Below, in pieces: positions 1 to 64,000 of a DNA stretch of 64,000 nt (positions are counted from its first letter, which is position 1; every line of letters starts with the position of its first letter). The notes below the pieces were generated by a model. The model saw nothing but the letters and a program-made list of their open reading frames with translations. It did not search any database and was not told the DNA's origin. The stretch comes from Thiorhodovibrio litoralis (lineage in GTDB: Bacteria; Pseudomonadota; Gammaproteobacteria; Chromatiales; Chromatiaceae). Both the position numbers and the translations under genes were made by a program. Location of the stretch: positions 4,760,501 to 4,824,500 of the forward strand of contig NZ_CP121473.1 of assembly GCF_033954455.1 (NCBI RefSeq). Reading direction: 5' to 3'.

Positions 1-1146
1 GCGGTCGCGCCGGCAGCCCAAGCCGCCGCGCCAACAGAAGAGGCCCGTCTGGTCGACACGCCCAACGCCAAGACCATCGCCGATCTGGTCGAGCAGTTTG
101 GCCAGCCCATCGAGCGCACCGTTAAGACCCTGATTGTCGCTGCCGCAACTTCAGAGGCCAAAGAACAAATTACCACCCAGCAGGCGGGCAACAAACAAGC
201 CGCCAACAAACAAGCGAATAACCAAACATTTGGTTCCCAAAGGCCGGAAGCATTGCACCCGGCCGAGACGGCAGCCCCAGCATCTACCCCCGGCTTGATC
301 GCGCTGCTGGTGCGCGGCGACCATGAGCTCAACACCGTCAAGGCGGAGAAACTGCCCCAGGTCGCAAGCCCGCTGCGCATGGCCACCGAGGACGAAATCC
401 GCGCCGCCATCGGCGCCGGCCCCGGCTCGCTCGGCCCGAAGGACTTGTCCATCCCCTGCATTGTCGATCGCGCCGTTGCGGTCGCTGCCGACTTCAGCGC
501 CGGTGCCAATCAGGACGGCAAGCACTGGTTTGGCCTGAATTGGGGCCGCGATCTGCCGCTGCCGCCGGTCGCCGACCTGCGCAACGTGCAGGAGGGCGAC
601 CCCAGCCCAGACGGCCAGGGCCAGCTCACCATCGCCCGCGGTATTGAGGTCGGGCATATCTTCCAGCTCGGCACCAAATACAGCCAGGCGATGAAAGCCG
701 TGGTGCTCGACGAGGCCGGCAAGGCCATCACCATGACTATGGGTTGCTACGGCATCGGCGTCTCGCGCGTAGTGGCCGCGGCCATTGAGCAGCACCACGA
801 TGATCGCGGAATCTGCTGGCCCGCCCCTATCGCGCCCTTTACGGTCGCGCTGCTGCCGATGAAGCTCGGCAAGTCCTATCGCGTGCGCGAAGCATGCGAG
901 CAGCTTTATCAGCAATTGCAGGCAGCCGGCATTGATGTGCTGCTCGATGATCGTGACGCTCGCCCCGGGGTGATGTTCGCTGACATGGAGCTGATCGGCA
1001 TCCCCCATCGGCTGGTCATCGGTGACAAGCATCTCGATCACGCGAAGGTGGAGTACAAGGGCCGGCAGGACCAGGACATGCAGCTGATCGACCTCGATCA
1101 AGCCGTTTCTTTCATCACCCAGCGGCTTACCGCCGCAGAGCAATAG
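1..1146 (+). CDS. proS: Prolyl-tRNA synthetase, C-terminal part (5' end outside window)
   Basis: Charges tRNA-Pro with proline in the cytoplasm. The frame is open from base 1, so the N-terminus and first class II motif lie upstream of the window. Visible are the second half of the YbaK-type editing (INS) domain, with the conserved VRGDHELN stretch, then class II motif 3 ([10 protein letters not shown]) and the C-terminal anticodon-binding domain ending in [10 protein letters not shown]. Between the editing-domain segments TLIVAAA and [13 protein letters not shown] there is a roughly 40-residue insert rich in N, Q, K, A and T that typical bacterial ProS lacks. fabA follows after 15 bp on the same strand. 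Confidence 0.95.
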
Positions 1147-1161
1147 ATCATCAATCACTCA

Positions 1162-1677
1162 ATGAGCAGAACCGAATCCTTTAGTCGCGAGCAACTGCTC
1201 GCCTGCGGTCATGGCGAGATGTTTGGCCCCGGCAACGCCCAGCTGCCGGTACCGAACATGCTGATGATGGACCGCATTACGCACATCAGCGACGCTGGCG
1301 GCCCCAACGGCAAGGGCGAGATCATCGCCGAGCTGGATATCAACCCGGAGCTCTGGTTCTTTGCCTGCCACTTCCCCGGCGACCCGGTGATGCCCGGTTG
1401 CCTGGGCCTGGATGCCCTGTGGCAGATCGTCGGCTTCTATCTTGCCTGGATCGGCAACCCGGGCCATGGTCGCGCGCTTGGCGTTGGTGAGGTCAAATTC
1501 AGCGGCCAGGTCCTGCCCAGCGCCAAGAAGGTAACCTACCGCGTCGGCATGAAACGCGTCATCACCCGCAAACTGGTGCTCGGCATCGCCGACGGCCGCA
1601 TGGAGGTCGACGGCCGCGAAATCTACACCGCCAAGGATCTGCGCGTGGGGCTCTTTACTTCGACCGAAGGATTTTAG
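1162..1677 (+). CDS. fabA: 3-hydroxydecanoyl-ACP dehydratase/isomerase FabA
   Basis: Bifunctional enzyme of anaerobic unsaturated fatty acid synthesis: it dehydrates 3-hydroxydecanoyl-ACP and isomerises the trans-2 to the cis-3 double bond. The 171-residue length is normal for the family. The catalytic pair is intact: His70 in [12 protein letters not shown] and Asp84 in LGLDALWQ. The ATG lies 15 bp after the proS stop, so co-transcription is plausible. The usual partner fabB is not in view, but fabI lies about 30 kb downstream. Confidence 0.96.
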
Positions 1678-1746
1678 GTTTTGGGTCTTTAGATTTTGCG
1701 ATTTTGGGTTCTTTTGATAGCTAGAACTGCATGGGGTGTAGGCTTG

Positions 1747-1851
1747 TTTTGGACCGGGTAACGCGCGCGGGGGACGCCGTGAATACTTCCCTGTAGGCTT
1801 CCCGGCGGCGTCCTGCCGCCGAGACCCCCGCGCGCGTTACCCGGTCCAAAA
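1747..1851 (-). repeat. Dispersed hairpin element, copy 1
   Basis: Perfect 27-bp inverted repeat (1747-1773 with 1825-1851) enclosing a core that contains an inner hairpin (1804-1809 with 1815-1820). Read on the minus strand, the 61-nt segment from the G5 to the C5 run differs from copy 2 (5886-5988) at one base. The outer arms share no long sequence with the other copies. It lies just after fabA in noncoding DNA. See copies at 5886 and 26435. Confidence 0.85.
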
Positions 1852-1875
1852 CCGAAAGCTCATTTGTGATCGCCA

Positions 1876-1891
1876 TATACGGCGCCGTATA
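1876..1891. promoter_or_regulatory. Perfect 16-bp palindrome (candidate operator)
   Basis: TATACGGCGCCGTATA is a perfect two-fold palindrome in the fabA-porin gap. It could be a dimeric-repressor site, but no start codon is close enough to assign a target. The rest of 1852-2181 holds no convincing gene, only an imperfect direct duplication around 1970-2050 ('gcacatcaag' and 'gcaagcctg' recur). Confidence 0.3.
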
Positions 1892-2181
1892 AAGAAGACG
1901 TTTGTGGCTCGGTCGTCAGTCGATCGCCATCGAACGTTGGTCGATCTATCTGCCCCGCCGGAACCCCATCCGGCACATCAAGATGCGCTAAGGCACTGCA
2001 AGCCTGACCAACCCAGCACATCAAGCCGCGCTCCGGTACCGCAAGCCTGTTTGAGCGACCAACTCTCCTCAGAGCTGCAGCATGAATGGGCGGCTCCCGA
2101 GTTCTATTTACGAGCACCTGAATCAGCTGACCCAGCAATGGCCAGCATTTCCCCTCTAACACTGAACTCTAAAATCCTGTC

Positions 2182-2214
2182 AAAAAAAAAAAGCGGCCCG
2201 AAGGCCGCTTTTTT
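2182..2214 (-). terminator. Rho-independent terminator of the porin gene (bidirectional)
   Basis: The stem GCGGCC-CGAA-GGCCGC (2193-2208) is flanked by an A tract on the left and six T on the right, so it can work on both strands. It lies about 50 bp past the porin stop. A second tight hairpin, GATACCCC-CGAA-GGGGTATC (2221-2240), sits between it and the gene. Confidence 0.85.
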
Positions 2215-2263
2215 ATTCCGGATACCCCCGAAGGGGTATCTTGGGAGGCGAGATTGCCGCTTC

Positions 2264-3610
2264 TTAGAAGCTGTGGATCATGCCCACAGAGAAGCCATCC
2301 CAACTGGACGTGTAGCCATCGGTGATATTGGGATTACCCATCATAGTGGTGTAGTCCTCGTAATCGTCATCGACCTGAGTGTACAGAACGTACGCTTTCG
2401 TCCGCTTGCTGAAGTTATGATCAAAGGCGATAGCCCAAGTGCTACGGTCGCCGTCCCAATCTTCGATCATAGTGCGGTTGTTAGTGTTCCCAACGCCTGG
2501 GTAATTGGACGTTGACAAGTCGTAGTCACGTCCGGCCTGGCCGTACATTGCCTTAACTTGGTTGTTGCCAAAGGCATAGCCAGCCTGGATCTGCCAAAGT
2601 TCCTGGCTCTTAATGCCATTTGGAACGGCTACGAACGCCCCTGTTTGTGGGTTTCTGACGGTGCTATCGTAGGTCCCGCCTGCTGGATTGTTGTCTTGAT
2701 TCTCATAGACAAAGCTGAACGTGAAACCGTTCCAATCCAGGATACCCAAACCAAAGCGCCACTTAGCGTAGTCATTATCGACGTAGCCACAGGTGCTAGT
2801 TGGCCCTAAAACACCGGTAGGCGTCAGGCAGTCAGTGGGAGGAGGAGCGACTGTAGTTCCAGCTCTGCTCGTCGCGCTATCCATGAACATCTCGTTGCTA
2901 AGCGACTCGTAAGCAATAGATGCATAGTAAGGGCCGTTACTATAGATCCCAGCCAGAGAATAAGCGCCATTCAGCTGATCGGAATTTACGTTATCGTCAC
3001 CAAAAGCGGTGGCGCCACCCGGAGCGACCAATGCACCCATAAACTGGAAGCCAGAGAAGCTAGGCGAGATATAGGCGATGGCGTTATCGACGCGCAGGCC
3101 ATTAAAGCCGACGGTGCCGTTGTAGTCCGCCATGGTGTCAGCGAACATATCCAGCTTGCCGGTTGAAATTTTCAACGGGGTGTCATGACGACCAACTAAG
3201 ACGGAGCCGAAGCTACCGGCGAGACCGACGAAGCTGTTACGCACGCTGAAGCTGTTATTATTTCCGCCTGGGATGTTATCGTCTGAAGCGCCCATGGCGA
3301 AACCCATCTCAAACTGATAGATAGCCTTCAGGCCATTACCAATATCTTCGGATCCCTTGACGCCGACGCGTTGAGCCCGGCTTTGACCAGGCATGTAACT
3401 GCCTTGGCCATTGACGCCCCAGCCGTTGAAATCTACGCCATCGACAACCTTTCTGCCGTCGGGTGCAAATACAGGCGTTTGATAGGCGTTGGTGACATCG
3501 GCATAGTCGATCGAGACATGCAGCTTGCCGTAGATGATAGCCTCAGCCATTGCGGCTGCGGGAGCAGCCATCGCGGCGGCGACTGCCATCGTGATGAGTT
3601 TCTTTTTCAT
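2264..3610 (-). CDS. Outer-membrane porin (Gram-negative general porin type)
   Basis: Predicted 448-residue beta-barrel porin for passive diffusion across the outer membrane. The ATG at 3610 is chosen because GGAGAA lies 8 nt upstream and a clean signal peptide follows (MKKKLITMAVAAAMAAPAAAMAEA); the longer frame upstream has no such signal. The mature part starts IIYGKLHVSIDYADV, contains glycine- and aromatic-rich strand patterns (GVKGSEDIGNGLKAIYQFE, NSFVGLAGSFGSVLVGRHDT) and ends in phenylalanine (VGMIHSF), as needed for BAM recognition. It is monocistronic, with a strong terminator downstream. Substrate preference cannot be read from sequence. Confidence 0.9.
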   Translation of the reverse strand: MKKKLITMAVAAAMAAPAAAMAEAIIYGKLHVSIDYADVTNAYQTPVFAPDGRKVVDGVDFNGWGVNGQGSYMPGQSRAQRVGVKGSEDIGNGLKAIYQFEMGFAMGASDDNIPGGNNNSFSVRNSFVGLAGSFGSVLVGRHDTPLKISTGKLDMFADTMADYNGTVGFNGLRVDNAIAYISPSFSGFQFMGALVAPGGATAFGDDNVNSDQLNGAYSLAGIYSNGPYYASIAYESLSNEMFMDSATSRAGTTVAPPPTDCLTPTGVLGPTSTCGYVDNDYAKWRFGLGILDWNGFTFSFVYENQDNNPAGGTYDSTVRNPQTGAFVAVPNGIKSQELWQIQAGYAFGNNQVKAMYGQAGRDYDLSTSNYPGVGNTNNRTMIEDWDGDRSTWAIAFDHNFSKRTKAYVLYTQVDDDYEDYTTMMGNPNITDGYTSSWDGFSVGMIHSF

Positions 3611-3969
3611 CGTGTTCTCCGCTGTTGTAGAAGTGGTGAAGGGGTCACAAAAACTTGTGCGCTCATGCGTTGCAATTTGTATATTAGACCAGGACGCAAC
3701 AGTGCGCAACATTTTTTTTGAAATAAAGAGACAATTTTTTGCGGCTGTTGCAAGCTCGCAACAAGGAAGGGCGACGGGGAGGGAGAAAAATATCTTTCAA
3801 CAACTTAGACCAATGACGCAGAAACATTCTAGGCTGTGGCAGTCGATCCAGACCCGGCATCCAGAAGCATTCTCGCAACAAAAGAACAAAAAGGCGCTGC
3901 AAAGTCCACAGGCGTTGGGTCTTTGCACCCCATGCTTTCATTGTCGCGTCCACCAAGGTGGCTGAGCAG
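3611..3969. other. Porin upstream region, no gene seen
   Basis: About 360 bp between the porin start and a terminator. It is AT-richer than its surroundings and must hold the porin promoter. Short open frames on both strands have no recognisable product, so I see no gene here. Confidence 0.5.
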
Positions 3970-3999
3970 AAAAAAGCCCGCGCAAGGCGGGCTTTTTTT
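3970..3999. terminator. Bidirectional terminator after tRNA-Gln
   Basis: The stem GCCCGC/GCGGGC (3976-3981 with 3987-3992) has six A on the left and seven T on the right. On the minus strand it follows tRNA-Gln and would close the rplM-rpsI-tRNA unit. Confidence 0.85.
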
Positions 4000-4017
4000 G
4001 ACAGATTAGCCAGGTTT

Positions 4018-4091
4018 TGGCTGGGGGACTAGGATTCGAACCTAGGTTAACGGAGTCAGAGTCCGTTGTCCTGCCGCTAGACGATCCCCCA
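4018..4091 (-). tRNA. tRNA-Gln (anticodon CTG)
   Basis: Reading the minus strand from 4091, the acceptor TGGGGGA pairs with TCCCCCA, followed by G and an encoded CCA (4018-4020). The anticodon arm is ACGGA-CTCTGAC-TCCGT, giving CTG. The T arm carries GGTTCGAATCC. It starts 29 bp after the rpsI stop with no terminator between, so it is probably processed from the ribosomal-protein transcript. Confidence 0.95.
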
Positions 4092-4120
4092 AGAAAAAGC
4101 AGCAAAAAGAACCTGAACGC

Positions 4121-4510
4121 TTAGCGCTTGGAGAACTGCGGGCGTTTTCTTGCTTTGTGCAGGCCAATCTTTTTGCGCTCAACCTCGCGTGCGTCGCGGG
4201 TCAGGAAGCCAGCCTGGCGCAAGGGTGGCCGATTGGCCTCGTCGAAGTCGACCAGCGCGCGGGCGATACCGTGGCGAATGGCGCCTGCCTGTCCGGTGGT
4301 GCCGCCACCGGTAACAGTGACGTACATGTCAACCCGGTCAAGCATCGACAGCGTCTCAAGTGGCTGACGCACGACCATGCGCGCGGTCTCGCGGCCAAAG
4401 AACTCATCGAGTGGCTTGCCGTTGACCTCGATCTTGCCCGAGCCGGTGGTCAGAAACACCCTGGCCGCAGCGCTCTTGCGCCGACCGGTGGCATAGTGCG
4501 TATTGGTCAT
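4121..4510 (-). CDS. rpsI: 30S ribosomal protein S9
   Basis: Small-subunit ribosomal protein whose C-terminal tail reaches the P-site tRNA. The 129 residues have the family N-terminus ([14 protein letters not shown]), the [19 protein letters not shown] block and the basic tail ending RKRPQFSKR. It is the second gene of the rplM-rpsI pair and is followed by tRNA-Gln. Confidence 0.97.
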
Positions 4511-4580
4511 GGATCAGTCGTCCTGGTTAAAATGTTGTTTGGGTCTGTTGTGCGTTTTCTGGGCTGTTGCCCCGCGTCAC

Positions 4581-5021
4581 TCAGATTTCCAGCGGCTGCG
4601 GCTGCTGTGCCGCGTGGCGATGCTCGGTACCTGCATAGACCTTGAGCTTTTTCAGCATCGCGCGGCCAAGCGGGTTGTGCGGCATCATGCCCTTGACCGC
4701 CGCCTCAAGCACCCGCTCGGGGTGACGCGCAAGCATTTCCGCCAGACTGGTGGAGCGCAGATTCCCGATATAGCCGGTGTGGCGATGGTACATTTTGTTC
4801 TCGAGCTTGTTGCCGGTAACGCGTATTTTCTCCGCATTCACCACCACGATATAGTCGCCCGTATCCACATGCGGCGTATAAGTCGGCTTGTGCTTACCGC
4901 GCAGGCGCCGCGCCACCTCCGTGGCCAGACGGCCAAGCGTCTTGCCCTCAGCATCCACTAGATGCCAGACACGGCGCACTTCCGCCGGCTTTGCGCTTTT
5001 AGTTGTCATGGCAGATGTCAT
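4581..5021 (-). CDS. rplM: 50S ribosomal protein L13
   Basis: Early-assembly large-subunit protein. At 146 residues it shows the family motifs [30 protein letters not shown] and [11 protein letters not shown]. The ATG at 5021 ([11 protein letters not shown]) has GGAG 10 nt upstream; the internal ATG at 5009 lacks a ribosome-binding site. rpsI follows 70 bp downstream in the usual order. Confidence 0.95.
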
Positions 5022-5384
5022 ATTCTTTTGGCTCCAAACCCTAAGTTGGGCGAACAGCATCTGAGCAAACCCGAAGTTGGGCAAGCCCGAAGCTAGGCGA
5101 ATGGGGTGCCGTGAGCAGCCAAGGCAGTACAGGCAATTAACTGCCGCCCGGCGCTTCATCCGGCGAAAGACCGCGAAGTATAGCCACCCTCCAAACCGGA
5201 CGCAAGGCCTGGAGATAGAAAAACGCTCAAAAACAGACCAATTCATCCACCACTGAGGGACTTGTCCCCACAGGACTTGCCCCCTAACGCCCATGGTTCA
5301 AAACCCCGGAATATGCATCCGTGAGATTACCGCAAGGGCTTGGGCATCGGACTATTCAATCAGAGGGCCATTCGCCACCAACGG
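5022..5384. repeat. rplM upstream region with three short direct repeats
   Basis: A ~360-bp stretch without a gene between the divergently placed rplM start and the 3' end of the 2Fe-2S gene. Three imperfect ~17-bp units occur at 5037-5054, 5068-5085 and 5086-5101 (consensus about aacccgaagttgggcgaa). They sit where the rplM promoter or leader should be. Their role is unknown. Confidence 0.5.
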
Positions 5385-5714
5385 TCAGGGCGACGCTGGC
5401 GCATCCGGTAAACGCAGCCGCTCAACCGGTTCACCACCGATGATATGTCGCTGCAAAATTTCCTCCACGTCCGCCTCACTCTCATAGCTGTACCAGACGC
5501 CTTGCGGATACACCACCGCCACAGGCCCCTCCGCACAGCGGTTGAGACAACCAGCGGCATTGACACGCATCTGCCCAGGCCCCGCCAGCCCGAGTTCCTT
5601 CGAGCGCTTCTTGGCATAGTCGCGCGCCTGCGCCGCCCCGCACGCATTGCAGCAGCGTCGCCCCTCCTCGCGCTGATTGGTACAAAAAAACAAGTGATGG
5701 CGATAGTAAGACAT
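5385..5714 (-). CDS. Thioredoxin-like [2Fe-2S] ferredoxin family protein
   Basis: Small 109-residue protein of the thioredoxin-fold 2Fe-2S ferredoxin family. The start at 5714 gives MSYYRHHLFFCTNQREEG, the usual N-terminus with the first cysteine; further cysteines follow in RRCCNACG and CLNRCAEGP, then the VVYPQGVWY strand. Cysteine spacing fits a ferredoxin-like cluster site, with extra cysteines in the CCNAC segment. Its electron partner is unknown and no redox enzyme adjoins it. Confidence 0.8.
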   Translation of the reverse strand: MSYYRHHLFFCTNQREEGRRCCNACGAAQARDYAKKRSKELGLAGPGQMRVNAAGCLNRCAEGPVAVVYPQGVWYSYESEADVEEILQRHIIGGEPVERLRLPDAPASP

Positions 5715-5885
5715 GATTGAACTCTCGCGACCTAAACCCAGCAAAACAGAAACATCAGACCCCGCCGCACCTGCAACAAAAGCGGATCAAATTTTCTTGC
5801 AAACGGCCCCTGCTGGAAAAATGCAATGCGCGCAACCCACACCGGACCCGCATGACCAACTCGCCCCACCAACGGAACTCGAGGT

Positions 5886-5988
5886 GCTGGGCCGGTTGAC
5901 GCTCGCGGGGGTCTCGGCGGCAGGACGCCGCCGTGAAGCCTACAGGGAAGTATTCACGGCGTCCCCCGCGAGCGTCAACCGGCCCAGC
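5886..5988 (+). repeat. Dispersed hairpin element, copy 2
   Basis: Perfect 26-bp inverted repeat (5886-5911 with 5963-5988) around the conserved core. The core contains an inner hairpin GGCGGC/GCCGCC and the segment GAAGCCTACAGGGAAGTATT. The arms differ entirely from copies 1 and 3 yet pair perfectly. It lies in the 5715-6060 gap between the 2Fe-2S gene and the rsmF-like gene; nothing else is seen in that gap. Confidence 0.85.
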
Positions 5989-6060
5989 GCCCGGAACCAC
6001 CAACCAAACTCAGCCCCACCAGGACACCAGCAGAACAACTAGGCCAAGCAAAACCACTCA

Positions 6061-7590
6061 TCACCCCCCACCCAAGGCACCAGAGCCAGCACCAGCCCCA
6101 ACACACCCACTCCAGCGACTCGGAAACAAACTCTCCAACGTCCCTGACCGGGTAAACAAAGCAACCCCCAACGGATGCCCGCGATAGCGAACAATCACTT
6201 GACCAGCCCGACAGTCCCCGCACTGCGAAGCGCGAGGCACAACAACCCGACGGCCAAGGTAAGCATCCCGCTGCGCGCGATCAAGCTCCACCACTTGCCG
6301 TGTCGCCCCGCGCCCCAGTAACATTGCCCCCGCCGTCGTCAACTTAGGCGGGCGAAGATTCGTGCGATACAAAAACATCCCCCGCCCCTGTGCCGCCGGC
6401 TCCACCGGTGCCAAGTGATCCGCCGCCAGCAGATGCAACCCGCGCCGCGTCTGTCGATGCACCCGCAACCCGTCCCAGACATCCTCCCCCAAGCCATAAT
6501 GCTCAGCCAACCCCGGCAGCCGATCCGCATCATCGCCCGAAACAACTAGCTCAGCCCCTGCAGAAGGCTCAAGCTCCGCCGCATCCGACGCCTTCTCGAG
6601 CACCGCGACAAAAAACCCACCAGTATCCGTGCGCTGCGGCCACAGCCTCAAACACCGCGCCAGCGACCCATCCAACTGCTGCCCGCCCCATTCCGTCACC
6701 CCAGGACTGCTCGCCAAACCCTCAACGGCCACCGGCACCAACCGCACCCGGCCCGCCTGCTCCTCCAGCACCCGCGAGACGATGCATTCATTTTCCTCCG
6801 GCGCAAAGGTGCAGGTCGAGTAAAGCACCCGCCCCCCGGCGCGACACAACTGCACCGCCTTGCGCAACAGCGCCAACTGCCGCCCCTGCAAGCGCCGATT
6901 ATTGGCAATGGCCTCCGGATCAAGCCGCTCCGCCAGACTCAGATTGCGCCTGAGCGTGCCCTCGCTCGAGCAGGGCGCATCCACCAACACGCGATCGAAA
7001 CCACCGGCCGCGGCCGGATAATTACCGCCATCGCCCCAGGTGGTGCTGACATTCACGATCCCCAGGCGATCCAGATTGCCCTGCAAGGCCGCGATGCGGT
7101 CGCGCGCGAAATCATTCGCAAGCACCGTCCCGCGATTGCCCAGCGCCAAGGCAATCTGCGCCGTCTTGCCACCCGGGGCCGCGCATAAATCAAGCACCCG
7201 CTGACCGGGGTGCAAGTCCATCAAGCGCACCGGCAGCTGCGAGGCCTCCTCCTGCGCGTGAGCCAGACCCGCGCAATACCACCAGCGCTGTCCGGCCTTA
7301 AACCCCGCCGGCAGCCGCAGGGCCAACGGATTCCAAGCCACCGGAGCAAGCGCCAGCGAATCCCCGCCTCCCCCGGCCCCCGCCTCCTCGGCCCGAATCA
7401 GCTCCACCAGCGCAGGCCGATCCAGCCGATCCGGATGCGCCCAGACGCAGCCCGGCAGCGGCCGCTGCAGCGCCGCGACAAAGGCCTCCCATTCGCCGGG
7501 AAAGTCCGCCAACAATGGCTGGTAACGCGCCATGCAACGGCGCAGCAGGGCGGATCGGTCGGACTCGGACAGCGTATGGCGTGATGACAT
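6061..7590 (-). CDS. rsmF: RsmF-type 16S rRNA (cytosine-C5) methyltransferase
   Basis: SAM-dependent m5C methyltransferase of the RsmB/NOP2 family, 509 residues. SAM-binding motif I is VLDLCAAPGGKTAQIA. The two catalytic cysteines are in motif IV (VDAPCSSEG) and motif VI (LYSTCTFAPEENE). An extra C-terminal PUA-like part (QCGDCRAGQVIVRYRGHPLGVALFTR) points to RsmF rather than RsmB, which instead has an N-terminal NusB-like domain. The start at 7590 lacks a clear ribosome-binding site. It is encoded divergently from argE. Confidence 0.8.
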   Translation of the reverse strand: MSSRHTLSESDRSALLRRCMARYQPLLADFPGEWEAFVAALQRPLPGCVWAHPDRLDRPALVELIRAEEAGAGGGGDSLALAPVAWNPLALRLPAGFKAGQRWWYCAGLAHAQEEASQLPVRLMDLHPGQRVLDLCAAPGGKTAQIALALGNRGTVLANDFARDRIAALQGNLDRLGIVNVSTTWGDGGNYPAAAGGFDRVLVDAPCSSEGTLRRNLSLAERLDPEAIANNRRLQGRQLALLRKAVQLCRAGGRVLYSTCTFAPEENECIVSRVLEEQAGRVRLVPVAVEGLASSPGVTEWGGQQLDGSLARCLRLWPQRTDTGGFFVAVLEKASDAAELEPSAGAELVVSGDDADRLPGLAEHYGLGEDVWDGLRVHRQTRRGLHLLAADHLAPVEPAAQGRGMFLYRTNLRPPKLTTAGAMLLGRGATRQVVELDRAQRDAYLGRRVVVPRASQCGDCRAGQVIVRYRGHPLGVALFTRSGTLESLFPSRWSGCVGAGAGSGALGGG

Positions 7591-7711
7591 AGGGGATTAT
7601 GCGTCGGGATGGAAAATATGGGAGATCGAACAAGGGGGGTTGAACAGAAGGGATTGAAAAGGCGCGGCGGGTATAGAATGCCCGGCATTGATCCAAAGTC
7701 CGGAGACCCCA

Positions 7712-8938
7712 ATGACGGCTGCTTCCTCAACCGTGTCCCTGGCGCCACCCACCCTGAGTGCAGGCGCGCCGCCATTGCGCGAGATGCTGGCAGAACTGAT
7801 CGGCACGCCCTCGGTCAGCAGCGTCAGGCCGGCGCTTGATCAGAGCAACCGTCCCTTGCTCGATCACCTTGCGACCTGGCTGGAGGACGGCGGCTTTGAC
7901 GTCGAGATTTTGACCCTCCCCGGTCACCCCGGCAAGGCCAATCTGATCGCTACCCTGGGTGCCAGTAAAGGGGATACCAGCCACGGCGACGGCGGCCTGG
8001 TGCTAGCCGGACATAGCGACACCGTCCCTTACGATGAGCACCTGTGGCAGCATGATCCTTTCACGCTAACCGAGGCCGATGGGCGCCTTTACGGCCTTGG
8101 CACCTGCGATATGAAGGCGTTTTTCGCCCTCGCCATCGAGGCCGCCCGCGGCCTGCAAGCCTCGCAGCTAAGAGCACCGCTGACGTTGCTCGCCACCGCC
8201 GATGAAGAATCCGCCATGCATGGAGCGCGCGCGCTGCTCGATAGCGGGCGGCACATCGGCCGGCATGCGGTCATCGGCGAGCCGACCAACCTGCGCCCAG
8301 TGCGCGCACACAAGGGCGTGATGGGAGAGGCCATCCGCCTGCGCGGCCAAAGCGGCCATGCTAGCGACCCGGCGCTCGGGCGCAGCGCCATCGACGGCAT
8401 GCATGAGGTGATGGGCGCCATTTTGCGCTGGCGCGAGCAGCTGCAGTCGCGCTACCGCGACGACTTGTTCTCCGTCCCCTACCCGAGCGTGAATCTGGGC
8501 TATATTCGCGGCGGCGACAACCCCAACCGCATCTGCGGGGAATGCGAGCTAATGCTCGATCTGCGCCCGCTGCCGGGAATGGACCCCGCCAGCCTGCGCG
8601 CCGAGTTGGAGGAGCTGATCATTCCCATCGCCGAAGCGCGCGGGCTCGCCTGGGAGCTGGATGCGCTGTTCGCGAGCATTCCGCCCGGCGCCACCGCGGC
8701 CGCAGCTGAGATCGTGCGCGCAGCGGAAAAGCTGACCGGCATGCCGGCCGAGGCGGTCAATTTCGGCACCGAATTGCCCTTTTTTAACCGCCTTGGCATG
8801 GATACCATTGTGCTTGGTCCAGGCGACATCGCCCAGGCGCACCAGCCCAACGAGTTTTTGGCACTCGAACGCATCGAGCCAACCCTGACCCTGCTGCGGT
8901 CTCTGATCGGACACTTTTGCCTGTCCGCCGCTGCTTGA
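7712..8938 (+). CDS. argE: Acetylornithine deacetylase
   Basis: Zn/Co-dependent M20-family hydrolase that releases ornithine from N-acetylornithine in arginine synthesis. The ATG at 7712 has GGAG 6 nt upstream and is preferred to an in-frame ATG 24 bp earlier. Metal-binding and catalytic motifs are present: GHSDTVP, GTCDMKAF and DEESAMHGA, with the dimerisation domain around GQSGHASDPALG. The 408-residue length is slightly longer than the common ~385. The stop codon lies inside a 16-bp tandem repeat. Confidence 0.9.
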   Translation: MTAASSTVSLAPPTLSAGAPPLREMLAELIGTPSVSSVRPALDQSNRPLLDHLATWLEDGGFDVEILTLPGHPGKANLIATLGASKGDTSHGDGGLVLAGHSDTVPYDEHLWQHDPFTLTEADGRLYGLGTCDMKAFFALAIEAARGLQASQLRAPLTLLATADEESAMHGARALLDSGRHIGRHAVIGEPTNLRPVRAHKGVMGEAIRLRGQSGHASDPALGRSAIDGMHEVMGAILRWREQLQSRYRDDLFSVPYPSVNLGYIRGGDNPNRICGECELMLDLRPLPGMDPASLRAELEELIIPIAEARGLAWELDALFASIPPGATAAAAEIVRAAEKLTGMPAEAVNFGTELPFFNRLGMDTIVLGPGDIAQAHQPNEFLALERIEPTLTLLRSLIGHFCLSAAA

Positions 8939-8982
8939 GCAATTATCGCATTGAGCAATTATCGCATTGAGCAATTATCTCA
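8935..8982. repeat. Three tandem 16-bp repeats over the argE stop
   Basis: The unit ttgagcaattatcgca occurs at 8935-8950 and 8951-8966, and with two changes at 8967-8982. The argE TGA is within the first unit. Confidence 0.9.
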
Positions 8983-9010
8983 ACCCCTGGCGACCACAAA
9001 CTAAAGCACT

Positions 9011-10885
9011 ATGCCAAATCCGGATGACCTCTCCTGGAAGGAGAAATATCTGCAAAGCCTCGACAACCTCGAGCGCGAGCAGAAATCCCGCAAGCAGAGC
9101 GAGCGCCTTCTGCGCCAGGCCCTGTCGCGAATAAGCCTGGCGGTCGAAACCCGGGACCAGCAGTTCAATGGCGAGCTTCAACGCCTGCGCGAAGCCGTCC
9201 GCGGCGAGAGTGAGCTGGCGCGGATTCAGCAGCTAATGGAGGACATCTCGGCCTCTATGCTGCGCCTCGACCAGCGCGAAAGCGGTGCCAGCGAGATCGA
9301 AACCGCCCTGCGGGGGTTTGAGGAGGGGCTGGAGCGGATTCAAGTCCCCCAGGGGCTGCGCAAGGCCACCAAGGACCTCAAGAAGGCCCTTCAGGAAGCT
9401 GGCAAGCATGCCGACCGGCGCATTGCACTGAGCGCCTATGCAAGCTTTACCGCCGGACTGGTCGACTGGCTTGGAACAGAGGTCCGTCAGGAGAAATCGA
9501 GTCTGTTCGGGCGGCTGCTCGGGCGCGATGGACCTGCCGCCACGGCACCAGCTGCGGAACAAGCTGAGGAAACATCGGGCGAAACGGCGGCGGAGCCGCC
9601 CCGGCAGCCCGATGCTGATCCGGCGACGGACAGCGCCACGAGCGCATCACCCGCGGTGGCGGACGGCGCGGAGATCCCAAGCGCAAGCGAGACGCCCGGA
9701 CCGACCGGGAGTGCGCGCGGGTCGCAAGACGATGAAACCGGCGCGGAACCCCATGCGACCGGCTCGGCGGCCGGTGTCGGGGCTGACGGGGACATGCCCA
9801 AGGAAGGCCTGAGCGATGCCCCGCCGTCCTTCAATCAGGTATTGTTTGATCTGATCAACCGACTCGATCTGCCCGTCGAGCTCGCGCCGCGCGCGAAGCA
9901 CATCAGCGACCGCCTGCATGAGCCGCCCTCGCTGGAGCTTGCCGGACAGGCAGTTGGCGAAATCGCCGACCTGATGGCGAGATCGCGGCATCAGGTCGAG
10001 CAAGAAAAGCGCGACATGGAGCAGTTCCTGTCGCAGCTCATGGGGCGGCTGCGCGAGCTTGAGGATGCCCTGGGCACCTCCCTTGGCCAGCGCGAACTCG
10101 CCACTGCCGAGGGCAGCGCCATCGATGCCAATATGTCGGCCGAGGTCGAGCGCATCCAGCAATCGGTGGCCGAGGCGCAGGACATCTCCGGACTCAAGGT
10201 CTCGATCAAAAAGCATCTAGAGAACATTCAGGTGCAGATGGAAGCGCGCAAGGAGCTCGAGCAGACCCAACTCAAGCTGGCGCAGGCCGAGGCCACCCAT
10301 CTGCGCGAGTCCCTTGCCAGGGTGGAAGGCGAAAGCCAGGAGCTGCGCGAGCGTCTCACCGATGCCCGCCAGCGCGCGCTACACGATACCCTGACCGGCC
10401 TGCACAATCGCCTGGCTTACGACGAGCGCATCGAACAGGAGATAGAACGTTGGACCCGTTATGCACGGCCGGCGGTGCTGAGCATTTGGGACATTGATTA
10501 TTTCAAGCGCATCAACGACACATTTGGTCACACCGCGGGGGATAACGCGCTCAGGGCGGTGGCCAAACTGCTCCAGGAATCAACCCGCAAGAGCGACTTT
10601 CTCGCCCGTTTCGGCGGCGAGGAATTCATGGTGCTCTTCCCCGAAACCGACATCGAAACCGCGTTAGAGCTCGCCGATCGGCTGCGCGAGCGGGTCGCGG
10701 GCAAGCGCTTCCAGTACCGGGGCCAGCCGGTGCCGCTGCGCATTTCCTGCGGCCTGGCGGGTTTCGTCGATAAAGACACGGCAGACGAAGTCTATCGTCG
10801 CGCCGACATCGCACTCTATCGGGCTAAAGCCGCTGGGCGCAATCGCTGCATCGTGTTTGAACCCGAGATGCTGAATGCGCACTGA
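9011..10885 (+). CDS. Diguanylate cyclase (GGDEF protein) with coiled-coil N-terminus
   Basis: Makes c-di-GMP from two GTP. In 624 residues there is a helical N-terminal part, a low-complexity A/E/P/T-rich linker (about 170-275), a long coiled coil (about 310-455) and a C-terminal GGDEF domain. The active-site loop reads GGEEF (535-539) and the inhibitory I-site RxxD is intact (RKSD, 526-529), so activity with product feedback is expected. No membrane segment or classical sensor domain is seen, so it is probably cytoplasmic. The flagellar c-di-GMP receptors lie 12-15 kb away. Confidence 0.88.
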   Translation: MPNPDDLSWKEKYLQSLDNLEREQKSRKQSERLLRQALSRISLAVETRDQQFNGELQRLREAVRGESELARIQQLMEDISASMLRLDQRESGASEIETALRGFEEGLERIQVPQGLRKATKDLKKALQEAGKHADRRIALSAYASFTAGLVDWLGTEVRQEKSSLFGRLLGRDGPAATAPAAEQAEETSGETAAEPPRQPDADPATDSATSASPAVADGAEIPSASETPGPTGSARGSQDDETGAEPHATGSAAGVGADGDMPKEGLSDAPPSFNQVLFDLINRLDLPVELAPRAKHISDRLHEPPSLELAGQAVGEIADLMARSRHQVEQEKRDMEQFLSQLMGRLRELEDALGTSLGQRELATAEGSAIDANMSAEVERIQQSVAEAQDISGLKVSIKKHLENIQVQMEARKELEQTQLKLAQAEATHLRESLARVEGESQELRERLTDARQRALHDTLTGLHNRLAYDERIEQEIERWTRYARPAVLSIWDIDYFKRINDTFGHTAGDNALRAVAKLLQESTRKSDFLARFGGEEFMVLFPETDIETALELADRLRERVAGKRFQYRGQPVPLRISCGLAGFVDKDTADEVYRRADIALYRAKAAGRNRCIVFEPEMLNAH

Positions 10886-11218
10886 AGTGCAGGCCCATAT
10901 AGCTGACCCATGCACCTGCCCATATACCGGCCCCTGCACCGACAAGCCGGCCCCGATGCCCTTGGCCAGGTTTCGGAACGAAATGTCTGCCCGACCTGGC
11001 CTTCTCGAGCAAAGGTCGTGCGTCAGTGCGATATACTCTGGCGCGCGAGAATCTCGTCCGCCAGACCTGCTCCGGCGTCCCGATGCCAATGGCGCGATGG
11101 CGGCAACAGCGTTTCGCGACAGGTCGCGTTATCAGCCAGCGCCCAGGGTCCCGCCCACCCGCATTAGGATCAAAGCGGCGGTTTCACGGTAAAGCTTCAA
11201 CTTAACAAAGGTTCGCCC
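10886..11218. other. Intergenic region, no gene seen
   Basis: 333 bp between the diguanylate cyclase and the EF-G-like gene. It presumably holds the promoter of the latter. No RNA gene or repeat is recognisable. Confidence 0.5.
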
Positions 11219-13264
11219 ATGTCTGACTACAACGCGGAGGACGTCCGCAACATCGCCCTGGTCGGCCACGCCGGTAGCGGAAAAACCAGCCTGGTCGAGG
11301 CCCTGCTTGCGGGCACCAAGGCTATCCCGGAGCCCGGTAGCATCGCCAAAGGCACCACGGTCTGCGACCATGATCCGATGGAGCGCGAGCTGCAGCATTC
11401 GCTCGATGTCGCCATCACCGCGTTTAACGCTAATGGCAAGCATGTCAATCTGATCGACACTCCGGGCTTTCCGGACTTTCTCGGCCGCAGTATTTCCGTG
11501 ATGTCGGCGGTGGAGACTGCCGCCATTGTGATCAATGCTGACAGCGGCATCGAGCCTGTCACCCAAAGGCTGTGGAGGGCCGCCGACCGGCGCAACCTGT
11601 GCCGGATGATCATCATCAACAAGATCGACTCCGCGGGCGTGGATATCGCCGCCATCACCGCGCAGGTGCGCGAGACCTTCGGCGCCGAGTGTCTGCCGAT
11701 CAACCTCCCGGCCGAGGGCGGCAAGCGGGTGGTGGATTGTTTCTTTCAGCCCGCGGGCGGCGATACGGATTTTTCCTCGGTCGAGGAGGCACACAGCCAG
11801 ATCATTGATCAGGTGGTCGAGGTCGACGAGGCGCTGATGGAGGTCTATCTGGAACAGGGCCAGGAGCTCAAGCCCGAGCAACTGCATGACCCCTTCGAAG
11901 AAGCTCTGCGCGAGGCGCACCTGATTCCCATCTGCTACTGCTCATCCGAGACCGGCGCCGGCATCCCGGAGCTGATCACCATCATGGAGCGCCTGATGCC
12001 GAATCCGGCCGAGGGCAATCCGCCACCCTTCATGAAGGGCGAAGGCGCCGCGGCCAAGCCGGCACAGGTGAGCCCGGACCCGAGCCTGCATGCCATTGCG
12101 CATGTGTTCAAGGTGCTCAACGATCCCTTTCGCGGCAAGCTCGGCATTTTTCGCGTCCATCAGGGCCGCATCGCGACGAACAGCCAGCTGTTGATCGGCG
12201 ATGCGCGCAAGCCGTTCAAGGTGAATCATCTCTACCGGCTGCACGGCAACGAGATGGTCGAAATCAACGAGGGCGTTCCTGGCGATATCCTCGCGGTCGC
12301 GCGCGTTGATGACATTCACTTCGACGCTGTGCTGCACGACTCCCACGACGAGGACCATTTCCATCTCGACAGCATGGAATGTCCGGTGCCCCTGTTCGGC
12401 CTGGCCATCTCGCCGACCAAACGCGGCGACGAGCAGAAGCTGACCGATGCCCTGCACAAGCTGGAGGACGAGGACCCCTGTTTCCACGTCGAGCACAATG
12501 CCGCCGCGAACGAGACCGTCATGCGCGGCCTCGGCGAGTTGCATCTCAAAGTACTGATTCGCAGGCTCTCCGAGCAATTCCATGTCGAGGTGGAGACACG
12601 CCCGCCGAAGATCCCCTACCGCGAGACCATCACCGGCAAGGCCGAGGGCCATCATCGCCACAAGAAGCAGACCGGTGGCGCCGGACAGTTTGGCGAGGTT
12701 TACTTGCGCGTCGAACCAATGGACCAGGGCGGCGGCTTCGACTTTGTCGATGCAACCGTTGGTGGCAGCATTCCCGGGCAGTTCATCCCGTCGATTGAGA
12801 AAGGCATCCGCCAGGTGCTCGAGGAAGGCGCGGTGGCCGGCTACCCGATGCAGGATGTCCGGGTGACGGTGTATGACGGCAAGTTCCACCCGGTGGACTC
12901 GAAAGACATCGCCTTCGCCACCGCTGGGCGCAAGGCATTCATTGAGGCGGTTGAAAAGGCCAAACCCGCGGTGCTGGAGCCGATCGTGAAAATCCGCATC
13001 GTCGCTCAGGACAGTGCCATGGGCGATCTGGCCGGGGATCTGTCCTCAAGGCGCGGGCGCATCAATGGCAGCGAGACCAAGACGCTGGGCCGCGTCGCCA
13101 TCGACGGCGAAGTACCGCTCGCGGAACTCGATGGCTACGAGTCGCGGCTGAAGTCCCTGACCGGCGGCGAGGGGACTTACCACATTGAGCTCAGCCACTA
13201 TGCGCCGGTACCGGCTAATGTGCAGAAGCAGCTGAGCGACGCCTTCCAGCGCGCGGAGGACTAA
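11219..13264 (+). CDS. Elongation factor G-like translational GTPase (EF-G2 type)
   Basis: 681-residue GTPase with all EF-G domains: P-loop GHAGSGKTS near the N-terminus, G3 DTPGFPDF, G4 NKID, and domain IV/V blocks (KKQTGGAGQFGEV, GSIPGQFIPSIEKG, SSRRGRINGSE). It is not next to rpsL/rpsG/tuf, and it lacks the canonical EF-G N-terminal wording (RNIGI.AHIDAGKTT). That favours the paralogous EF-G-like group over the main fusA. It is single-gene, with a terminator just downstream. A specialised translation or recycling role is inferred only. Confidence 0.85.
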   Translation: MSDYNAEDVRNIALVGHAGSGKTSLVEALLAGTKAIPEPGSIAKGTTVCDHDPMERELQHSLDVAITAFNANGKHVNLIDTPGFPDFLGRSISVMSAVETAAIVINADSGIEPVTQRLWRAADRRNLCRMIIINKIDSAGVDIAAITAQVRETFGAECLPINLPAEGGKRVVDCFFQPAGGDTDFSSVEEAHSQIIDQVVEVDEALMEVYLEQGQELKPEQLHDPFEEALREAHLIPICYCSSETGAGIPELITIMERLMPNPAEGNPPPFMKGEGAAAKPAQVSPDPSLHAIAHVFKVLNDPFRGKLGIFRVHQGRIATNSQLLIGDARKPFKVNHLYRLHGNEMVEINEGVPGDILAVARVDDIHFDAVLHDSHDEDHFHLDSMECPVPLFGLAISPTKRGDEQKLTDALHKLEDEDPCFHVEHNAAANETVMRGLGELHLKVLIRRLSEQFHVEVETRPPKIPYRETITGKAEGHHRHKKQTGGAGQFGEVYLRVEPMDQGGGFDFVDATVGGSIPGQFIPSIEKGIRQVLEEGAVAGYPMQDVRVTVYDGKFHPVDSKDIAFATAGRKAFIEAVEKAKPAVLEPIVKIRIVAQDSAMGDLAGDLSSRRGRINGSETKTLGRVAIDGEVPLAELDGYESRLKSLTGGEGTYHIELSHYAPVPANVQKQLSDAFQRAED

Positions 13265-13294
13265 CCGCGGCAGCCGCAAACCGCGGCCGGCAAG

Positions 13295-13330
13295 AAAACG
13301 CCCGCCTGTCCCTGACACGCGGGCGTTTTT
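13295..13330 (+). terminator. Terminator of the EF-G-like gene
   Basis: Arms AAAACGCCCGC (13295-13305) and GCGGGCGTTTT (13319-13329) form an 11-bp stem ending in a T run, 30 bp after the stop codon. Confidence 0.85.
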
Positions 13331-13332
13331 GT

Positions 13333-13397
13333 GCCGGTTTGCAGCGCCGGTTTGCAGCGCCGGCTTGCAGGGCCGGCTTGCAGTGCTGGTCTCCAGC
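13333..13397. repeat. Five tandem 13-bp repeats
   Basis: The unit gccggtttgcagc is repeated five times with increasing divergence (13333, 13346, 13359, 13372, 13385), between the terminator and the 3' end of fliK. Confidence 0.85.
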
Positions 13398-13427
13398 GCA
13401 GGCGAATGCGCGAGCCGAGTGGCGCCG

Positions 13428-14741
13428 TCAGGCAAACAGATCGAGCTTGCGCGCGAGCGCGGAGAGGGTGCTGCTGGCAACCGGCCCCTCGGCGGCTAAG
13501 AGCGCTTCGCCGTCAGTGTCGCCGCCACCTTCGCCATCACCCGCAGCGGCGCCCTCGCCGCTCGCCTCATCGCGACGTTGCGGTGGCTGATCGGAGACGG
13601 ACGCATCGCCAAGCGAAATGCCGTCCTGCGCCAGCGCCTCGCGCAAACGCGGCAGCGCCGCTTCGAGCAGATCGCGCACCGCAGGATTGGCGGAAACGAA
13701 ATGGACGTGGGCCCTGTCGGCATCCATGCTCACCCGCACTTCCATGCTACCAAGGCTTGGCGGATGCAGCTTGAGCTCGGCCATGCCGGCTCGCGCCTGC
13801 GCAATCATTGCCAGCCGGTCAGCAAACTGCCTGGCACCATCAGGCGTCAGCAAGCGCGCGAGATCAAAAGCCTTGGCGCCTTCCGCCGCCGCATTGGTCT
13901 GCTCACTGCCCCGAGTATTGGCCGTCAACGAAGCCTTGAGCAGCGCCAAGGAGTCTGCGCCCGAAACATCGCCACTGCGTTCTGAAAATGCCTGCGAAAG
14001 CAGGTCAAACACCTGTCTGCGACTTTCCGCGCCTCCGGCATCGCCCATTGGTCCTTGCGTCAACAACCGACGCAGCTGAGCCAGCATATCTGCCTGCGCA
14101 CCGTCACCATCGGCATCTGCAAATTGCCCACTTGATAACAACTGCCGCAACTGGGCCAGGAGCTCCTTTGGAACGTCATCGACTTCCTTAATTTGCCCAT
14201 TTGACAAAAACTTTTGCAGCTGCGCGAGCAGATCACCCTGTGGGCTTTCATGCAGGGAGTCACCTGGCACCGCATTCGACTGCCCTGTCCATTGTTGCAA
14301 CAAGGCCGCCAGCGCTGCCTGCGCCTCAAGATCTTCTTCGGAGCCTCCCTCCTGCTCGCCATTGGCCTGCAAAAAGAGCTTCAACGCTGACAGGGAGATG
14401 GCCGCACCGGAAGACTCACCCCCCTCTTGCAGCAGACCAAGGGCATCGGCAGCAAACCCTTGCAACGCATCGGCATCAAGCGGCAATCCCTCGCCGCCGG
14501 CGGCATCGAGTTGCCCCTTCAGCAGTGCCTGGAGCTGCGCGAGCATGGCGTTGATGTCCATGCCCTCGAGCGATTTGGGATCGACACCAAGCTCGGCCAA
14601 CAGCCCGCCGAGTTGCCCTTGAAGGGCCTCGGCAAATTCGCCGTCCGCCGCAAAGTCTCCCGACGCCAAGGCGCCTTGCGCGCCGAACAGGCCCGCCAAG
14701 CCCGAGCGACTCTCCACAGCTGTATTCTGGGTTCCCATCAT
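13428..14741 (-). CDS. fliK: Flagellar hook-length control protein FliK
   Basis: Molecular ruler that sets hook length and switches export specificity. The 437 residues have the usual poorly conserved, Gln/Leu/Ala-rich secreted N-terminus and a conserved C-terminal domain (about 325-400: AELKLHPPSLGSMEVRVSMD, VHFVSANPAVRDLLEAALPRLREAL). The N-terminal half contains several degenerate LLAQLQ/LLAQLR-type repeats. A start one codon later (second ATG) is equally possible. It is last in the visible fli operon and lies 138 bp after fliJ. Confidence 0.88.
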   Translation of the reverse strand: MMGTQNTAVESRSGLAGLFGAQGALASGDFAADGEFAEALQGQLGGLLAELGVDPKSLEGMDINAMLAQLQALLKGQLDAAGGEGLPLDADALQGFAADALGLLQEGGESSGAAISLSALKLFLQANGEQEGGSEEDLEAQAALAALLQQWTGQSNAVPGDSLHESPQGDLLAQLQKFLSNGQIKEVDDVPKELLAQLRQLLSSGQFADADGDGAQADMLAQLRRLLTQGPMGDAGGAESRRQVFDLLSQAFSERSGDVSGADSLALLKASLTANTRGSEQTNAAAEGAKAFDLARLLTPDGARQFADRLAMIAQARAGMAELKLHPPSLGSMEVRVSMDADRAHVHFVSANPAVRDLLEAALPRLREALAQDGISLGDASVSDQPPQRRDEASGEGAAAGDGEGGGDTDGEALLAAEGPVASSTLSALARKLDLFA

Positions 14742-14879
14742 GATCCGATGCCTCTATTCTTGCCCCATGTCTCGGCCTTGTTGTCAGCCTGATGTATTCT
14801 TGGATGTCGGCTGGAGATGCTGGTCATGAGCACTCATGCACCAGCAATCAAGCAAACAGCATTCCAACTTTTCCTGCAT

Positions 14880-15320
14880 CTAACCGGCACTGCTTGTATT
14901 TGCCTGTTCGAAAGCCTTGCGCGTGGCCCAGGCGTCCTGTTCCGCCTGCAAGCGGCGGTTTTCCACCACCTGCTCAACTTGACGTCGACGCTCAATCAGC
15001 TTCTCCAACGACATGCTGTCGCGGTGCTTATCCATCCACACCGCCCGCGCCTGCTCGACGCGGGCTTCCGCGGCGGCAACGCGCAATTGCTGCTGTTCGA
15101 TTGCCGTGCGCAGCTGCCCGCGCATCTCCGCGACCTGTTTCATGCCAATGACGCTATCGGGCACGCCGGTGTTCAGATAGGACGCCAGCAATTCCTCGAG
15201 CTGACCGCGCTGCCCATCGGCCCGGCGCAGTTCCTCGAGCCGCCCGGCGAGGCCCACGGCAGCCTGGTTTTCGATCATCTCGCGCACCTTAAGCAGGCGC
15301 TGAAAGCGTTTGACACTCAT
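14880..15320 (-). CDS. fliJ: Flagellar export chaperone FliJ
   Basis: Coiled-coil stalk protein of the flagellar export ATPase and chaperone escort. The 146 residues are almost wholly helical with heptad patterning, as expected. It sits 16 bp after fliI in the standard order. Confidence 0.88.
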   Translation of the reverse strand: MSVKRFQRLLKVREMIENQAAVGLAGRLEELRRADGQRGQLEELLASYLNTGVPDSVIGMKQVAEMRGQLRTAIEQQQLRVAAAEARVEQARAVWMDKHRDSMSLEKLIERRRQVEQVVENRRLQAEQDAWATRKAFEQANTSSAG

Positions 15321-15336
15321 GGAAGCTGGCCCGGCA

Positions 15337-16731
15337 TCATGCGGCGGCCTTGGCCTCGGTCAGACCAAAGAGTCCGAACAACTGCGCGCGCGCCTCGGTG
15401 AAGGTCACGCGCTCGGTGCGATTCTGGCGCACATAGTCCTCAAGCTTGTTGCGCATGGCCACCGCCTCGTCAAGCACTGGGTCAGCGCCCTGACGGTAGG
15501 CGCCGACGGCGATCAGGTCGCGGTTCATCTCATAGGTGGAGGTGAGATTGCGATAATGATGCGCAGCTTGGCGATGCTGATCGTCGATCAAGGAGTCCAT
15601 AACGCGCGAGACCGAGGCACCGACATCAATGGCCGGGTAGCGCCCACGCTCGGCAATGGCGCGCGAGAGCACCACATGGCCGTCGAGGATGGCGCGCGCG
15701 GCATCGACGATGGGATCGTTCTGGTCGTCACCCTCGGCAAGCACGGTGTAGAAGGCCGTGATGGAACCGCCGCCCTTGTCGCCATTGCCGGCGCGCTCCA
15801 CCAGTTGTGGTAGACGGGCAAAGACGGACGCGGAATAGCCTTTGGTGGCCGGCGGCTCGCCGATGGCCATGGCGATCTCGCGCGCGCCCTGGGCAAAGCG
15901 GGTTAAGGAATCGACCAGCAGCAGCACATTGAGCCCTCGGTCGCGAAAATACTCGGCAATGGCGGTGGCCACCCAGGCGCCGTGCTGGCGCAGCAGCGGC
16001 GGTTGATCGGCCGGCACCGCCACCACCACGGTGCGCTTGCGCGATTCGACATCGAGAATGTCATGAATGAATTCGTTCACCTCTCGGCCGCGCTCGCCGA
16101 TCAGCCCGACCACGATCACATCGGCCTCGGTATGCCGGGTCATCATGCCGAGCAGCACGCTCTTACCCACGCCACTGCCGGCGAACAGGCCAAGGCGCTG
16201 ACCACGGCCGACCGACAGCAGGCCGTTAAGCGAGCGGATACCGACATCAAGCGGCGTGCGCACCGGGTCGCGCTTGAGCGGGTTGATTGGCCGGCCCTCA
16301 ATGGAAATATGGTCGGATGCACGGATGCGGCCCAGATCATCGAGCGGCTTGCCGTTGGCATCAATGACGCGCCCAAGCAACTCGGGGCCGACGCCGATCA
16401 GCCGCGCCTGCTCCAGTGGCTCGATGCGCGCGCCGGGCGCGACGCCTTCAAGCTTGCCCTCGGGCATCAAAAAGGTCTTTTCGCCATGAAAGCCGACCAC
16501 CTCGGCCAGCAGTCGCTCACCGCTGGCGGTGTGAATGGCTGCGCGCCCGCCCACTGGCAGGCGCACGCCCTCGGCCTCGAGTGTCATGCCGACCATGCGC
16601 GACAGCCGTCCCTCCGGCAGTGGGTCGGGCACCCGCGCGACCCGCTGTTGGGATTCGCGCAGGCGCTCGCGCAGGCCCCGGGTCAGCTCGCTGCCGCGCT
16701 GCTCGCGCAGATGTTGGATGTTATCGGTCAT
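15337..16731 (-). CDS. fliI: Flagellum-specific export ATPase FliI
   Basis: Hexameric ATPase at the cytoplasmic face of the flagellar type III export gate. In 464 residues, Walker A is GLFAGSGVGKS (181-191), Walker B lies in LNVLLLVDSLTRFAQ and the conserved IGEPPATKGYSASVFA follows. The start codon overlaps the fliH stop by 4 bp (ATGA), so the two are translationally coupled. Confidence 0.96.
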   Translation of the reverse strand: MTDNIQHLREQRGSELTRGLRERLRESQQRVARVPDPLPEGRLSRMVGMTLEAEGVRLPVGGRAAIHTASGERLLAEVVGFHGEKTFLMPEGKLEGVAPGARIEPLEQARLIGVGPELLGRVIDANGKPLDDLGRIRASDHISIEGRPINPLKRDPVRTPLDVGIRSLNGLLSVGRGQRLGLFAGSGVGKSVLLGMMTRHTEADVIVVGLIGERGREVNEFIHDILDVESRKRTVVVAVPADQPPLLRQHGAWVATAIAEYFRDRGLNVLLLVDSLTRFAQGAREIAMAIGEPPATKGYSASVFARLPQLVERAGNGDKGGGSITAFYTVLAEGDDQNDPIVDAARAILDGHVVLSRAIAERGRYPAIDVGASVSRVMDSLIDDQHRQAAHHYRNLTSTYEMNRDLIAVGAYRQGADPVLDEAVAMRNKLEDYVRQNRTERVTFTEARAQLFGLFGLTEAKAAA

Positions 16732-17672
16732 GACTGAGGTCCTTCGCTGAGGGGCTCGGCTGCGGCAGCTGTGCGTTCGCCACCGTCGTCTGCACTATTG
16801 GTTTCAATCCCGGAACCGTCGACTTCAGTCCCGCCAACGTCGGTTTCAGTCCCGGCACTGTTCGCGCTCCGAGAATCTGACGGGGAGGATTTGGACACTT
16901 CTGTAACCTGTTCGTGCTGGTCGGCCTGTTCGCCTTGGTCACCTTGGTCGTCTGATTCGCCCTGATCACCCTGGTCGGCCGGCGGACGGCTGAGCTCGCC
17001 CCAGATGGCATCCACCGCTTGCGCGATGCGGGTCTCGACACTGGCGTCGATACGACTCGGGCCGGCTTCGACCAAGCAGCCGCCGCGGGTCATCTCGCTA
17101 TCAGCAAACCAGCGGATGCGCTCGCCCTGATCCTCTGCATAGGTCTCGACCACGGCCAGATCCTCGGGGTTGACCCGCACCCGCACCTCGGCATGGCGCG
17201 CCGGTAGTTGCTCGAGCGCCTGATGCAGCACGCCGCGCACCAGCTCGGCACGGCTGTCAAGCTCGGCCATGATCACGCGTTGGGCCAGGGTGGTCACCAG
17301 CGTCAGCAACTCGGGCTCGATATCGTCAGCAGCCGAGGCGAGTGGATCAGACAGCTCTTGCGCAATGCTCTCGAGCGCCGCCACGGACGCCTTGAGCTCG
17401 CGGTCGGCGCGCGCCTGGGTTTCCTGCTCCGCCTCACGTTGACCGCGCTCGCGGCCTTCCTGATAGCCTTTCTCGAAACCGGCGGCATGCCCCGCCTCAC
17501 GCGCGGCTTCCTCAATCGCGGCCACTTCCGCAGCCGTCGGCAGATGGTGCTCGACTTCCGGCTCTTTTGGTGGTAGCTCGCCGAAATAGGGTGGCTCCCA
17601 GGTCTCGACGTCAAAGTCGTCGGTCTGCTCGGCCCACATGATTTCGTCGACAAAGGCGGCCTGGGCCGTCAC
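16728..17672 (-). CDS. fliH: Flagellar assembly protein FliH with long acidic tail
   Basis: Stator-like regulator that binds FliI and docks it on the C-ring. The 314 residues include the glycine/alanine-spaced helix typical of FliH (EAAREAGHAAGFEKGYQEGRERG) and the C-terminal FliI-binding domain up to VDAIWGEL. Beyond that is an ~80-residue D/Q/G/S/E-rich low-complexity tail (GDQGESDDQGDQ and similar), which typical FliH lacks. It overlaps fliG and fliI by 4 bp each. Confidence 0.92.
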   Translation of the reverse strand: MTAQAAFVDEIMWAEQTDDFDVETWEPPYFGELPPKEPEVEHHLPTAAEVAAIEEAAREAGHAAGFEKGYQEGRERGQREAEQETQARADRELKASVAALESIAQELSDPLASAADDIEPELLTLVTTLAQRVIMAELDSRAELVRGVLHQALEQLPARHAEVRVRVNPEDLAVVETYAEDQGERIRWFADSEMTRGGCLVEAGPSRIDASVETRIAQAVDAIWGELSRPPADQGDQGESDDQGDQGEQADQHEQVTEVSKSSPSDSRSANSAGTETDVGGTEVDGSGIETNSADDGGERTAAAAEPLSEGPQS

Positions 17673-18679
17673 AGCATGGCCTCCCCGCCCTTACCGCCAA
17701 GTACAATCTCGCCGGAGTCGGACAGACGACGCGCAGTGGCAAGGATTTCTTTCTGCGCGGACTCGACATCGCTCAGGCGCACCGGGCCCTTGGCTTCGAG
17801 GTCTTCGCGCAGCATCTCACCGGCGCGCTTGGACATGTTCTTGAAGATCTTGTCTCTGAGCTCCTCGTCCGCGCCCTTGAGTGCGACCACCAGCACATCG
17901 GTGGAAACCTCGCGCAGCAGCGACTGGATGCCACGATCGTCGACCTCTATCAGGTTGGCGAAGACGAACATCAGCTCCTGGATACGCTCAGCCAGATCCT
18001 CGTCGACCTGGGACACGCCTTCGATGACCACGGCCTCCTTGGAGCCGTCCATGTAATTGAGAATGTTCGCTGCGGCCTGTTCGCCGCCGATCATCGATGA
18101 CTGCGCGCTGCTCTTGCCGGCGAGCTGGGCTTCGAGAATTTCGTCGAGTTCCTGCAGCGCCTGGGGCTGCACGCCATCGAGCGTGGCGATGCGCAGGATG
18201 ATGTCCGACTGCATGCGGTCGGGCAAAAACAGCAGGGTCTCGGCCGCCTGATCGGGGTCGAGATGGGACATGACGATGGCGACGATCTGCGGGTGCTCAT
18301 TGCGGATCATGTCGGCGATGGAGCGCGCGTCCAGCCATTTGAGCGCCTCGATGCCCTTCGAATTGCGCCCGAGCAGGATGCGGTCGATGATGCCACCGGC
18401 CTTGTCGCCAAGCGCGTTGGTGAGCACCGAACGCACATATTCATCCGAGCCGATGCCCAGCGAGGTCTGATCCTGCACGGCATCGGAGAATTGCGCGAGC
18501 ACATAGTCGACCTGGCCGCGCGAGACGCGCTCAAGCGAGGCCATGGCGGTGCCGACCTTCTGCACCTCCTTCGGCCCCATGTGCTTCATCACCGAAGAGG
18601 CGGCGCGCTCCCCGAGGCTCATCAGGAACACGGCGGCCTGCTCGGGCCCCGTGAGCTTTGTCGGATCAGTTGCCATCAT
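17669..18679 (-). CDS. fliG: Flagellar motor switch protein FliG
   Basis: C-ring component that transmits torque from the stators. At 336 residues it has the N-terminal FliF-binding domain (AAVFLMSLGERAASSVMKHM), the middle domain with the EHPQ motif (NEHPQIVAIVMSHLDP) and the C-terminal charged torque helix (LRDKIFKNMSKRAGEMLREDLEAKGPVR). It overlaps fliF upstream by 14 bp and fliH downstream by 4 bp. Confidence 0.97.
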   Translation of the reverse strand: MMATDPTKLTGPEQAAVFLMSLGERAASSVMKHMGPKEVQKVGTAMASLERVSRGQVDYVLAQFSDAVQDQTSLGIGSDEYVRSVLTNALGDKAGGIIDRILLGRNSKGIEALKWLDARSIADMIRNEHPQIVAIVMSHLDPDQAAETLLFLPDRMQSDIILRIATLDGVQPQALQELDEILEAQLAGKSSAQSSMIGGEQAAANILNYMDGSKEAVVIEGVSQVDEDLAERIQELMFVFANLIEVDDRGIQSLLREVSTDVLVVALKGADEELRDKIFKNMSKRAGEMLREDLEAKGPVRLSDVESAQKEILATARRLSDSGEIVLGGKGGEAML

Positions 18680-20324
18680 TCACACCCAACCAGGTTTTCA
18701 TCACCTGCGCGACGCGTTTCGGATCTTCTTCAACCATTTGCCGCACGGATTCAAGATCGAGCTGCTGCTGATCGGGCCCCTTGGGACCTGTCAGCGCGGC
18801 GATGGCCGAACTTTGCTGCTGGCTCAGAGAGACCTGGTCCTCGTCTTCCTCGTCATCATCGTCCTCGTCGTGCGCGACCAGATCGGTACCTGCCGGCGCG
18901 CCAAGCAACTGCTTGACCCCAGGACGAACCACGGTGAGCAGCACCAGGATCGCGAGCAACAACCCGGCGACAAGCTTGGCCAGATCGATGAACCAGGGCT
19001 GCGTCCAGATTGGCACCGCCGCTTCGAGTTCGTCATCGCCGGCGAAGGCTGCGGAGACCACATTGATGGTGTCGCCACGCTCCTCGTTGAAGCCGACCGC
19101 CTCGCGCACCAGGGCGCGAATACTCTCGAGCTCGGCGGCCGGACGCGGAACGCGGGTGACCTCGCCTTCCTCGCCAGTCTGCTCCATATAGTCCACCACC
19201 ACGGCGGTGGACATGCGCTTGATTGCCCCCGGCATCTCGCGCACATGCGCGATGGTGCGATCTACCTCATAGTTGCGCGTGCTGTCGAGACTGCGGCTCT
19301 TCGGCGTTTGCGTCTCACCGTCGGCGGCAGCCGCATCCGCGCCAAGCTCGCCGCCTGCGGGTGGCTGGTTGGTCAGTGCACCCGGAACGCCCATGGGCCC
19401 GAGGTCGCTGCCGATGCGTTCTTCCTCGCTGATCTGCTCAGAGCGCAGCGCGGTGCGGTCGGGGTCGAACATCTCCTCGGTCCGCTCGACGCGAGAGAAA
19501 TCCAGATCCGCGGCCACCTGCACGCGCATCCCTTCGGGGCCAAGTATCGGCTGCAGCAGGGAGCGCACGCGCTGCGCGTAGGTATCTTCCAGCTTGCGGG
19601 TATAGTCTAGCTGATCAGCGTTGGCATAGAGCCCCATCTCGTCATCGTTGTTGGTCATCAGACGACCGGTCTGATCGACCACGGTGACGGCGTCGGGCTC
19701 CAGGGCCGGCACGCTGGAGGAAACCAGATGCACAATGGCCGCCACCTGGGCGTCGCTCAGCTTGCGGCCAGTGCGCAGATGCACCACAACTGATGCAGTC
19801 GGTGGCTTGCGCTCGCGAATAAAGACCGAGCGCTCTGGCTGCGCCAGATGCACGCGCGCGAGCTCGACCGGATCAAGCGCGGCGATGGAACGCCCCAGCT
19901 CGCCCTCAAGCGCACGCTGGTGACGGGCGGATTCCATCAGGCGGCTGGCGCCGAAGCCAGAATCTTCCTGCAGCAGCTCGAAGCCGATATCGCCGGATTT
20001 CGGCAGTCCCTGGCCAGCCAGCAGCAGCCGGGTCTCGGCGATTCGCTTCTCGGGGATTTCAATCTGCCCGGTCTGGCCCATGCGGTTGCTGACCTTGTAG
20101 GGCACGCCCATCTGACCCAGGGCTTCCATGACCTGTGCCGACTCGGTGTCGTCCATCTGCGAGAACAGCGGCGCGTAGGTTGGGCGCAGCGCCCAGAACA
20201 GCACGCCGGCGATCGCCACCAAACCACCCGCGATCAGTCCGAGCAGCGCGAGCTGCCGACCCGCTGGGAGCGCAGTAAAGTTTCTTACACCCGTTGAGAG
20301 CCGTTCCGTCAGTGCCGCGGCCAT
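18666..20324 (-). CDS. fliF: Flagellar MS-ring protein FliF
   Basis: Inner-membrane ring protein of the basal body. The 552 residues have two membrane segments (about 25-47, LALLGLIAGGLVAIAGVLFWAL, and about 455-475, LAKLVAGLLLAILVLLTVV) flanking the periplasmic ring-building domains (LPKSGDIGFELL, HLAQPERSVFIRERKPPTASVV). An acidic stretch (DDDDEEDEDQ) precedes the C-terminal FliG-binding tail. Confidence 0.96.
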   Translation of the reverse strand: MAAALTERLSTGVRNFTALPAGRQLALLGLIAGGLVAIAGVLFWALRPTYAPLFSQMDDTESAQVMEALGQMGVPYKVSNRMGQTGQIEIPEKRIAETRLLLAGQGLPKSGDIGFELLQEDSGFGASRLMESARHQRALEGELGRSIAALDPVELARVHLAQPERSVFIRERKPPTASVVVHLRTGRKLSDAQVAAIVHLVSSSVPALEPDAVTVVDQTGRLMTNNDDEMGLYANADQLDYTRKLEDTYAQRVRSLLQPILGPEGMRVQVAADLDFSRVERTEEMFDPDRTALRSEQISEEERIGSDLGPMGVPGALTNQPPAGGELGADAAAADGETQTPKSRSLDSTRNYEVDRTIAHVREMPGAIKRMSTAVVVDYMEQTGEEGEVTRVPRPAAELESIRALVREAVGFNEERGDTINVVSAAFAGDDELEAAVPIWTQPWFIDLAKLVAGLLLAILVLLTVVRPGVKQLLGAPAGTDLVAHDEDDDDEEDEDQVSLSQQQSSAIAALTGPKGPDQQQLDLESVRQMVEEDPKRVAQVMKTWLGVNDGN

Positions 20325-20355
20325 GGCTGTTTATCTCCGTTGCGTCGGTCAGCAA

Positions 20356-20703
20356 TCAGACCGACATGCGCATCACTTCCTGGTAGGCCGTCAGCAGACG
20401 ATTGCGGACCTGGTTGGTGGCCTCGAACGCGAGGCTGGATTTACTCATGGCGACCATGACCTGCGGCAGGCTGACGTTGGAGTCGCCCAGCTCAAAACGG
20501 GTTTGGAGCTCTTTGGCGTTCTGTTGCAGGCCATTGACCGCGCGCAGGGAGTCAGTCAGGGTCTCGGCGAAATTGAGCTCGTTCGTGCGCGGCTGGCCCT
20601 CGGTTGACTGAATGCCGCCGGTGGACTCGACGCCCTCGAGCTTGCTGGTCTGCGCCAGCGCGCGCATCTGTTGCAGAACACTTTGAATTTGCATCTCGCT
20701 CAT
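20356..20703 (-). CDS. fliE: Flagellar hook-basal body protein FliE
   Basis: Joins the MS-ring/export gate to the rod and is the first exported rod component. The 115 residues end in the conserved LPQVMVAMSKSSLAFEATNQVRNRLLTAYQEVMRM. GGAGG lies 7 nt before the ATG, and a sigma-54 promoter signature sits about 35 bp upstream. It is the first gene of the fliEFGHIJK operon. Confidence 0.95.
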   Translation of the reverse strand: MSEMQIQSVLQQMRALAQTSKLEGVESTGGIQSTEGQPRTNELNFAETLTDSLRAVNGLQQNAKELQTRFELGDSNVSLPQVMVAMSKSSLAFEATNQVRNRLLTAYQEVMRMSV

Positions 20704-20737
20704 GGCCCACCTCCAGCTTATTTCAATCAGAAGATAA

Positions 20738-20752
20738 GCAAAGTGGATGCCA
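20738..20752 (-). promoter_or_regulatory. Sigma-54 promoter of the fliE operon
   Basis: The minus strand reads TGGCATCCACTTTGC: a -24 GG and -12 GC separated by exactly 10 nt, close to the consensus TGGCAC-N5-TTGC. The start point predicted about 12 nt after the GC leaves a short leader before fliE. It fits control by the FlrC-like activator encoded immediately upstream. Confidence 0.8.
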
Positions 20753-20783
20753 TGTTCGCAGTCCTATTCAAAACCGGTGCAAC

Positions 20784-22127
20784 TCAGGCGGCCGGAATGC
20801 GAACGCCGGCGTCGCGCAGACGCGCGAGCTTGTATCTGAGCGTCCGCGGGCTGATCCCCAGCCGGTTTGCCGTCTGCTTGCGGTCGCCGCCGGCTGCCGC
20901 GAGAGTGTCAAGAATGACGCGAATTTCCTGCTGCTGGAGCTGCGACCCCAGGTGCAGTGACGGATTTTCGACACTTTGCGCCCCGCCCACTTCCTCAGCA
21001 TCCGCTTGCAGCCAGTCGGCGTCGAACATCAAATCCGCTGCGTCCAGCTCCTTGCCCCGCGCCAGTACGCAGCTGCGCTCCATCAGATTGCGCAGCTCGC
21101 GCACATTGCCTGGCCAGTCGTGCGCGCGCAGGCGCTCGACCGCGGCAGCGCTCAGGCCGGTGACACGTCCGTGCGAGAGCTCATGCGCGAAGGCCTGCGC
21201 CAGAGGCAACAGATCATCAGCACGCTCGCGCAGTGGCGGCAGCCGCAGCGGAAACACATTGAGCCGGTAGAACAGGTCCTCGCGCAGCAGACCCTCGGCC
21301 AGCGCCTCGCGCGGCAAGCGGTTGGAGCTCGCCAGCACGCGCACATCCACCGGCTTGGGCCGGCGCCCGCCCAGCGGCTCGACCTCGCGCTCCTGGAGCA
21401 CACGCAGCAGTTTGGCCTGCAGGCCGAGCGGCATCTCGGTGATTTCATCCAGCAACAGGGTGCCGCCATCGGCAGCGCGGAACTTGCCCAGACGTGCCTC
21501 GCTGGCACCGGTGAAGGCGCCGCGCTCATGACCAAAGAGCGTTGCCTCGAGCATATTCTCAGGCACTGCGGCACAGTTGATCGCCTCGAAGGGGCGCGCG
21601 TGCCGCGGCGAGCGACGGTGAATTTCGCGCGCCAGCACCTCTTTGCCGACGCCGGATTCGCCAGTCAGGAACACGGTGGCGCTGGAATCGGCGATGCGTT
21701 CGACCAGATTAAGCAGCCGTTGCATGCCGGGGCTCTCGGCGATCAGCGGCGGACCCTCCGACACCTCTGGCTCGGGCGGCGTTTTCACCAGCGCCCGCAG
21801 CCATTGCGTCAGGGCCGCGGCCTGTGCGGGCAAGACGAAATGCTGCCCCGCGCCGGCTCTAAGCGCCGCCAGCAGTGCATCCTGACTCGCGTCCAGCAAC
21901 AGGCTCGCGGTGCGCTCAGGCACCATGGCAGCAGCGCCGTCGGCGGCCAGGGCGCGAATCGGATCGGCCAGCAGCCACAGGCGCGGGTGCTGACGCGCGC
22001 TCTCAGCGGCGATGCGCTCAACCGGACAGGTTTCGAGATGAATTTTCGGGATCGCGGCCAGCACCGACACCAGATGATGTCTGACCGCCGGCGACGGATC
22101 GACCAGAAGAAGCGTGGCTCTGCTCAT
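20784..22127 (-). CDS. Sigma-54-dependent flagellar activator, FlrC/FleR-like, degenerate receiver
   Basis: AAA+ enhancer-binding protein expected to drive middle flagellar genes such as fliE. With the start at 22127 it has 447 residues: a receiver-like N-terminus (1-110), AAA+ domain with Walker A GESGVGKE (156-163) and the sigma-54 contact loop GAFTGA (203-208), and a C-terminal Fis-type helix ([20 protein letters not shown]). The receiver looks degenerate: one acidic residue near the N-terminus (Asp10) and no lysine where KP is usual (FVLPAQ). No sensor kinase gene separates it from fleQ. The longer upstream open frame runs through promoter repeats and is not used. Confidence 0.85.
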
Positions 22128-22164
22128 GGGAGTCCTTTTGCGATCAATGACGCAGAGGACTAAT

Positions 22165-22221
22165 GCAAATTCAAAGCCAAAAACAGCAAATTCAACGCCA
22201 AAACCAGCAAATCCAGCGCCA
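22165..22221 (-). promoter_or_regulatory. Three tandem 21-bp units, each with a sigma-54 -24/-12 signature
   Basis: On the minus strand TGGCTTTGAATTTGC (22165-22179), TGGCGTTGAATTTGC (22186-22200) and TGGCGCTGGATTTGC (22207-22221) each have GG-N10-GC and recur at exactly 21 bp. The unit nearest the gene is followed by A, giving TTGCA. They lie between fleQ and the flrC-like gene, 38-94 bp before its ATG. Confidence 0.65.
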
Positions 22222-22322
22222 GAGCCCCCACCAGACGCACTTTGGCCGCGGTGGAGCACCACAGAAGCCGAGGGTATGGCGGAATGTTTCGGCTTCAATC
22301 CAAGGGCTGCAGGCACCAGGTG

Positions 22323-23759
22323 TCAGCGCTCCGACGCCTCGGGCGTTTCCTCGCGCTCGAGGCCGAACTTGCGCATGCGCTCCACCAGAGTGGTTCGCCG
22401 CATGCCTAAGCGCCGGGCCGCGCGCGCCACTACAAAGCCATGCTCTTCAAGCGCGGACAGGATCATGCCGCGCTCGAGGTCGTTTAAGTACTCGCGCAGC
22501 TCAACACCCTCCGGCAGCGCGTTTTCCGCAGCAGTGGCAAGACCGACCGCAGGAACAGCCCCGGCAGCGGGATCGGGATCGGCGGCGAGAACAGCAGCTG
22601 GCTCGGCTGCCGGCAGCACGGCCGCGGCGACCTCCTCGGGCCGCACCCGCGGCGGCAGCTGCGGCAAATCGACCAGCTCACCCGGATACATGATGGAAAG
22701 TTGCTCGAGCAGATTGGCGAGTTCGCGGATATTGCCGGGCCACTCGAGCTCGCTCAGATGCGCGACCACTGCCGGGGTGAGCAACGCGGGCTCGGTGCCC
22801 TGCTCCTTGAGCCGCTCGTGCAAGGCTTCGATCAGCAGCGCAATGTCGCTGCGCCGCTCGCGTAACGGCGGCAGCTCGATGGGAAAGACATTGAGCCGGA
22901 AGAAGAGATCCTCGCGGAAATTCCCGTCGGCCACCGCCTGGTCGAGATTGCGATGGGTGGCAGAAATCACCCGTGCGCTAGCCGGCAGGGATTTGTTCGA
23001 GCCGACCCGCTCGAAGGTGCGCTCCTGCAACACGCGCAGCAGCTTGACCTGCATCGGCAGCGGCATGTCGCCGATCTCATCGAGAAAGATGACCCCGTCC
23101 TCGGCGAGCTCGAAGCGTCCGGTGCGCGCGGTGAAGGCACCTGTGAAAGCGCCCTTTTCATGGCCAAACAATTCGCTTTCGAGCAGATCGGGCGGAATCG
23201 CGCCACAGTTGACCGCCACGAAGGGCTTGTTCGCGCGCGCGGAGGCGCGATGAATAGCCCGCGCGACCACCTCCTTGCCCGAGCCAGTCTCGCCTAGAAT
23301 CAACACCGTGGCCTCGGTGCGCGCCACCTGGGTGATCAGGCGCCGCACCTGCTGCATGGCGGGATGGCGCCCGCGCAGGTCATCGCTGTCCTCAATGGCA
23401 GCGTCTTGCTGGTTCCGAATCCATTGCAACAAACCGATGACCGCCCCCGGGGTGAGGGGACTCGCAACGACCGCAACGCGCTTGTCGGAGAACGTCGAAT
23501 CAGCCGCCGGCTGGCAGATGATCGGAAGGGTGCCGGCAAGCGCATCGACCACCGCGCGCAAGGTCTCGTCGGCATCGCACAGCCAAAGCGCGGACAAGCC
23601 CTTGTCGGCAAGATCGGCTGCACCGCGCGGAGATTGCGCCAGCACAACCGGCTCAAGCCCAAGAAAATCTAGCACATTGGCGGTTACTCTCGTCTGATCC
23701 CCATCGCCGCAGAGGCCGATGCGCAGTTGCCGAGCGCCCGTCATCCTAGTGTCAGACAT
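22323..23759 (-). CDS. fleQ: Master flagellar regulator FleQ/FlrA
   Basis: Sigma-54 enhancer-binding protein at the top of the flagellar hierarchy; in pseudomonads it binds c-di-GMP. It has a FleQ-type N-terminal domain without phosphorylation residues (1-120, [15 protein letters not shown]), Walker A GETGSGKE (156-163), GAFTGA (203-208), an A/P-rich linker (about 395-430) and a Fis-type helix-turn-helix ([22 protein letters not shown]). The start is uncertain: ATG 23759 is used; GTG 23780 (with AGGCGG upstream) and ATG 23744 are alternatives. The flrC-like gene follows in the same direction. Confidence 0.87.
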
Positions 23760-24083
23760 GCGCCAAACCAAGCCTCGCACAGGACCGCCTGAATAGTCGC
23801 TGGCATGACTGCCCGCCTGGGGAGCCGCCTACATGCCTGCCTGAATGAAGGGAATAATCCCTGGATCGCGCTTGGGCGGGTGTCCGAATACCCGCGCCGC
23901 GCGCTGATGGACTCGCGCATACCGTTGCTCGTTCCGATGCCGATTAAAAGAGGTTCCCGGGCGCCGACGGATGCCAGATTACCGCATCGGAGCCGGCGCA
24001 TCACGCCAAAAAATGCTATACCTGATCACAACTATAGACCGAAAGCGGATGAATTTTGGGAGAATATGCATTTCAATCGCAAT
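23760..24083. other. Region between the PilZ-like gene and fleQ, no gene seen
   Basis: About 320 bp that must hold the fleQ promoter. Open frames on the plus strand here have no recognisable product. Confidence 0.45.
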
Positions 24084-24659
24084 TCACCCTGGCTCCAGGC
24101 CGCTGTCGCCGGCCGCGGGCGGCTGACGGCGGCGCGCGATTTCGCGCCGGTGCAGGCGGAAAATCCAGCGACCGAGCGCATCGCGCAGCACGGGATCGAG
24201 CGGCATCCAACGTGCACCGCAGGCATCGCCCCGGCACTCCAGCCCGTCAATACCCAGCACCAGGGGCAAGGGCAACTGTGGCGAGGGATAGATCGCAAGG
24301 CGATTGTCCCGCGCGCTAATCACGCCCGCTGCCAGCACCAGCCCGCGCGGGCTGAGCCTTGCCGGCCGCGCTGGCGGCAGACGCTCGCTGAGGACGTTCC
24401 CAAGCAGATGCATCAGCAGGTCCAGCTTCAGCTCCAGGCGCGCGCAAGCGTCTTGGGGTTTATCATCCACCCTCAACGATGGCAGTGCGGATTCGACCAC
24501 CGCCAGTGCGTCCAGCAAACGCGCAGCGAGCCCCTGGTCCGTAATCTCGGCGCCGGTGGGTCCCAGCGGCAAGCTGACCGCAAACGCCAACTCAGAGCCC
24601 AGACAGTTGTCCCAAGCGGAAGCGGAGTCCAGAGTATGTGGCGTCACACGCGCCCCCAT
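24084..24659 (-). CDS. Atypical PilZ-domain protein (probable c-di-GMP receptor)
   Basis: 191 residues resembling the atypical PilZ (tPilZ) family: a central helix with LELKLDLLMHLLGNVLSERLPPARPARLSPRGL, then beta strands (LAIYPSPQLPLPLVLGIDGLEC) and a C-terminal basic helix (WIFRLHRREIARRR). The canonical RxxxR and D/NxSxxG c-di-GMP motifs are not evident, which is usual in this subgroup. Its position between fleQ and a ComFB protein supports a motility-linked role. Family assignment rests on recalled pattern similarity only. Confidence 0.6.
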   Translation of the reverse strand: MGARVTPHTLDSASAWDNCLGSELAFAVSLPLGPTGAEITDQGLAARLLDALAVVESALPSLRVDDKPQDACARLELKLDLLMHLLGNVLSERLPPARPARLSPRGLVLAAGVISARDNRLAIYPSPQLPLPLVLGIDGLECRGDACGARWMPLDPVLRDALGRWIFRLHRREIARRRQPPAAGDSGLEPG

Positions 24660-24746
24660 CGGCCGACGCGCGCTGGAGCGCGCTTACCAAACTGCGGGAG
24701 TTTGCGCGCAGCCAAGCACAAAAACCCTTCGGATTGAGGTAACATC

Positions 24747-25073
24747 ATGCACCCGATAAAACACAACGAATCACTGCAACCGGATGATTACGAGCCCATG
24801 CTGTCAAGTATCACCAATAGCTATGAGCAACTGGTGCTCGATCAGATTTTCCGCATCTCCGATGAGGCCTTCCCCGAGCCACCCGATTCGGACCTGCTCG
24901 CCGACATCATGTGCCTGGCACTGAATCAACTGCCGGCTCGCTATGTTCGCCACAGCGTCGACTTCTCGGCGCATCTTAGCAGCAGCGACAGCCACGCCAT
25001 TCGCGAGCAGGTCGCCGAAGCCGTCGCCAAGGCAATCGACACCATCAACCGGCGCCGGACAGGGGAACGTTGA
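24747..25073 (+). CDS. ComFB-family protein (probable cyclic-di-nucleotide receptor)
   Basis: 108 residues with the ComFB core: a helical N-terminus (YEQLVLDQIF) followed by the family motif DIMCLALNQLPARYVRHSVDF. GAGGTAA lies 6 nt before the ATG. ComFB-domain proteins were named from Bacillus competence; more recently members have been reported as c-di-GMP receptors controlling motility. Placement beside fleQ and the PilZ-like gene fits that, though function here is inferred. It diverges from the PilZ-like gene across 87 bp. Confidence 0.75.
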   Translation: MHPIKHNESLQPDDYEPMLSSITNSYEQLVLDQIFRISDEAFPEPPDSDLLADIMCLALNQLPARYVRHSVDFSAHLSSSDSHAIREQVAEAVAKAIDTINRRRTGER

Positions 25074-25088
25074 GGCACCCGCGCCGCT

Positions 25089-25193
25089 CGCGTCAGGCCA
25101 GATCGGACCGGGCCAGAGCGCATCAAGCCTGATCGCGCCAAGCCAGTTCGCGCCAAGCTAGATCGCATCAGGCCGGCTTGCGTCAGCGCGGGC
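25089..25193. repeat. Seven tandem 15-bp units (minisatellite)
   Basis: Units of 15 bp (for example cgcgccaagccagtt, cgcgccaagctagat, cgcatcaggccggct) run without gaps between the ComFB gene and the 3' end of ruvB. Read on the minus strand they would encode degenerate pentapeptides such as GLMRS/GLARS, but no gene encloses them. Confidence 0.75.
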
Positions 25194-25206
25194 ATGATCA
25201 AGCCGC

Positions 25207-26313
25207 TCAATCACGACCGCGACCGCCGGTTTTCGCCGCTGGCGCTGATCCAGCCCCAGACGCCGGCTGATCCGCGAACAGATCGCCATGCCCCCCAGTG
25301 GGCGGCGAGGTCGATGGCCCCGGCAAGCCGAGGTGCTGGTAGGCCAGCAGCGTCGCTACCCGCCCCTTGGGGGTGCGCATCAGGTAGCCCTGTTGAATCA
25401 AGTAGGGCTCGAGCACGTCCTCAATGGTGCCACGCTCCTCGCCGATGGCGGCGGCCAGGCTTTCAACGCCTACCGGGCCGCCGGCGAATTTTTCGATCAC
25501 CGCACCGAGCAGACGCCGGTCCATGTGATCGAAGCCTTGCTGATCAACCTGCAGCATAGCAAGCGCCCGATCAGCCACCGCGCGATCGATACGCCCGTCA
25601 GCCTTAATCTGGGTATAGTCGCGCACCCGGCGCAACAGCCGGTTAGCGATCCGCGGGGTGCCGCGCGCGCGCCGAGCAATCTCGCGCAGGCCCTCGGCAT
25701 CGCTTTCGACCGCAAGAATGCCGGCTGAGCGACGTAGAATCTCGGCCAGATCGGCAGCGGAGTAGTATTCGAGTCGCTGCACAATGCCGAAGCGATCGCG
25801 CAGCGGCGAGGTCAACAAGCCAGCGCGGGTGGTGGCGCCAACCAGGGTGAAGGCCGGCAGATCGAGCTTGATCGAGCGCGCCGCTGGGCCATCGCCGATC
25901 ATAATATCGAGCTGAAAGTCCTCCATCGCAGGATAAAGCACTTCCTCGACCACCGGGCTCAGGCGATGGATTTCATCGACAAACAACAAGTCGCCGGCAT
26001 CCAGATTGGTCAAAAGCGCCGCCAGATCGCCCGCCTTTTCCAGCACCGGCCCCGAGGTCTGGCGCAGATTCACCCCCATCTCGTGGGCAAGAATATGTGC
26101 CAGCGTGGTCTTACCCAGCCCGGGAGGCCCGAAAATCAGCGTATGGTCCAGCGCCTCGTCGCGCCCACGGGCTGCGCCGATGAAAATCTCCATCTGCTCA
26201 CGCACCGTCGGCTGGCCGATGTAGTCGGCCAGCCGACGTGGGCGCATCGCGCGGTCGAGCGCCTGATCATCGGAACTCGCAGCAGGGGCGATCAGGCGGT
26301 CGCTGTCATCCAT
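25207..26313 (-). CDS. ruvB: Holliday junction branch-migration ATPase RuvB
   Basis: Hexameric motor that with RuvA drives branch migration. Over 368 residues: [11 protein letters not shown] near the N-terminus, Walker [10 protein letters not shown], Walker [11 protein letters not shown], sensor [18 protein letters not shown], and the C-terminal winged helix ([13 protein letters not shown]). It is longer than usual by a Gly/Pro-rich tail. No ruvA or ruvC is adjacent. Confidence 0.97.
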
Positions 26314-26434
26314 AAGCCATCGAACAGCAAAAACCTATCTTCGCTAGCCCAAGCAAGGCCGGAGACCAAGCAATCGTCGCATTCACTGCCGACTCAGTCA
26401 GCCGCCCCCGCACTCGATCAGCCATCGGTGTCGA

Positions 26435-26542
26435 GCTCCGGGTTGGGTTGCGGGCGCGGGGGTCTTGGCAGCAGGGATGCTGCCATGAAGCCTACAGGGA
26501 TGTATTCACGGCGTCCCCCGCGACCGCGACCCAACCCGGAGC
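26435..26542 (+). repeat. Dispersed hairpin element, copy 3
   Basis: 28-bp inverted repeat (26435-26462 with 26515-26542) with one mismatch and one G-T pair, around the same core as copies 1 and 2. The inner stem reads GGCAGC/GCTGCC instead of GGCGGC/GCCGCC, so both sides changed together. It lies between ruvB and the ABC transporter operon. Confidence 0.85.
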
Positions 26543-26581
26543 CGGAAGTCACCACCCAATCAACCAGACCTACCACCGGAC

Positions 26582-28120
26582 TCATACCGAACCCCTCAAC
26601 CGCGGATCAAAGGCATCCCGCACCACGTCGGCGAGCAGATTGGCCGCCAGCACCAGGCTGAACATAAACACAAAAGCCGCCGCCAGCGACCACCAGACGA
26701 TAGGATCGCGCGCCAGCTCCAGGCGGGCGCTATTGATCATGTTGCCCCAGCTGTTCATGGTCGGGTCCACGCCGATATTGACATAGGAGAGCACAGCCTC
26801 GGCCAGCACCAGGCCGCTGAAGTCGAGCACCAGGGCGATCATCACAATGTGCAGCACATTTGGCAGGATATGGCGGGCGATGATGCGCGAATGCCGCACC
26901 CCGAGCGCCGTGGCCGCCTGCACATAGTCAACCTCGCGCAGCTTAAGTGATTCGCCACGCAGCAACCGGCACAGACCAGTCCAACTGGTCACGCCAAGAA
27001 TGATGCACAGAAACAGCAGGCGCAGATCGGCGCGCTCGACGATGCTGTTGAACTCATCGCCGTGATTGGTCATGTAAACCTGCAGCATCAGAATGGCCGC
27101 GGCAATCAAGAGCACGCCCGGGATGGAGTTTAGTGTGGTGTAGAGATATTGAATGACATCGTCAGTCAAGCCGCGGAAATAGCCGGCCATGATGCCCAGA
27201 ATCACCGCCGCCGGCAGCATCACCAACGTGGTCAGGGTGCCGATCACCAGCCCGGTGCGGATGCTCTTCAGGCTCTGATAAAACACATCCTCACCCACCT
27301 TGTCGGTACCGAGGATGTGATACTTCAGCGCCAGCTCACCGGCGATGAAGCTCAAGATCAGCATCACCAGCAGCGTCCAAAAGGCCACCCGCCAGGGCGC
27401 GTACTTAGATTCCTGCCACAGCCGCCGCAGCTCGACACCAAAGGGCTGGCGCCGACGCCAGGCGCGCCAGCCCAGCCAAACAAGCGCGATGGCCGTCCAA
27501 GCAATCAATGCCTTAACCAACCCAAGCAGCGAGGAGATCAGGATATCCCGACCACGCCCGCTTTCCGGGTCGCGCAAATGCGCACCGCCATATTTGAGCC
27601 TAGGATAGGCACGCACCACGCTGCCATCCGGCTGATCGCCTGATTTGATCGAGACGGGCTCTTTCACGAACAGATGGGTCGCGAAAGGCGCAGAAAAGGT
27701 CTTCTCCTCACGCTCGCGCAGCGGGCTGAGCCAGAGATCAAGCAGCGAAATGATCTGCGTCGAATAGACTGGTGCCTCGTTTTGTTGCGTCTTTGGCACC
27801 GCATCCGGCTCTTCCTTCTCAAAAGCCACCTCCTTCTCAGACGCTTCCTCCGCCCCGGGCGAACCCGCTTCGCTCAGCTGCGCCGCAGCCGTGCCGGTTC
27901 CAGGTGAAGTCTCCAACCGCGGATGAAAATGCACCGAGTCCATTAGCCCGATAGCAACATAAAAGCTCAACACCACCAGCGCCGCCGCCGCGACCCGTGA
28001 GCGCCCGACCTGTCGCCAAGGCTCGGTCAGATGCGGATGATGCCCGGCATAGACAGCAAAACCAACCGCCACCGCAATCAGCAGAAAAATCAGCGCATCG
28101 GTCCAGAGGATTACCAGCAC
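26582..28120 (-). CDS. ABC-type oligopeptide/microcin C-like importer, permease (YejE/OppC type)
   Basis: Inner-membrane permease of a peptide-type importer. The 512 residues hold an N-terminal TM pair, a ~150-residue hydrophilic insert rich in E/P/A (about 75-185), then the transporter core with the EAA-loop-type motif and typical C-terminal text (VLAEAVLSYVNIGVDPTMNSWGNMI, LAANLLADVVRDAFDPR). It is longer than classical YejE (~340) because of the insert. It is the last gene of the minus-strand unit binding protein - permease - permease; no ATPase gene follows. Confidence 0.83.
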   Translation of the reverse strand: MLVILWTDALIFLLIAVAVGFAVYAGHHPHLTEPWRQVGRSRVAAAALVVLSFYVAIGLMDSVHFHPRLETSPGTGTAAAQLSEAGSPGAEEASEKEVAFEKEEPDAVPKTQQNEAPVYSTQIISLLDLWLSPLREREEKTFSAPFATHLFVKEPVSIKSGDQPDGSVVRAYPRLKYGGAHLRDPESGRGRDILISSLLGLVKALIAWTAIALVWLGWRAWRRRQPFGVELRRLWQESKYAPWRVAFWTLLVMLILSFIAGELALKYHILGTDKVGEDVFYQSLKSIRTGLVIGTLTTLVMLPAAVILGIMAGYFRGLTDDVIQYLYTTLNSIPGVLLIAAAILMLQVYMTNHGDEFNSIVERADLRLLFLCIILGVTSWTGLCRLLRGESLKLREVDYVQAATALGVRHSRIIARHILPNVLHIVMIALVLDFSGLVLAEAVLSYVNIGVDPTMNSWGNMINSARLELARDPIVWWSLAAAFVFMFSLVLAANLLADVVRDAFDPRLRGSV

Positions 28121-28247
28121 AGCACAGCTCCCTCGACCCGGGCACCCCGCGCGCGACAGCCTCTAACGCGCATGGTCGCGGCTATCCCGAAAAATGAATC
28201 CATGAGATGCAAGGCGACCACCAACCACTGATCAAGAATCACCCTCT

Positions 28248-29225
28248 TCACGACAAGCGCACCCGCGGATCAACCAGCGTGTAGGAGATGTCGGTCAGGA
28301 TCAGCCCCAGGATATAAAGCACCGAGCCGAGAAACACCATGGCGCGCACGATGGCGAAGTCCTGACGGCTGATGGCGTCGATGGTATAGCTGCCCAGGCC
28401 CGGCACGCCGAAGAAGGACTCAGTGATGAGCGCACCCATGAATAGCAGCGGCAGCACCGCCACCACACCGGTCAGGATGGGGATGAGCGCATTGCGCAGC
28501 ACATGGCGAAAGAGCACCACCCGCTCGGCCAGCCCCTTGGCGCGCGCGGTGCGCACATAGTCACGGTTGATCTCTTCAAGGAAGAAGGTCCGATACAACC
28601 GGGTGCCGCCGCCGATGCCGGCGATCACGCTGACGATCACCGGCAGGATCAGGAATTTGATCGCCTCCAGGCCGGTGTCATAGCCGGAGATCGGCACCAG
28701 ATGCAGCAGCTTGCCGATCAAAAACTGCCCACCGATGATGTAAAACAGGCTCGAGATCGACATCATGGCCACCAGCAGCACCACGCTGCCGACATCAATG
28801 TAAGTCGCGCGGAAAAAGACGATCATCAGTGCATAACTGATATTGATGGCCAGCCCCACCAACAGCACCGGCACTGCGATAGCCAGACTTGGCCACATGC
28901 GCTGGGAGATGTCGTTGCCGATGTCGCGCCCGCTGTCCGAGGCACCAAAATCAAAGGCAAAGAGCTTGAGTGATTTTTGAAAAAAAATCGTCTGAGTCAG
29001 TACGCCCAGGCCATCAGCCTGCGGATTGACGAACAGCGGCTGGTCATAGCCATGCTCGACCTTCCAGGTGTCTATCGCCTCTTGGGTGACCCGCTTGTCA
29101 CCGAGCTGCATGCGCGCCATGTCATCGGGCGAGTTGACCACGAAAAAGAGCGCGAAGGTGATGAGGTTCACCCCGATGAGGATCGGCAGCGCATAGGCCA
29201 CCCGGCGCAGAATATAGGCCATCAT
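28248..29225 (-). CDS. ABC-type oligopeptide/microcin C-like importer, permease (YejB/OppB type)
   Basis: Integral-membrane partner permease of 325 residues. The start at 29225 (MMAYILRRVAYALPILIGVNLITFALFFVV) overlaps the upstream stop as ATGATG, indicating coupled translation. The EAA-type loop is DYVRTARAKGLAERVVLFRHVLRNALIPILT and the C-terminus is DISYTLVDPRVRLS, both diagnostic of the OppB/YejB family. Confidence 0.88.
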   Translation of the reverse strand: MMAYILRRVAYALPILIGVNLITFALFFVVNSPDDMARMQLGDKRVTQEAIDTWKVEHGYDQPLFVNPQADGLGVLTQTIFFQKSLKLFAFDFGASDSGRDIGNDISQRMWPSLAIAVPVLLVGLAINISYALMIVFFRATYIDVGSVVLLVAMMSISSLFYIIGGQFLIGKLLHLVPISGYDTGLEAIKFLILPVIVSVIAGIGGGTRLYRTFFLEEINRDYVRTARAKGLAERVVLFRHVLRNALIPILTGVVAVLPLLFMGALITESFFGVPGLGSYTIDAISRQDFAIVRAMVFLGSVLYILGLILTDISYTLVDPRVRLS

Positions 29226-31438
29226 AGGGCGCGGCTCCGTTCGCGCCGGCGCGCCATCAGCCAGGCCGGCAGGGCACCGAGCACCAACACCAGCGCCAGC
29301 AGCCCGAGCGGCCAGAGCACGGGCGGATTCCACGCCAGACGTTGCTCTGCGCGCAAGTCGGGATTCAGGCTGCGATACTTCAGGGTGTTATTAGCCATCA
29401 GATTCGGCTTCACATTGCCAAGCCACTGATGGTACAGGCTATAGGACTTGGGAAAGAAACCAAAGGCTATCGGCGCGTCGCGACGCAGGATCTCGGTCAT
29501 CTCATCAATCAGCGCCTGGCGCTCGGGGGTGTCGTCCATCACCCGCATCTGCTCGAACAAGCGGTCGAACTCAGGGTTCTGGTAATTGAAGGCGTTCTCC
29601 CCGCCCTTGACCTTGGCGTTGGGACCATAGAGCAGAAAGAACAGATTTTCCGGGTCCGGGTAGTCGGCATTCCAGCCCCACATGAAGATTTGCCCGGTGC
29701 CCTCGCGCATTTTGTCCTGGAAGCGATTGTAGTCGGTGGCGCGCACGACCAGCTCAATGCCCAGCTTGGCGAATTGCTTGCGCATCCAATTGAGGCGTGC
29801 CTTGCCGTCGGGGCCGGCGTCCATGGCCTCGTAGTAGAGCGTGAGTGGGCGGCCGGTTTTTGGATCACGTCCATCCGGGTAGCCGGCCTCGGCCAGCAGC
29901 ACGCGGGCCTCGGCGATGGGCTTGCGCCGGGCCTGAGCGTCGATCCAGTCGAAGACAAAGGGATTGAGCCCGGCGCGCCCATCGCAATGCCCGTAAATGC
30001 CCGGCGGCAGCATGCCCTGAGCCTCAATGCCGCGACCATTGGCGAAAATGGAAATGTACTCGCCAAAGTCCACCGCGATGGCAATGGCCCGGCGCAGCAG
30101 GCGCGCGCGCTCGGAGTCGCCACCCAGAACAGGGTCGAGCATGTTAAAGCCCATGTACCAGATACTGGTATCCACGGCGGTCGCGAGCGCGATGCCCTGG
30201 GCGCGCATGTCCTCGGTCAGCTCGGCATCGCCACCGGCGCTAAACTGAATCGCCTGATCGAAGGCATCGGAGGCAATGCCGGAGCTATCGTAGAAGCCCT
30301 GCAGGAACTTGTTCCAATAGGGGATGCTTTCTTTCTCCAGCGCGAAGATCACGCGCTCCACCAACGGCAACGGCTTGCCGGCATCCTCAAGCAAGCCGGC
30401 TTCCCGGTCCTCCTCCATGCCCTCGGCCGGGTAAGTCTCACCATGAAAATGGGGGTTGCGCGCAAGCACCATCCGCAGGTTGGGATTGTTCTCGCTCAGC
30501 ATAAAGGCGCCGCTGCCGAGCGGATACCAATCGAGCGAAATGTTGCGTTCGGCCAGCCCAGGATTTGCGTAGAAGGCCTCCGCCTCCCAGGGCATGGGGC
30601 TGAAAAACAGCATGGCCAGCCAATACTGAAACTGCGGATAACGCCCCTTGATGCGGATGCGATAGCTGTAGCGGTCGATCACCTCGGCGCCGGCAAAGGG
30701 CACCGCGCGCAGATCAAAAAAGGGGCGTTCACCATCCACGGGGGCAGGAGCTGCCTCGGCCAGGCGTTCGCTCAATTCGGCAAAATCGAGGATATGTTTC
30801 TTCATCAGCCCGGCGATCGGCGAATGCAGCCAGGGCGCAGCCAGACGCTTGATCTGATACACATAGTCTGCGGCGGTTAGCTCGCGGGTGCCGGTTTGCG
30901 GGAAATCACCCAGGTCCTCGATGCCACGCAGATCTGCGGGCGAGAGGTCATGGTAGAGATAGCCCTGGCCGGGCGACGCACCCTCGTCCTGCGCGAGCGC
31001 CGGATGCGGCTGATAGCGAATGCCTGCGCGGATGCGAATGCGATACTCGCTCAGAGCAATTTCATCGGCCGGCGCCGAGTCCGTCAGCTCCTTGCCCTCG
31101 GCGTCGAAATAGCGCACCTCAGGCATGGATTGCGCCGTCAGCGGCACCAGGGTGTAGGGGCGTTTGAGAAAATGATACTGCAGCGGTGGCTCGTAGATTT
31201 GCCCGATAAAGGCATACTCGTTACTGCTGTAAGAGCGCACCGGGTCGAGATGCTTGGGCTGCTCGGAAAAGGCGCTGTAGACGATGTCCGCGCGCGCCTC
31301 ATTGGCCGGATAGGGGTTGTTCCATGCGCTGTCGCCGCAGCCGCCAAGCCCTAACGCGAGCCACCCCAGCAACGCCAGGGTGAGTCCCGGTGCTTTTATC
31401 CGCCCCAGACTTTGGGTAATGTGACGAGTCGATTTCAC
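29222..31438 (-). CDS. ABC-type oligopeptide-binding lipoprotein (SBP family 5)
   Basis: Peptide-binding component of the importer. A GTG start at 31438 gives a compact lipoprotein signal (MKSTRHITQSL...LGWLALGLGGC) with lipobox LGGC; longer ATG starts (e.g. 31582) would precede the signal with ~48 extra residues. The ~700-residue mature part has SBP_bac_5 features (DIVYSAFSEQPKHLDPVRS, LGSGAFMLSENNP, MWGWNADYPDPENLFFLLYGPN). There is a C-terminal hydrophobic segment (LWPLGLLALVLVLGALPAWLMARRR), so it may be anchored at both ends. The next permease overlaps its stop. Confidence 0.85.
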   Translation of the reverse strand: MKSTRHITQSLGRIKAPGLTLALLGWLALGLGGCGDSAWNNPYPANEARADIVYSAFSEQPKHLDPVRSYSSNEYAFIGQIYEPPLQYHFLKRPYTLVPLTAQSMPEVRYFDAEGKELTDSAPADEIALSEYRIRIRAGIRYQPHPALAQDEGASPGQGYLYHDLSPADLRGIEDLGDFPQTGTRELTAADYVYQIKRLAAPWLHSPIAGLMKKHILDFAELSERLAEAAPAPVDGERPFFDLRAVPFAGAEVIDRYSYRIRIKGRYPQFQYWLAMLFFSPMPWEAEAFYANPGLAERNISLDWYPLGSGAFMLSENNPNLRMVLARNPHFHGETYPAEGMEEDREAGLLEDAGKPLPLVERVIFALEKESIPYWNKFLQGFYDSSGIASDAFDQAIQFSAGGDAELTEDMRAQGIALATAVDTSIWYMGFNMLDPVLGGDSERARLLRRAIAIAVDFGEYISIFANGRGIEAQGMLPPGIYGHCDGRAGLNPFVFDWIDAQARRKPIAEARVLLAEAGYPDGRDPKTGRPLTLYYEAMDAGPDGKARLNWMRKQFAKLGIELVVRATDYNRFQDKMREGTGQIFMWGWNADYPDPENLFFLLYGPNAKVKGGENAFNYQNPEFDRLFEQMRVMDDTPERQALIDEMTEILRRDAPIAFGFFPKSYSLYHQWLGNVKPNLMANNTLKYRSLNPDLRAEQRLAWNPPVLWPLGLLALVLVLGALPAWLMARRRERSRAL

Positions 31439-31599
31439 GCGCGCAATGATCGCACCCCTGGCGCCAACTGACCAGCGCCGACTGGCAACCGAACGCCGCC
31501 CGATCGCCAAAATGGCCATCGGGTGGGTCGTGCGGAACTGACAAGCCCAGGGGTGCGGCAGCGCGAATTCAAACCTCCGCACAACAGAGACGGGAAACC

Positions 31600-32376
31600 A
31601 TGGGATTTTTAGCAGATAAGCGCTTTTTGATCACTGGCGTTGCCAGCAACCGCTCCATCGCCTGGGGGGTGGCTCAGGCCATGCATCGCGAGGGCGCACA
31701 ACTGGCCTTCAGCTATCAGGGTGAGAAACTGCGCGGGCGGGTCGAGGACCTGGCCGCCAAGTGTGATTCATCCATCGTGCTGCCGCTTGATGTCGCAAGC
31801 GATGCCGAGATCAATGCCTGCTTCGAGCAACTTGCCGGGCACTGGGACGGGCTCGACGGCATTGTGCATTCCATTGCCTTCGCGCCCAAGGAGCAGCTTG
31901 AAGGCAGCTACATCGATGCGGTGACGCGCGCGGGCTTCACTAGCGCGCACGAGATCAGCGCCTACAGCTTCGCCGCCCTGGCTAAGGCGGGCCGCGCCAT
32001 GATGGCCGGGCGCAATGGCGCACTGGTCACCATGAGCTATCTGGGGGCGGTGCGCGCGGTGCCGAATTACAACGTGATGGGCGTGGCCAAGGCGAGCCTG
32101 GAGGCCAATGTGCGCTACCTGGCGGACTCCCTCGGCCCCGAGGGCACTCGGGTCAATGCCGTCTCCGCCGGGCCAATTCGCACCCTGGCCGCGGCTGGTA
32201 TTTCGGATTTCCGCTCGATGCTCAAGCAGGTGGAAGAGCGCACCCCGCTGCGGCGCAATGTCACCATCGATGAAGTTGGCAATGCTGCGGCTTTCCTATG
32301 CTCCGATCTTGCCTCAGGCATCACCGGAGATGTGCTTTACGTCGATACCGGGTATCACATCCTCGGGCTAGGCTAG
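31600..32376 (+). CDS. fabI: NADH-dependent enoyl-ACP reductase FabI
   Basis: Last reductive step of fatty acid elongation; the target of triclosan in other bacteria. The 258 residues show the FabI nucleotide motif ([16 protein letters not shown]), [13 protein letters not shown] and the catalytic Tyr-(X)6-Lys in YNVMGVAK. It is encoded divergently from the peptide-binding gene and converges on ppiD. Confidence 0.97.
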
Positions 32377-32425
32377 TCGCTGACGGGTGCGGCCGTTTGC
32401 AGCGGCCGGATCGCCAAAGGCCGCT

Positions 32426-32451
32426 GGGCTGTCCGTTAATGAGGACAGCCC
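32426..32451. terminator. Hairpin between convergent fabI and ppiD
   Basis: GGGCTGTCC (32426-32434) and GGACAGCCC (32443-32451) form a 9-bp stem between the two stop codons. There is no T run, so a terminator role is tentative. Confidence 0.4.
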
Positions 32452-32459
32452 GAGCTGCC

Positions 32460-34385
32460 TTATTCCGCCGGCTCTGACTCGAGCGACTTGCGCTCAATCT
32501 TGGCGTTGGCCTCAAGCCCAGCGACGAAGTGGCTAAAGTCCGAACGCCCTAGGCTCTGCGTCAGCACCCGCGACTCGCCGGCACGGGCCTCGCTGCTCAG
32601 CGCATCGACAGCCCCGTCCTCGACAGCAGAAACACTGATCACATAGGCATCGCCATCGATATTGGTGGCGGTCCCGACACTGGAGCGCGCATCTGCCGGG
32701 CGCGGCAGCAAGAAGGCCTCTTGCGACACCGCACTTGGCACCTCGGCCGATTGGCGCTCGACCAGACCCGCGGATTCCACTGAGTAGGTCTCGCCGGCAA
32801 CTTCGGCCAGGCCGTCTCCCTGCTCGATGCGCGCGGCCATGGCCTCGGCGGCTGCAAGTGCAGCATCGGCTGCCTGACGTTCGCTCAGCAGCCCGGCGAT
32901 CTCATCGCGCACTTCCTCGAACGGGCGCGCGGCTTCCGGTTGATGCTCATCAACACGCAATACCAGCGCTTCCAGACGCTGAGGATCGGGCTCGATCAGC
33001 TCGCTGTTGTTGCCCATGTTCAGCACTTCCTCGCTGAAAGCGGCGTTCATGACCTTGGGACTGGCGAAAAGGCCTTCGCCGCCATCGCGGGCGATCCAGT
33101 CGCTGGTCTGCACCTCCAGCCCCAAGTCCTCCGCGGCTGGGATAAGGCTATCCGGGACCTCGTAGGTTCGGGTCGCGAGGCGCTCGGCATAATCGTAGAA
33201 GGCCGCTTCGCCGGAGCGCTCCTGCAACTCCTTGCGCAAGTCATCGGCCACCTCTTCGAAGGCGGGCGTCTGGCTTGGCTCAATCGCTGTGACCTCAAGC
33301 AGGTGATAGCCGAAGCGACTGCGCACCGGCTCGCTCAAGGTATTGGCTGGCAGACTGAAAACCGCCTGCTCGAGAACCGGATCGAGCATGCCGGGCTCAA
33401 TCTGCCCAAGGCTGCCGCCCTCCTCGGCCGAGACGGGATCATCCGAGGCCTCCTTGGCCAAAGCCGCAAAATCCTCACCATCAAGCAGGCGCTCGCGCAG
33501 GGTCTGCGCCTTGGTCCGGGCTGCCTCCATTGCGGTCTCATCGGCATCGGCCGGCACGGCAATCAGGATGTGGCGCAGCTCACGCCGTTCTGGCGTTTGC
33601 AAGGTCTCGGCGCGCTCTTCATACAGGGCACGCACATCGGCCTCGCTCACCGCCTGATCGGCGCCGAGGGTCTCGGGCGATAGCAGCAGATAACTGAGCT
33701 TGACCTGCTCCGGGGACTTGAAGCGATCGGGATTCTCGGCGTAGAAGGCGCGCAATGCCTCCTGGCTCGGCGGTTCGTCCGGCGCGAAATTGGCCTTGGG
33801 TACCAAGATATAGCTGATCTCACGCTGCTGGCGAATCAAACGGATGCTCTGATCGACCTCCGCAGCAGTGGCAAAGGCCGTGCTCTGAACCGCCCGTTCA
33901 AGCTGACCCTGCAACAGGCTCAGACGCAGATTTTGCTCAAAACCGGTCGGCGTCAGCCCCTGATATTGCAACACTTGCGCGTAGGTGGCTTTATCGAAGC
34001 GGCCGTCTTTCTGAAAGGCCGGCTCCTGAGCGATCGCCGAGCGCAGCACGGCATCGGCTACACGCAGGCCCAGAACGAGCGAGGCATCCAGCAAGACCTG
34101 CGTCTGGATCATTTGCTCGAGCACTCGCGCGCGCAGACCCGCGCCCTCGAACAATGCCGGGTCATAGGCATCTCCGAGGCGCTCGCGCATATCCATGCGG
34201 GTGCGCTGGACGTTCTGATCAAGCTGTCGCTGGGTGATCTCAGTGCCATTGACGGTGGCGACTTCAGGCTCCGAGCCGACGCCGAGGTAGGACTGAATCC
34301 CCCAAAGCGCGAAGGGGATGCTGATCAGGATCACTATCGCCCAAGCAACCCAGCCTTGGGCGCGTTCACGAATCTCGAGAAGCAT
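32460..34385 (-). CDS. ppiD: Periplasmic chaperone/peptidyl-prolyl isomerase PpiD
   Basis: Inner-membrane-anchored SurA-like chaperone for outer-membrane protein folding. In 641 residues: cytoplasmic start MLLEIRERAQGWVAW, one TM (about 13-33), a SurA-type N-domain (VNGTEITQRQLDQNVQRTRMDM), a parvulin domain (about 260-360, RRELRHILIAVPADADE, FGYHLLEV) and a C-terminal domain. It stands in the conserved order lon-hupB-tRNAs-ppiD. Confidence 0.95.
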   Translation of the reverse strand: MLLEIRERAQGWVAWAIVILISIPFALWGIQSYLGVGSEPEVATVNGTEITQRQLDQNVQRTRMDMRERLGDAYDPALFEGAGLRARVLEQMIQTQVLLDASLVLGLRVADAVLRSAIAQEPAFQKDGRFDKATYAQVLQYQGLTPTGFEQNLRLSLLQGQLERAVQSTAFATAAEVDQSIRLIRQQREISYILVPKANFAPDEPPSQEALRAFYAENPDRFKSPEQVKLSYLLLSPETLGADQAVSEADVRALYEERAETLQTPERRELRHILIAVPADADETAMEAARTKAQTLRERLLDGEDFAALAKEASDDPVSAEEGGSLGQIEPGMLDPVLEQAVFSLPANTLSEPVRSRFGYHLLEVTAIEPSQTPAFEEVADDLRKELQERSGEAAFYDYAERLATRTYEVPDSLIPAAEDLGLEVQTSDWIARDGGEGLFASPKVMNAAFSEEVLNMGNNSELIEPDPQRLEALVLRVDEHQPEAARPFEEVRDEIAGLLSERQAADAALAAAEAMAARIEQGDGLAEVAGETYSVESAGLVERQSAEVPSAVSQEAFLLPRPADARSSVGTATNIDGDAYVISVSAVEDGAVDALSSEARAGESRVLTQSLGRSDFSHFVAGLEANAKIERKSLESEPAE

Positions 34386-34489
34386 GATGTGATGATTGGC
34401 TCTTGCGAGGCGCTGACGGCGCAGCGCGGACGGAACATTGGTTTTTCAGGCCGGCGCTGTGTGCTTTACCCACGGGTACCGGACACAAA

Positions 34490-34520
34490 CAAAAACGGGG
34501 TATCCGACCGGATACCCCGC
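34490..34520 (-). terminator. Terminator after the hupB-tRNA unit
   Basis: A perfect 10-bp stem CGGGGTATCC/GGATACCCCG (34496-34519), followed on the minus strand by TTTTTG. It separates the tRNA genes from ppiD. Confidence 0.8.
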
Positions 34521-34597
34521 AATTTTGACGTCAAGCAGTGCAATATTCCGAGTGTGCGCTCCTCAGTCCGTTACTTTGCAGCTGCTTGCTTGCGTGT

Positions 34598-34674
34598 TGG
34601 CGGAGTGGACGGGACTCGAACCCGCGACCCCCGGCGTGACAGGCCGGTATTCTAACCAACTGAACTACCACTCC
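34598..34674 (-). tRNA. tRNA-Asp (anticodon GTC)
   Basis: On the minus strand the acceptor GGAGTGG pairs with CCACTCC, with G and an encoded CCA. The anticodon arm is CCGGC-CTGTCAC-GCCGG, giving GTC. It is 77 nt long and sits between tRNA-Val and ppiD. Confidence 0.96.
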
Positions 34675-34836
34675 ATAAACTTTACTGTTCTCAATTAACC
34701 TTCGGCCGGCAAGCATAAAACCCGGCGCCAAGTCGTGGGACTTGAGTGCCTGAGCAACGCAGCTGACCTAGATAGGCGACTGGTCTGGATAAGGCCTGAG
34801 AAGCTTCGGTCTATCAGCAGAAGACGATCACAACTG

Positions 34837-34912
34837 TGGTGGGTGCTGCAGGGATCGAACCTGCGACCCTCGCCTTGTAAGGGCGATGCTCTCCCAGCTG
34901 AGCTAAGCACCC
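34837..34912 (-). tRNA. tRNA-Val (anticodon TAC)
   Basis: On the minus strand the acceptor GGGTGCT pairs with AGCACCC, with A and an encoded CCA. The anticodon arm is TCGCC-CTTACAA-GGCGA, giving TAC. It is 76 nt long and about 90 bp after hupB. Confidence 0.96.
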
Positions 34913-35005
34913 TGTTTGAAAAACTGGGTTCCAAAAACCGGGTTCGAAAAACTGGGTTCCAAAACGGGCGACCCTACAGATACAACCCAAGGCGACTAAA
35001 GCCGG

Positions 35006-35278
35006 CTATTTTATCGCATCCTTGAGTGCTTTGCCAGCCTTGAAAGACGGCGATTTAGAGGCGGCAATCTGAATCGTCGCTCCGGTCTGCGGGTTGCGGC
35101 CGGTTCTGGCTGCGCGCTCCTTGACCGTGAAGTTACCGAAGCCAATGATGGAGACGGTGTCGCCCTTCTTTAGCGTGTCAGTAATGGCGTCGATCAGCCC
35201 GTCTAACGCTTTTGCGGCCGCTGTTTTTGGAATATCGGCCGTCTCGGCCATGGTGTCGACTAGTTCAGATTTATTCAT
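35006..35278 (-). CDS. hupB: DNA-binding protein HU-beta
   Basis: Nucleoid protein that bends DNA as a dimer. The 90 residues begin [21 protein letters not shown] and include the signature [21 protein letters not shown], the DNA-contacting arm. It follows lon, as in many gammaproteobacteria. Confidence 0.97.
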
Positions 35279-35716
35279 TCTTCCCCCGATTGCCTATGCT
35301 GTTTCGAGAATGCCCTCTCAAGCCCGCACTTCGACCCGTCGGACCCACCGTGGCAGATGCGTGGCAGATGCCAAGATCATGTCTCCCCCAAGGTCATCAC
35401 GGGCCGTCATGTCGTCAGCCAGCCAAGAGAGGCGGTTGAACAGGTGCGCGCGCATTGCACGGCTCTGCTGACGTGGGCGATTGTTGTTGAGATCGCCGCC
35501 ACCTGTCAAGCCGCAAAGTAGGCGAGATGCACGAGACACCAAAGACCGATGCGTGGTGTCCAGCAGCGCGATTTTCAGCATGAGCTCGCATTGCGTCCGC
35601 TGTGACGGCACAAGCCATGAACAAAAATAGCGGGTTTCGTTGCCGCATTGCATTCCCTGGAGCATCACCTGAACTGTGGCGCAGCGCACAAGTCAAGAAG
35701 ACTTCTCGCGATCACC
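35279..35716. other. lon-hupB intergenic region, no gene seen
   Basis: 438 bp. Short open frames exist on both strands but give no recognisable protein. Presumably the hupB promoter lies here; no clear terminator was seen. Confidence 0.5.
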
Positions 35717-38170
35717 TCAGTGATGGGTGCGAACCCCTTCGGGCGAGCGCTTGGACTCGGCAGCCTCCGGCGGAACAGCCTCATCCGCTTGCACCTCATC
35801 ATCGCTGCTGACCTTTGGACGCGGCGTCTCTGTCAATGCGTACTCTAACACCTCGTCGATCCAGCGCACCGGACGGATATCCAGGTGTTGCTTGATGTTC
35901 TTGGGAATCTCGACCAGGTCGCGTTCGTTTTCATGCGGAATCAGCACCCGCTCGATGCCGCCGCGGTGCGCGGCCAGAAGTTTTTCCTTCAGCCCCCCGA
36001 TCGGCAGCACCTCGCCACGCAGGGTAATTTCGCCTGTCATGGCCACCGATGACAACACCGGTACCTTGGTCAAGGCCGACACCATCGCCGTGCACATGGC
36101 CACGCCAGCGCTTGGGCCGTCCTTGGGCGTTGCACCCTCGGGTACATGAATGTGCAGGTCGAACTTCTGATGGAAATCGCTATCGATGCCAAGCGAATCG
36201 GCACGACTACGCACCACCGTCAGTGCAGCCTGGATGGACTCCTGCATCACATCGCCAAGCTGGCCGGTGTAGATAAACTTGCCCTTGCCGGGCACCAGTG
36301 CAGACTCGATGCGCAGCAGCTCGCCGCCTACCTCGGTCCAAGCCAAGCCGGTTACCTGGCCAATGCGGTCATGTTCATCGGCACGCCCGAAGCGGAAGCG
36401 TTGAACACCAAGATACTTTTCCAGACTCTTGGGTGTGACGACAATGGCGGAGTCGCGCTTCTTCAACAAGACTTCCTTGACGACCTTGCGACAGACCTTC
36501 GACAGCTCACGCTCAAGATTACGCACGCCGGCTTCACGGGTGTAATAGCGGACGGTATCGCGCAGGGACGATTCGCGAATCGACAATTCGTCACGCTTGA
36601 GCCCGTTGTGTTTCATCTGTTTCGGGAGCAAATAGCGCTCGGCGATATTGATCTTTTCATCCTCGGTGTAGCCCGAGAGGCGAATCACTTCCATGCGGTC
36701 AAGCAGCGCTGGTGGAATGTTGAGCGTGTTGGCCGTGGCGACGAACATGACCTCGGACAGATCGAAATCGACCTCAAGGTAATGATCGTTGAAGGTGTGG
36801 TTCTGCTCCGGGTCGAGCACTTCAAGCAGCGCCGAGGCCGGATCGCCACGGAAGTCCATCGCCATCTTGTCGATTTCATCGAGCAGGAAGAACGCATTGC
36901 GCGAGCTAGCCTTGGCCAGGTTCTGGATGATCTTTCCCGGCAGCGCGCCGATGTAGGTGCGCCTGTGACCGCGAATCTCCGCCTCATCGCGCACGCCGCC
37001 CAAGGACATGCGCACAAACTTGCGGTTGGTCGCGCGCGCGATAGACTGGCCGAGGGAGGTCTTGCCGACTCCGGGCGGACCAACCAGGCATAGGATCGGC
37101 CCCTTGAGCTTGCGCACGCGCTGCTGCACGGCGAGGTACTCAAGGATGCGTTCCTTAACCTTCTCCAGGCCGAAGTGATCGGCGTCGAGCACGGATTCCG
37201 CCACACGGATATCATTACGGATGCGAGTGCGCTTCTTCCATGGCACCGAGACCAGGGTGTCGATGTAGTTGCGCACCACGGTCGCCTCGGCCGACATCGG
37301 CGACATCAGCTTGAGCTTGTTAAGCTCGCCTGTGGCCTTTTCATGCACGTCCTTGGGCATGCCGGCTTCGTTGATGCGGCGGCCGAGATCCTCAAGCTCG
37401 TTGGGCGCATCCTCGAGCTCTCCGAGCTCCTTCTGGATGGCCTTCATCTGCTCATTGAGGTAGTACTCGCGCTGGTTTTTCTCCATCTGCTTCTTGACGC
37501 GCCCACGAATCCGCTTTTCCATCTGCAGGATGTCGTTCTCGGCTTCCATCAAACCCATCAGGTGCTCAAGCCGCTCCTGAATGCTGACCATCTCAAGCAC
37601 ACGCTGCTTTTCATCGAGTTTGAGCGCCATATGCGCGGCCATGGTGTCGGCCAGGCGGCCCGGCTCGTCGATACTGGCGAGCGAGGTCAGAACCTCGGGC
37701 GGAACTTTTTTGTTGAGCTTGACGTACTGATCAAACAGCGATACCGCCGAGCGCATCAGCACCTCCTGCTCGCGCTCATCAGCCGTGAGCTGCTCGCGCA
37801 ACGGCAGTGCCATGGCACCGAAGTAATTATCGGTGCTGATGAATTTGGTCGCCTCGGCGCGATGATTGCCCTCCACCAGCACCTTCACGGTGCCGTCTGG
37901 CAGCTTGAGCAATTGCAAGATGTTTGCCAGGGTGCCGATGCGATAGAGATCCTTCACGCCCGGGTCATCGACATCGGCGTGCTTTTGCGCAACCAGCAGA
38001 ATCTGCTTGTCGCTGGTCATGGCGGCGTCGAGGGCGGTGATGGATTTCTCGCGCCCGACAAAGAGCGGAATCACCATGTGCGGGTAGACCACGACATCGC
38101 GCAACGGCAGAACGGCAACGTCTTGCGGGATTTGGGTGGTGTATCTTTCCGGAGAGGGAATCTTCGCCAT
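35717..38170 (-). CDS. lon: ATP-dependent protease Lon
   Basis: Homo-oligomeric AAA+ serine protease of quality control. Over 817 residues: a substrate-binding N-domain ([23 protein letters not shown]), AAA+ with Walker [10 protein letters not shown], and the protease domain with catalytic Ser in [10 protein letters not shown] and Lys in [20 protein letters not shown]. It sits between clpX and hupB in the conserved order. Confidence 0.97.
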
Positions 38171-38436
38171 CGGTGCGGTTCTCGCTGTCTTCGCGCTCCC
38201 ACCGGCGTCACGCGAACGCCGGCAGCGGCTGTGGTATGGATATCAGCGCAGATCAGGGCATCCGCGCCTAGCTTCAACAGCGACACGGTATCGGCCGTGC
38301 CCGAGCCGCCTTCCCAAATCGTCCCCAGGCCGCGTCAGCGGCCGTTATTGGGGGTTACTTTTGGGAGTCGCCTTTTGTGGTGCGGGGGCGCTCCTGGGAT
38401 TGCCCGGGGGATCAAAAGCAGAACGCGATGCAACTG

Positions 38437-39708
38437 TTACGCGGACTCGTCGGATGCCACCATTGATTCCCCACCTTCGTAGAGGACGAATGGCGGATTC
38501 TCGCCCATGATGACCGAGCGGTCGATGGTGATTTTGCTGACGTTCTCCATCGATGGCAGATCGTACATGGTATCTAGCAAGGTCTGCTCCATGACGGTCC
38601 GCAGCCCGCGCGCGCCGGTCTTGCGTTCCATGGCTCTGGTCGCAATCGCATTCAGCGCGTCCTCGCGCAGCTCGAGATCGACGCCCTCCATCTCGAACAG
38701 GCGCTTGTATTGCTTCGACAGCGAGTGCTTGGGTTCAGTCAGGATGCGCACCAAGGCCTTTTCGTCGAGCTCCTCAAGGGTGGCCATGACCGGCAGGCGC
38801 CCAACAAACTCCGGAATCAGTCCGTAGCGAATCAGGTCCTCTGGCTCCACCGAGCTCAGCATCTGGCTCAACTGCTTGTCGTCGTCCTGGCTGTGGACCT
38901 CGGCCGAAAAACCGATGCCGCCCTTTTTCGAGCGGGTGCGAATGATGCGATCGAGCCCGGCGAAAGCACCGCCAACAATAAACAGAATGTTAGATGTATC
39001 GACCTGCAGGAACTCCTGCTGTGGGTGCTTGCGCCCGCCTTGGGGCGGCACCGAGGCGACCGTGCCTTCGATCAGCTTGAGCAGGGCCTGCTGGACGCCC
39101 TCGCCCGAGACATCGCGGGTAATCGACGGGTTATCCGCCTTGCGCGAGATCTTGTCGATCTCATCGATGTACACGATACCGGTTTGCGCCTTCTCGACAT
39201 CATAGTCGCACTTCTGCAACAGCTTCTGGATGATGTTCTCGACGTCCTCACCGACATAGCCCGCTTCGGTCAGGGTGGTCGCATCGGCGATGGTGAAGGG
39301 CACATTGAGCAGGCGGGCCAGGGTTTCCGCCAGCAGCGTCTTGCCGGAGCCGGTCGGGCCAATCAGCAAGATGTTGCTCTTGGCGATTTCGACCTCGTCC
39401 TTGCCGCCGGAGAGCTCCATGCGCTTGTAGTGGTTGTAGACGGCCACCGAGAGCACCTTCTTGGCGTGCTCCTGCCCGATAACATACTGATCGAGGCTGT
39501 CATTGATCTCGCGCGGCCTTGGCAGCTTGCTGGTTGCCTCACCCGCGGTCTCCTGCATCTCCTCGCGGATGATATCGTTGCACAGATCGACGCACTCGTC
39601 GCAGATGAACACCGAGGGGCCGGCAATCAACTTGCGCACCTCGTGCTGGCTCTTGCCACAGAAGGAACAATAGAGCAGTTTTCCGTCGTCGTGCTTGTTT
39701 CCGCTCAT
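38437..39708 (-). CDS. clpX: ATP-dependent Clp protease, ATPase subunit ClpX
   Basis: Unfoldase that feeds ClpP. The 423 residues have the zinc-binding domain (C14/C17 and C36/C39), Walker A GPTGSGKT (117-124), the pore-type GYVGEDVE loop, and the ClpP-docking IGF-type loop ([10 protein letters not shown]). The ATG at 39708 matches the usual N-terminus; an upstream in-frame GTG at 39741 would add 11 residues. Confidence 0.96.
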
Positions 39709-39956
39709 AGCTAAAAGACCGTCTCGAACCGATGGTGCCACGGGCTTGGCCGAGCCCGCGACATGGATTCCAACGCGGCGTCCGCGCGAAGCGGGCGCGC
39801 GCCATTACATTGCAGGCGTCCCATCATAGCGACTTGCCAGCAGATTACCAAGGCGAATGCACGCACCCGCGCTACTTGCGGGATTTCTCAAACGGCTGCC
39901 TTTGGACTTCCGCAGTTGGATTTCCGCATCAGAATTGCTGGGCCAGGACCGCTGGA

Positions 39957-40601
39957 TCAGGACTTCTCGGGCGCGGCGCGCTTATCGACCACTTTGTCGA
40001 TCAGGCCGTACTCGACGGCCTCCTCGCCACCAAGGAAACGGTCGCGGTCGGTATCCTCGCCAATTTTTTCGATCGGCTGGCCGGTGTGATTCGCCAGGAT
40101 GCGGTTGAGCTGCTCGCGCAGTTTGAGGATCTCGCGGGCATGGATGTCAAAATCCGACGCCTGTCCCTGAAAACCACCCAGCGGCTGATGAATCATCATG
40201 CGCGAATGCGGCAGGCAGTACCTTTTACCCGCCGCGCCACCGGTGAGCAGCAACGCCCCCATGCTAGCTGCCTGCCCGACGCACATGGTGCTGACATCCG
40301 GGCGAACAAAGCACATGGTGTCGTAGATCGCCAGCCCTGCGGTCACGGAGCCGCCCGGGGAGTTAATGTACAAATGGATGTCCTTGTCCGGATTTTCGGA
40401 CTCCAGAAACAACATCTGGGCAACGACCAGATTGGCCGTATGGTCATCGACCGGACCGACCATGAAGATCACCCGCTCCTTGAGCAGCCGGGAGAAAATG
40501 TCGTAGGAGCGCTCACCGCGCGCGGTCTGCTCGACGACGATGGGCACCAAACCAAGGCCCTGGGGGTCCCAGGCGCCGCTTCCGCTAATAGCGCGCTCCA
40601 T
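39957..40601 (-). CDS. clpP: ATP-dependent Clp protease, proteolytic subunit ClpP
   Basis: Tetradecameric serine peptidase, 214 residues. The catalytic triad is Ser113 (GQAASMGA), His138 (SRMMIHQP) and Asp187 (TDRDRF). An N-terminal extension before [15 protein letters not shown] is expected to be a processed propeptide. It lies between tig and clpX. Confidence 0.97.
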
Positions 40602-40705
40602 GTGGCGTTAACTCCTGCGAAGTACTCGCGTCATCATTGTGTAGGATCGACCTTGGATTGCGGCCCGTTCAGGGCCTGACGGCCAACGTCTTGCTGACTG
40701 GATGA

Positions 40706-41995
40706 TTACTGACCCGAATCGGTCAGCTCGAAGAAGGACTTGGGCTCATCCTCCACCTTGGCCTCTGCGAGCAGATGGGCGACCACCCGCTCCTCAAGCA
40801 GGGATGCCTTCACCTGAGACAGGCGTTCCGCGTCGGCCAGATAGTAGTTGATGACTTCCTGCGGCTGCTCGTAACCTGCGGCCAGATCATTGAGCTTGTT
40901 GCGCACCGCCTCATCATCGATGCTGAGCTTGTGGTGTTTGACAACCTCGTTGATCAGCAAGCCGATCGCGACCCGGCGCCGCGCGGTCTCCGCGAAGAAA
41001 GAATCCGGCAAGGGCAATGGCTGGTTGTTGACCGACTTTGCCAGCGACTGACGCAGCGCCCGCGCCTCCTGATCGATCAGCGACTGTGGCAAATCGGTCG
41101 GATTGGCCTCCATCAGCGCATCCAGCGTGCGGGTCTTGACGGCCTCATCAATGCGCTGGCGAATCTCGCGTTCCATGGTCTCGCGCAAATCCGCGCGAAA
41201 ATCCGCCATCTCGCCGTTCTCAACACCCATTTCGCGGATGAATTCCGCATCCACCTCGGGCAGTTTGGGCTCTTCGACCTTGTGAATCCGCACATCGAAG
41301 TGCGCCTGCTGCCCGGCCAGATGCGTGCCGTGATAATCATCAGGGAAAGTCAGGTCGAAGCTGCGCTCATCGCCGGCAGCGGCGCCGATCAACTCGTCCT
41401 CGAATCCGGGAATCATGCGATCGATGCCAAGCTCCAGCGCAAAATTCTCCGCCGTCCCGCCCTCAAACGGCTCCCCGCCGATGCTCCCCTGGAAAGACAT
41501 CGTGGCCTGATCGCCCTTTTGCGCACCGCGCTCAACCTCCACCCACTCACGCCGCTGCTGGCGCAGGCGCTCGATCATTTGATCGATGTCGGCATCGGTC
41601 ACCTCCGCCGCCGGGCGCTTGATCGTGCTGTCGGCGAGGGATTTCAGCTCGACGACCGGAAACACCTCAAAGCTGGCCGTGTAGGCATAGCGGTGGGCCT
41701 TCTGATCGATATCCGGCTTGATGCTCGGCATTCCGGCAGGCTGGAGCTCTTCCTGCCGCACCGCGTCAGGAAAGCTGCTTTGTACCATTTCGCCGAAGAC
41801 TTCATCGCGCACCTGATCGCCATACTGCTGGCGCAGCACCCGCACCGGCACCTTACCCGGGCGAAACCCCGGCACTCGCGCCGAGCGCGCAAAGCGCTGC
41901 AGGCGCTTGTCGATCTCCGCCTCGATATCGTCCGCAGGAAGATCCACGCGCATCTCGCGCTTCAGTCCCTCCCCAGCCTGCACAGATACTTGCAT
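40706..41995 (-). CDS. tig: Trigger factor
   Basis: Ribosome-associated chaperone with PPIase domain. The 429 residues show the ribosome-binding signature GFRPGKVP (43-50), the FKBP-like domain (about 150-245, ERGAQKGDQATMSFQGSIGGEPFEGG) and a helical C-terminal cradle. It heads the tig-clpP-clpX-lon array. Confidence 0.96.
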   Translation of the reverse strand: MQVSVQAGEGLKREMRVDLPADDIEAEIDKRLQRFARSARVPGFRPGKVPVRVLRQQYGDQVRDEVFGEMVQSSFPDAVRQEELQPAGMPSIKPDIDQKAHRYAYTASFEVFPVVELKSLADSTIKRPAAEVTDADIDQMIERLRQQRREWVEVERGAQKGDQATMSFQGSIGGEPFEGGTAENFALELGIDRMIPGFEDELIGAAAGDERSFDLTFPDDYHGTHLAGQQAHFDVRIHKVEEPKLPEVDAEFIREMGVENGEMADFRADLRETMEREIRQRIDEAVKTRTLDALMEANPTDLPQSLIDQEARALRQSLAKSVNNQPLPLPDSFFAETARRRVAIGLLINEVVKHHKLSIDDEAVRNKLNDLAAGYEQPQEVINYYLADAERLSQVKASLLEERVVAHLLAEAKVEDEPKSFFELTDSGQ

Positions 41996-42264
41996 GAATC
42001 CTTGTCTCCGTCACAGCGCCGCAATCGGGACAGCGCCCAGCGGCAGATGCAAAACCGTGAACTATAACCCGGACCCCGCTCGCGCTCCAAACGAAAACCG
42101 CCACATCCCGAAGTTAAGGATATCGATTGGTACCTTGTCCCGGTTTGCCGATACCATTCCACTGGAAAAGCAGACGTGACCAGAACAAAAACAAGCCCAT
42201 TCCATCGCGATGTCAAAACTCTGCCATGGCACACAACCGGCAAAAATTGGAGAGGACGAAAAGA

Positions 42265-42969
42265 ATGCAAAACGCTGTCGTGCTCCTCAGCGGCGGTCTC
42301 GACTCCACCACGGCGCTCGCGATCGCCAAGGCCGAGGGCTTCTCAGCCCATGCCCTGTCCTTTCGCTACGGCCAGCGGCATGCCGTCGAGTTGGAGGCAG
42401 CACAACGGGTAGCTTCCGCACTGGGAGTCATCGAGCATGTTATCGCCGACATCGACCTGCGCCGCTTTGGGGGTTCGGCGCTGACCGCCGACATCTCCGT
42501 TCCCAAAGGCCGCCCCGCCGCGACCATGGCCGCGGGCATTCCGGTCACCTATGTCCCAGCGCGCAACACCGTGTTCCTCTCGTTCGCGTTGGCCTGGGCC
42601 GAGGTGCTCGAAGCCAGTGACATTTTCATCGGCGTCAATGCGCTCGACTACTCCGGCTATCCCGACTGTCGGCCCGAGTACATCGCCGCCTATGAGCGCA
42701 TGGCCAACCTTGCGACCGCGGCTGGCGTCGAAGGACGGCAGCAGCTACGCATTCACACGCCCCTGATCGACCTGACCAAGGCCCAGATCATCCAGCGCGG
42801 TATTGCCTTGGGCATCGACTATGGCCTGACCAGCAGTTGTTACGATCCGGATGCTGACGGGCGTCCCTGCCGGCAGTGTGATTCCTGCCAACTGCGCGCG
42901 AAAGGCTTTGCCGAAGCCGGTCTCAGCGACCCGCTCCTGACTCGCCACGGACTCACTGAAGCCGCATGA
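42265..42969 (+). CDS. queC: 7-cyano-7-deazaguanine synthase QueC
   Basis: ATP-dependent enzyme converting 7-carboxy-7-deazaguanine to preQ0 in queuosine synthesis. The ATG at 42265 places the PP-loop at the N-terminus ([15 protein letters not shown]). The zinc-binding cysteines are at the C-terminus ([16 protein letters not shown]). The stop overlaps queD (ATGA), forming a queCDE operon. No preQ1-type riboswitch was recognised upstream. Confidence 0.95.
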
Positions 42970-44060
42970 ACGAGACTCTCTACCACCTCGCTGCAGCACC
43001 CTTCGAAGCAGCCCTCAAGGTGAATATCCTGCCGCCCGGGCATCGCGCCCGCCGGCTGCATGGTCACAGCTTCACCGCCCGGGTGCGCGCCGCCCTGCCT
43101 GAGGATTGGAGCGCTGATCCAGGCGGCCGCGCCGAAGCACTGGTCCAAGCCCTGCGCAAGGCGGTCAAACCACTGGATTATCGCGACCTCAACACCGAGA
43201 TTGAGATTCCGACCGACGAGAACCTGGCCCGCTATGTCCGCCGCTGCCTGGATGTTCCGGGTCTCGAGACGGTCGGCATCCAGAGCACCCGGGATCAGGG
43301 CGCCGACCTCGATGCGGACGAACAGGCTCACCTGTGGCATCGCTTTCGGTTCGAGGCGGCGCACCAATTGCCCAATGTCCCGGCTGGGCATCCTTGCGGG
43401 CGCATGCACGGGCATGGGTTCGAGGTCATCCTACATGCCATGCAGGACGTGCACGGTCAGGACATGGGAATCGACTTCGACGCCCTTGCCGCGCTTTGGG
43501 CTCCTTGCCAAGAGCAGCTGCATTACGCCTGCCTGAACGATCTGCCGGGGCTGGAAAATCCGACCAGCGAGTTGATCGCCCAGTGGCTTTGGCAGCGGCT
43601 GAAACCGGACCTGCCGACGCTATCCTGGGTGACCGTCTACGAGACCGCGACCGCCGGCTGCCATTTCGATGGCACCCACTATCGCATCTGGAAGGAACTG
43701 CGCTTCGAAAGCGCCTTGCAGCTGCGCCATGCGCCCAACGGCGATCCGAGACGCCGCTTGCATGGTCACAGTTACCTGCTGCGTCTGCACCTCAGCGCAC
43801 CATTGGATGAGGTGCTGGGCTGGACGGTCGACTACGGAGACGTCAAGGCGCTGTTCAAGCCGGTCTATGAGCAGCTCGATCACCATCGCCTGGATACCCT
43901 GCCAGGACTGGCTGATGCCGATCCAGGGAATCTAGTCCATTGGATTCGCGCCCAGGCCGGCGAACGATTGCCCCAACTCGATCGCATCGATCTGCATCAC
44001 ACGCCCGGCTGCGGCGCAAGCCTGTGCTGGGGGCCGCTCGGTCCGGCCTTGCCCTCGTGA
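42966..44060 (+). CDS. Triple-domain QueD-family protein (6-carboxytetrahydropterin synthase fusion)
   Basis: QueD makes 6-carboxy-5,6,7,8-tetrahydropterin for queuosine; classical proteins are ~120 residues with one T-fold domain. This 364-residue chain holds three tandem domains: about 5-110, 122-235 and 240-355, each with an HGH zinc motif (32-34, 148-150, 266-268). Only domain 2 keeps the other active-site residues: FEAAH (His133), the catalytic Cys144 before MHGH, His186 and Glu226 (VYET). Domain 1 has Leu17 instead of the first His and no Cys; domain 3 has Leu251 and Arg in those places. It overlaps queC and queE by 4 bp. Queuosine function follows from context. Confidence 0.85.
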
Positions 44061-44695
44061 GCTACAGCGTCCACGAGATTTTCCATACCCTGCAGGGCGA
44101 GGGGGCGCAGAGCGGACGGGCAGCAGTGTTCTGCCGCTTCGCCGGCTGTAACCTTTGGTCCGGTCGTGAAGTGGATCGCCGCACCGCGGTCTGCCGCTTC
44201 TGCGACACGGAATTCCGCGGCACCGTGGGACCCAACGGCGGGCGATTTGATGACGCCAACAGCCTGGCCGAGCGCATCGGCTCCTTCTGGCCGCAGGATG
44301 CCGATTCGGCACACCGCTTCGTCGTCTGCACCGGCGGCGAACCCCTGCTGCAACTCGACGCCCCCTTGATCGACGCATTGCATGCACAGGGCTTCGCGGT
44401 AGCGGTGGAGACCAATGGCACCCAGCCCGCACCAGCCGGGATCGACTGGCTGTGCGTCAGCCCGAAATCGACTGCGCTGCTCGAGCTAACAACCGGGAAT
44501 GAGCTGAAACTGGTTTTTCCTCAGCCGGACGCCCCGCCCGAGCGGTTCGCAGACCTCGACTTCGAGCACTTCTTCCTGCAACCGATGGACGGGCCGGAGC
44601 GAGAGGCCAACACCGTGCAGGCCATTGCCTATTGCAAGGCCCATCCCCGCTGGCGTCTCAGTCTGCAAACGCATAAATGGTTGGGGATTCCTTGA
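44057..44695 (+). CDS. queE: 7-carboxy-7-deazaguanine synthase QueE (radical SAM)
   Basis: Radical SAM ring-contraction enzyme of queuosine synthesis. The GTG start at 44057 overlaps the queD stop (GTGA) and yields [20 protein letters not shown], the normal family N-terminus; 212 residues. The cluster-binding cysteines are in a CX14CX2C arrangement (GCNLW...AVCRFCDTEF), the Burkholderia-type QueE variant rather than the common CX3CX2C. GGEP (TGGEPLLQ) and the C-terminal SLQTHKWLGIP are present. Confidence 0.94.
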   Translation: MSYSVHEIFHTLQGEGAQSGRAAVFCRFAGCNLWSGREVDRRTAVCRFCDTEFRGTVGPNGGRFDDANSLAERIGSFWPQDADSAHRFVVCTGGEPLLQLDAPLIDALHAQGFAVAVETNGTQPAPAGIDWLCVSPKSTALLELTTGNELKLVFPQPDAPPERFADLDFEHFFLQPMDGPEREANTVQAIAYCKAHPRWRLSLQTHKWLGIP

Positions 44696-44871
44696 ACCGG
44701 GAGCCGGGGAACCACCTGCCCCAGATTCCCATGCGTAATACCGAGGCCAGGACGCATTGGTCGCGATTGAGACAGCGGACACGAGCGACGGGCAACGGCC
44801 AAGAAAGGCGGTCAACCGGATTGGAGACCGCCGAATTCTGCGAATGCATTCTACGAAATGTTCCTGGGGGC

Positions 44872-45246
44872 TCCGCCAGGCAACCTGACCGAGACCAGCA
44901 GACCACCCAACGCGGCGCGCCCAAACCCGAGCGTGCCGCCATAGGCCTCCACCACGTCGGACACGATGGCCAGCCCGAGCCCGGTGCCAGCCTGGCGTTC
45001 GTGGAGTCGCGGGCCGCGCTCGCCGAGTCGCGACCAGTGCGCGGGCGCAACACCGGGGCCGTCGTCCGCGATCTGAATCACGACCTGTGTGTCCGCTGAA
45101 GTCGATACCTTGATATCGCCCCCTTCGCCGGCCCATTTCGCGGGGTTCTCCAGCAGATTGCCGGGCAGTTCGAGCAGATCCCCGGCCAACGCCGGATGGC
45201 CGGCCTGACGCAAGCGCGCCGGAGCAACGCCCGCGACAGTTGTCAA
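44872..45246 (-). pseudogene. Decayed 3' fragment of a histidine kinase gene
   Basis: Encodes only the ATPase part of a sensor kinase (GNLLENPAKWAGEGGDIKVS, IADDGPGVAPAHW, GTGLGLAIVSDVVEAYGG). It is a close copy of the intact kinase gene at 57870-59279, in the same orientation. About 210 bp corresponding to 58190-58405 are deleted, so RLRQAGHPALA joins directly to GDLLELPGN, and the sensor, membrane and phospho-His parts are missing. It marks one edge of the accessory island. Confidence 0.85.
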
Positions 45247-45393
45247 GCCAGTCAGCTGCTAACTGTTGATCAGGCAAGCGGTGCACGATACTCTCCGATC
45301 ACATGCCCGGTTAGGCTCCAAGTCGAGGTGCTTACTTTGAATGTCCTGCCCGCTACCCATCGCCGTCAAATCCATGATTGGTCGGTTCTCAGC

Positions 45394-47565
45394 ATGAAAG
45401 CCCTCTTACCCCTCCTGACCGCCCTATTGATTGCAGCAATGCTTTCTAGCGCAGCGGCATCAGAATCTTCATCCAAGGGACAGACGATCCTGATCATGGA
45501 CTCGTCCGGCTCGATGTGGGGCAGGATTGGCAACCGCACCAAGATCGAGATTGCCCGCGAAACTGCAGCCGAGCTCGTCAGAAACCGCCCTGCCGAGATC
45601 GAAATGGGCTTCATGGCCTATGGCCACCGCCGCAAGGGTGACTGCGACGACATTGAACTGATGGTCCCGCCCAGCAGCGAGACCACGGGTGGACTCCTCG
45701 TCGCAATTGAGCAAATGGTGCCGAAGGGCAGCACTCCGATCTACAAGTCAGTGATGCAGGCCGCTGAATCACTTCATTACACCGAGCAGCCTGCCTCGGT
45801 GATCCTCGTCAGCGACGGTATCGAGACTTGCGACGGGGACCTCGCCGCCCTTGGCAAGCTGCTCGCCGAGCAGGGTATCGACTTCAAGACCCATATCATC
45901 GGCTTCGCCATGAAGGATGCCGATACCGTCCAGCTCAGAGAACTCGCCACCGCGACGGGAGGTACCTACGCCGATGCCGGCGACGCCGCCTCGCTTGCCA
46001 GCGCGCTCCGAGCCGCCGTGACCGTCGCGGTCAAGTCACCGACCACGCTCACCCTGGTTCCGATCGGAGATGACGGGAAATCGGTGCTGCGCAGCGGCGT
46101 TTCCTTCGCGCTCTACAACGACAAGGCCGATGAGACACCGGTCGCTACCGGCACCGGCGGCCAGTTCGACACCGAGCTCGAGCCGGGCAGCTACCTCGCC
46201 ACTGCTACTTTCGGCGGACGCACCCTCGAGGCGCCAATTACCGCCGCGGAAGGCCGCACCACCAACCACAGGTTCACCTTCACCGCCCCGGTGCTGACCC
46301 TCCAAGCAGTCCTCGAGGAAGGCGGCGAGCCACTCACCGATGGCGTCAGCTGGGGTGTCTTCGGCCCGCCAAACGCCGAGGGCAAGCGCCAGCAGGTCGC
46401 CTTCTCCTATGACGCCACCGCCAAGCTCCGCATCGGCCCCGGCGACTACCAAATCGTCGCCCGCCGCGGCAGCGCGCAGGTGTCCAAGGACATCAGCTTT
46501 GGCGAGGAGCCATTGACTGTATCAATGGTCTTTGGGGCCGGCACCCTGACCGCCACCGCGGCGCTTAGCAAGGACGCTGAGGCGATCTCAAGCGGGCTCT
46601 CATGGGGTGTCTTGGGCGACCCTGACAACGAGGGTAAGCGCCCCCAGATCGCTTTCTCCTATGATGCCCAGCCAACCTGGACCCTGCCTGCCGGCTCGTA
46701 TCTCCTGAAAGTCAACAAGGGAAGCTCGTCGGTCGGCGAGCAGGTCGAGATCACCGCGGGCGAGCAGACCCGCCACCAGATCATCATGGGCAGCGGTACC
46801 GTCGTCGCCAACGCGATCATGAGCGCCGGCATCGAGCCGGTCACCGGCAGCGGACTCTCCTGGGGCGTCTTTGGTGAGCCCGATGCTGAAGGTAAACGCC
46901 CACAGGTCGCCTTCTCTTACGACGCCGCGCCGCGCTTCACCCTGCTCGCCGGCGACTACAGCGTGAAGGTCACTCGCGACAGCGCGACCGCCAGCCAGGA
47001 CGTCTCGGTCGCCCCCGGAGAAACGCAGGACCTCACCCTCAACCTCAACGCTGCCATCCTTGAGGGCTCGATCGTGATGACAGAGGGCGGCGAGGTATTC
47101 AACGGCAACGGACTGAGCTGGGGGGTTTTCGGACCGCCGAACGCCGAGGGCAAACGCCCCCAGGTTGCCTACTCCTACAATGCCCAGCCCCGCTTTTCCC
47201 TGCCGGTCGGCCGCTATCTCCTGCGCGTGACGCGCGGCAATGCCAGTGTCGATCAAGACATCGTGGTGGAAGCGGGGAAGTTCAACAGCGTTGTCATCAA
47301 CATGAACGCCGGCCTGATCAAGGTCACCCTGGTCGACAGCAAAGGCACGCCGATCGCCAGCAAGCCAAGCTGGAGCGTGTTAGGGCCTCCGGACGCCGAG
47401 GGTAAACGCCAGCAAATCGGTTATTCATATGACAAGGAGCCGACTTTCGTCCTGCCTGCTGGCAAGTGGATGATTCGAGCGCGGTTCGACGGCAAGTCGG
47501 TCGAGGCCGAAGTCGAGGTCACTCCTGGCCGCCTCACTGAGTTCACGCTTAAGGCCGAGCAGTGA
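45394..47565 (+). CDS. Secreted VWA-domain protein with five ~86-residue C-terminal repeats
   Basis: Predicted exported protein of 723 residues. The ATG at 45394 gives a signal peptide (1-23). A von Willebrand A domain follows (about 29-215) with a complete MIDAS start DSSGS (36-40) and a later SDGIETC. The rest is beta-rich: one divergent unit (about 230-310), then five repeats starting near residues 317, 401, 487, 573 and 659, each with the core (L)SWGVFGPP.AEGKRPQVAFSYDA and ending in GDY..KV.R....V.QDV. The repeats resemble no domain I can name. It is single-gene; a surface or periplasmic binding role is inferred. Confidence 0.85.
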   Translation: MKALLPLLTALLIAAMLSSAAASESSSKGQTILIMDSSGSMWGRIGNRTKIEIARETAAELVRNRPAEIEMGFMAYGHRRKGDCDDIELMVPPSSETTGGLLVAIEQMVPKGSTPIYKSVMQAAESLHYTEQPASVILVSDGIETCDGDLAALGKLLAEQGIDFKTHIIGFAMKDADTVQLRELATATGGTYADAGDAASLASALRAAVTVAVKSPTTLTLVPIGDDGKSVLRSGVSFALYNDKADETPVATGTGGQFDTELEPGSYLATATFGGRTLEAPITAAEGRTTNHRFTFTAPVLTLQAVLEEGGEPLTDGVSWGVFGPPNAEGKRQQVAFSYDATAKLRIGPGDYQIVARRGSAQVSKDISFGEEPLTVSMVFGAGTLTATAALSKDAEAISSGLSWGVLGDPDNEGKRPQIAFSYDAQPTWTLPAGSYLLKVNKGSSSVGEQVEITAGEQTRHQIIMGSGTVVANAIMSAGIEPVTGSGLSWGVFGEPDAEGKRPQVAFSYDAAPRFTLLAGDYSVKVTRDSATASQDVSVAPGETQDLTLNLNAAILEGSIVMTEGGEVFNGNGLSWGVFGPPNAEGKRPQVAYSYNAQPRFSLPVGRYLLRVTRGNASVDQDIVVEAGKFNSVVINMNAGLIKVTLVDSKGTPIASKPSWSVLGPPDAEGKRQQIGYSYDKEPTFVLPAGKWMIRARFDGKSVEAEVEVTPGRLTEFTLKAEQ

Positions 47566-47712
47566 AGAAGTAGCCGCGGCCGCCGCACAAGAACCGGCCC
47601 ATGACGGCAATCCCAGCGCTGGACCGTAATCTGCCTCAAGCGCTGCTCCGCGCCTGTTTTCGGTCGACCGAGATGGTCACTCACACCCAGGGCATCGTGA
47701 ATGGCTCGCATC

Positions 47713-48285
47713 CTAGCGAGCTTGCAGATGCTCAAGCACCCGCTTTGCCAGTGTCTTGGCATTGGTCAGCTGGTCGGCCTCGGCGGTGGCGCTGGCAGAG
47801 AGGATGAAATGGTATGGTCCCTGGAAGACCGCCAACTGGCCGATAGAGGTGCCGAAATCCTGCCATCCGGCGCGCTCCCCAATACCTTCGACTGGCGCCA
47901 AGGCGCCTTTGCTCCCCAGCTCGGCAATCAGCCCTGCCTCATAGTCGGCATAGGCCTGCGGAGCCCCCTCTGAACCATGGTGGGGCCTGAGCAAAAGACC
48001 CGCCGAACGGGTTTGGCTCCCAGCCTCTTCGCTGTAGTTGCACGTGGCGACCCAGAAATCGCCTTTCCCACTGCTGCGTGTCTGTGGCTCGCCTACCGCG
48101 GTCCCGAGAACTGTCTCCACGTCCGCTTCGGTCAGCAGGGTGCAGGCGTCGATTGCGCCAGCGGAGGCCACTGCGGCTGTCTTGTCGCCGCAACCGGCAG
48201 CGAGCAGGCAGGTTGCGACGATCAAGGTCGCCAGCGACAGTCCGCCGAAAGATGGGTGGGGGTACGAATGCTGGCGTGTCGCCAT
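47713..48285 (-). CDS. Predicted lipoprotein (DUF3558-like)
   Basis: 190 residues. The start at 48285 gives a lipoprotein signal with lipobox LLAAGC. The mature part begins with DACTLLTEADVETVLG, a wording seen in DUF3558-type lipoproteins, has two more cysteines and ends in a helix. Function unknown. It is encoded divergently from the creD remnant, and the two putative starts nearly coincide. Confidence 0.6.
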   Translation of the reverse strand: MATRQHSYPHPSFGGLSLATLIVATCLLAAGCGDKTAAVASAGAIDACTLLTEADVETVLGTAVGEPQTRSSGKGDFWVATCNYSEEAGSQTRSAGLLLRPHHGSEGAPQAYADYEAGLIAELGSKGALAPVEGIGERAGWQDFGTSIGQLAVFQGPYHFILSASATAEADQLTNAKTLAKRVLEHLQAR

Positions 48286-48834
48286 GGTTGCGCTACTTAG
48301 GGCATTGTTGTCCTGGGAAAGGTATATCGTACAGCGATCCGGGGAGCTAGAGACAACGCACCGAAAATCGGGGCTGGGGATCATTCTCGCGCTCACGCTG
48401 GGGCTGATGGTCCCGCTCGGCATGGTCAGCCAACTCATTCATGAACGCGCCGCGCGCCAAGATGCCGTGGTCAATGAAATCGCCGCCAGTTCCGCCGGGG
48501 CGCAGCGGCTGATCGGCCCCATTCTGGTTTTGCCCTACCAGGAGGAGTACGCAGAGGACTACTGGGAGAAGGAAACCATCGACGGCGAGCTCAAGCGCGT
48601 GCGCCGCACCCGGCAGGTTCGCCTTCGCGCATTCACTGGAGCCAACCCTATCTGAGTCTTGGCCTGTCCGACACCCTACTGCTCGCCGTGCTCTTCGCCG
48701 CACTCCATGGGCTACTGATGTCAGAGGAAGCCGCGATCTTGATGGGCTCACTGCTGATGTTTGGCCTGGTGACACTGACCATGGTCCTGACCCGTCGGCT
48801 TGACTGGTATGCGCTGGAGAAAGGCGTCGCTTGA
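48284..48834 (+). pseudogene. creD: creD pseudogene with internal deletion
   Basis: CreD is a ~450-residue inner-membrane envelope protein. Here its N-terminal part (KSGLGIILALTLGLMVPLGMVSQLIHERAARQDAV, GPILVLPYQEEY) runs to a stop near 48653. The C-terminal part (GLSDTLLLAVLFAALHGLLMSEEAAILMGS, LTRRLDWYALEKG) follows in another frame up to 48834. More than 250 central residues are missing, so no working protein is expected. Confidence 0.8.
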
Positions 48835-49195
48835 GCCAGGGTAGGGCGATGTGACAGGGATGTCGGTTCCAGGTCACGCGGCCTTGGAGCTGAATGATAG
48901 AAAAACAAGCTGAAAGTGTTGAGTCGTCTATACTATGGTGACGTGCATGTGAACACCAAAGCATTAGACGCTGCTTTAGACCTTAGCGAGCCGCACCTCC
49001 TGCTCAAAGGTTGCCGCAGGCCACCCGGCGCCGTGCACCGGAGCAAGAACGACGCCAGAACGGTGAGTTGCCGGTCTAGTTCCCGTGACTGGTTATAGAT
49101 TTGTCTCCTGGATGCTGTTTTGGGCACTTCGGTGCGCGAAAACCATTTGATCGACGTGGCGGCGGAGCGGCGTGTTATGCCCTAAAAGGATGTGT
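48835..49195. other. Gap with a possible integron core site, no gene seen
   Basis: 360 bp without a recognisable gene. At 49174-49180 a GTTATGC sequence, the same 3' core seen in the attC site at 57704-57782, directly precedes the first AT-rich cassette gene. The matching 5' half of an attC is not evident. Confidence 0.4.
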
Positions 49196-50032
49196 GTGAT
49201 CTCTGAAATTGAAAGTGCGTTGACCGAGGGCTTTGAGCGTGATCTGTTTGCTGCGTCTCAGAGAAATCTTGATGATAAATCCAATCCTTTGCGGTTGAAT
49301 AATTATTCATACGCAATGCGTGAACTTACGAGACATATTCTTCATCGATTGGCGCCTGATGAAAATGTACTTAAATGTAATTGGTATAAAAATGAAACTG
49401 ATAAGGACAATGGAATAACAAGAAAACAAAGAGCATATTATGCTGCTCAGGGTGGGCTAGATAGCGCATATGTGCAACACACTCTTGGCTTGGAAGTAGA
49501 TGATATACACAAGGATCTTGTGGAAGCGATAAACAAATTGAGTCAGGTCACACATATCGAACCCAAGGTGTTCGGTTTGCCTGACGCCGATATTGATGCG
49601 TTGGTTCATGAGACTACAGAAGCGGTCCATGGGTTTATCGTAACTATCAATGATTGCAGAAGGCTGATTATTGATAGTTTATGGGAGCAAATTGACTCGG
49701 CTGTTATTGATGAAACTCTCAGAGAAACTATTCTATCTTTAGATGAACTTGCCACTCATCACTTCATTGATGAAGTCTATACCGACAAAGTTGAAATATA
49801 TCAAATTGATCATGAACTCATCATGTTTCGTGCGGAAGGTTCGATTGGGTGTGAACTACAGTGGGGTTCTAACTCGGATTTGAGGCGAGGCGATGGCGCT
49901 ATTCTTCCGCAGTCTTTCCCTTTTGAATGTGAATTGGTTAGCCCCGTTTTTAGTCCTGAATCTGTTGAATCAGTCAAGGGTACGCTAGGAGTCGATACTA
50001 GTTCTTGGTATGAAGGTCGATATGAAGAATAG
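49196..50032 (+). CDS. Cassette-borne protein of unknown function
   Basis: 278 residues encoded by notably AT-rich DNA, unlike the flanking chromosome. GTG 49196 is preferred because AAGGA lies 5 nt upstream; ATG 49190 overlaps that site. Conserved-looking segments are YAMRELTRHILHRLAPDENV, CNWYKNE, GITRKQRAYYAAQGG and INKLSQVTHIEPKVFGL. They remind me of a family annotated as predicted pPIWI-associating nucleases, but I cannot confirm this and no catalytic motif is certain. An attC-like site begins one base after the stop, so this is a gene cassette; anti-phage defence is only a guess. Confidence 0.65.
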   Translation: MISEIESALTEGFERDLFAASQRNLDDKSNPLRLNNYSYAMRELTRHILHRLAPDENVLKCNWYKNETDKDNGITRKQRAYYAAQGGLDSAYVQHTLGLEVDDIHKDLVEAINKLSQVTHIEPKVFGLPDADIDALVHETTEAVHGFIVTINDCRRLIIDSLWEQIDSAVIDETLRETILSLDELATHHFIDEVYTDKVEIYQIDHELIMFRAEGSIGCELQWGSNSDLRRGDGAILPQSFPFECELVSPVFSPESVESVKGTLGVDTSSWYEGRYEE

Positions 50033-50099
50033 GCATAACAAGGCAATTTCACACGGACGCTTCGCTGTCGCTCAGCGCCGGTGAATTGCGTCGTTAGGC
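50033..50099 (+). mobile_element. Integron attC site 1
   Basis: 67 bp running from GCATAAC (50033-50039) to the core GTTAGGC (50093-50099). The inner arms GCAATTTCACACGG and CCGGTGAATTGC pair with two unpaired bases on the left side, the extrahelical bases expected in a folded attC. Confidence 0.8.
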
Positions 50100-50114
50100 T
50101 TTTCAGGAGCATGT

Positions 50115-51119
50115 ATGAGTAACGATCAGGAAATCGTTGATCCCCAAAACGATGGCGATGTCGTCGTCGAATCCAAGGACGGCGATCAGCAGCGAATTTC
50201 GTTTCAGGTGATGCAGTCGATCTATAACGAGATCACCGGCAAAACTGAAGAAATCGCGAAGATGTACACTCGGCCATTCCATATCACAATAGCCGATCTT
50301 GAACAGCTGAACGCAAAAATTCTTCAGCTTTACGAGCAGTACAGTATCGCTTCGGCAAATTGCAACGTTCACGTTTATTACGCAGAAGATACGAGGGAGC
50401 GCTTCAGTTCATTCGAACGATTTCGAGCATACGATCAATCTCGCCTTGAGCCTATGCAGAGTCTCTCTCTTGAGTACAATTTTTTGGTGGTTCTTCCGAA
50501 GCTCAAGAAGCCGCAGTCTTACAAGGTTGAAATCAACCTTGAATCAAGGGTTAGTACCTATTCCGATAGAAAGAATCAATTACCCATGGCTCTTTGGAGG
50601 CTAATCGGTCACCGTACTGCCACCGTGTCTGTCGAGTATATTGATTACGTGGTAGCCAGGACTTTTCTCGACGTAACTGATCGCTGGATAAAAGGAGTTC
50701 CAGCTCAAGAAACCCCCAAGGCACTCAAGGTCGCATTGAAGCATGCGGATAAAGCGCAGCATGTTCTCAAGTACCTCTTTTTTGCCCTCTCGGTTTATCT
50801 GCTGCTGAGCATCAGTAGCCACTATCTCCTTACCAGCTCTGCGCCGTATAACGCGACGGCGCGTTTCTTGGTGCTTGGTTTCGCTGTCGTTTTTTTCAGT
50901 TATCGAATCGGCCTATGGTTCGGCAGAATGATTGAAAATGCTGCCAGCAGCTATATGGAGCTTTCGTACTTGAAGCTCAATCGTGGAGACGAGAAGCTAA
51001 TCACGAAGGCTCAGCGAAACAACGTGAAGAGCTTTTTCAAAGCGGTAGTTGGTGGAGTATTGGCAGTCTCATATGGCGTGATCGCTACGTTCGTCGCCAA
51101 CTATCTGTCAGCAACCTAA
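50115..51119 (+). CDS. Cassette-borne predicted membrane protein, unknown function
   Basis: 334 residues. AGGAG sits 5 nt before the ATG. The N-terminal ~210 residues are soluble and mixed alpha/beta; three hydrophobic segments follow at about 220-239, 248-269 and 307-330. No named domain is recognised. The stop codon lies inside the next attC site, as is typical for integron cassettes. A membrane-acting effector (defence or stress) is possible but unsupported. Confidence 0.7.
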   Translation: MSNDQEIVDPQNDGDVVVESKDGDQQRISFQVMQSIYNEITGKTEEIAKMYTRPFHITIADLEQLNAKILQLYEQYSIASANCNVHVYYAEDTRERFSSFERFRAYDQSRLEPMQSLSLEYNFLVVLPKLKKPQSYKVEINLESRVSTYSDRKNQLPMALWRLIGHRTATVSVEYIDYVVARTFLDVTDRWIKGVPAQETPKALKVALKHADKAQHVLKYLFFALSVYLLLSISSHYLLTSSAPYNATARFLVLGFAVVFFSYRIGLWFGRMIENAASSYMELSYLKLNRGDEKLITKAQRNNVKSFFKAVVGGVLAVSYGVIATFVANYLSAT

Positions 51120-51233
51120 CAAGTTGATAAACGCGGACGCCATACTCTCCACGCCTTTTTGTGCATTCCGCTGCGCTCCATTGTTGCACAAGAAAGCGCT
51201 CCGAGTATGTCATCTGTTATCATGGCGTTGGGT
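51114..51233 (+). mobile_element. Integron attC site 2
   Basis: 120 bp from ACCTAAC (51114-51120) to GTTGGGT (51227-51233), both fitting RYYYAAC/GTTRRRY. Inner segments TGATAA and ATACTC on the left match TTATCA and GAGTAT on the right. Confidence 0.7.
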
Positions 51234-51300
51234 CAATAGAGTCCGGCATAAAATATGCATCACTAACTTGTATCCGCCAGAAGAGACACATGAATCAAAG

Positions 51301-51346
51301 GAACCAGGGTGGAATTATTTTAAAAGAACCAGGGTGGAATTATTTT
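51301..51346. repeat. Tandem 25-bp duplication
   Basis: gaaccagggtggaattatttt occurs at 51301-51321 and again at 51326-51346. A related 18-nt sequence (CCAGGGTCGATTTAATTC) occurs at 53680 and 57105. Confidence 0.8.
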
Positions 51347-51454
51347 CCAGGCAAGTCATTAACGCAGAATCAATGGCCTAACGATGGCCTCCAGTCCGAC
51401 CACTCACTACGCTCGCGCCAGCTGATGCTGGCGTTTGGCCACAAAAATACTATC

Positions 51455-51655
51455 ATGAGAACATTTGAAGAAATTAAGATAGAAATCGAAGCCCTTCCGC
51501 ATCCTGAATATATGAAACTGATGCACTGGTTATCTGAGCATGATTGGGAAATGTGGGATGAGGAAATTGAAAAAGATTCTGCTGCCGGAAAATTAGATTT
51601 TCTAATAAATGAAGCATTGGAAGAAAAAGCGAAAGGAATGCTTAGTCAAATTTAA
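51455..51655 (+). CDS. Antitoxin of a type II toxin-antitoxin pair
   Basis: 66-residue acidic protein (MRTFEEIKIEIEALPHPEYM). It is followed with a TAATG overlap by a RelE/ParE-like toxin gene, the standard antitoxin-first arrangement. DNA-binding type is not obvious. It probably neutralises the neighbouring toxin. It lies after attC 2 in low-GC DNA; toxin-antitoxin pairs are common stabilisers of cassette arrays. Confidence 0.65.
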   Translation: MRTFEEIKIEIEALPHPEYMKLMHWLSEHDWEMWDEEIEKDSAAGKLDFLINEALEEKAKGMLSQI

Positions 51656-51867
51656 TGCACAAAACCACCACGCGATTTTGGGCTTGCTTATATGCCTTGC
51701 CAGAACAAGTGCAGAAACTCGCGCGAAAGAATTATGAATTACTGAAAGAGAACCCACGCCATCCATCTTTGCGTTTCAAGAAAGTCGGCAAGTTGTGGTC
51801 GGCGCGAGTTGGCAGTAATCACCGTGCGCTTGCGATGGAAGATGATGACGGGTATGTGTGGGAATAA
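51655..51867 (+). pseudogene. RelE/ParE-type toxin gene, 3' end lost
   Basis: 70 residues: a basic N-terminus, then LKENPRHPSLRFKKVGKLWSARVGSNHRALAMEDDDGYVWE. Full-length relatives continue after YVW with a strand and helix of roughly 10-20 residues (WIG.H.EYD type). Here the frame stops right after VWE, where the IS110-associated sequence begins. The toxin is therefore probably truncated and may be inactive. Confidence 0.6.
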
Positions 51868-51933
51868 AAGAAACTATGTAGGCCATCCAAGTCTAAGCCT
51901 CGACATTAACCCCGAGCCACGAGGAGACCGAAC

Positions 51934-53061
51934 ATGACCACTGCCGCTGTCCAAACGCCGAAGACCACCCTCTATCTGGCCCTTGAGCTGAGCAACAAAA
52001 CCTGGAAGCTGGGCTTCAGCAACGGCGAGAAGATCCGCATCAAGACCATCGAAGCGCGCGATCTTCCCGCCTTGCACGAGCAGATCGAGATCGCCAAGGG
52101 GAAGCTTGGACTCAGCGCGGATTGTGTCATTGAAAGCGTTTACGAAGCCGGCCGGGATGGATTCTGGATTCATCGTACATTGGAATCCTGGGGGATTCAC
52201 AGCCGCGTGGTCGACTCGGCCAGCATTCAGGTCAACCGCAAGAAGCGGCGCGTGAAGACCGACCGGGTCGACGTCGAAGCGCTGCTGGTGCAGCTCATGC
52301 GGTATCTTGGCGGAGAGAAAAAAGCCCTCGCGGTGGTGAACGTCCCCAGTGCCGGGGCCGAGGATCGGATGCGGCTGAACCGCGAGCGCGAGCGACTGAT
52401 CCGCGAACGTGGCGCCCACAGCTCCCGAATCAAATCGCTCTTCATCGCCCAGGGTCTCGTCATCGAGCGTCTCAACGACACCGTCATCGATACTCTCGAT
52501 CACTTGTGCACCGCCACCGGCGAGCCCCTTGGCGCCGACCTCAAAGAAGAGATCCGCCGCGAATACCAGCGCTATTGCTTGGCTGATGAGCAAATCCGCG
52601 CCATCGAGCAAGAACAAAAGCGCCGCGTCGAGCAAGCCACCGACGTCTCCCACCAGCAAGTCGCACGCATGCTCGAGCTCAAAGGCATCGGCTGGGTTTC
52701 GAGCTGGATCTTGGTCATGGAATTCTTCAGCTGGCGCGGCTTTCGCAATCGCCAGCAGCTGGCCGCCTGTGCCGGGCTCACCCCCACGCCCTATGCGAGC
52801 GGTGATGATCAGCGCGACCAAGGCATCAGCAAGGCCGGCAACCGGCGCATCCGCGCGCTCATGGTTGAACTGTCCTGGCTGTGGTTGCGCTATCAGCCTG
52901 ACAGCGCCCTGAGCCGCTGGTACCGCGAGCGCTTTGCCACCGGCGGCAAACGCATGCGTCGCATCGGCATCGTCGCCCTGGCGCGCAAGCTGCTCATCGC
53001 CTTGTGGCGCTATCTCGAACAGGGCGAGATCCCAGACGGCGCGGTGCTCAAAGCCGGCTAA
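51934..53061 (+). mobile_element. IS110-family transposase (DEDD type)
   Basis: 375 residues. The N-terminal RuvC-like DEDD part starts TTLYLALELSNKTWKLGF and includes KTDRVDVEALL; the C-terminal part has the helix-hairpin LKGIGWVSSWIL and the serine-containing GLTPTPYASGDDQRDQGISKAGNRRIR. IS110 elements lack terminal inverted repeats, so the ends cannot be fixed. The left end probably lies near 51865, where the toxin frame breaks. The gene appears intact. Confidence 0.9.
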
Positions 53062-53679
53062 GGCCCGCCGCCCGCGGAAGACATCCAGTTACCCCCAACG
53101 GCCAAGCACAGCGCCAACGCCCGAGGAGAGAGCAACGCGACGGATCACGGTCAAGGTTGTCGAAAGCGCCCGACTGGAACCTGGGCTGACCCCTGGTCAT
53201 GCCGTTTTAAAAGAAGGGGCGCTTTCCTTTTTAATCGGTTTCAGCGGCGAACATCGCATGCAATTTCAGGTGACCGGGCTTCCCGGCACGGATAGAAGGT
53301 GGAGCGGATTCGCACAGAATCCGTCGGCTTTCAAACCGAGACAACCCATGGCTGTCACAACGCTCGCCATGCCCATGACACCGAGCAAAACGCGCTGACT
53401 AAACGGCCGCCATCGCCAAGGAGATCCAATGCATCTGTGACGATTCAAGGTGAGTGATCACGCGATTTGCAAGCCTCTGAACAGCGCCCGACGGCCTTGC
53501 CATGCGCGAGCGTTTCGATGAACCACGCCCGCCCCTTCGGGGAGAGAGAAGCGCGGCGGATCGGCCGATTTGCGCGCTCATGCAATGCGGGAACGACTGT
53601 AACGTTCTGATTTGCTAGACGGTACTGAATCGGACAAGGCTTTCAAAAGGGCTTGACAGAGCACGCCTCATAGAAGGTA
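53062..53679. other. IS110 right flank, no gene seen
   Basis: About 620 bp with no convincing coding sequence. It should contain the right end of the IS110 element (where its noncoding guide RNA could lie) and unassigned DNA. I could not find the missing 3' part of the toxin gene here. Confidence 0.4.
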
Positions 53680-53694
53680 CCAGGGTCGATTTAA

Positions 53695-54002
53695 TTCATC
53701 GCCTGGCGCGTGCTGTATCTGACCATGCTCGGGCGTGAATGCCCCGAGATGTCCTGCGATGCCGTTTTTGGCGATGAGGAGTGGCGCGCCGTTTATCTGG
53801 TTACTCAGCGCAAGCCGCCACCCGAGCAGCTGCCATCGCTCGATACCATGGTGCGTATGGTCGCCAGCCTGGGTGGCTTCCTCAACCGGAAAAGAGAGAT
53901 GGCTTCCCGGGGCCGAAAACGCTCTGGATCGGTCTACAAAGGGTTCCGGATTTTGTGCTCGCCATGGAGGCCCAGCGCAGTGTCGGGGCGACTTATGGGT
54001 AG
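53695..54002 (+). pseudogene. IS4/Tn5-like transposase remnant
   Basis: Only the C-terminal dimerisation part of an IS4-family transposase remains: IAWRVLYLTMLGRECPEMSC, LDTMVRMVASLGGFLNRK, then a frame change near 53893 and DGFPGPKTLWIGLQRVPDFVLA up to the stop at 54002. The catalytic region is absent. The remnant begins directly after the sequence CCAGGGTCGATTTAATTC. Confidence 0.85.
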
Positions 54003-54035
54003 TGCTATGGGTCTAGAAAGCCACGATTGCGCACG

Positions 54036-54926
54036 TCAGTCCTCGGCCATTCGTCGCCCGAGCTGCCGCTGCAACGACTCATGTCCGGCCGTCCGGCTCG
54101 ACAGATCTAGGCGCTGATGTTTTGCCTCGGTGCAGTCGGGGTCAATCATGATCGGCTGCGTATGCGCTTGTCCAAAGCCGGCCTCCAGCGGCACCCACCA
54201 ACACTGGCCCGCGATGAGTTCCATGGAGCCGGCGCTGTCTCGCGAGAGTATCTCAGGCCTCGAATCGTTCTTTTCGTGCTCGGCAAAGCGTGCTTGAACC
54301 GCGGCCTCGCGCCTCGTTGGTTCCCGCGGTAGAGCGGTCTCGCTATGGAAAGAAACATGGCCGCCCTGGCGCATTCTGGCTTCCTTGGCAGCCAGTTCCC
54401 TGAGAACGGCGCGAGTGTCGCGAAGAATCTGATCGAGCCTGGGCGTCGCTGGGTCCGCATCGACCGGCGTTTCGGACTCCCGCGGTGCCGGTTGGGCTGG
54501 CCTCGCAAGCTCGACGGGCTTCACAGCATCGCCGCTAGCTAGCACGCTGGATACGACGTCACTCATTGGCGCGCGAGCCGGCGCACGCGCCGCCAAGGCT
54601 GAAGCACGCGCGGGCACAGGGTCCTTGGCAACTCGGGCGGCGGCAACGACCGACGGGACCGGCTCCGGCAAGATGTATTGCAAGATCTGCAGTTCCCTCT
54701 GCGTTGGCAGCGGGGCAGGGACCTCGGCGCCGTGCCAGTCTCTGAGTAGCGAGAACAACACGACATGCAAGACAACTGACAAACCGATAGCAACGACCCA
54801 GCGCCAAGAGTCGCCCCGCGTGGCTTCGAGCGGCCTCGGCTGCAGAGTTCGTAAGAGTGGCCAGTCGCGCTCGCAGCAACGCCAAACCTTGCACGCAGAA
54901 GAATGCGCCTTGGCGCGATCAGACAC
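54036..54926 (-). CDS. Hypothetical single-pass membrane protein, TonB-like architecture
   Basis: 296 residues. A single hydrophobic segment (about 43-62, WVVAIGLSVVLHVVLFSLL) is followed by a proline/alanine-rich stretch and a charged C-terminal part ending LQRQLGRRMAED. The layout resembles TonB or other periplasm-spanning anchors, but no TonB C-terminal domain is visible. Composition looks coding; function unknown. Confidence 0.5.
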   Translation of the reverse strand: MSDRAKAHSSACKVWRCCERDWPLLRTLQPRPLEATRGDSWRWVVAIGLSVVLHVVLFSLLRDWHGAEVPAPLPTQRELQILQYILPEPVPSVVAAARVAKDPVPARASALAARAPARAPMSDVVSSVLASGDAVKPVELARPAQPAPRESETPVDADPATPRLDQILRDTRAVLRELAAKEARMRQGGHVSFHSETALPREPTRREAAVQARFAEHEKNDSRPEILSRDSAGSMELIAGQCWWVPLEAGFGQAHTQPIMIDPDCTEAKHQRLDLSSRTAGHESLQRQLGRRMAED

Positions 54927-55089
54927 TTTGGTCTGTGACCCTCGCAGACTGCATTGGCATCAAGCCCCCCGACCGAGCGCCTGTCATGCCTCTACGTCCA
55001 AACAGTAAGTGACATCACTGTCCCAGCAATGCGCAACCTGTTGGTCAAACCGCTCCTTACGCGCGCCGCGTCGGATCGCATATCGGGGA

Positions 55090-55677
55090 CTAGCATGGGT
55101 GCAGCCGCTCCCGCAGGGCGTCGCTGATGTCGGCGTCGATCAGCTCAAAGGCATCCACCTGGCGAGTCAGTGGCACGTAGCTCTGGGTAGACGGGGTGTT
55201 CAACCAAGTACTAAACGGCAGCGTCGTTGGCGCCTGGCCGAGGGTACAGCCACCGACGAGCTCAATGTTGAGGCTGCCGGTCCCCTCGACCCCCTGCTGG
55301 CGGGCCGCGCGAATAGCGTTCTGGGCGGCCGCGAAGCGGGCCGCATCCTCTGGTAATAGGGTTGCGAGGTACAGGATTTCCTGCGGCCCATTCGCTGTGA
55401 TGATGCCGGTCTCATCGGCCGTGAGCTGCAACGGCACCGCCTCCTTGATGAGCACTGGCGATCCAGCTGCGTTTCCCTGGAACGCGATGCGCAACACCAC
55501 ATCGCCGGACGCGAGACGCACCGAGTTCGGCACGCCGACCGCCATGTCGATCTGATCCGGCGGAGTTCCCAGCGGATCGAGCCGGCTGGCAGCGATGAGG
55601 CCGGATGGCGAGAGCGAGGTGCAGGCGCAGAGACCAATCAGGCTTGCGCACAGCAAGAGGTTCGGGATTCGGTGCAT
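55090..55677 (-). CDS. Predicted lipoprotein of unknown function
   Basis: 195 residues with a short lipoprotein signal (MHRIPNLLLCASLIGLCACTS). The mature part is hydrophilic, predicted mixed alpha/beta, with a C-terminal cysteine. It is divergent from the DUF2975 gene across 75 AT-rich bases that contain a palindrome, so the two may share control. Confidence 0.6.
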   Translation of the reverse strand: MHRIPNLLLCASLIGLCACTSLSPSGLIAASRLDPLGTPPDQIDMAVGVPNSVRLASGDVVLRIAFQGNAAGSPVLIKEAVPLQLTADETGIITANGPQEILYLATLLPEDAARFAAAQNAIRAARQQGVEGTGSLNIELVGGCTLGQAPTTLPFSTWLNTPSTQSYVPLTRQVDAFELIDADISDALRERLHPC

Positions 55678-55710
55678 CTTGGCAGGACCTCATGTGTTAT
55701 GTTTAGAATA

Positions 55711-55732
55711 TATTGTTTAATATAAAACAATA
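55711..55732. promoter_or_regulatory. Inverted repeat in divergent promoter region
   Basis: TATTGTTT-aatata-AAACAATA: perfect 8-bp arms in an AT-rich 75-bp gap between divergent genes. A plausible operator for the small HTH regulator encoded at 56294. Confidence 0.45.
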
Positions 55733-55752
55733 ATTCTGAAAGAGGAAGCTTC

Positions 55753-56292
55753 ATGACCATCGATCTTCAGGCGGTGCTTCGCCCAGCGCAGAGGTTCGCC
55801 ATGCTGTTCAACGTTGCCCTGTACGCCAGCGCGGGGGTTGCGCTCTTCCTCGTTGCCGCGCTCATGCTTGCACCCGTCGCGACGGGCCAGACCTTGGCCG
55901 GCTTCGTCGGCTATCCCAACGCGGCGATGTCGCGCGGCCAAAGCTTCATCCTCTCGACATTAGTGCTGTTACAGATAGGCCTCTGGGCCGGTTCTTTTTT
56001 GGCCGGCCGGCGTCTGTGCTGGCATCTCTGCGCGGGCTCAGTGCGAGAGGCAGGCCAGGCCTCTGAGCGCCTCGCCTGTTGGCTCTGGGGGCTTCTGCTG
56101 TGGTCTCTGGCAGGACAGGCAGCCGCATCCGCAGTGGCCACCTGGCATCTGGCGCAAGGCGAACGGACCGTTGCTGTGGCCTTTGATGGTGAGCAGGTCT
56201 CGATGGCCTTAGCCGCGCTAATGGCGGTGTTTCTCGCGCGAGCCTTCTCGGTTGGGGCTGAGCTTTGGCGCGATCATCAGGCGATCGTCTGA
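55753..56292 (+). CDS. DUF2975-family membrane protein
   Basis: 179 residues with four predicted hydrophobic segments (about 18-44, 64-85, 105-130, 148-168) and the C-terminal RDHQAIV wording of DUF2975. Members usually pair with a small YozG-type XRE regulator, as here, where the HTH gene starts one base after the stop. The role of the pair is not established. Confidence 0.75.
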   Translation: MTIDLQAVLRPAQRFAMLFNVALYASAGVALFLVAALMLAPVATGQTLAGFVGYPNAAMSRGQSFILSTLVLLQIGLWAGSFLAGRRLCWHLCAGSVREAGQASERLACWLWGLLLWSLAGQAAASAVATWHLAQGERTVAVAFDGEQVSMALAALMAVFLARAFSVGAELWRDHQAIV

Positions 56293-56293
56293 C

Positions 56294-56518
56294 ATGCCGA
56301 TCATCGTTCGGCTCGATGTGATGTTGGCAAAGCGAAAGATGACTTCGCGGGAACTGGCGACCCGCATCGGGCTCTCTGAGCCGAATCTTTCCCTCCTCAA
56401 ATCCGGGAAGGTGCGTGGCGTCCGTTTCAATACACTCGAGGCAATCTGCGAGGAATTGAACTGCCAGCCTGGCGACCTGCTGGAATTTCAGCGCGTTAAG
56501 GAGATGGACCTGGATTGA
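56294..56518 (+). CDS. Small XRE/YozG-type transcriptional regulator
   Basis: 74 residues made almost entirely of a Cro/C1-type helix-turn-helix: MPIIVRLDVMLAKRKMTSRE, LATRIGLSEPNLSLLKSGKV, FNTLEAICEELNCQPGDLLE. The start at 56294 follows the DUF2975 stop by one base. Probably regulates its own operon. Confidence 0.85.
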   Translation: MPIIVRLDVMLAKRKMTSRELATRIGLSEPNLSLLKSGKVRGVRFNTLEAICEELNCQPGDLLEFQRVKEMDLD

Positions 56519-56589
56519 TGACGGTGAGCTGAGGCCCGCACAGGCCGCAAGGGGGCGGCTTGTAATGGCGGCTTGTCCGAGCACCACGA

Positions 56590-57104
56590 CATCAATCCAG
56601 TCGCAATCAAACGATAGAGTAGAGAGCAGGTTGCCAACACTTTGGTCGCGGCTTATCCGTTGGCCGCCCCTTTCGTCTGGCGGTGCCTAAATAGCCGAGG
56701 CATGGCGTTGACAACCAGCCCTCCCTCATCAAACCGTGCATGCGATTTTCCCGCACACGCTGGCGTTGGTGGCCTCTCTCCACCCCCGCTACGGATCTCC
56801 AACACTGGACAGATAAGTCTTCAAGAACATGCCGCCCCTGCTACCCCGAGAGACGATGACCACCACTTCCGTTCTTCGAGTGGCCACCCAACGGCCTTCC
56901 CCATCTGGCCACAGGGTCGGCGTCTCCAACCTTTGTTCACGAGGCTACATCTAGGTTCACTTGCGTTACGGCCTGCTCTCTTGCTGTGTGGAAACTTACG
57001 ACCCCTTGTTACCAAGACGCCGCTTCCTCATGCTACCGAGGCGTACGGACAACTCCCCGGACGGGACCATAACCCGCTAGACTTACTGTTGTTACTGCGA
57101 ACGG
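56590..57104 (-). mobile_element. Group II intron-like RNA remnant (no intron-encoded protein)
   Basis: Read on the minus strand this holds text typical of bacterial group II introns: GTGAACCTAGATGTAGCC, GAACAAAGGTTGGAGACG and the hairpin GTGTGCGGGAAAATCGCATG followed by CACGGTTTGATGAGGGAGGG. No reverse transcriptase reading frame is present. It abuts an attC-like site at 57152, the kind of target used by group IIC-attC introns. Assignment rests on recalled motifs. Nothing else is seen between 56519 and 57150. Confidence 0.5.
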
Positions 57105-57151
57105 CCAGGGTCGATTTAATTCTCAGGAATTGAATCAAAACCGACGAAACC

Positions 57152-57259
57152 GCCTAACGAACGGTTCAGATCGTCGCTCGCTTCGCTCAGACGATCTAAC
57201 CTTATTCGCTAGGCCAGGGCCGTTCTCGGGAGGCGGTTCAGCTGTGCATGGCGTTATGT
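57152..57259 (+). mobile_element. Degenerate or fused integron attC site 3
   Basis: From GCCTAAC (57152-57158), a near-perfect hairpin GGTTCAGATCGTC/GACGATCTAACC with one extra C leads to GCTAGGC (57208-57214), a GTTAGGC core with one change. A further right-half sequence ends in GTTATGT (57253-57259), just before the GFA gene. It reads like two attC sites joined. Confidence 0.6.
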
Positions 57260-57295
57260 ATAGAAAATGAATTAATTTCAATCAATATAGTGATA

Positions 57296-57709
57296 ATGAT
57301 GAGTATTAAAAATGGATCGTGTCTTTGCGGAGAAATACATTTTGAAGTGGAAGGTGACTTTGAGAGCTTTTTCCTTTGTCATTGTAGCCGGTGTCGCAAA
57401 GATACTGGTTCATCACATGCGGCCAATTTATTTTCCTCATCAGCAAAACTGAGATGGCTAACAGGGCAAGATAAAGTAAAGGTCTTCACTCTTCCATCAA
57501 CCTTGCACACAAAGTCATTTTGTTCTGTTTGTGGTTCAGCGCTCCCGAATCTTCAAATGGAAGGGGATCTATTGGTTGTGCCTGCTGGAAGTCTTGATAG
57601 TGAATTATTCTTTAAACCAAATGCCCATATAAATATTTCAAGCAAAGCGGAATGGGATCAAGATCTTGAGACATTGCCAAAAATTGATAACGATCCGGTA
57701 AACGCATAA
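57296..57709 (+). CDS. GFA/CENP-V-family zinc protein (gene cassette)
   Basis: 137 residues of the glutathione-dependent formaldehyde-activating-like (GFA) fold. Zinc cysteines are at positions 9 and 11 (GSCLCGEI), in CHCSRC (28-33) and in CSVCGSALP. The actual substrate is unknown; many members are not formaldehyde enzymes. The DNA is AT-rich and the gene lies between attC-like sites 3 and 4, a typical cassette. A second ATG at 57299 is an alternative start. Confidence 0.85.
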   Translation: MMSIKNGSCLCGEIHFEVEGDFESFFLCHCSRCRKDTGSSHAANLFSSSAKLRWLTGQDKVKVFTLPSTLHTKSFCSVCGSALPNLQMEGDLLVVPAGSLDSELFFKPNAHINISSKAEWDQDLETLPKIDNDPVNA

Positions 57710-57782
57710 CGAACATTTGAACACAACGTTTTTCGTGGCTTCTGCGTCGCTCTCAGAAATGCAAGCCAAATGGGCGTTATGC
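57704..57782 (+). mobile_element. Integron attC site 4
   Basis: 79 bp from GCATAAC (57704-57710) to GTTATGC (57776-57782). The ends GCATAACG-aa-CATTTG and CAAATG-gg-CGTTATGC pair with a small internal bulge, as in typical attC sites. The GFA stop codon is inside it. Confidence 0.8.
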
Positions 57783-57802
57783 CCATCGCAAAAAGGTTTC
57801 TG

Positions 57803-57830
57803 GTTTTGGGCCGGGTGCCCGGCTCAAAAC
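57803..57830. repeat. Compact inverted repeat
   Basis: GTTTTGGGCCGGG-TG-CCCGGCTCAAAAC: 13-bp arms with one G-T pair. It resembles the outer arms of hairpin copy 1 (ttttggaccggg/cccggtccaaaa) without any core. Role unknown. Confidence 0.5.
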
Positions 57831-57869
57831 TTGGCCGAACTCACATGTGGTTTACTGTCACAACAGGCT

Positions 57870-59279
57870 TCATCCGCCAGGCAACCTGACCCAGACCAGC
57901 AGACCACCCAGCTCTGCGCGCCCGAAGCCGAGCGTGCCGCCATAGGCCTCCACCACGTCGCGCACGATGGCCAGCCCGAGCCCCGTGCCCGCCTGACGCT
58001 CGTCGAGTCGCAGGCCGCGCTCGCCGAGTCGCGACCAGTGCGTGGGCGCAACGCCAGGGCCGTCGTCCGCAATCTGAATCTCGACCTGTCCATCCGCTGA
58101 GGTCGATACCTGGATATCGACCCGTTCATCGGCCCATTTCGCGGCGTTCTCAAGGAGATTGCCGAGCAGTTCGAGCAGATCCCCTGCCATCAGCGCCACC
58201 TCGACCCGATCCGGGGCCGTTATCCGCCAGTCGATCCGCTCGCCAGCGGGCGTGCGTCCCAGGGTGCGGAGCAGGCGCTCAAGATTCTCGACCACGTCGG
58301 TACGCGCGGCATGCGAGGGATGACCGGACCGCACGCGCGCGCGGATCAACTCGCGCTCGACGCGCCGACGGATGGTCAGGGCGAGTTGGTCCAGGTCCTC
58401 GGCCCGGGCCGGATGGCCGGCCTGACGCAAGCGCTCGGCAACGGCCGCCAAGACGCTCAGCGGCGTCTTGAGTCCGTGGGCGAGATCGGCGGTCCAAGCC
58501 CGCGCCCGCTCGACCGAGCCTTCGCGCGCTTCGAGCAGGGCGTTGAGCTCGGCGATCAGCGGTCGGACCTCATCGGGAGCCTTTGCCGCGAGCCGCGAGG
58601 CGCGGCCGTCACGGATGGCGCCGATCTCGCGGCGCAGGGCTTCCAGGGGCGCCAGCCCGGTCTGGACCTGGATCAGCGTGGCCAGGGTCAGCAAGAGCGC
58701 GATCAGCCCCAGATAGGGACGCATGTCGGCGGCGAAGTTGGCGCGGGCACGGATCAATTCGGCACGATCCTGCGCCAGGATCAGCCGCAGCTCGACCGGC
58801 GCGGGGTCCCCCTCGACCCGGATGCGCCGCTCGCGCACTAGGAGCGACTGTCCGTCCGGTCCCGGCAGACGATGGGCATGCACCTCGCCCGGGGTGAGTT
58901 CGTCCTCCGGCAGGGTGAGCACCTCATCCCACAGCGAGCGCGAACGCAGCACACCGGCCTGACCAGCGCGGTCGATCTGCCAATAGCGCCCACTCAAGGG
59001 CTGCGCAAAGGCTAGGCCGCGCAGTTGCTGGATCAGCCGGAGCGAACCATCGGGTGCGATCTCGACGGCGGCGGCGAGCTGATTGAGCTGCGTCTCCAAT
59101 TCAGCGGCGAGATGACGCTCAACATGGCGCTCGAACAGATTCGCCAACCCGAGCCAGGCGATCAACAGCGCCACGGTGATCGAGATCAGCGCGCTGATCC
59201 AGAGTCTGGCGCGCAGCGAGCGGTGTTTCATGCGCGGGTGGACCCGGAGTTCAGCATCATGGAGCCTGCGAGGCGTCAT
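57870..59279 (-). CDS. Sensor histidine kinase
   Basis: Membrane kinase paired with the OmpR-type regulator immediately upstream. The 469-residue frame has TM1 (about 27-49), a periplasmic sensor part, TM2 (about 187-206), HAMP-like linker, phospho-acceptor His268 in ADLAHGLKTPL, N box NLLENAAKWA and G boxes DDGPGVAP and GTGLGLAIV. The start at 59279 overlaps the regulator; ATG 59231 (MKHRSLRARLW) is an equally good start. With PepSY and cytochrome genes adjacent, it probably senses a periplasmic redox or metal signal. A truncated copy lies at 44872-45246. Confidence 0.9.
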   Translation of the reverse strand: MTPRRLHDAELRVHPRMKHRSLRARLWISALISITVALLIAWLGLANLFERHVERHLAAELETQLNQLAAAVEIAPDGSLRLIQQLRGLAFAQPLSGRYWQIDRAGQAGVLRSRSLWDEVLTLPEDELTPGEVHAHRLPGPDGQSLLVRERRIRVEGDPAPVELRLILAQDRAELIRARANFAADMRPYLGLIALLLTLATLIQVQTGLAPLEALRREIGAIRDGRASRLAAKAPDEVRPLIAELNALLEAREGSVERARAWTADLAHGLKTPLSVLAAVAERLRQAGHPARAEDLDQLALTIRRRVERELIRARVRSGHPSHAARTDVVENLERLLRTLGRTPAGERIDWRITAPDRVEVALMAGDLLELLGNLLENAAKWADERVDIQVSTSADGQVEIQIADDGPGVAPTHWSRLGERGLRLDERQAGTGLGLAIVRDVVEAYGGTLGFGRAELGGLLVWVRLPGG

Positions 59280-59934
59280 CTGTCTCGATCAGATAGCCGA
59301 AACCGCGTCGGGTCTGGATCAGCCCGGCACCCAGCTTGCGCCTGACCCGCCCGACCAGCACCTCCACCGAGTTGGAGTCGCGCTCAAAATCCTGCGCATA
59401 GAGCTGCTCGGTCAACTCCTGTTGCGAGACGACGCGCCCGGCCTGCTGCATCAGATAGCTGACCAGACGGTATTCCTGCGGCGAGAGATGGATGGCTAGC
59501 CCATCGCGGGTCAAGGTCTGGCGTCGGGTATCCAGCCGAAAGGAACCATGCACGAGGACGGGCGCCGGCTGTCCGGCGGCGCGGCGGATCAGGGCCTGCA
59601 CGCGCGCGAGCAGTTCTTCGAGCCGAAAGGGTTTGGGCAAATAGTCATCGGCACCGGCCTCGATGCCCTCAACGCGCTCGGTCCAGTCACCACGCGCGCT
59701 CAGAATCAACACCGGCAGCCGCTGACCGGCAGCGCGCCACTGACGCAGCACCGACAAGCCATCGAGCCCGGGCAGTCCGAGATCGAGGATGGCGGCGGCA
59801 TAGGGTTCGGTGTCCCCCATGAACCAGGCATCGCGGCCGTCGCACGCGCGCTCGACCAGGAAGCCGGCGGCCGTCAGGCCGGCCGTCACCGTCTCGGCGA
59901 CCTGATCGTCGTCTTCCACCAGGAGCAAGCGCAT
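59257..59934 (-). CDS. OmpR/PhoB-family response regulator
   Basis: 225 residues. The receiver has acidic residues E7/D8, phospho-acceptor Asp51 and Lys101 (LPKPF); the C-terminal winged helix (SPQEYRLVSYLMQQAGRVVSQQELTEQLY, RRKLGAGLIQTRRGFGYLIE) binds DNA. Its start overlaps the PepSY stop (TGATG), so the two are translationally coupled. Confidence 0.95.
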   Translation of the reverse strand: MRLLLVEDDDQVAETVTAGLTAAGFLVERACDGRDAWFMGDTEPYAAAILDLGLPGLDGLSVLRQWRAAGQRLPVLILSARGDWTERVEGIEAGADDYLPKPFRLEELLARVQALIRRAAGQPAPVLVHGSFRLDTRRQTLTRDGLAIHLSPQEYRLVSYLMQQAGRVVSQQELTEQLYAQDFERDSNSVEVLVGRVRRKLGAGLIQTRRGFGYLIETDDASQAP

Positions 59935-60308
59935 CAGTCGTCGTCCTCCAATTCCAGGATTTCACCATCGCGGGCGTCGATCTCGACCTCCAAGCGGCGC
60001 CCGTCTGGGGTCAGGATCTTGAGTTCGTAGAGCCAGACCCGCTGGCCGTCAAGCGTCTCGTCTTCGAGTTCAATGTCGATCACTTCGCCCGGGACCTGTT
60101 CACTAATGTGATGCAGGATCTCGGCGATCGGCAGGATCTCGCCGCGCAGACGAGCCGCGCGCGCGCGTTGGTGATCCTGCAGCTGCTCATACCTGGTGGT
60201 CCCGGCGTTATCTGCCTGATCGTCGTGATCGTCGGCGCCAGCCTGAAGAGGCAGCAGGCTCAGCAGACCAATGAGGATGAAGGGATGCATGATTGAGATT
60301 TGCGTCAT
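59934..60308 (-). CDS. Exported PepSY-domain protein
   Basis: 124 residues. ATG 60308 has AGGA 5 nt upstream and gives a signal peptide (IMHPFILIGLLSLLPLQAGA). The mature part is a single PepSY-type domain (GEILPIAEILHHISEQVPGEVIDIELE, YELKILTPDGRRLEVEIDARDG). Such proteins often accompany OmpR-type regulator/kinase pairs and cytochromes and may modulate the kinase. Confidence 0.85.
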   Translation of the reverse strand: MTQISIMHPFILIGLLSLLPLQAGADDHDDQADNAGTTRYEQLQDHQRARAARLRGEILPIAEILHHISEQVPGEVIDIELEDETLDGQRVWLYELKILTPDGRRLEVEIDARDGEILELEDDD

Positions 60309-60331
60309 GGTGTCCTGCGTTACGCATGGGC

Positions 60332-60913
60332 TCAATCCCTCCAGGGACCATGGCCCGGAATGTCGATCCAGCGTTCGTCATAGTTGCCTTCGGCGGCTTT
60401 TTGGTGGCAGGCGTTGCACTGGCTGAAGCTGTTGACCTCTGGGTTGCCTGTCACCAGGCGGGCCGGTATCTCGTCGTGCTCATCCTTGAACTCGGCGCTT
60501 TCGGTGATGCGCGGCAGACCACCAGAGGTCGCGCTCGGATTGCTGGCACCGCCTGGGATCATCTGCTGCGACACATGCGTGGCATTGGTCCCCAAGAAGG
60601 CGCTGATCTCGGCGCGCAGTTCCTCGGACAGGCTGGCATCATCACCGTAGTGATCGATCAGCGCATCCGGTGTCATGATCCTGGCCCAGGCCTGCGGCGG
60701 GAGCAGACCGGGCTGATAGGCCATGTGGCAGGAACCGCATTCCTCACTGTAGATGGCGTTGACGACCGGCGCCTGTCGCGACTCGAACCAGTCGTCTTTG
60801 CCGCGTTCATGGTCATCGTCATCATCATCGGCGAAAGCCAAGTGGGCGCTGCTCATGGCCAGTGTGGCGGTGACCAGGAGTGTCAGAACAGATTTGAATG
60901 TATAGGGGCTCAT
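60332..60913 (-). CDS. Diheme cytochrome c, DHC type (copy 1)
   Basis: 193-residue periplasmic cytochrome. GGGAGGA lies 8 nt before the ATG at 60913; a signal peptide (1-28) and an acidic DDDDDDH stretch follow. Two heme sites: CGSCH (59-63) and CNACH (166-170). The blocks MAYQPGLLPPQAWARIM and DIPGHGPW match diheme DHC proteins. It accepts or donates electrons with SHP and cytochrome b partners in other bacteria. A paralogue is at 62190. Confidence 0.88.
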   Translation of the reverse strand: MSPYTFKSVLTLLVTATLAMSSAHLAFADDDDDDHERGKDDWFESRQAPVVNAIYSEECGSCHMAYQPGLLPPQAWARIMTPDALIDHYGDDASLSEELRAEISAFLGTNATHVSQQMIPGGASNPSATSGGLPRITESAEFKDEHDEIPARLVTGNPEVNSFSQCNACHQKAAEGNYDERWIDIPGHGPWRD

Positions 60914-60929
60914 GGGTCGATCCTCCCGC

Positions 60930-61286
60930 TTATTGGGTCTTGATGTAGGCAATGAAATCGGCTTTTTCGTCGGCGGTGCACTCGCGCCCGATGGTCCAGC
61001 GACAGTTGCGCCGCAACCATTTCTCGATCTTGGCGGCATCGGTGAGGCGCTGCGGATTTACCGAGGGGGCCAAGGGTTCGATGACCTTACCGGTGTTGGC
61101 ATGCTGTCCCGGTTGCGTCAGATCGCGACCATGACAGGTTGTGCAACTGCGCGGCTTGGAACCATCGGCCTGCGGGTATTCCTTGACCCAACCCGCTGCT
61201 CCAGCGGCTGGGTCGGCCGCCCAGGGGGTGGCAGGCAGGATCAGGGTACTTGCACTGAGCAGGGCTGTGGCGAGGTGTCGTTTCAT
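60930..61286 (-). CDS. SHP-type monoheme cytochrome c (DUF1924)
   Basis: 118 residues with signal peptide (1-24), heme site CTTCH (48-52) and the C-terminal segment KWLRRNCRWTIGRECTADE. In sphaeroides heme protein (SHP) an asparagine in a comparable position is a displaceable heme ligand and the two cysteines form a disulfide; Asn and Cys are present here (RRNC, REC). SHP binds O2 and NO in reduced form. It is the first gene of the minus-strand SHP-DHC-PepSY-regulator-kinase unit. Confidence 0.85.
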   Translation of the reverse strand: MKRHLATALLSASTLILPATPWAADPAAGAAGWVKEYPQADGSKPRSCTTCHGRDLTQPGQHANTGKVIEPLAPSVNPQRLTDAAKIEKWLRRNCRWTIGRECTADEKADFIAYIKTQ

Positions 61287-61523
61287 TGGTCGGTTCTCCG
61301 TTGGCTTGACCGTCTGCCTGGCTCCGGTCGGGGCTTTCCGGTGGTCCTTGCAGACTGTGCCGATAGCCTACCGAGGGCACCCTGACAAAAGGCTGACAGC
61401 CGCGGTTAGCCTTCGGTCAGGTGCGCTTGGTTACTCTCGCTCTTCGTGAATCCCCCTGGCCAAGGCGCCGACACGCCTGAGCCGATCAACTAATCATCAA
61501 ACCTGTTTGGAAGAACCGATAAC

Positions 61524-62150
61524 ATGTCGAACGAAAAGCCGAATAACACCGCCCCCCCTGCCAGTAGCCCCGGCCTCGAGACCCCTAAGCGGGTTCGCGT
61601 CTGGGATCCGCTGGTACGGATCTTTCATTGGTCACTGGTAGCCGGGTTTGCCACCGCCTTCATCGTCGAGGACGATCTGCTCAGCGTCCATGTCTGGGCG
61701 GGCTATCTGGTGCTTGTCCTGATCAGTGTGCGCCTGGTTTGGGGGCTGATCGGCACGCGCCACGCGCGTTTCAGCGACTTTGTGCGCAGCCCTGGCGCAG
61801 TGCTTGCGTATCTGCGTGATGTCACGCGCTTGCGGGCCCCGCGTTATCTGGGCCACAACCCGGCGGGTGGAGCCATGATTGTGCTGCTTCTGACCTGTGT
61901 CGCCGCCACCGGAATCAGCGGTCTGGCGCTCTATGGCGCCGAGGAATTCGCCGGTCCACTGGCCAATGTGATGCGTGGTTTGCCACCCTTCTTGGGCGAT
62001 GTTCTGGAAGAGGCCCATGAGGTGTTGGCCAACCTCACGCTCGCTCTGATCCTGATCCATGTGGTTGGGGTGCTCGCCTCCAGTCTGCTGCATCGCGAGA
62101 ATCTGATTGGCGGCATGATCAGCGGTTACAAGCGCGCAGAGAGTGAATGA
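61524..62150 (+). CDS. Cytochrome b (b561/HydC-like) membrane subunit
   Basis: 208 residues with four predicted TM helices and histidines in the expected places (RIFHWSLVAGF, LSVHVWAGYLVL, EEAHEVLANLTLALILIHVVG). It probably passes electrons between the quinone pool and the periplasmic DHC/SHP cytochromes. It is encoded divergently from SHP, with a DHC gene directly downstream. Confidence 0.88.
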   Translation: MSNEKPNNTAPPASSPGLETPKRVRVWDPLVRIFHWSLVAGFATAFIVEDDLLSVHVWAGYLVLVLISVRLVWGLIGTRHARFSDFVRSPGAVLAYLRDVTRLRAPRYLGHNPAGGAMIVLLLTCVAATGISGLALYGAEEFAGPLANVMRGLPPFLGDVLEEAHEVLANLTLALILIHVVGVLASSLLHRENLIGGMISGYKRAESE

Positions 62151-62189
62151 ATGCCTCTTGCAATACGCCGGAGCTGGAGAGTCGATACC

Positions 62190-62768
62190 ATGCCTAAACG
62201 CCCTTCCATCCCCCTGTTTGCGCTGGCGGGCCTGTTGCTCGGCGCGGCCGGAACGGCCGTGATGGCCGCAGAGGGCGAGACTCGCGATTGGCGCGGTTGG
62301 TTGCGGATGTTCCCGAACATCGCGCCCGCCACCCAGCCGGCCTATCTTGAGGAATGCGGTTCCTGTCACCTGGCTTATCCGCCCGGAGTCCTGCCGGCGG
62401 ACTCCTGGAAGCACATTCTGGCACCCGAGTCACTCGCCAATCACTACGGCGATGACGCTTGGCTGCCGGAGGATCTGGTCGCCGAGGTGCGGGATTATCT
62501 GATGGCTAATGGGGCCGACACATCAGCGCGAATCCGCGAGCGAGCCTTCGCCGTGCCGGGTGCGGCGCGATCTGACGCCAGTCTGCCGCGCATCACCGAG
62601 ACGCCCTATTTCATCCGTAAGCACAATCAGGTCCCGGCGCGTCTGGTAACGGACAATCCCGAGGTTGGTAGCTTCAGTCAGTGCAATCGCTGTCACATCG
62701 GCACCGATAAGGGCGTTTTCGACGAGAGTCAGATTGATATTCCTGGTTTTGGGCCTTGGGAGCATTGA
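62190..62768 (+). CDS. Diheme cytochrome c, DHC type (copy 2)
   Basis: 192 residues. ATG 62190 has GGAGAG 8 nt upstream and begins a clear signal peptide (MPKRPSIPLFALAGLLLGAA); an ATG at 62151 would add 13 residues. Heme sites CGSCH (56-60) and CNRCH (165-169). It shares LPRITE, PARLVT-NPEV-SFSQCN and the closing DIPG-GPW with copy 1, so the two arose by duplication. It follows the cytochrome b gene, its likely electron donor or acceptor. Confidence 0.88.
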   Translation: MPKRPSIPLFALAGLLLGAAGTAVMAAEGETRDWRGWLRMFPNIAPATQPAYLEECGSCHLAYPPGVLPADSWKHILAPESLANHYGDDAWLPEDLVAEVRDYLMANGADTSARIRERAFAVPGAARSDASLPRITETPYFIRKHNQVPARLVTDNPEVGSFSQCNRCHIGTDKGVFDESQIDIPGFGPWEH

Positions 62769-63051
62769 GCTTGCCCGTTGCGCCACTGCGAGAGCAGAGC
62801 GGCGAAAAGCTGGAGGGATGGTCAGGAATCGCTCCGGAGAAATCACGCCCAGCTGAAACCGCCGAGCCCCCTGAGCCGGAATGAGCAGCATTCGGTGCGA
62901 TCACAACGCTGCGCATGGAAAGACGAAAGGCGTTCTCTTGACATCAGCGAGCAAAGAAATCGGACGGTGAGGCCTCCGTAAGCACAAAGGTGCGCCGAGG
63001 GATGGCACAGACCGAAGGAGCGGGCATCGATGACGGCGAGCCGCTAGTACC

Positions 63052-64000
63052 TCATTTCAGCTTAACTTGCGGATATAAGTGCTTCAACTTCACACGCGCT
63101 TTGTCGTTGGTGAATTGCCAGTCGACGCCGATTTGGGCCTCGTTGCGTTGTTCTGCCCAGGCGGCGGTTTCGCGGCGAAGCGTTTCGATATCGCCGATGC
63201 GGCGGTCTAGGCACTGCTTGGTCATGACACTGAGTTCGATTTCGGCAATGTCCAACCAGCTGCCGTGCTTTGGTGTGTAGTGGATTTCCAAGCGCTCGAT
63301 CAACCGCCGCGCTTCCTCAGGTGGGAAGGCTTTGTACAGAGAGGCGGGCGTATGCGTATTGAGGTTGTCCCAGACGATAACGACTTTCTCGGCGTCGGGA
63401 TAGTCCACGTCCAGCAATGTCTTGATTTCTTGGGCTAAATCGATCGCGGTTTTGGTTTCGCGCACACTGACTTTGCGCCATTGCCCCAAGGGTTCTGTGA
63501 TCATGAAGTTCACCGCCGTACCGGCGCGCTCATATTCATAATCGTAGCGTTCGGGTTGGCCCGGTTGCATCGGCAGGGGCTGGCGTGTCTCGGCAATCAA
63601 CTGGGTCGGTTGTTCATCAATGCAGACAACTGGCTTCTTGGGGTCGTAGGGGCGGCGGTAGACCTCCAGGACATCTTCCATTTGCGCCACAAAGGCGGCG
63701 TCTTCCCCGGGGGGAATCACCCAGCACTTGCGCCGATGCGGTTGGAGTGCGTTTTTTTTAGTGCGCGCATCACCGTGGGTGCCGAGATGCTCTCAACGAC
63801 ATCCAGTTCCACCAACTTCCCCGCGAGTAAATTCAACGTCCAGCGCGCGTATCCGGGAGGCGGCTCGCTACAGGCAATTTGCACCAACCGCGCCTGCTTT
63901 TCCCCATCGAGCAGGGGCTCGCAGCTCGGGTGCTCACGTTGCTTGCGTGAAAGCGCCGCTTCAAATCCTTGTTCGACGAACCGCTCGCGAATGCTGAAGA
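63052..64000 (-). mobile_element. IS630-family transposase, two frames joined by an A8 slippery site (partial)
   Basis: The C-terminal frame (63052 to about 63760) holds the DDE catalytic residues: Asp in VVCIDEQPTQ, Asp in VIVWDNLNTHT and Glu in GSWLDIAEIELSV. The N-terminal frame (from beyond base 64000) carries the helix-turn-helix end (YARWTLNLLAGKLVELDVVESISAPTVMRALKK) and stops soon after an 8-A run at 63752-63759. A -1 shift on that run joins RALKK to NALQPHRRKCWVIPPGEDA. The element's right end lies outside the window. About 280 bp before it (62769-63051) hold no gene. Confidence 0.88.

Follow-up and report, generated by a model that had tools for sequence, protein, structure and literature searches.

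Background

CsrB/CsrC and RsmX/Y/Z are sponge RNAs in which several ANGGA hairpin loops titrate CsrA/RsmA, and the name of a further candidate RNA, TwoAYGGAY, denotes two AYGGAY loops. According to excerpts of the published descriptions, the hosts of TwoAYGGAY include gammaproteobacteria (PMC2864571), the SELEX consensus for CsrA is RUACARGGAUGU and CsrA bridges sites that are 10–63 nt apart (PMC7652899), and the RsmN/RsmA motif is ANGGAN (PMC3791407).

The YPAL/RU-2 repeats are described, again in excerpts, from Yersinia and Erwinia carotovora (PMC2229807), and they have been counted across Yersinia, with 3 more in E. coli (PMC2847712). YPAL is reported there to lack TA termini, to have target duplications of 3–26 bp, and to have targets of near dyad symmetry (PMC2229807). 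REPs, as excerpted, are 20–40 bp long (PMC3733652).

We analyzed a stretch of 64,000 nucleotides from Thiorhodovibrio litoralis (hereafter, the window) that contains three hairpins with a shared core. The original prediction, which was made from the letters alone, would have been refuted if the core were a fragment of a known element, and this is largely the case: the core is that of Yersinia YPAL/RU-2. The RU-2 sequence of Y. pestis, as excerpted (PMC2759123), contains it with 2 substitutions in 25 specified positions. Because the core is shared with YPAL/RU-2, the kind of element is known. Our preferred reading, which we would give a probability of about 0.4, is that this is a small non-autonomous mobile palindrome whose folded strand would be an RNA bound by CsrA/RsmA, with the copies serving as decoys or local sites.

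Three copies in the window

The copies and their parts are as follows; P1 is the outer stem, and P2 and P3 are the two inner hairpins.

1747..1851, minus strand: copy 1, whole hairpin; P1 arms 1825-1851 and 1747-1773
1803..1821, minus strand: copy 1, P2 hairpin; loop with AGGA
1776..1798, minus strand: copy 1, P3 hairpin; GCC-TAC[AGGGAA]GTA-TTCAC-GGC
5886..5988, plus strand: copy 2, whole hairpin; P1 arms 5886-5911 and 5963-5988
5915..5933, plus strand: copy 2, P2 hairpin; loop with AGGA
5938..5960, plus strand: copy 2, P3 hairpin; ANGGAN loop at 5944-5949; the less stable of two folds
26435..26542, plus strand: copy 3, whole hairpin; P1 arms 26435-26462 and 26515-26542
26466..26485, plus strand: copy 3, P2 hairpin; loop AGGGAT
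26490..26512, plus strand: copy 3, P3 hairpin; loop AGGGAT at 26496-26501

All three of the predicted elements are present, with copy 1 in the minus orientation and copies 2 and 3 in the plus orientation, and the cores of copies 1 and 2 do differ by a single base. With up to 3 mismatches allowed, a 26-nt core pattern had 3 matches in the window, versus 0.00 expected. Each copy folds far more stably than its shuffles (z from -9.7 to -10.2; 0 of 200 shuffles equal), with copy 1 taken in this test on the strand opposite to the modeled one. P3 is not part of the minimum-energy fold of copy 2. No Rfam family matched the window hairpins at or above its gathering score. Elsewhere in the window, there is a group II intron on the minus strand at 56834-57070 (RF02005, 75.6 bits).

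A family of hairpins with covarying arms

The same core pattern (up to 3 mismatches) had 33 matches in the 5.47-Mb genome, and a reversed-pattern control had none. Searching the genome with a covariance model built from 32 of its own copies gave 39 strong copies, one weak copy, and one truncated copy; most of the low-scoring rows were these palindromes again, taken from the opposite strand. The original prediction described the outer arms as unrelated between copies, and this did not hold up: 30–33 genomic copies align as one family with covarying arms. Across the genome, the arm consensus is about GGTTTTGGGCCGGGTGACGGGCGCGGGGG plus its complement, with compensating changes; copies 2 and 3 of the window belong to this arm family but have diverged within it. 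Because the arms are homologous, an element that acquires new arms is not needed to explain the copies in this genus.

The core is also found well beyond this genus. With up to 3 mismatches, it was present in 38 of 369 gammaproteobacterial genomes (up to 531 matches per genome), and the reversed control had 0 matches in all of them. In a survey of the phylum, with a slightly different pattern and up to 2 mismatches, 11 of 299 genomes had the core and all 11 were gammaproteobacterial; by a hand count, gammaproteobacteria made up about 87 of the 299, and the other 212 or so genomes had no core. Carriers among the matches listed include Methylotuvimicrobium, Stenotrophomonas, Ectothiorhodospira, Thioalkalivibrio, and Rheinheimera. 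Among these listed matches, some genomes have arms that are almost wholly different between copies around a fixed core, as in Thioalkalivibrio metagenome-assembled genomes. We obtained 121 usable cross-genus hits from the 120 loci listed in the collection scan. In 75 of the 121, the element's own arms paired better than the 95th percentile of cross-copy pairings; another 24 scored low in arm pairing, and several of these are visibly truncated or chimeric. Thus, copies with non-pairing arms, which would have refuted the original prediction, do occur but are a minority (24 of 121).

Some copies are rearranged. A Methylotuvimicrobium copy (L077) is a chimera of two subfamilies, with a left half from one and a right half from the other joined across the core, which suggests recombination between copies. 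Copies at L005, L015, L018, and L031, and many in the congener G001, have an extra hairpin inserted in P2 (e.g., CCCTTGATCGGATCAGGG), and P3 is extended in a similar way in L286 and in the second copy of L156. At L247 (G001), the core and arms are inverted relative to the element's ends. L403 (G558:C1:93600-96400) contains, at 688-2052, a six-copy tandem array with a 227-bp unit in which, by eye, the core occurs together with a GTAG-type REP-like palindrome.

A three-way junction supported by covariation

RNAalifold predicts a three-way junction, with 27 bp in P1, 6 bp in P2, and P3 as GCC-TAC(hexaloop)GTA-ttcac-GGC. In this model, one strand forms a long outer stem, P1, that closes a junction of two short hairpins, P2 and P3. 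Across 32 sequences, 24 of the 39 pairs showed a double-sided change, compared to 11.0 in shuffles, and 0 of 500 shuffles were as high; because the copies are related, these changes are not independent events. Similarly, 97.9% of the paired cells (39 pairs, 32 sequences) could pair, versus 89.1% in shuffles, and the signal was destroyed when partners were slid by 1–3 columns. The predicted two-sided change in the inner stem was seen in 5 of its 6 pairs. The TTCAC bulge and the GGCGTCC junction are conserved as strongly as the loops.

Across genera, the P3 stem varies (TAC/GTA, TCC/GGA, TGC/GCA, or CCC/GGG, and also GCC/GGC to GCG/CGC) but mostly still pairs, and C[ANGGAN]G is retained in most of the cross-genus hits listed. 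The lower P3 stem has lost its inner pair in G586 (8 of the 9 copies listed) and in G070 (2 of 2), with GCG against AGC or the less well-pairing GCA against AGC. P3 is length-variant or decayed in 10 of 110 copies. In L286, P3 is remodeled, and P3 of the copy matching its site (L221) is not.

One strand folds

On the modeled strand, the ratio of G-T to A-C mispairs was 31:6 in a MAFFT alignment, which was not fitted to the structure. It was 44:8 for the genome's own copies (42 rows, including one duplicate, one truncated copy, and one weak copy) and 158:49 for congener copies, both in model-fitted alignments, and 81:23 in other genera (from the 75 of 120 distinct hits whose arms are good). In RU-2 and in each of the three window copies, the modeled strand is also the one that folds at the lower energy.

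These ratios bear on whether the palindrome acts as DNA, either as a protein-binding cruciform or with arms whose complementarity is maintained by templated correction, no folded strand being under selection. Such a palindrome could account for arms that are long and often perfect, and for the internal palindrome deletions in G001 that leave both ends. But it is symmetric between the strands and predicts equal numbers of G-T and A-C mispairs, and since G-T was in excess in all four counts, we consider it very improbable. Of the explanations that the original prediction had listed, a structured RNA is favored over a protein-binding cruciform because the fold is strand-specific.

The asymmetry was present whatever the orientation of the neighboring genes (70:17 for >>, 51:20 for <<, 37:12 for <>, and 25:3 for ><, after exclusion of the duplicate and of four rows that were weak or truncated), and it was similar for copies that are sense or antisense to both neighbors (Fisher p 0.26). 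Therefore, it is not due to transcription from the neighbors.

Placement relative to genes

Just 4 of 112 copies overlap an ORF (as called by a codon-usage script), and the rest are intergenic. By eye, one copy in G001 (L238, around 1501-1621) lies inside an ORF that resembles bioF. Among 108 copies from three genomes, the orientations to the neighbors were 39 >>, 32 <<, 23 <>, and 14 ><. G001 alone had 18 >> and 19 <<. We rejected a role in 3' UTRs as judged from orientation, as there was no clear bias over the three genomes. For window copies 2 and 3, the genes on both sides run against the GGA strand (the strand that carries the GGA loops considered below), so read-through from these genes would yield the wrong strand.

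A related idea is that the element acts in cis, with read-through into the hairpin altering the stability or termination of neighboring transcripts. YPAL might influence the stability of upstream transcripts, as suggested in the excerpted PMC2229807, and work cited there showed a transcript effect for ERIC. The great stability of the hairpins and their mostly intergenic location would fit, as would the own genome taken alone, in which 19 copies are sense to both neighbors versus 8 that are antisense. Against this, there is no clear preference over all three genomes, and the strand asymmetry is also seen in copies that are not sense to a neighbor. We therefore view a cis-acting mRNA structure as improbable.

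Mobility and retention in place

That the element is a palindromic mobile element, as had been proposed, is borne out by its roughly 40 copies in this genome, by copy-number differences between congeners (at least 63 copies in G001 and about 8 in G002), and by sites that are empty in relatives. For example, G001 and G002 both lack window copy 1 at the corresponding place: their matching blocks are separated there by about 47 and 63 bp, versus 507 here. In G001, the element ends in TATACC...GGTATA, with the ends 158–176 bp apart (13 measured), and at least 5 of these 13 sites (L236, L238, L243, L249, and L259) matched across the junction in an element-free relative. No target duplication was readable at the 13 G001 sites, whose flanks are too diverged for base-exact empty sites.

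G001 contains 55 right ends, of which 22 are outside the hairpin list; we read 20 loci by eye, which hold 21 of these, and recognized no transposon that might be an autonomous version sharing the right end. At least eight of the right-end loci keep both ends with the palindrome deleted (L352, L353, L358, L363, L366, L367, L369, and L370), and the others keep the right half or less. Deletion of the central palindrome is as expected of palindrome instability. A RAYT/REP-type partner was also rejected: with up to 6 mismatches, the core was in none of 32 Y1_Tnp loci examined (of 99 matches), each scanned for about 1.5 kb on either side, and three carriers (G254, G332, and G095) have no Y1_Tnp match at all. 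Window copy 2 (161 bases, blastn) had no match in plasmids or phages, and viral contigs had 0 exact matches to the core.

Using the flanks, we found ten pairs of copies at corresponding places in different genomes, six by both flanks and four by one flank. One of the six (L017/L224) is doubtful, as the flanks of L224 are joined without the element in G000, about 0.5 kb from L017. Window copy 2 has a counterpart in G001 by both flanks and in G002 by the left flank only. At this site, all 29 P1 pairs are kept in the three species, with 5 double-sided changes and 0 broken pairs; G001 and G002 share the changed arms, so these changes count as one set. The hairpin columns are 85% identical, versus 29% and 33% for the adjoining flanks. 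Window copy 3 has a counterpart in G002 (by its right flank) that is decaying, with 1 double-sided change and 4 pairs broken in one of the two copies. The family as a whole thus retains the fold, and window copy 2 retains it in place. Selection on structure, which had been proposed from the inner stem, is supported by the covariation relative to shuffles, the strand-specific wobble, and the in-place pairing at copy 2.

It is quite possible that the folded strand of this mobile element matters instead as single-stranded DNA (or RNA) in transposition, with the core and loops as the recognition site of a trans-acting factor and any likeness of the loops to CsrA sites being convergent. This could explain why strand specificity is independent of the orientation of neighboring genes, why the bulge and junction are conserved as much as the loops, why copy number differs so strongly between congeners, and why window copies 2 and 3 are antisense. 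But no partner gene was found at the 32 Y1_Tnp loci examined (of 99 matches), three carriers lack Y1_Tnp matches, and paired changes at one place in three species are not expected of spent insertions. The location of loop variation, at the N positions of the CsrA motif, also counts against it, as described next.

GGA loops and the CsrA/RsmA motif

The P3 loop contains GGA in 40 of 40 own copies and in 65 of 71 congener copies, and the P2 loop does so in 38 of 40 and 67 of 71. Among 121 cross-genus hits, 106 have a P2 hairpin of at least 5 bp, and 91 of these have GGA in its loop. P2 loops are often a shorter AGGA. In most copies, the P3 loop is ANGGAN, with a C-G closing pair and a short stem; written as RNA, UAC[A-N-G-G-A-N]GUA agrees with the published CsrA/RsmA consensus except at the first base. 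Among 100 aligned copies, the specified loop bases had frequencies of.91 (A),.98 (G),.99 (G), and.99 (A). The two N positions had entropies of 1.08 and 1.66 bits, versus 0.08–0.48 elsewhere in the loop (100 of 110 copies aligned), and of the 29 core positions, these two and stem position 7, which covaries, vary the most. Because the model that retrieved the congener copies was itself built on the own copies, these loop statistics are not entirely independent of how the copies were searched for, and the surveys are not independent evidence for the N positions because the core patterns left those positions open.

Under our preferred reading, a mobile palindrome related in its core to YPAL/RU-2 would have dispersed through gammaproteobacterial chromosomes, and its folded GGA strand would act as RNA. 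A CsrA/RsmA dimer might then bridge the P2 and P3 loops, and transcribed copies might serve as CsrA decoys or as local CsrA sites. Several observations count against a role for CsrA. The conserved TTCAC bulge and GGCGTCC junction do not belong to a CsrA site, both neighbors run antisense to window copies 2 and 3, the Rfam model Ysr224 matches the opposite strand (see below), and there is no association with csrA. The length-variant, decayed, remodeled, and broken forms of P3, and the minimum-energy fold of copy 2, which lacks P3, also speak against it. Specifically, csrA was found in 35 of 38 carriers and in 278 of 331 other genomes, which has no discriminating power; the carriers G085, G211, and G358 are not among the csrA-matching genomes.

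In the literature we searched, no paper joined YPAL and CsrA, and a search with six core 15-mers returned no paper. The link between YPAL-type repeats and the CsrA/RsmA motif, as it appears from sequence, therefore seems to be new. If RNA from the GGA strand does bind CsrA, then mobile DNA has been distributing preformed ligands for a master regulator that acts post-transcriptionally, programs under CsrA control would be heritably tuned by copy number, and a function would be suggested for YPAL-type repeats. A broader idea, which we put forward as speculative and rather unlikely, is that class-wide mobile repeats with twin CsrA/RsmA docking hairpins make up a distributed and evolvable titration system, in which CsrA binding keeps the strand-specific fold and single copies are domesticated in place. 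Even without CsrA, a mobile palindrome this short, folding on a single strand and kept by paired changes at one site in three species, is a clean test case for how structure is maintained in non-coding repeats.

Comparison with known systems

Of the described repeats, YPAL/RU-2 (Yersinia palindromic sequence, about 168 bp) is also intergenic, dispersed, and mobile in the excerpted descriptions. RU-2 folds with the same outer stem P1 and P2, and its full P3 is 1.3 kcal/mol above the minimum. Recent mobility, which is a trait of YPAL/RU-2, is seen here in the copy-number and site differences between congeners. The arms differ, and so do the termini: YPAL, as excerpted, lacks TA termini, whereas the G001 copies end in TATACC/GGTATA, and we therefore class the element as a related variant and not as YPAL itself. 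The excerpted descriptions of YPAL/RU-2 mention neither a three-way junction nor a CsrA motif.

None of 16 loci scanned against Rfam had a match at or above a gathering score. Below that level, RF02770 (Ysr224, Yersinia sRNA 224), whose model holds the reverse complement of the core and P2, matches the elements in 9 of the 16 loci, always on the opposite strand, with a best score of 32.2 bits versus a gathering score of 70. Some copies score equally high with microRNA hairpin models, so this match is partly a likeness between hairpins.

ERIC and the Correia/NEMIS MITEs are, in the excerpted descriptions, likewise short, palindromic, and mostly intergenic, with TA at their ends; we set them apart by description, as separately named elements with other sequences. 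GTAG REPs and REPINs with RAYT are palindromic repeats as well, and the opposite strand of our core contains GTAG, but the element was not found beside Y1_Tnp genes (0 of the 32 loci examined, of 99 matches). Finally, the element shares GGA hairpin loops of the CsrA/RsmA motif with CsrB/CsrC and RsmX/Y/Z. Those are dedicated sRNA genes, whereas this repeat is mobile and dispersed, and each of its copies has two loops.
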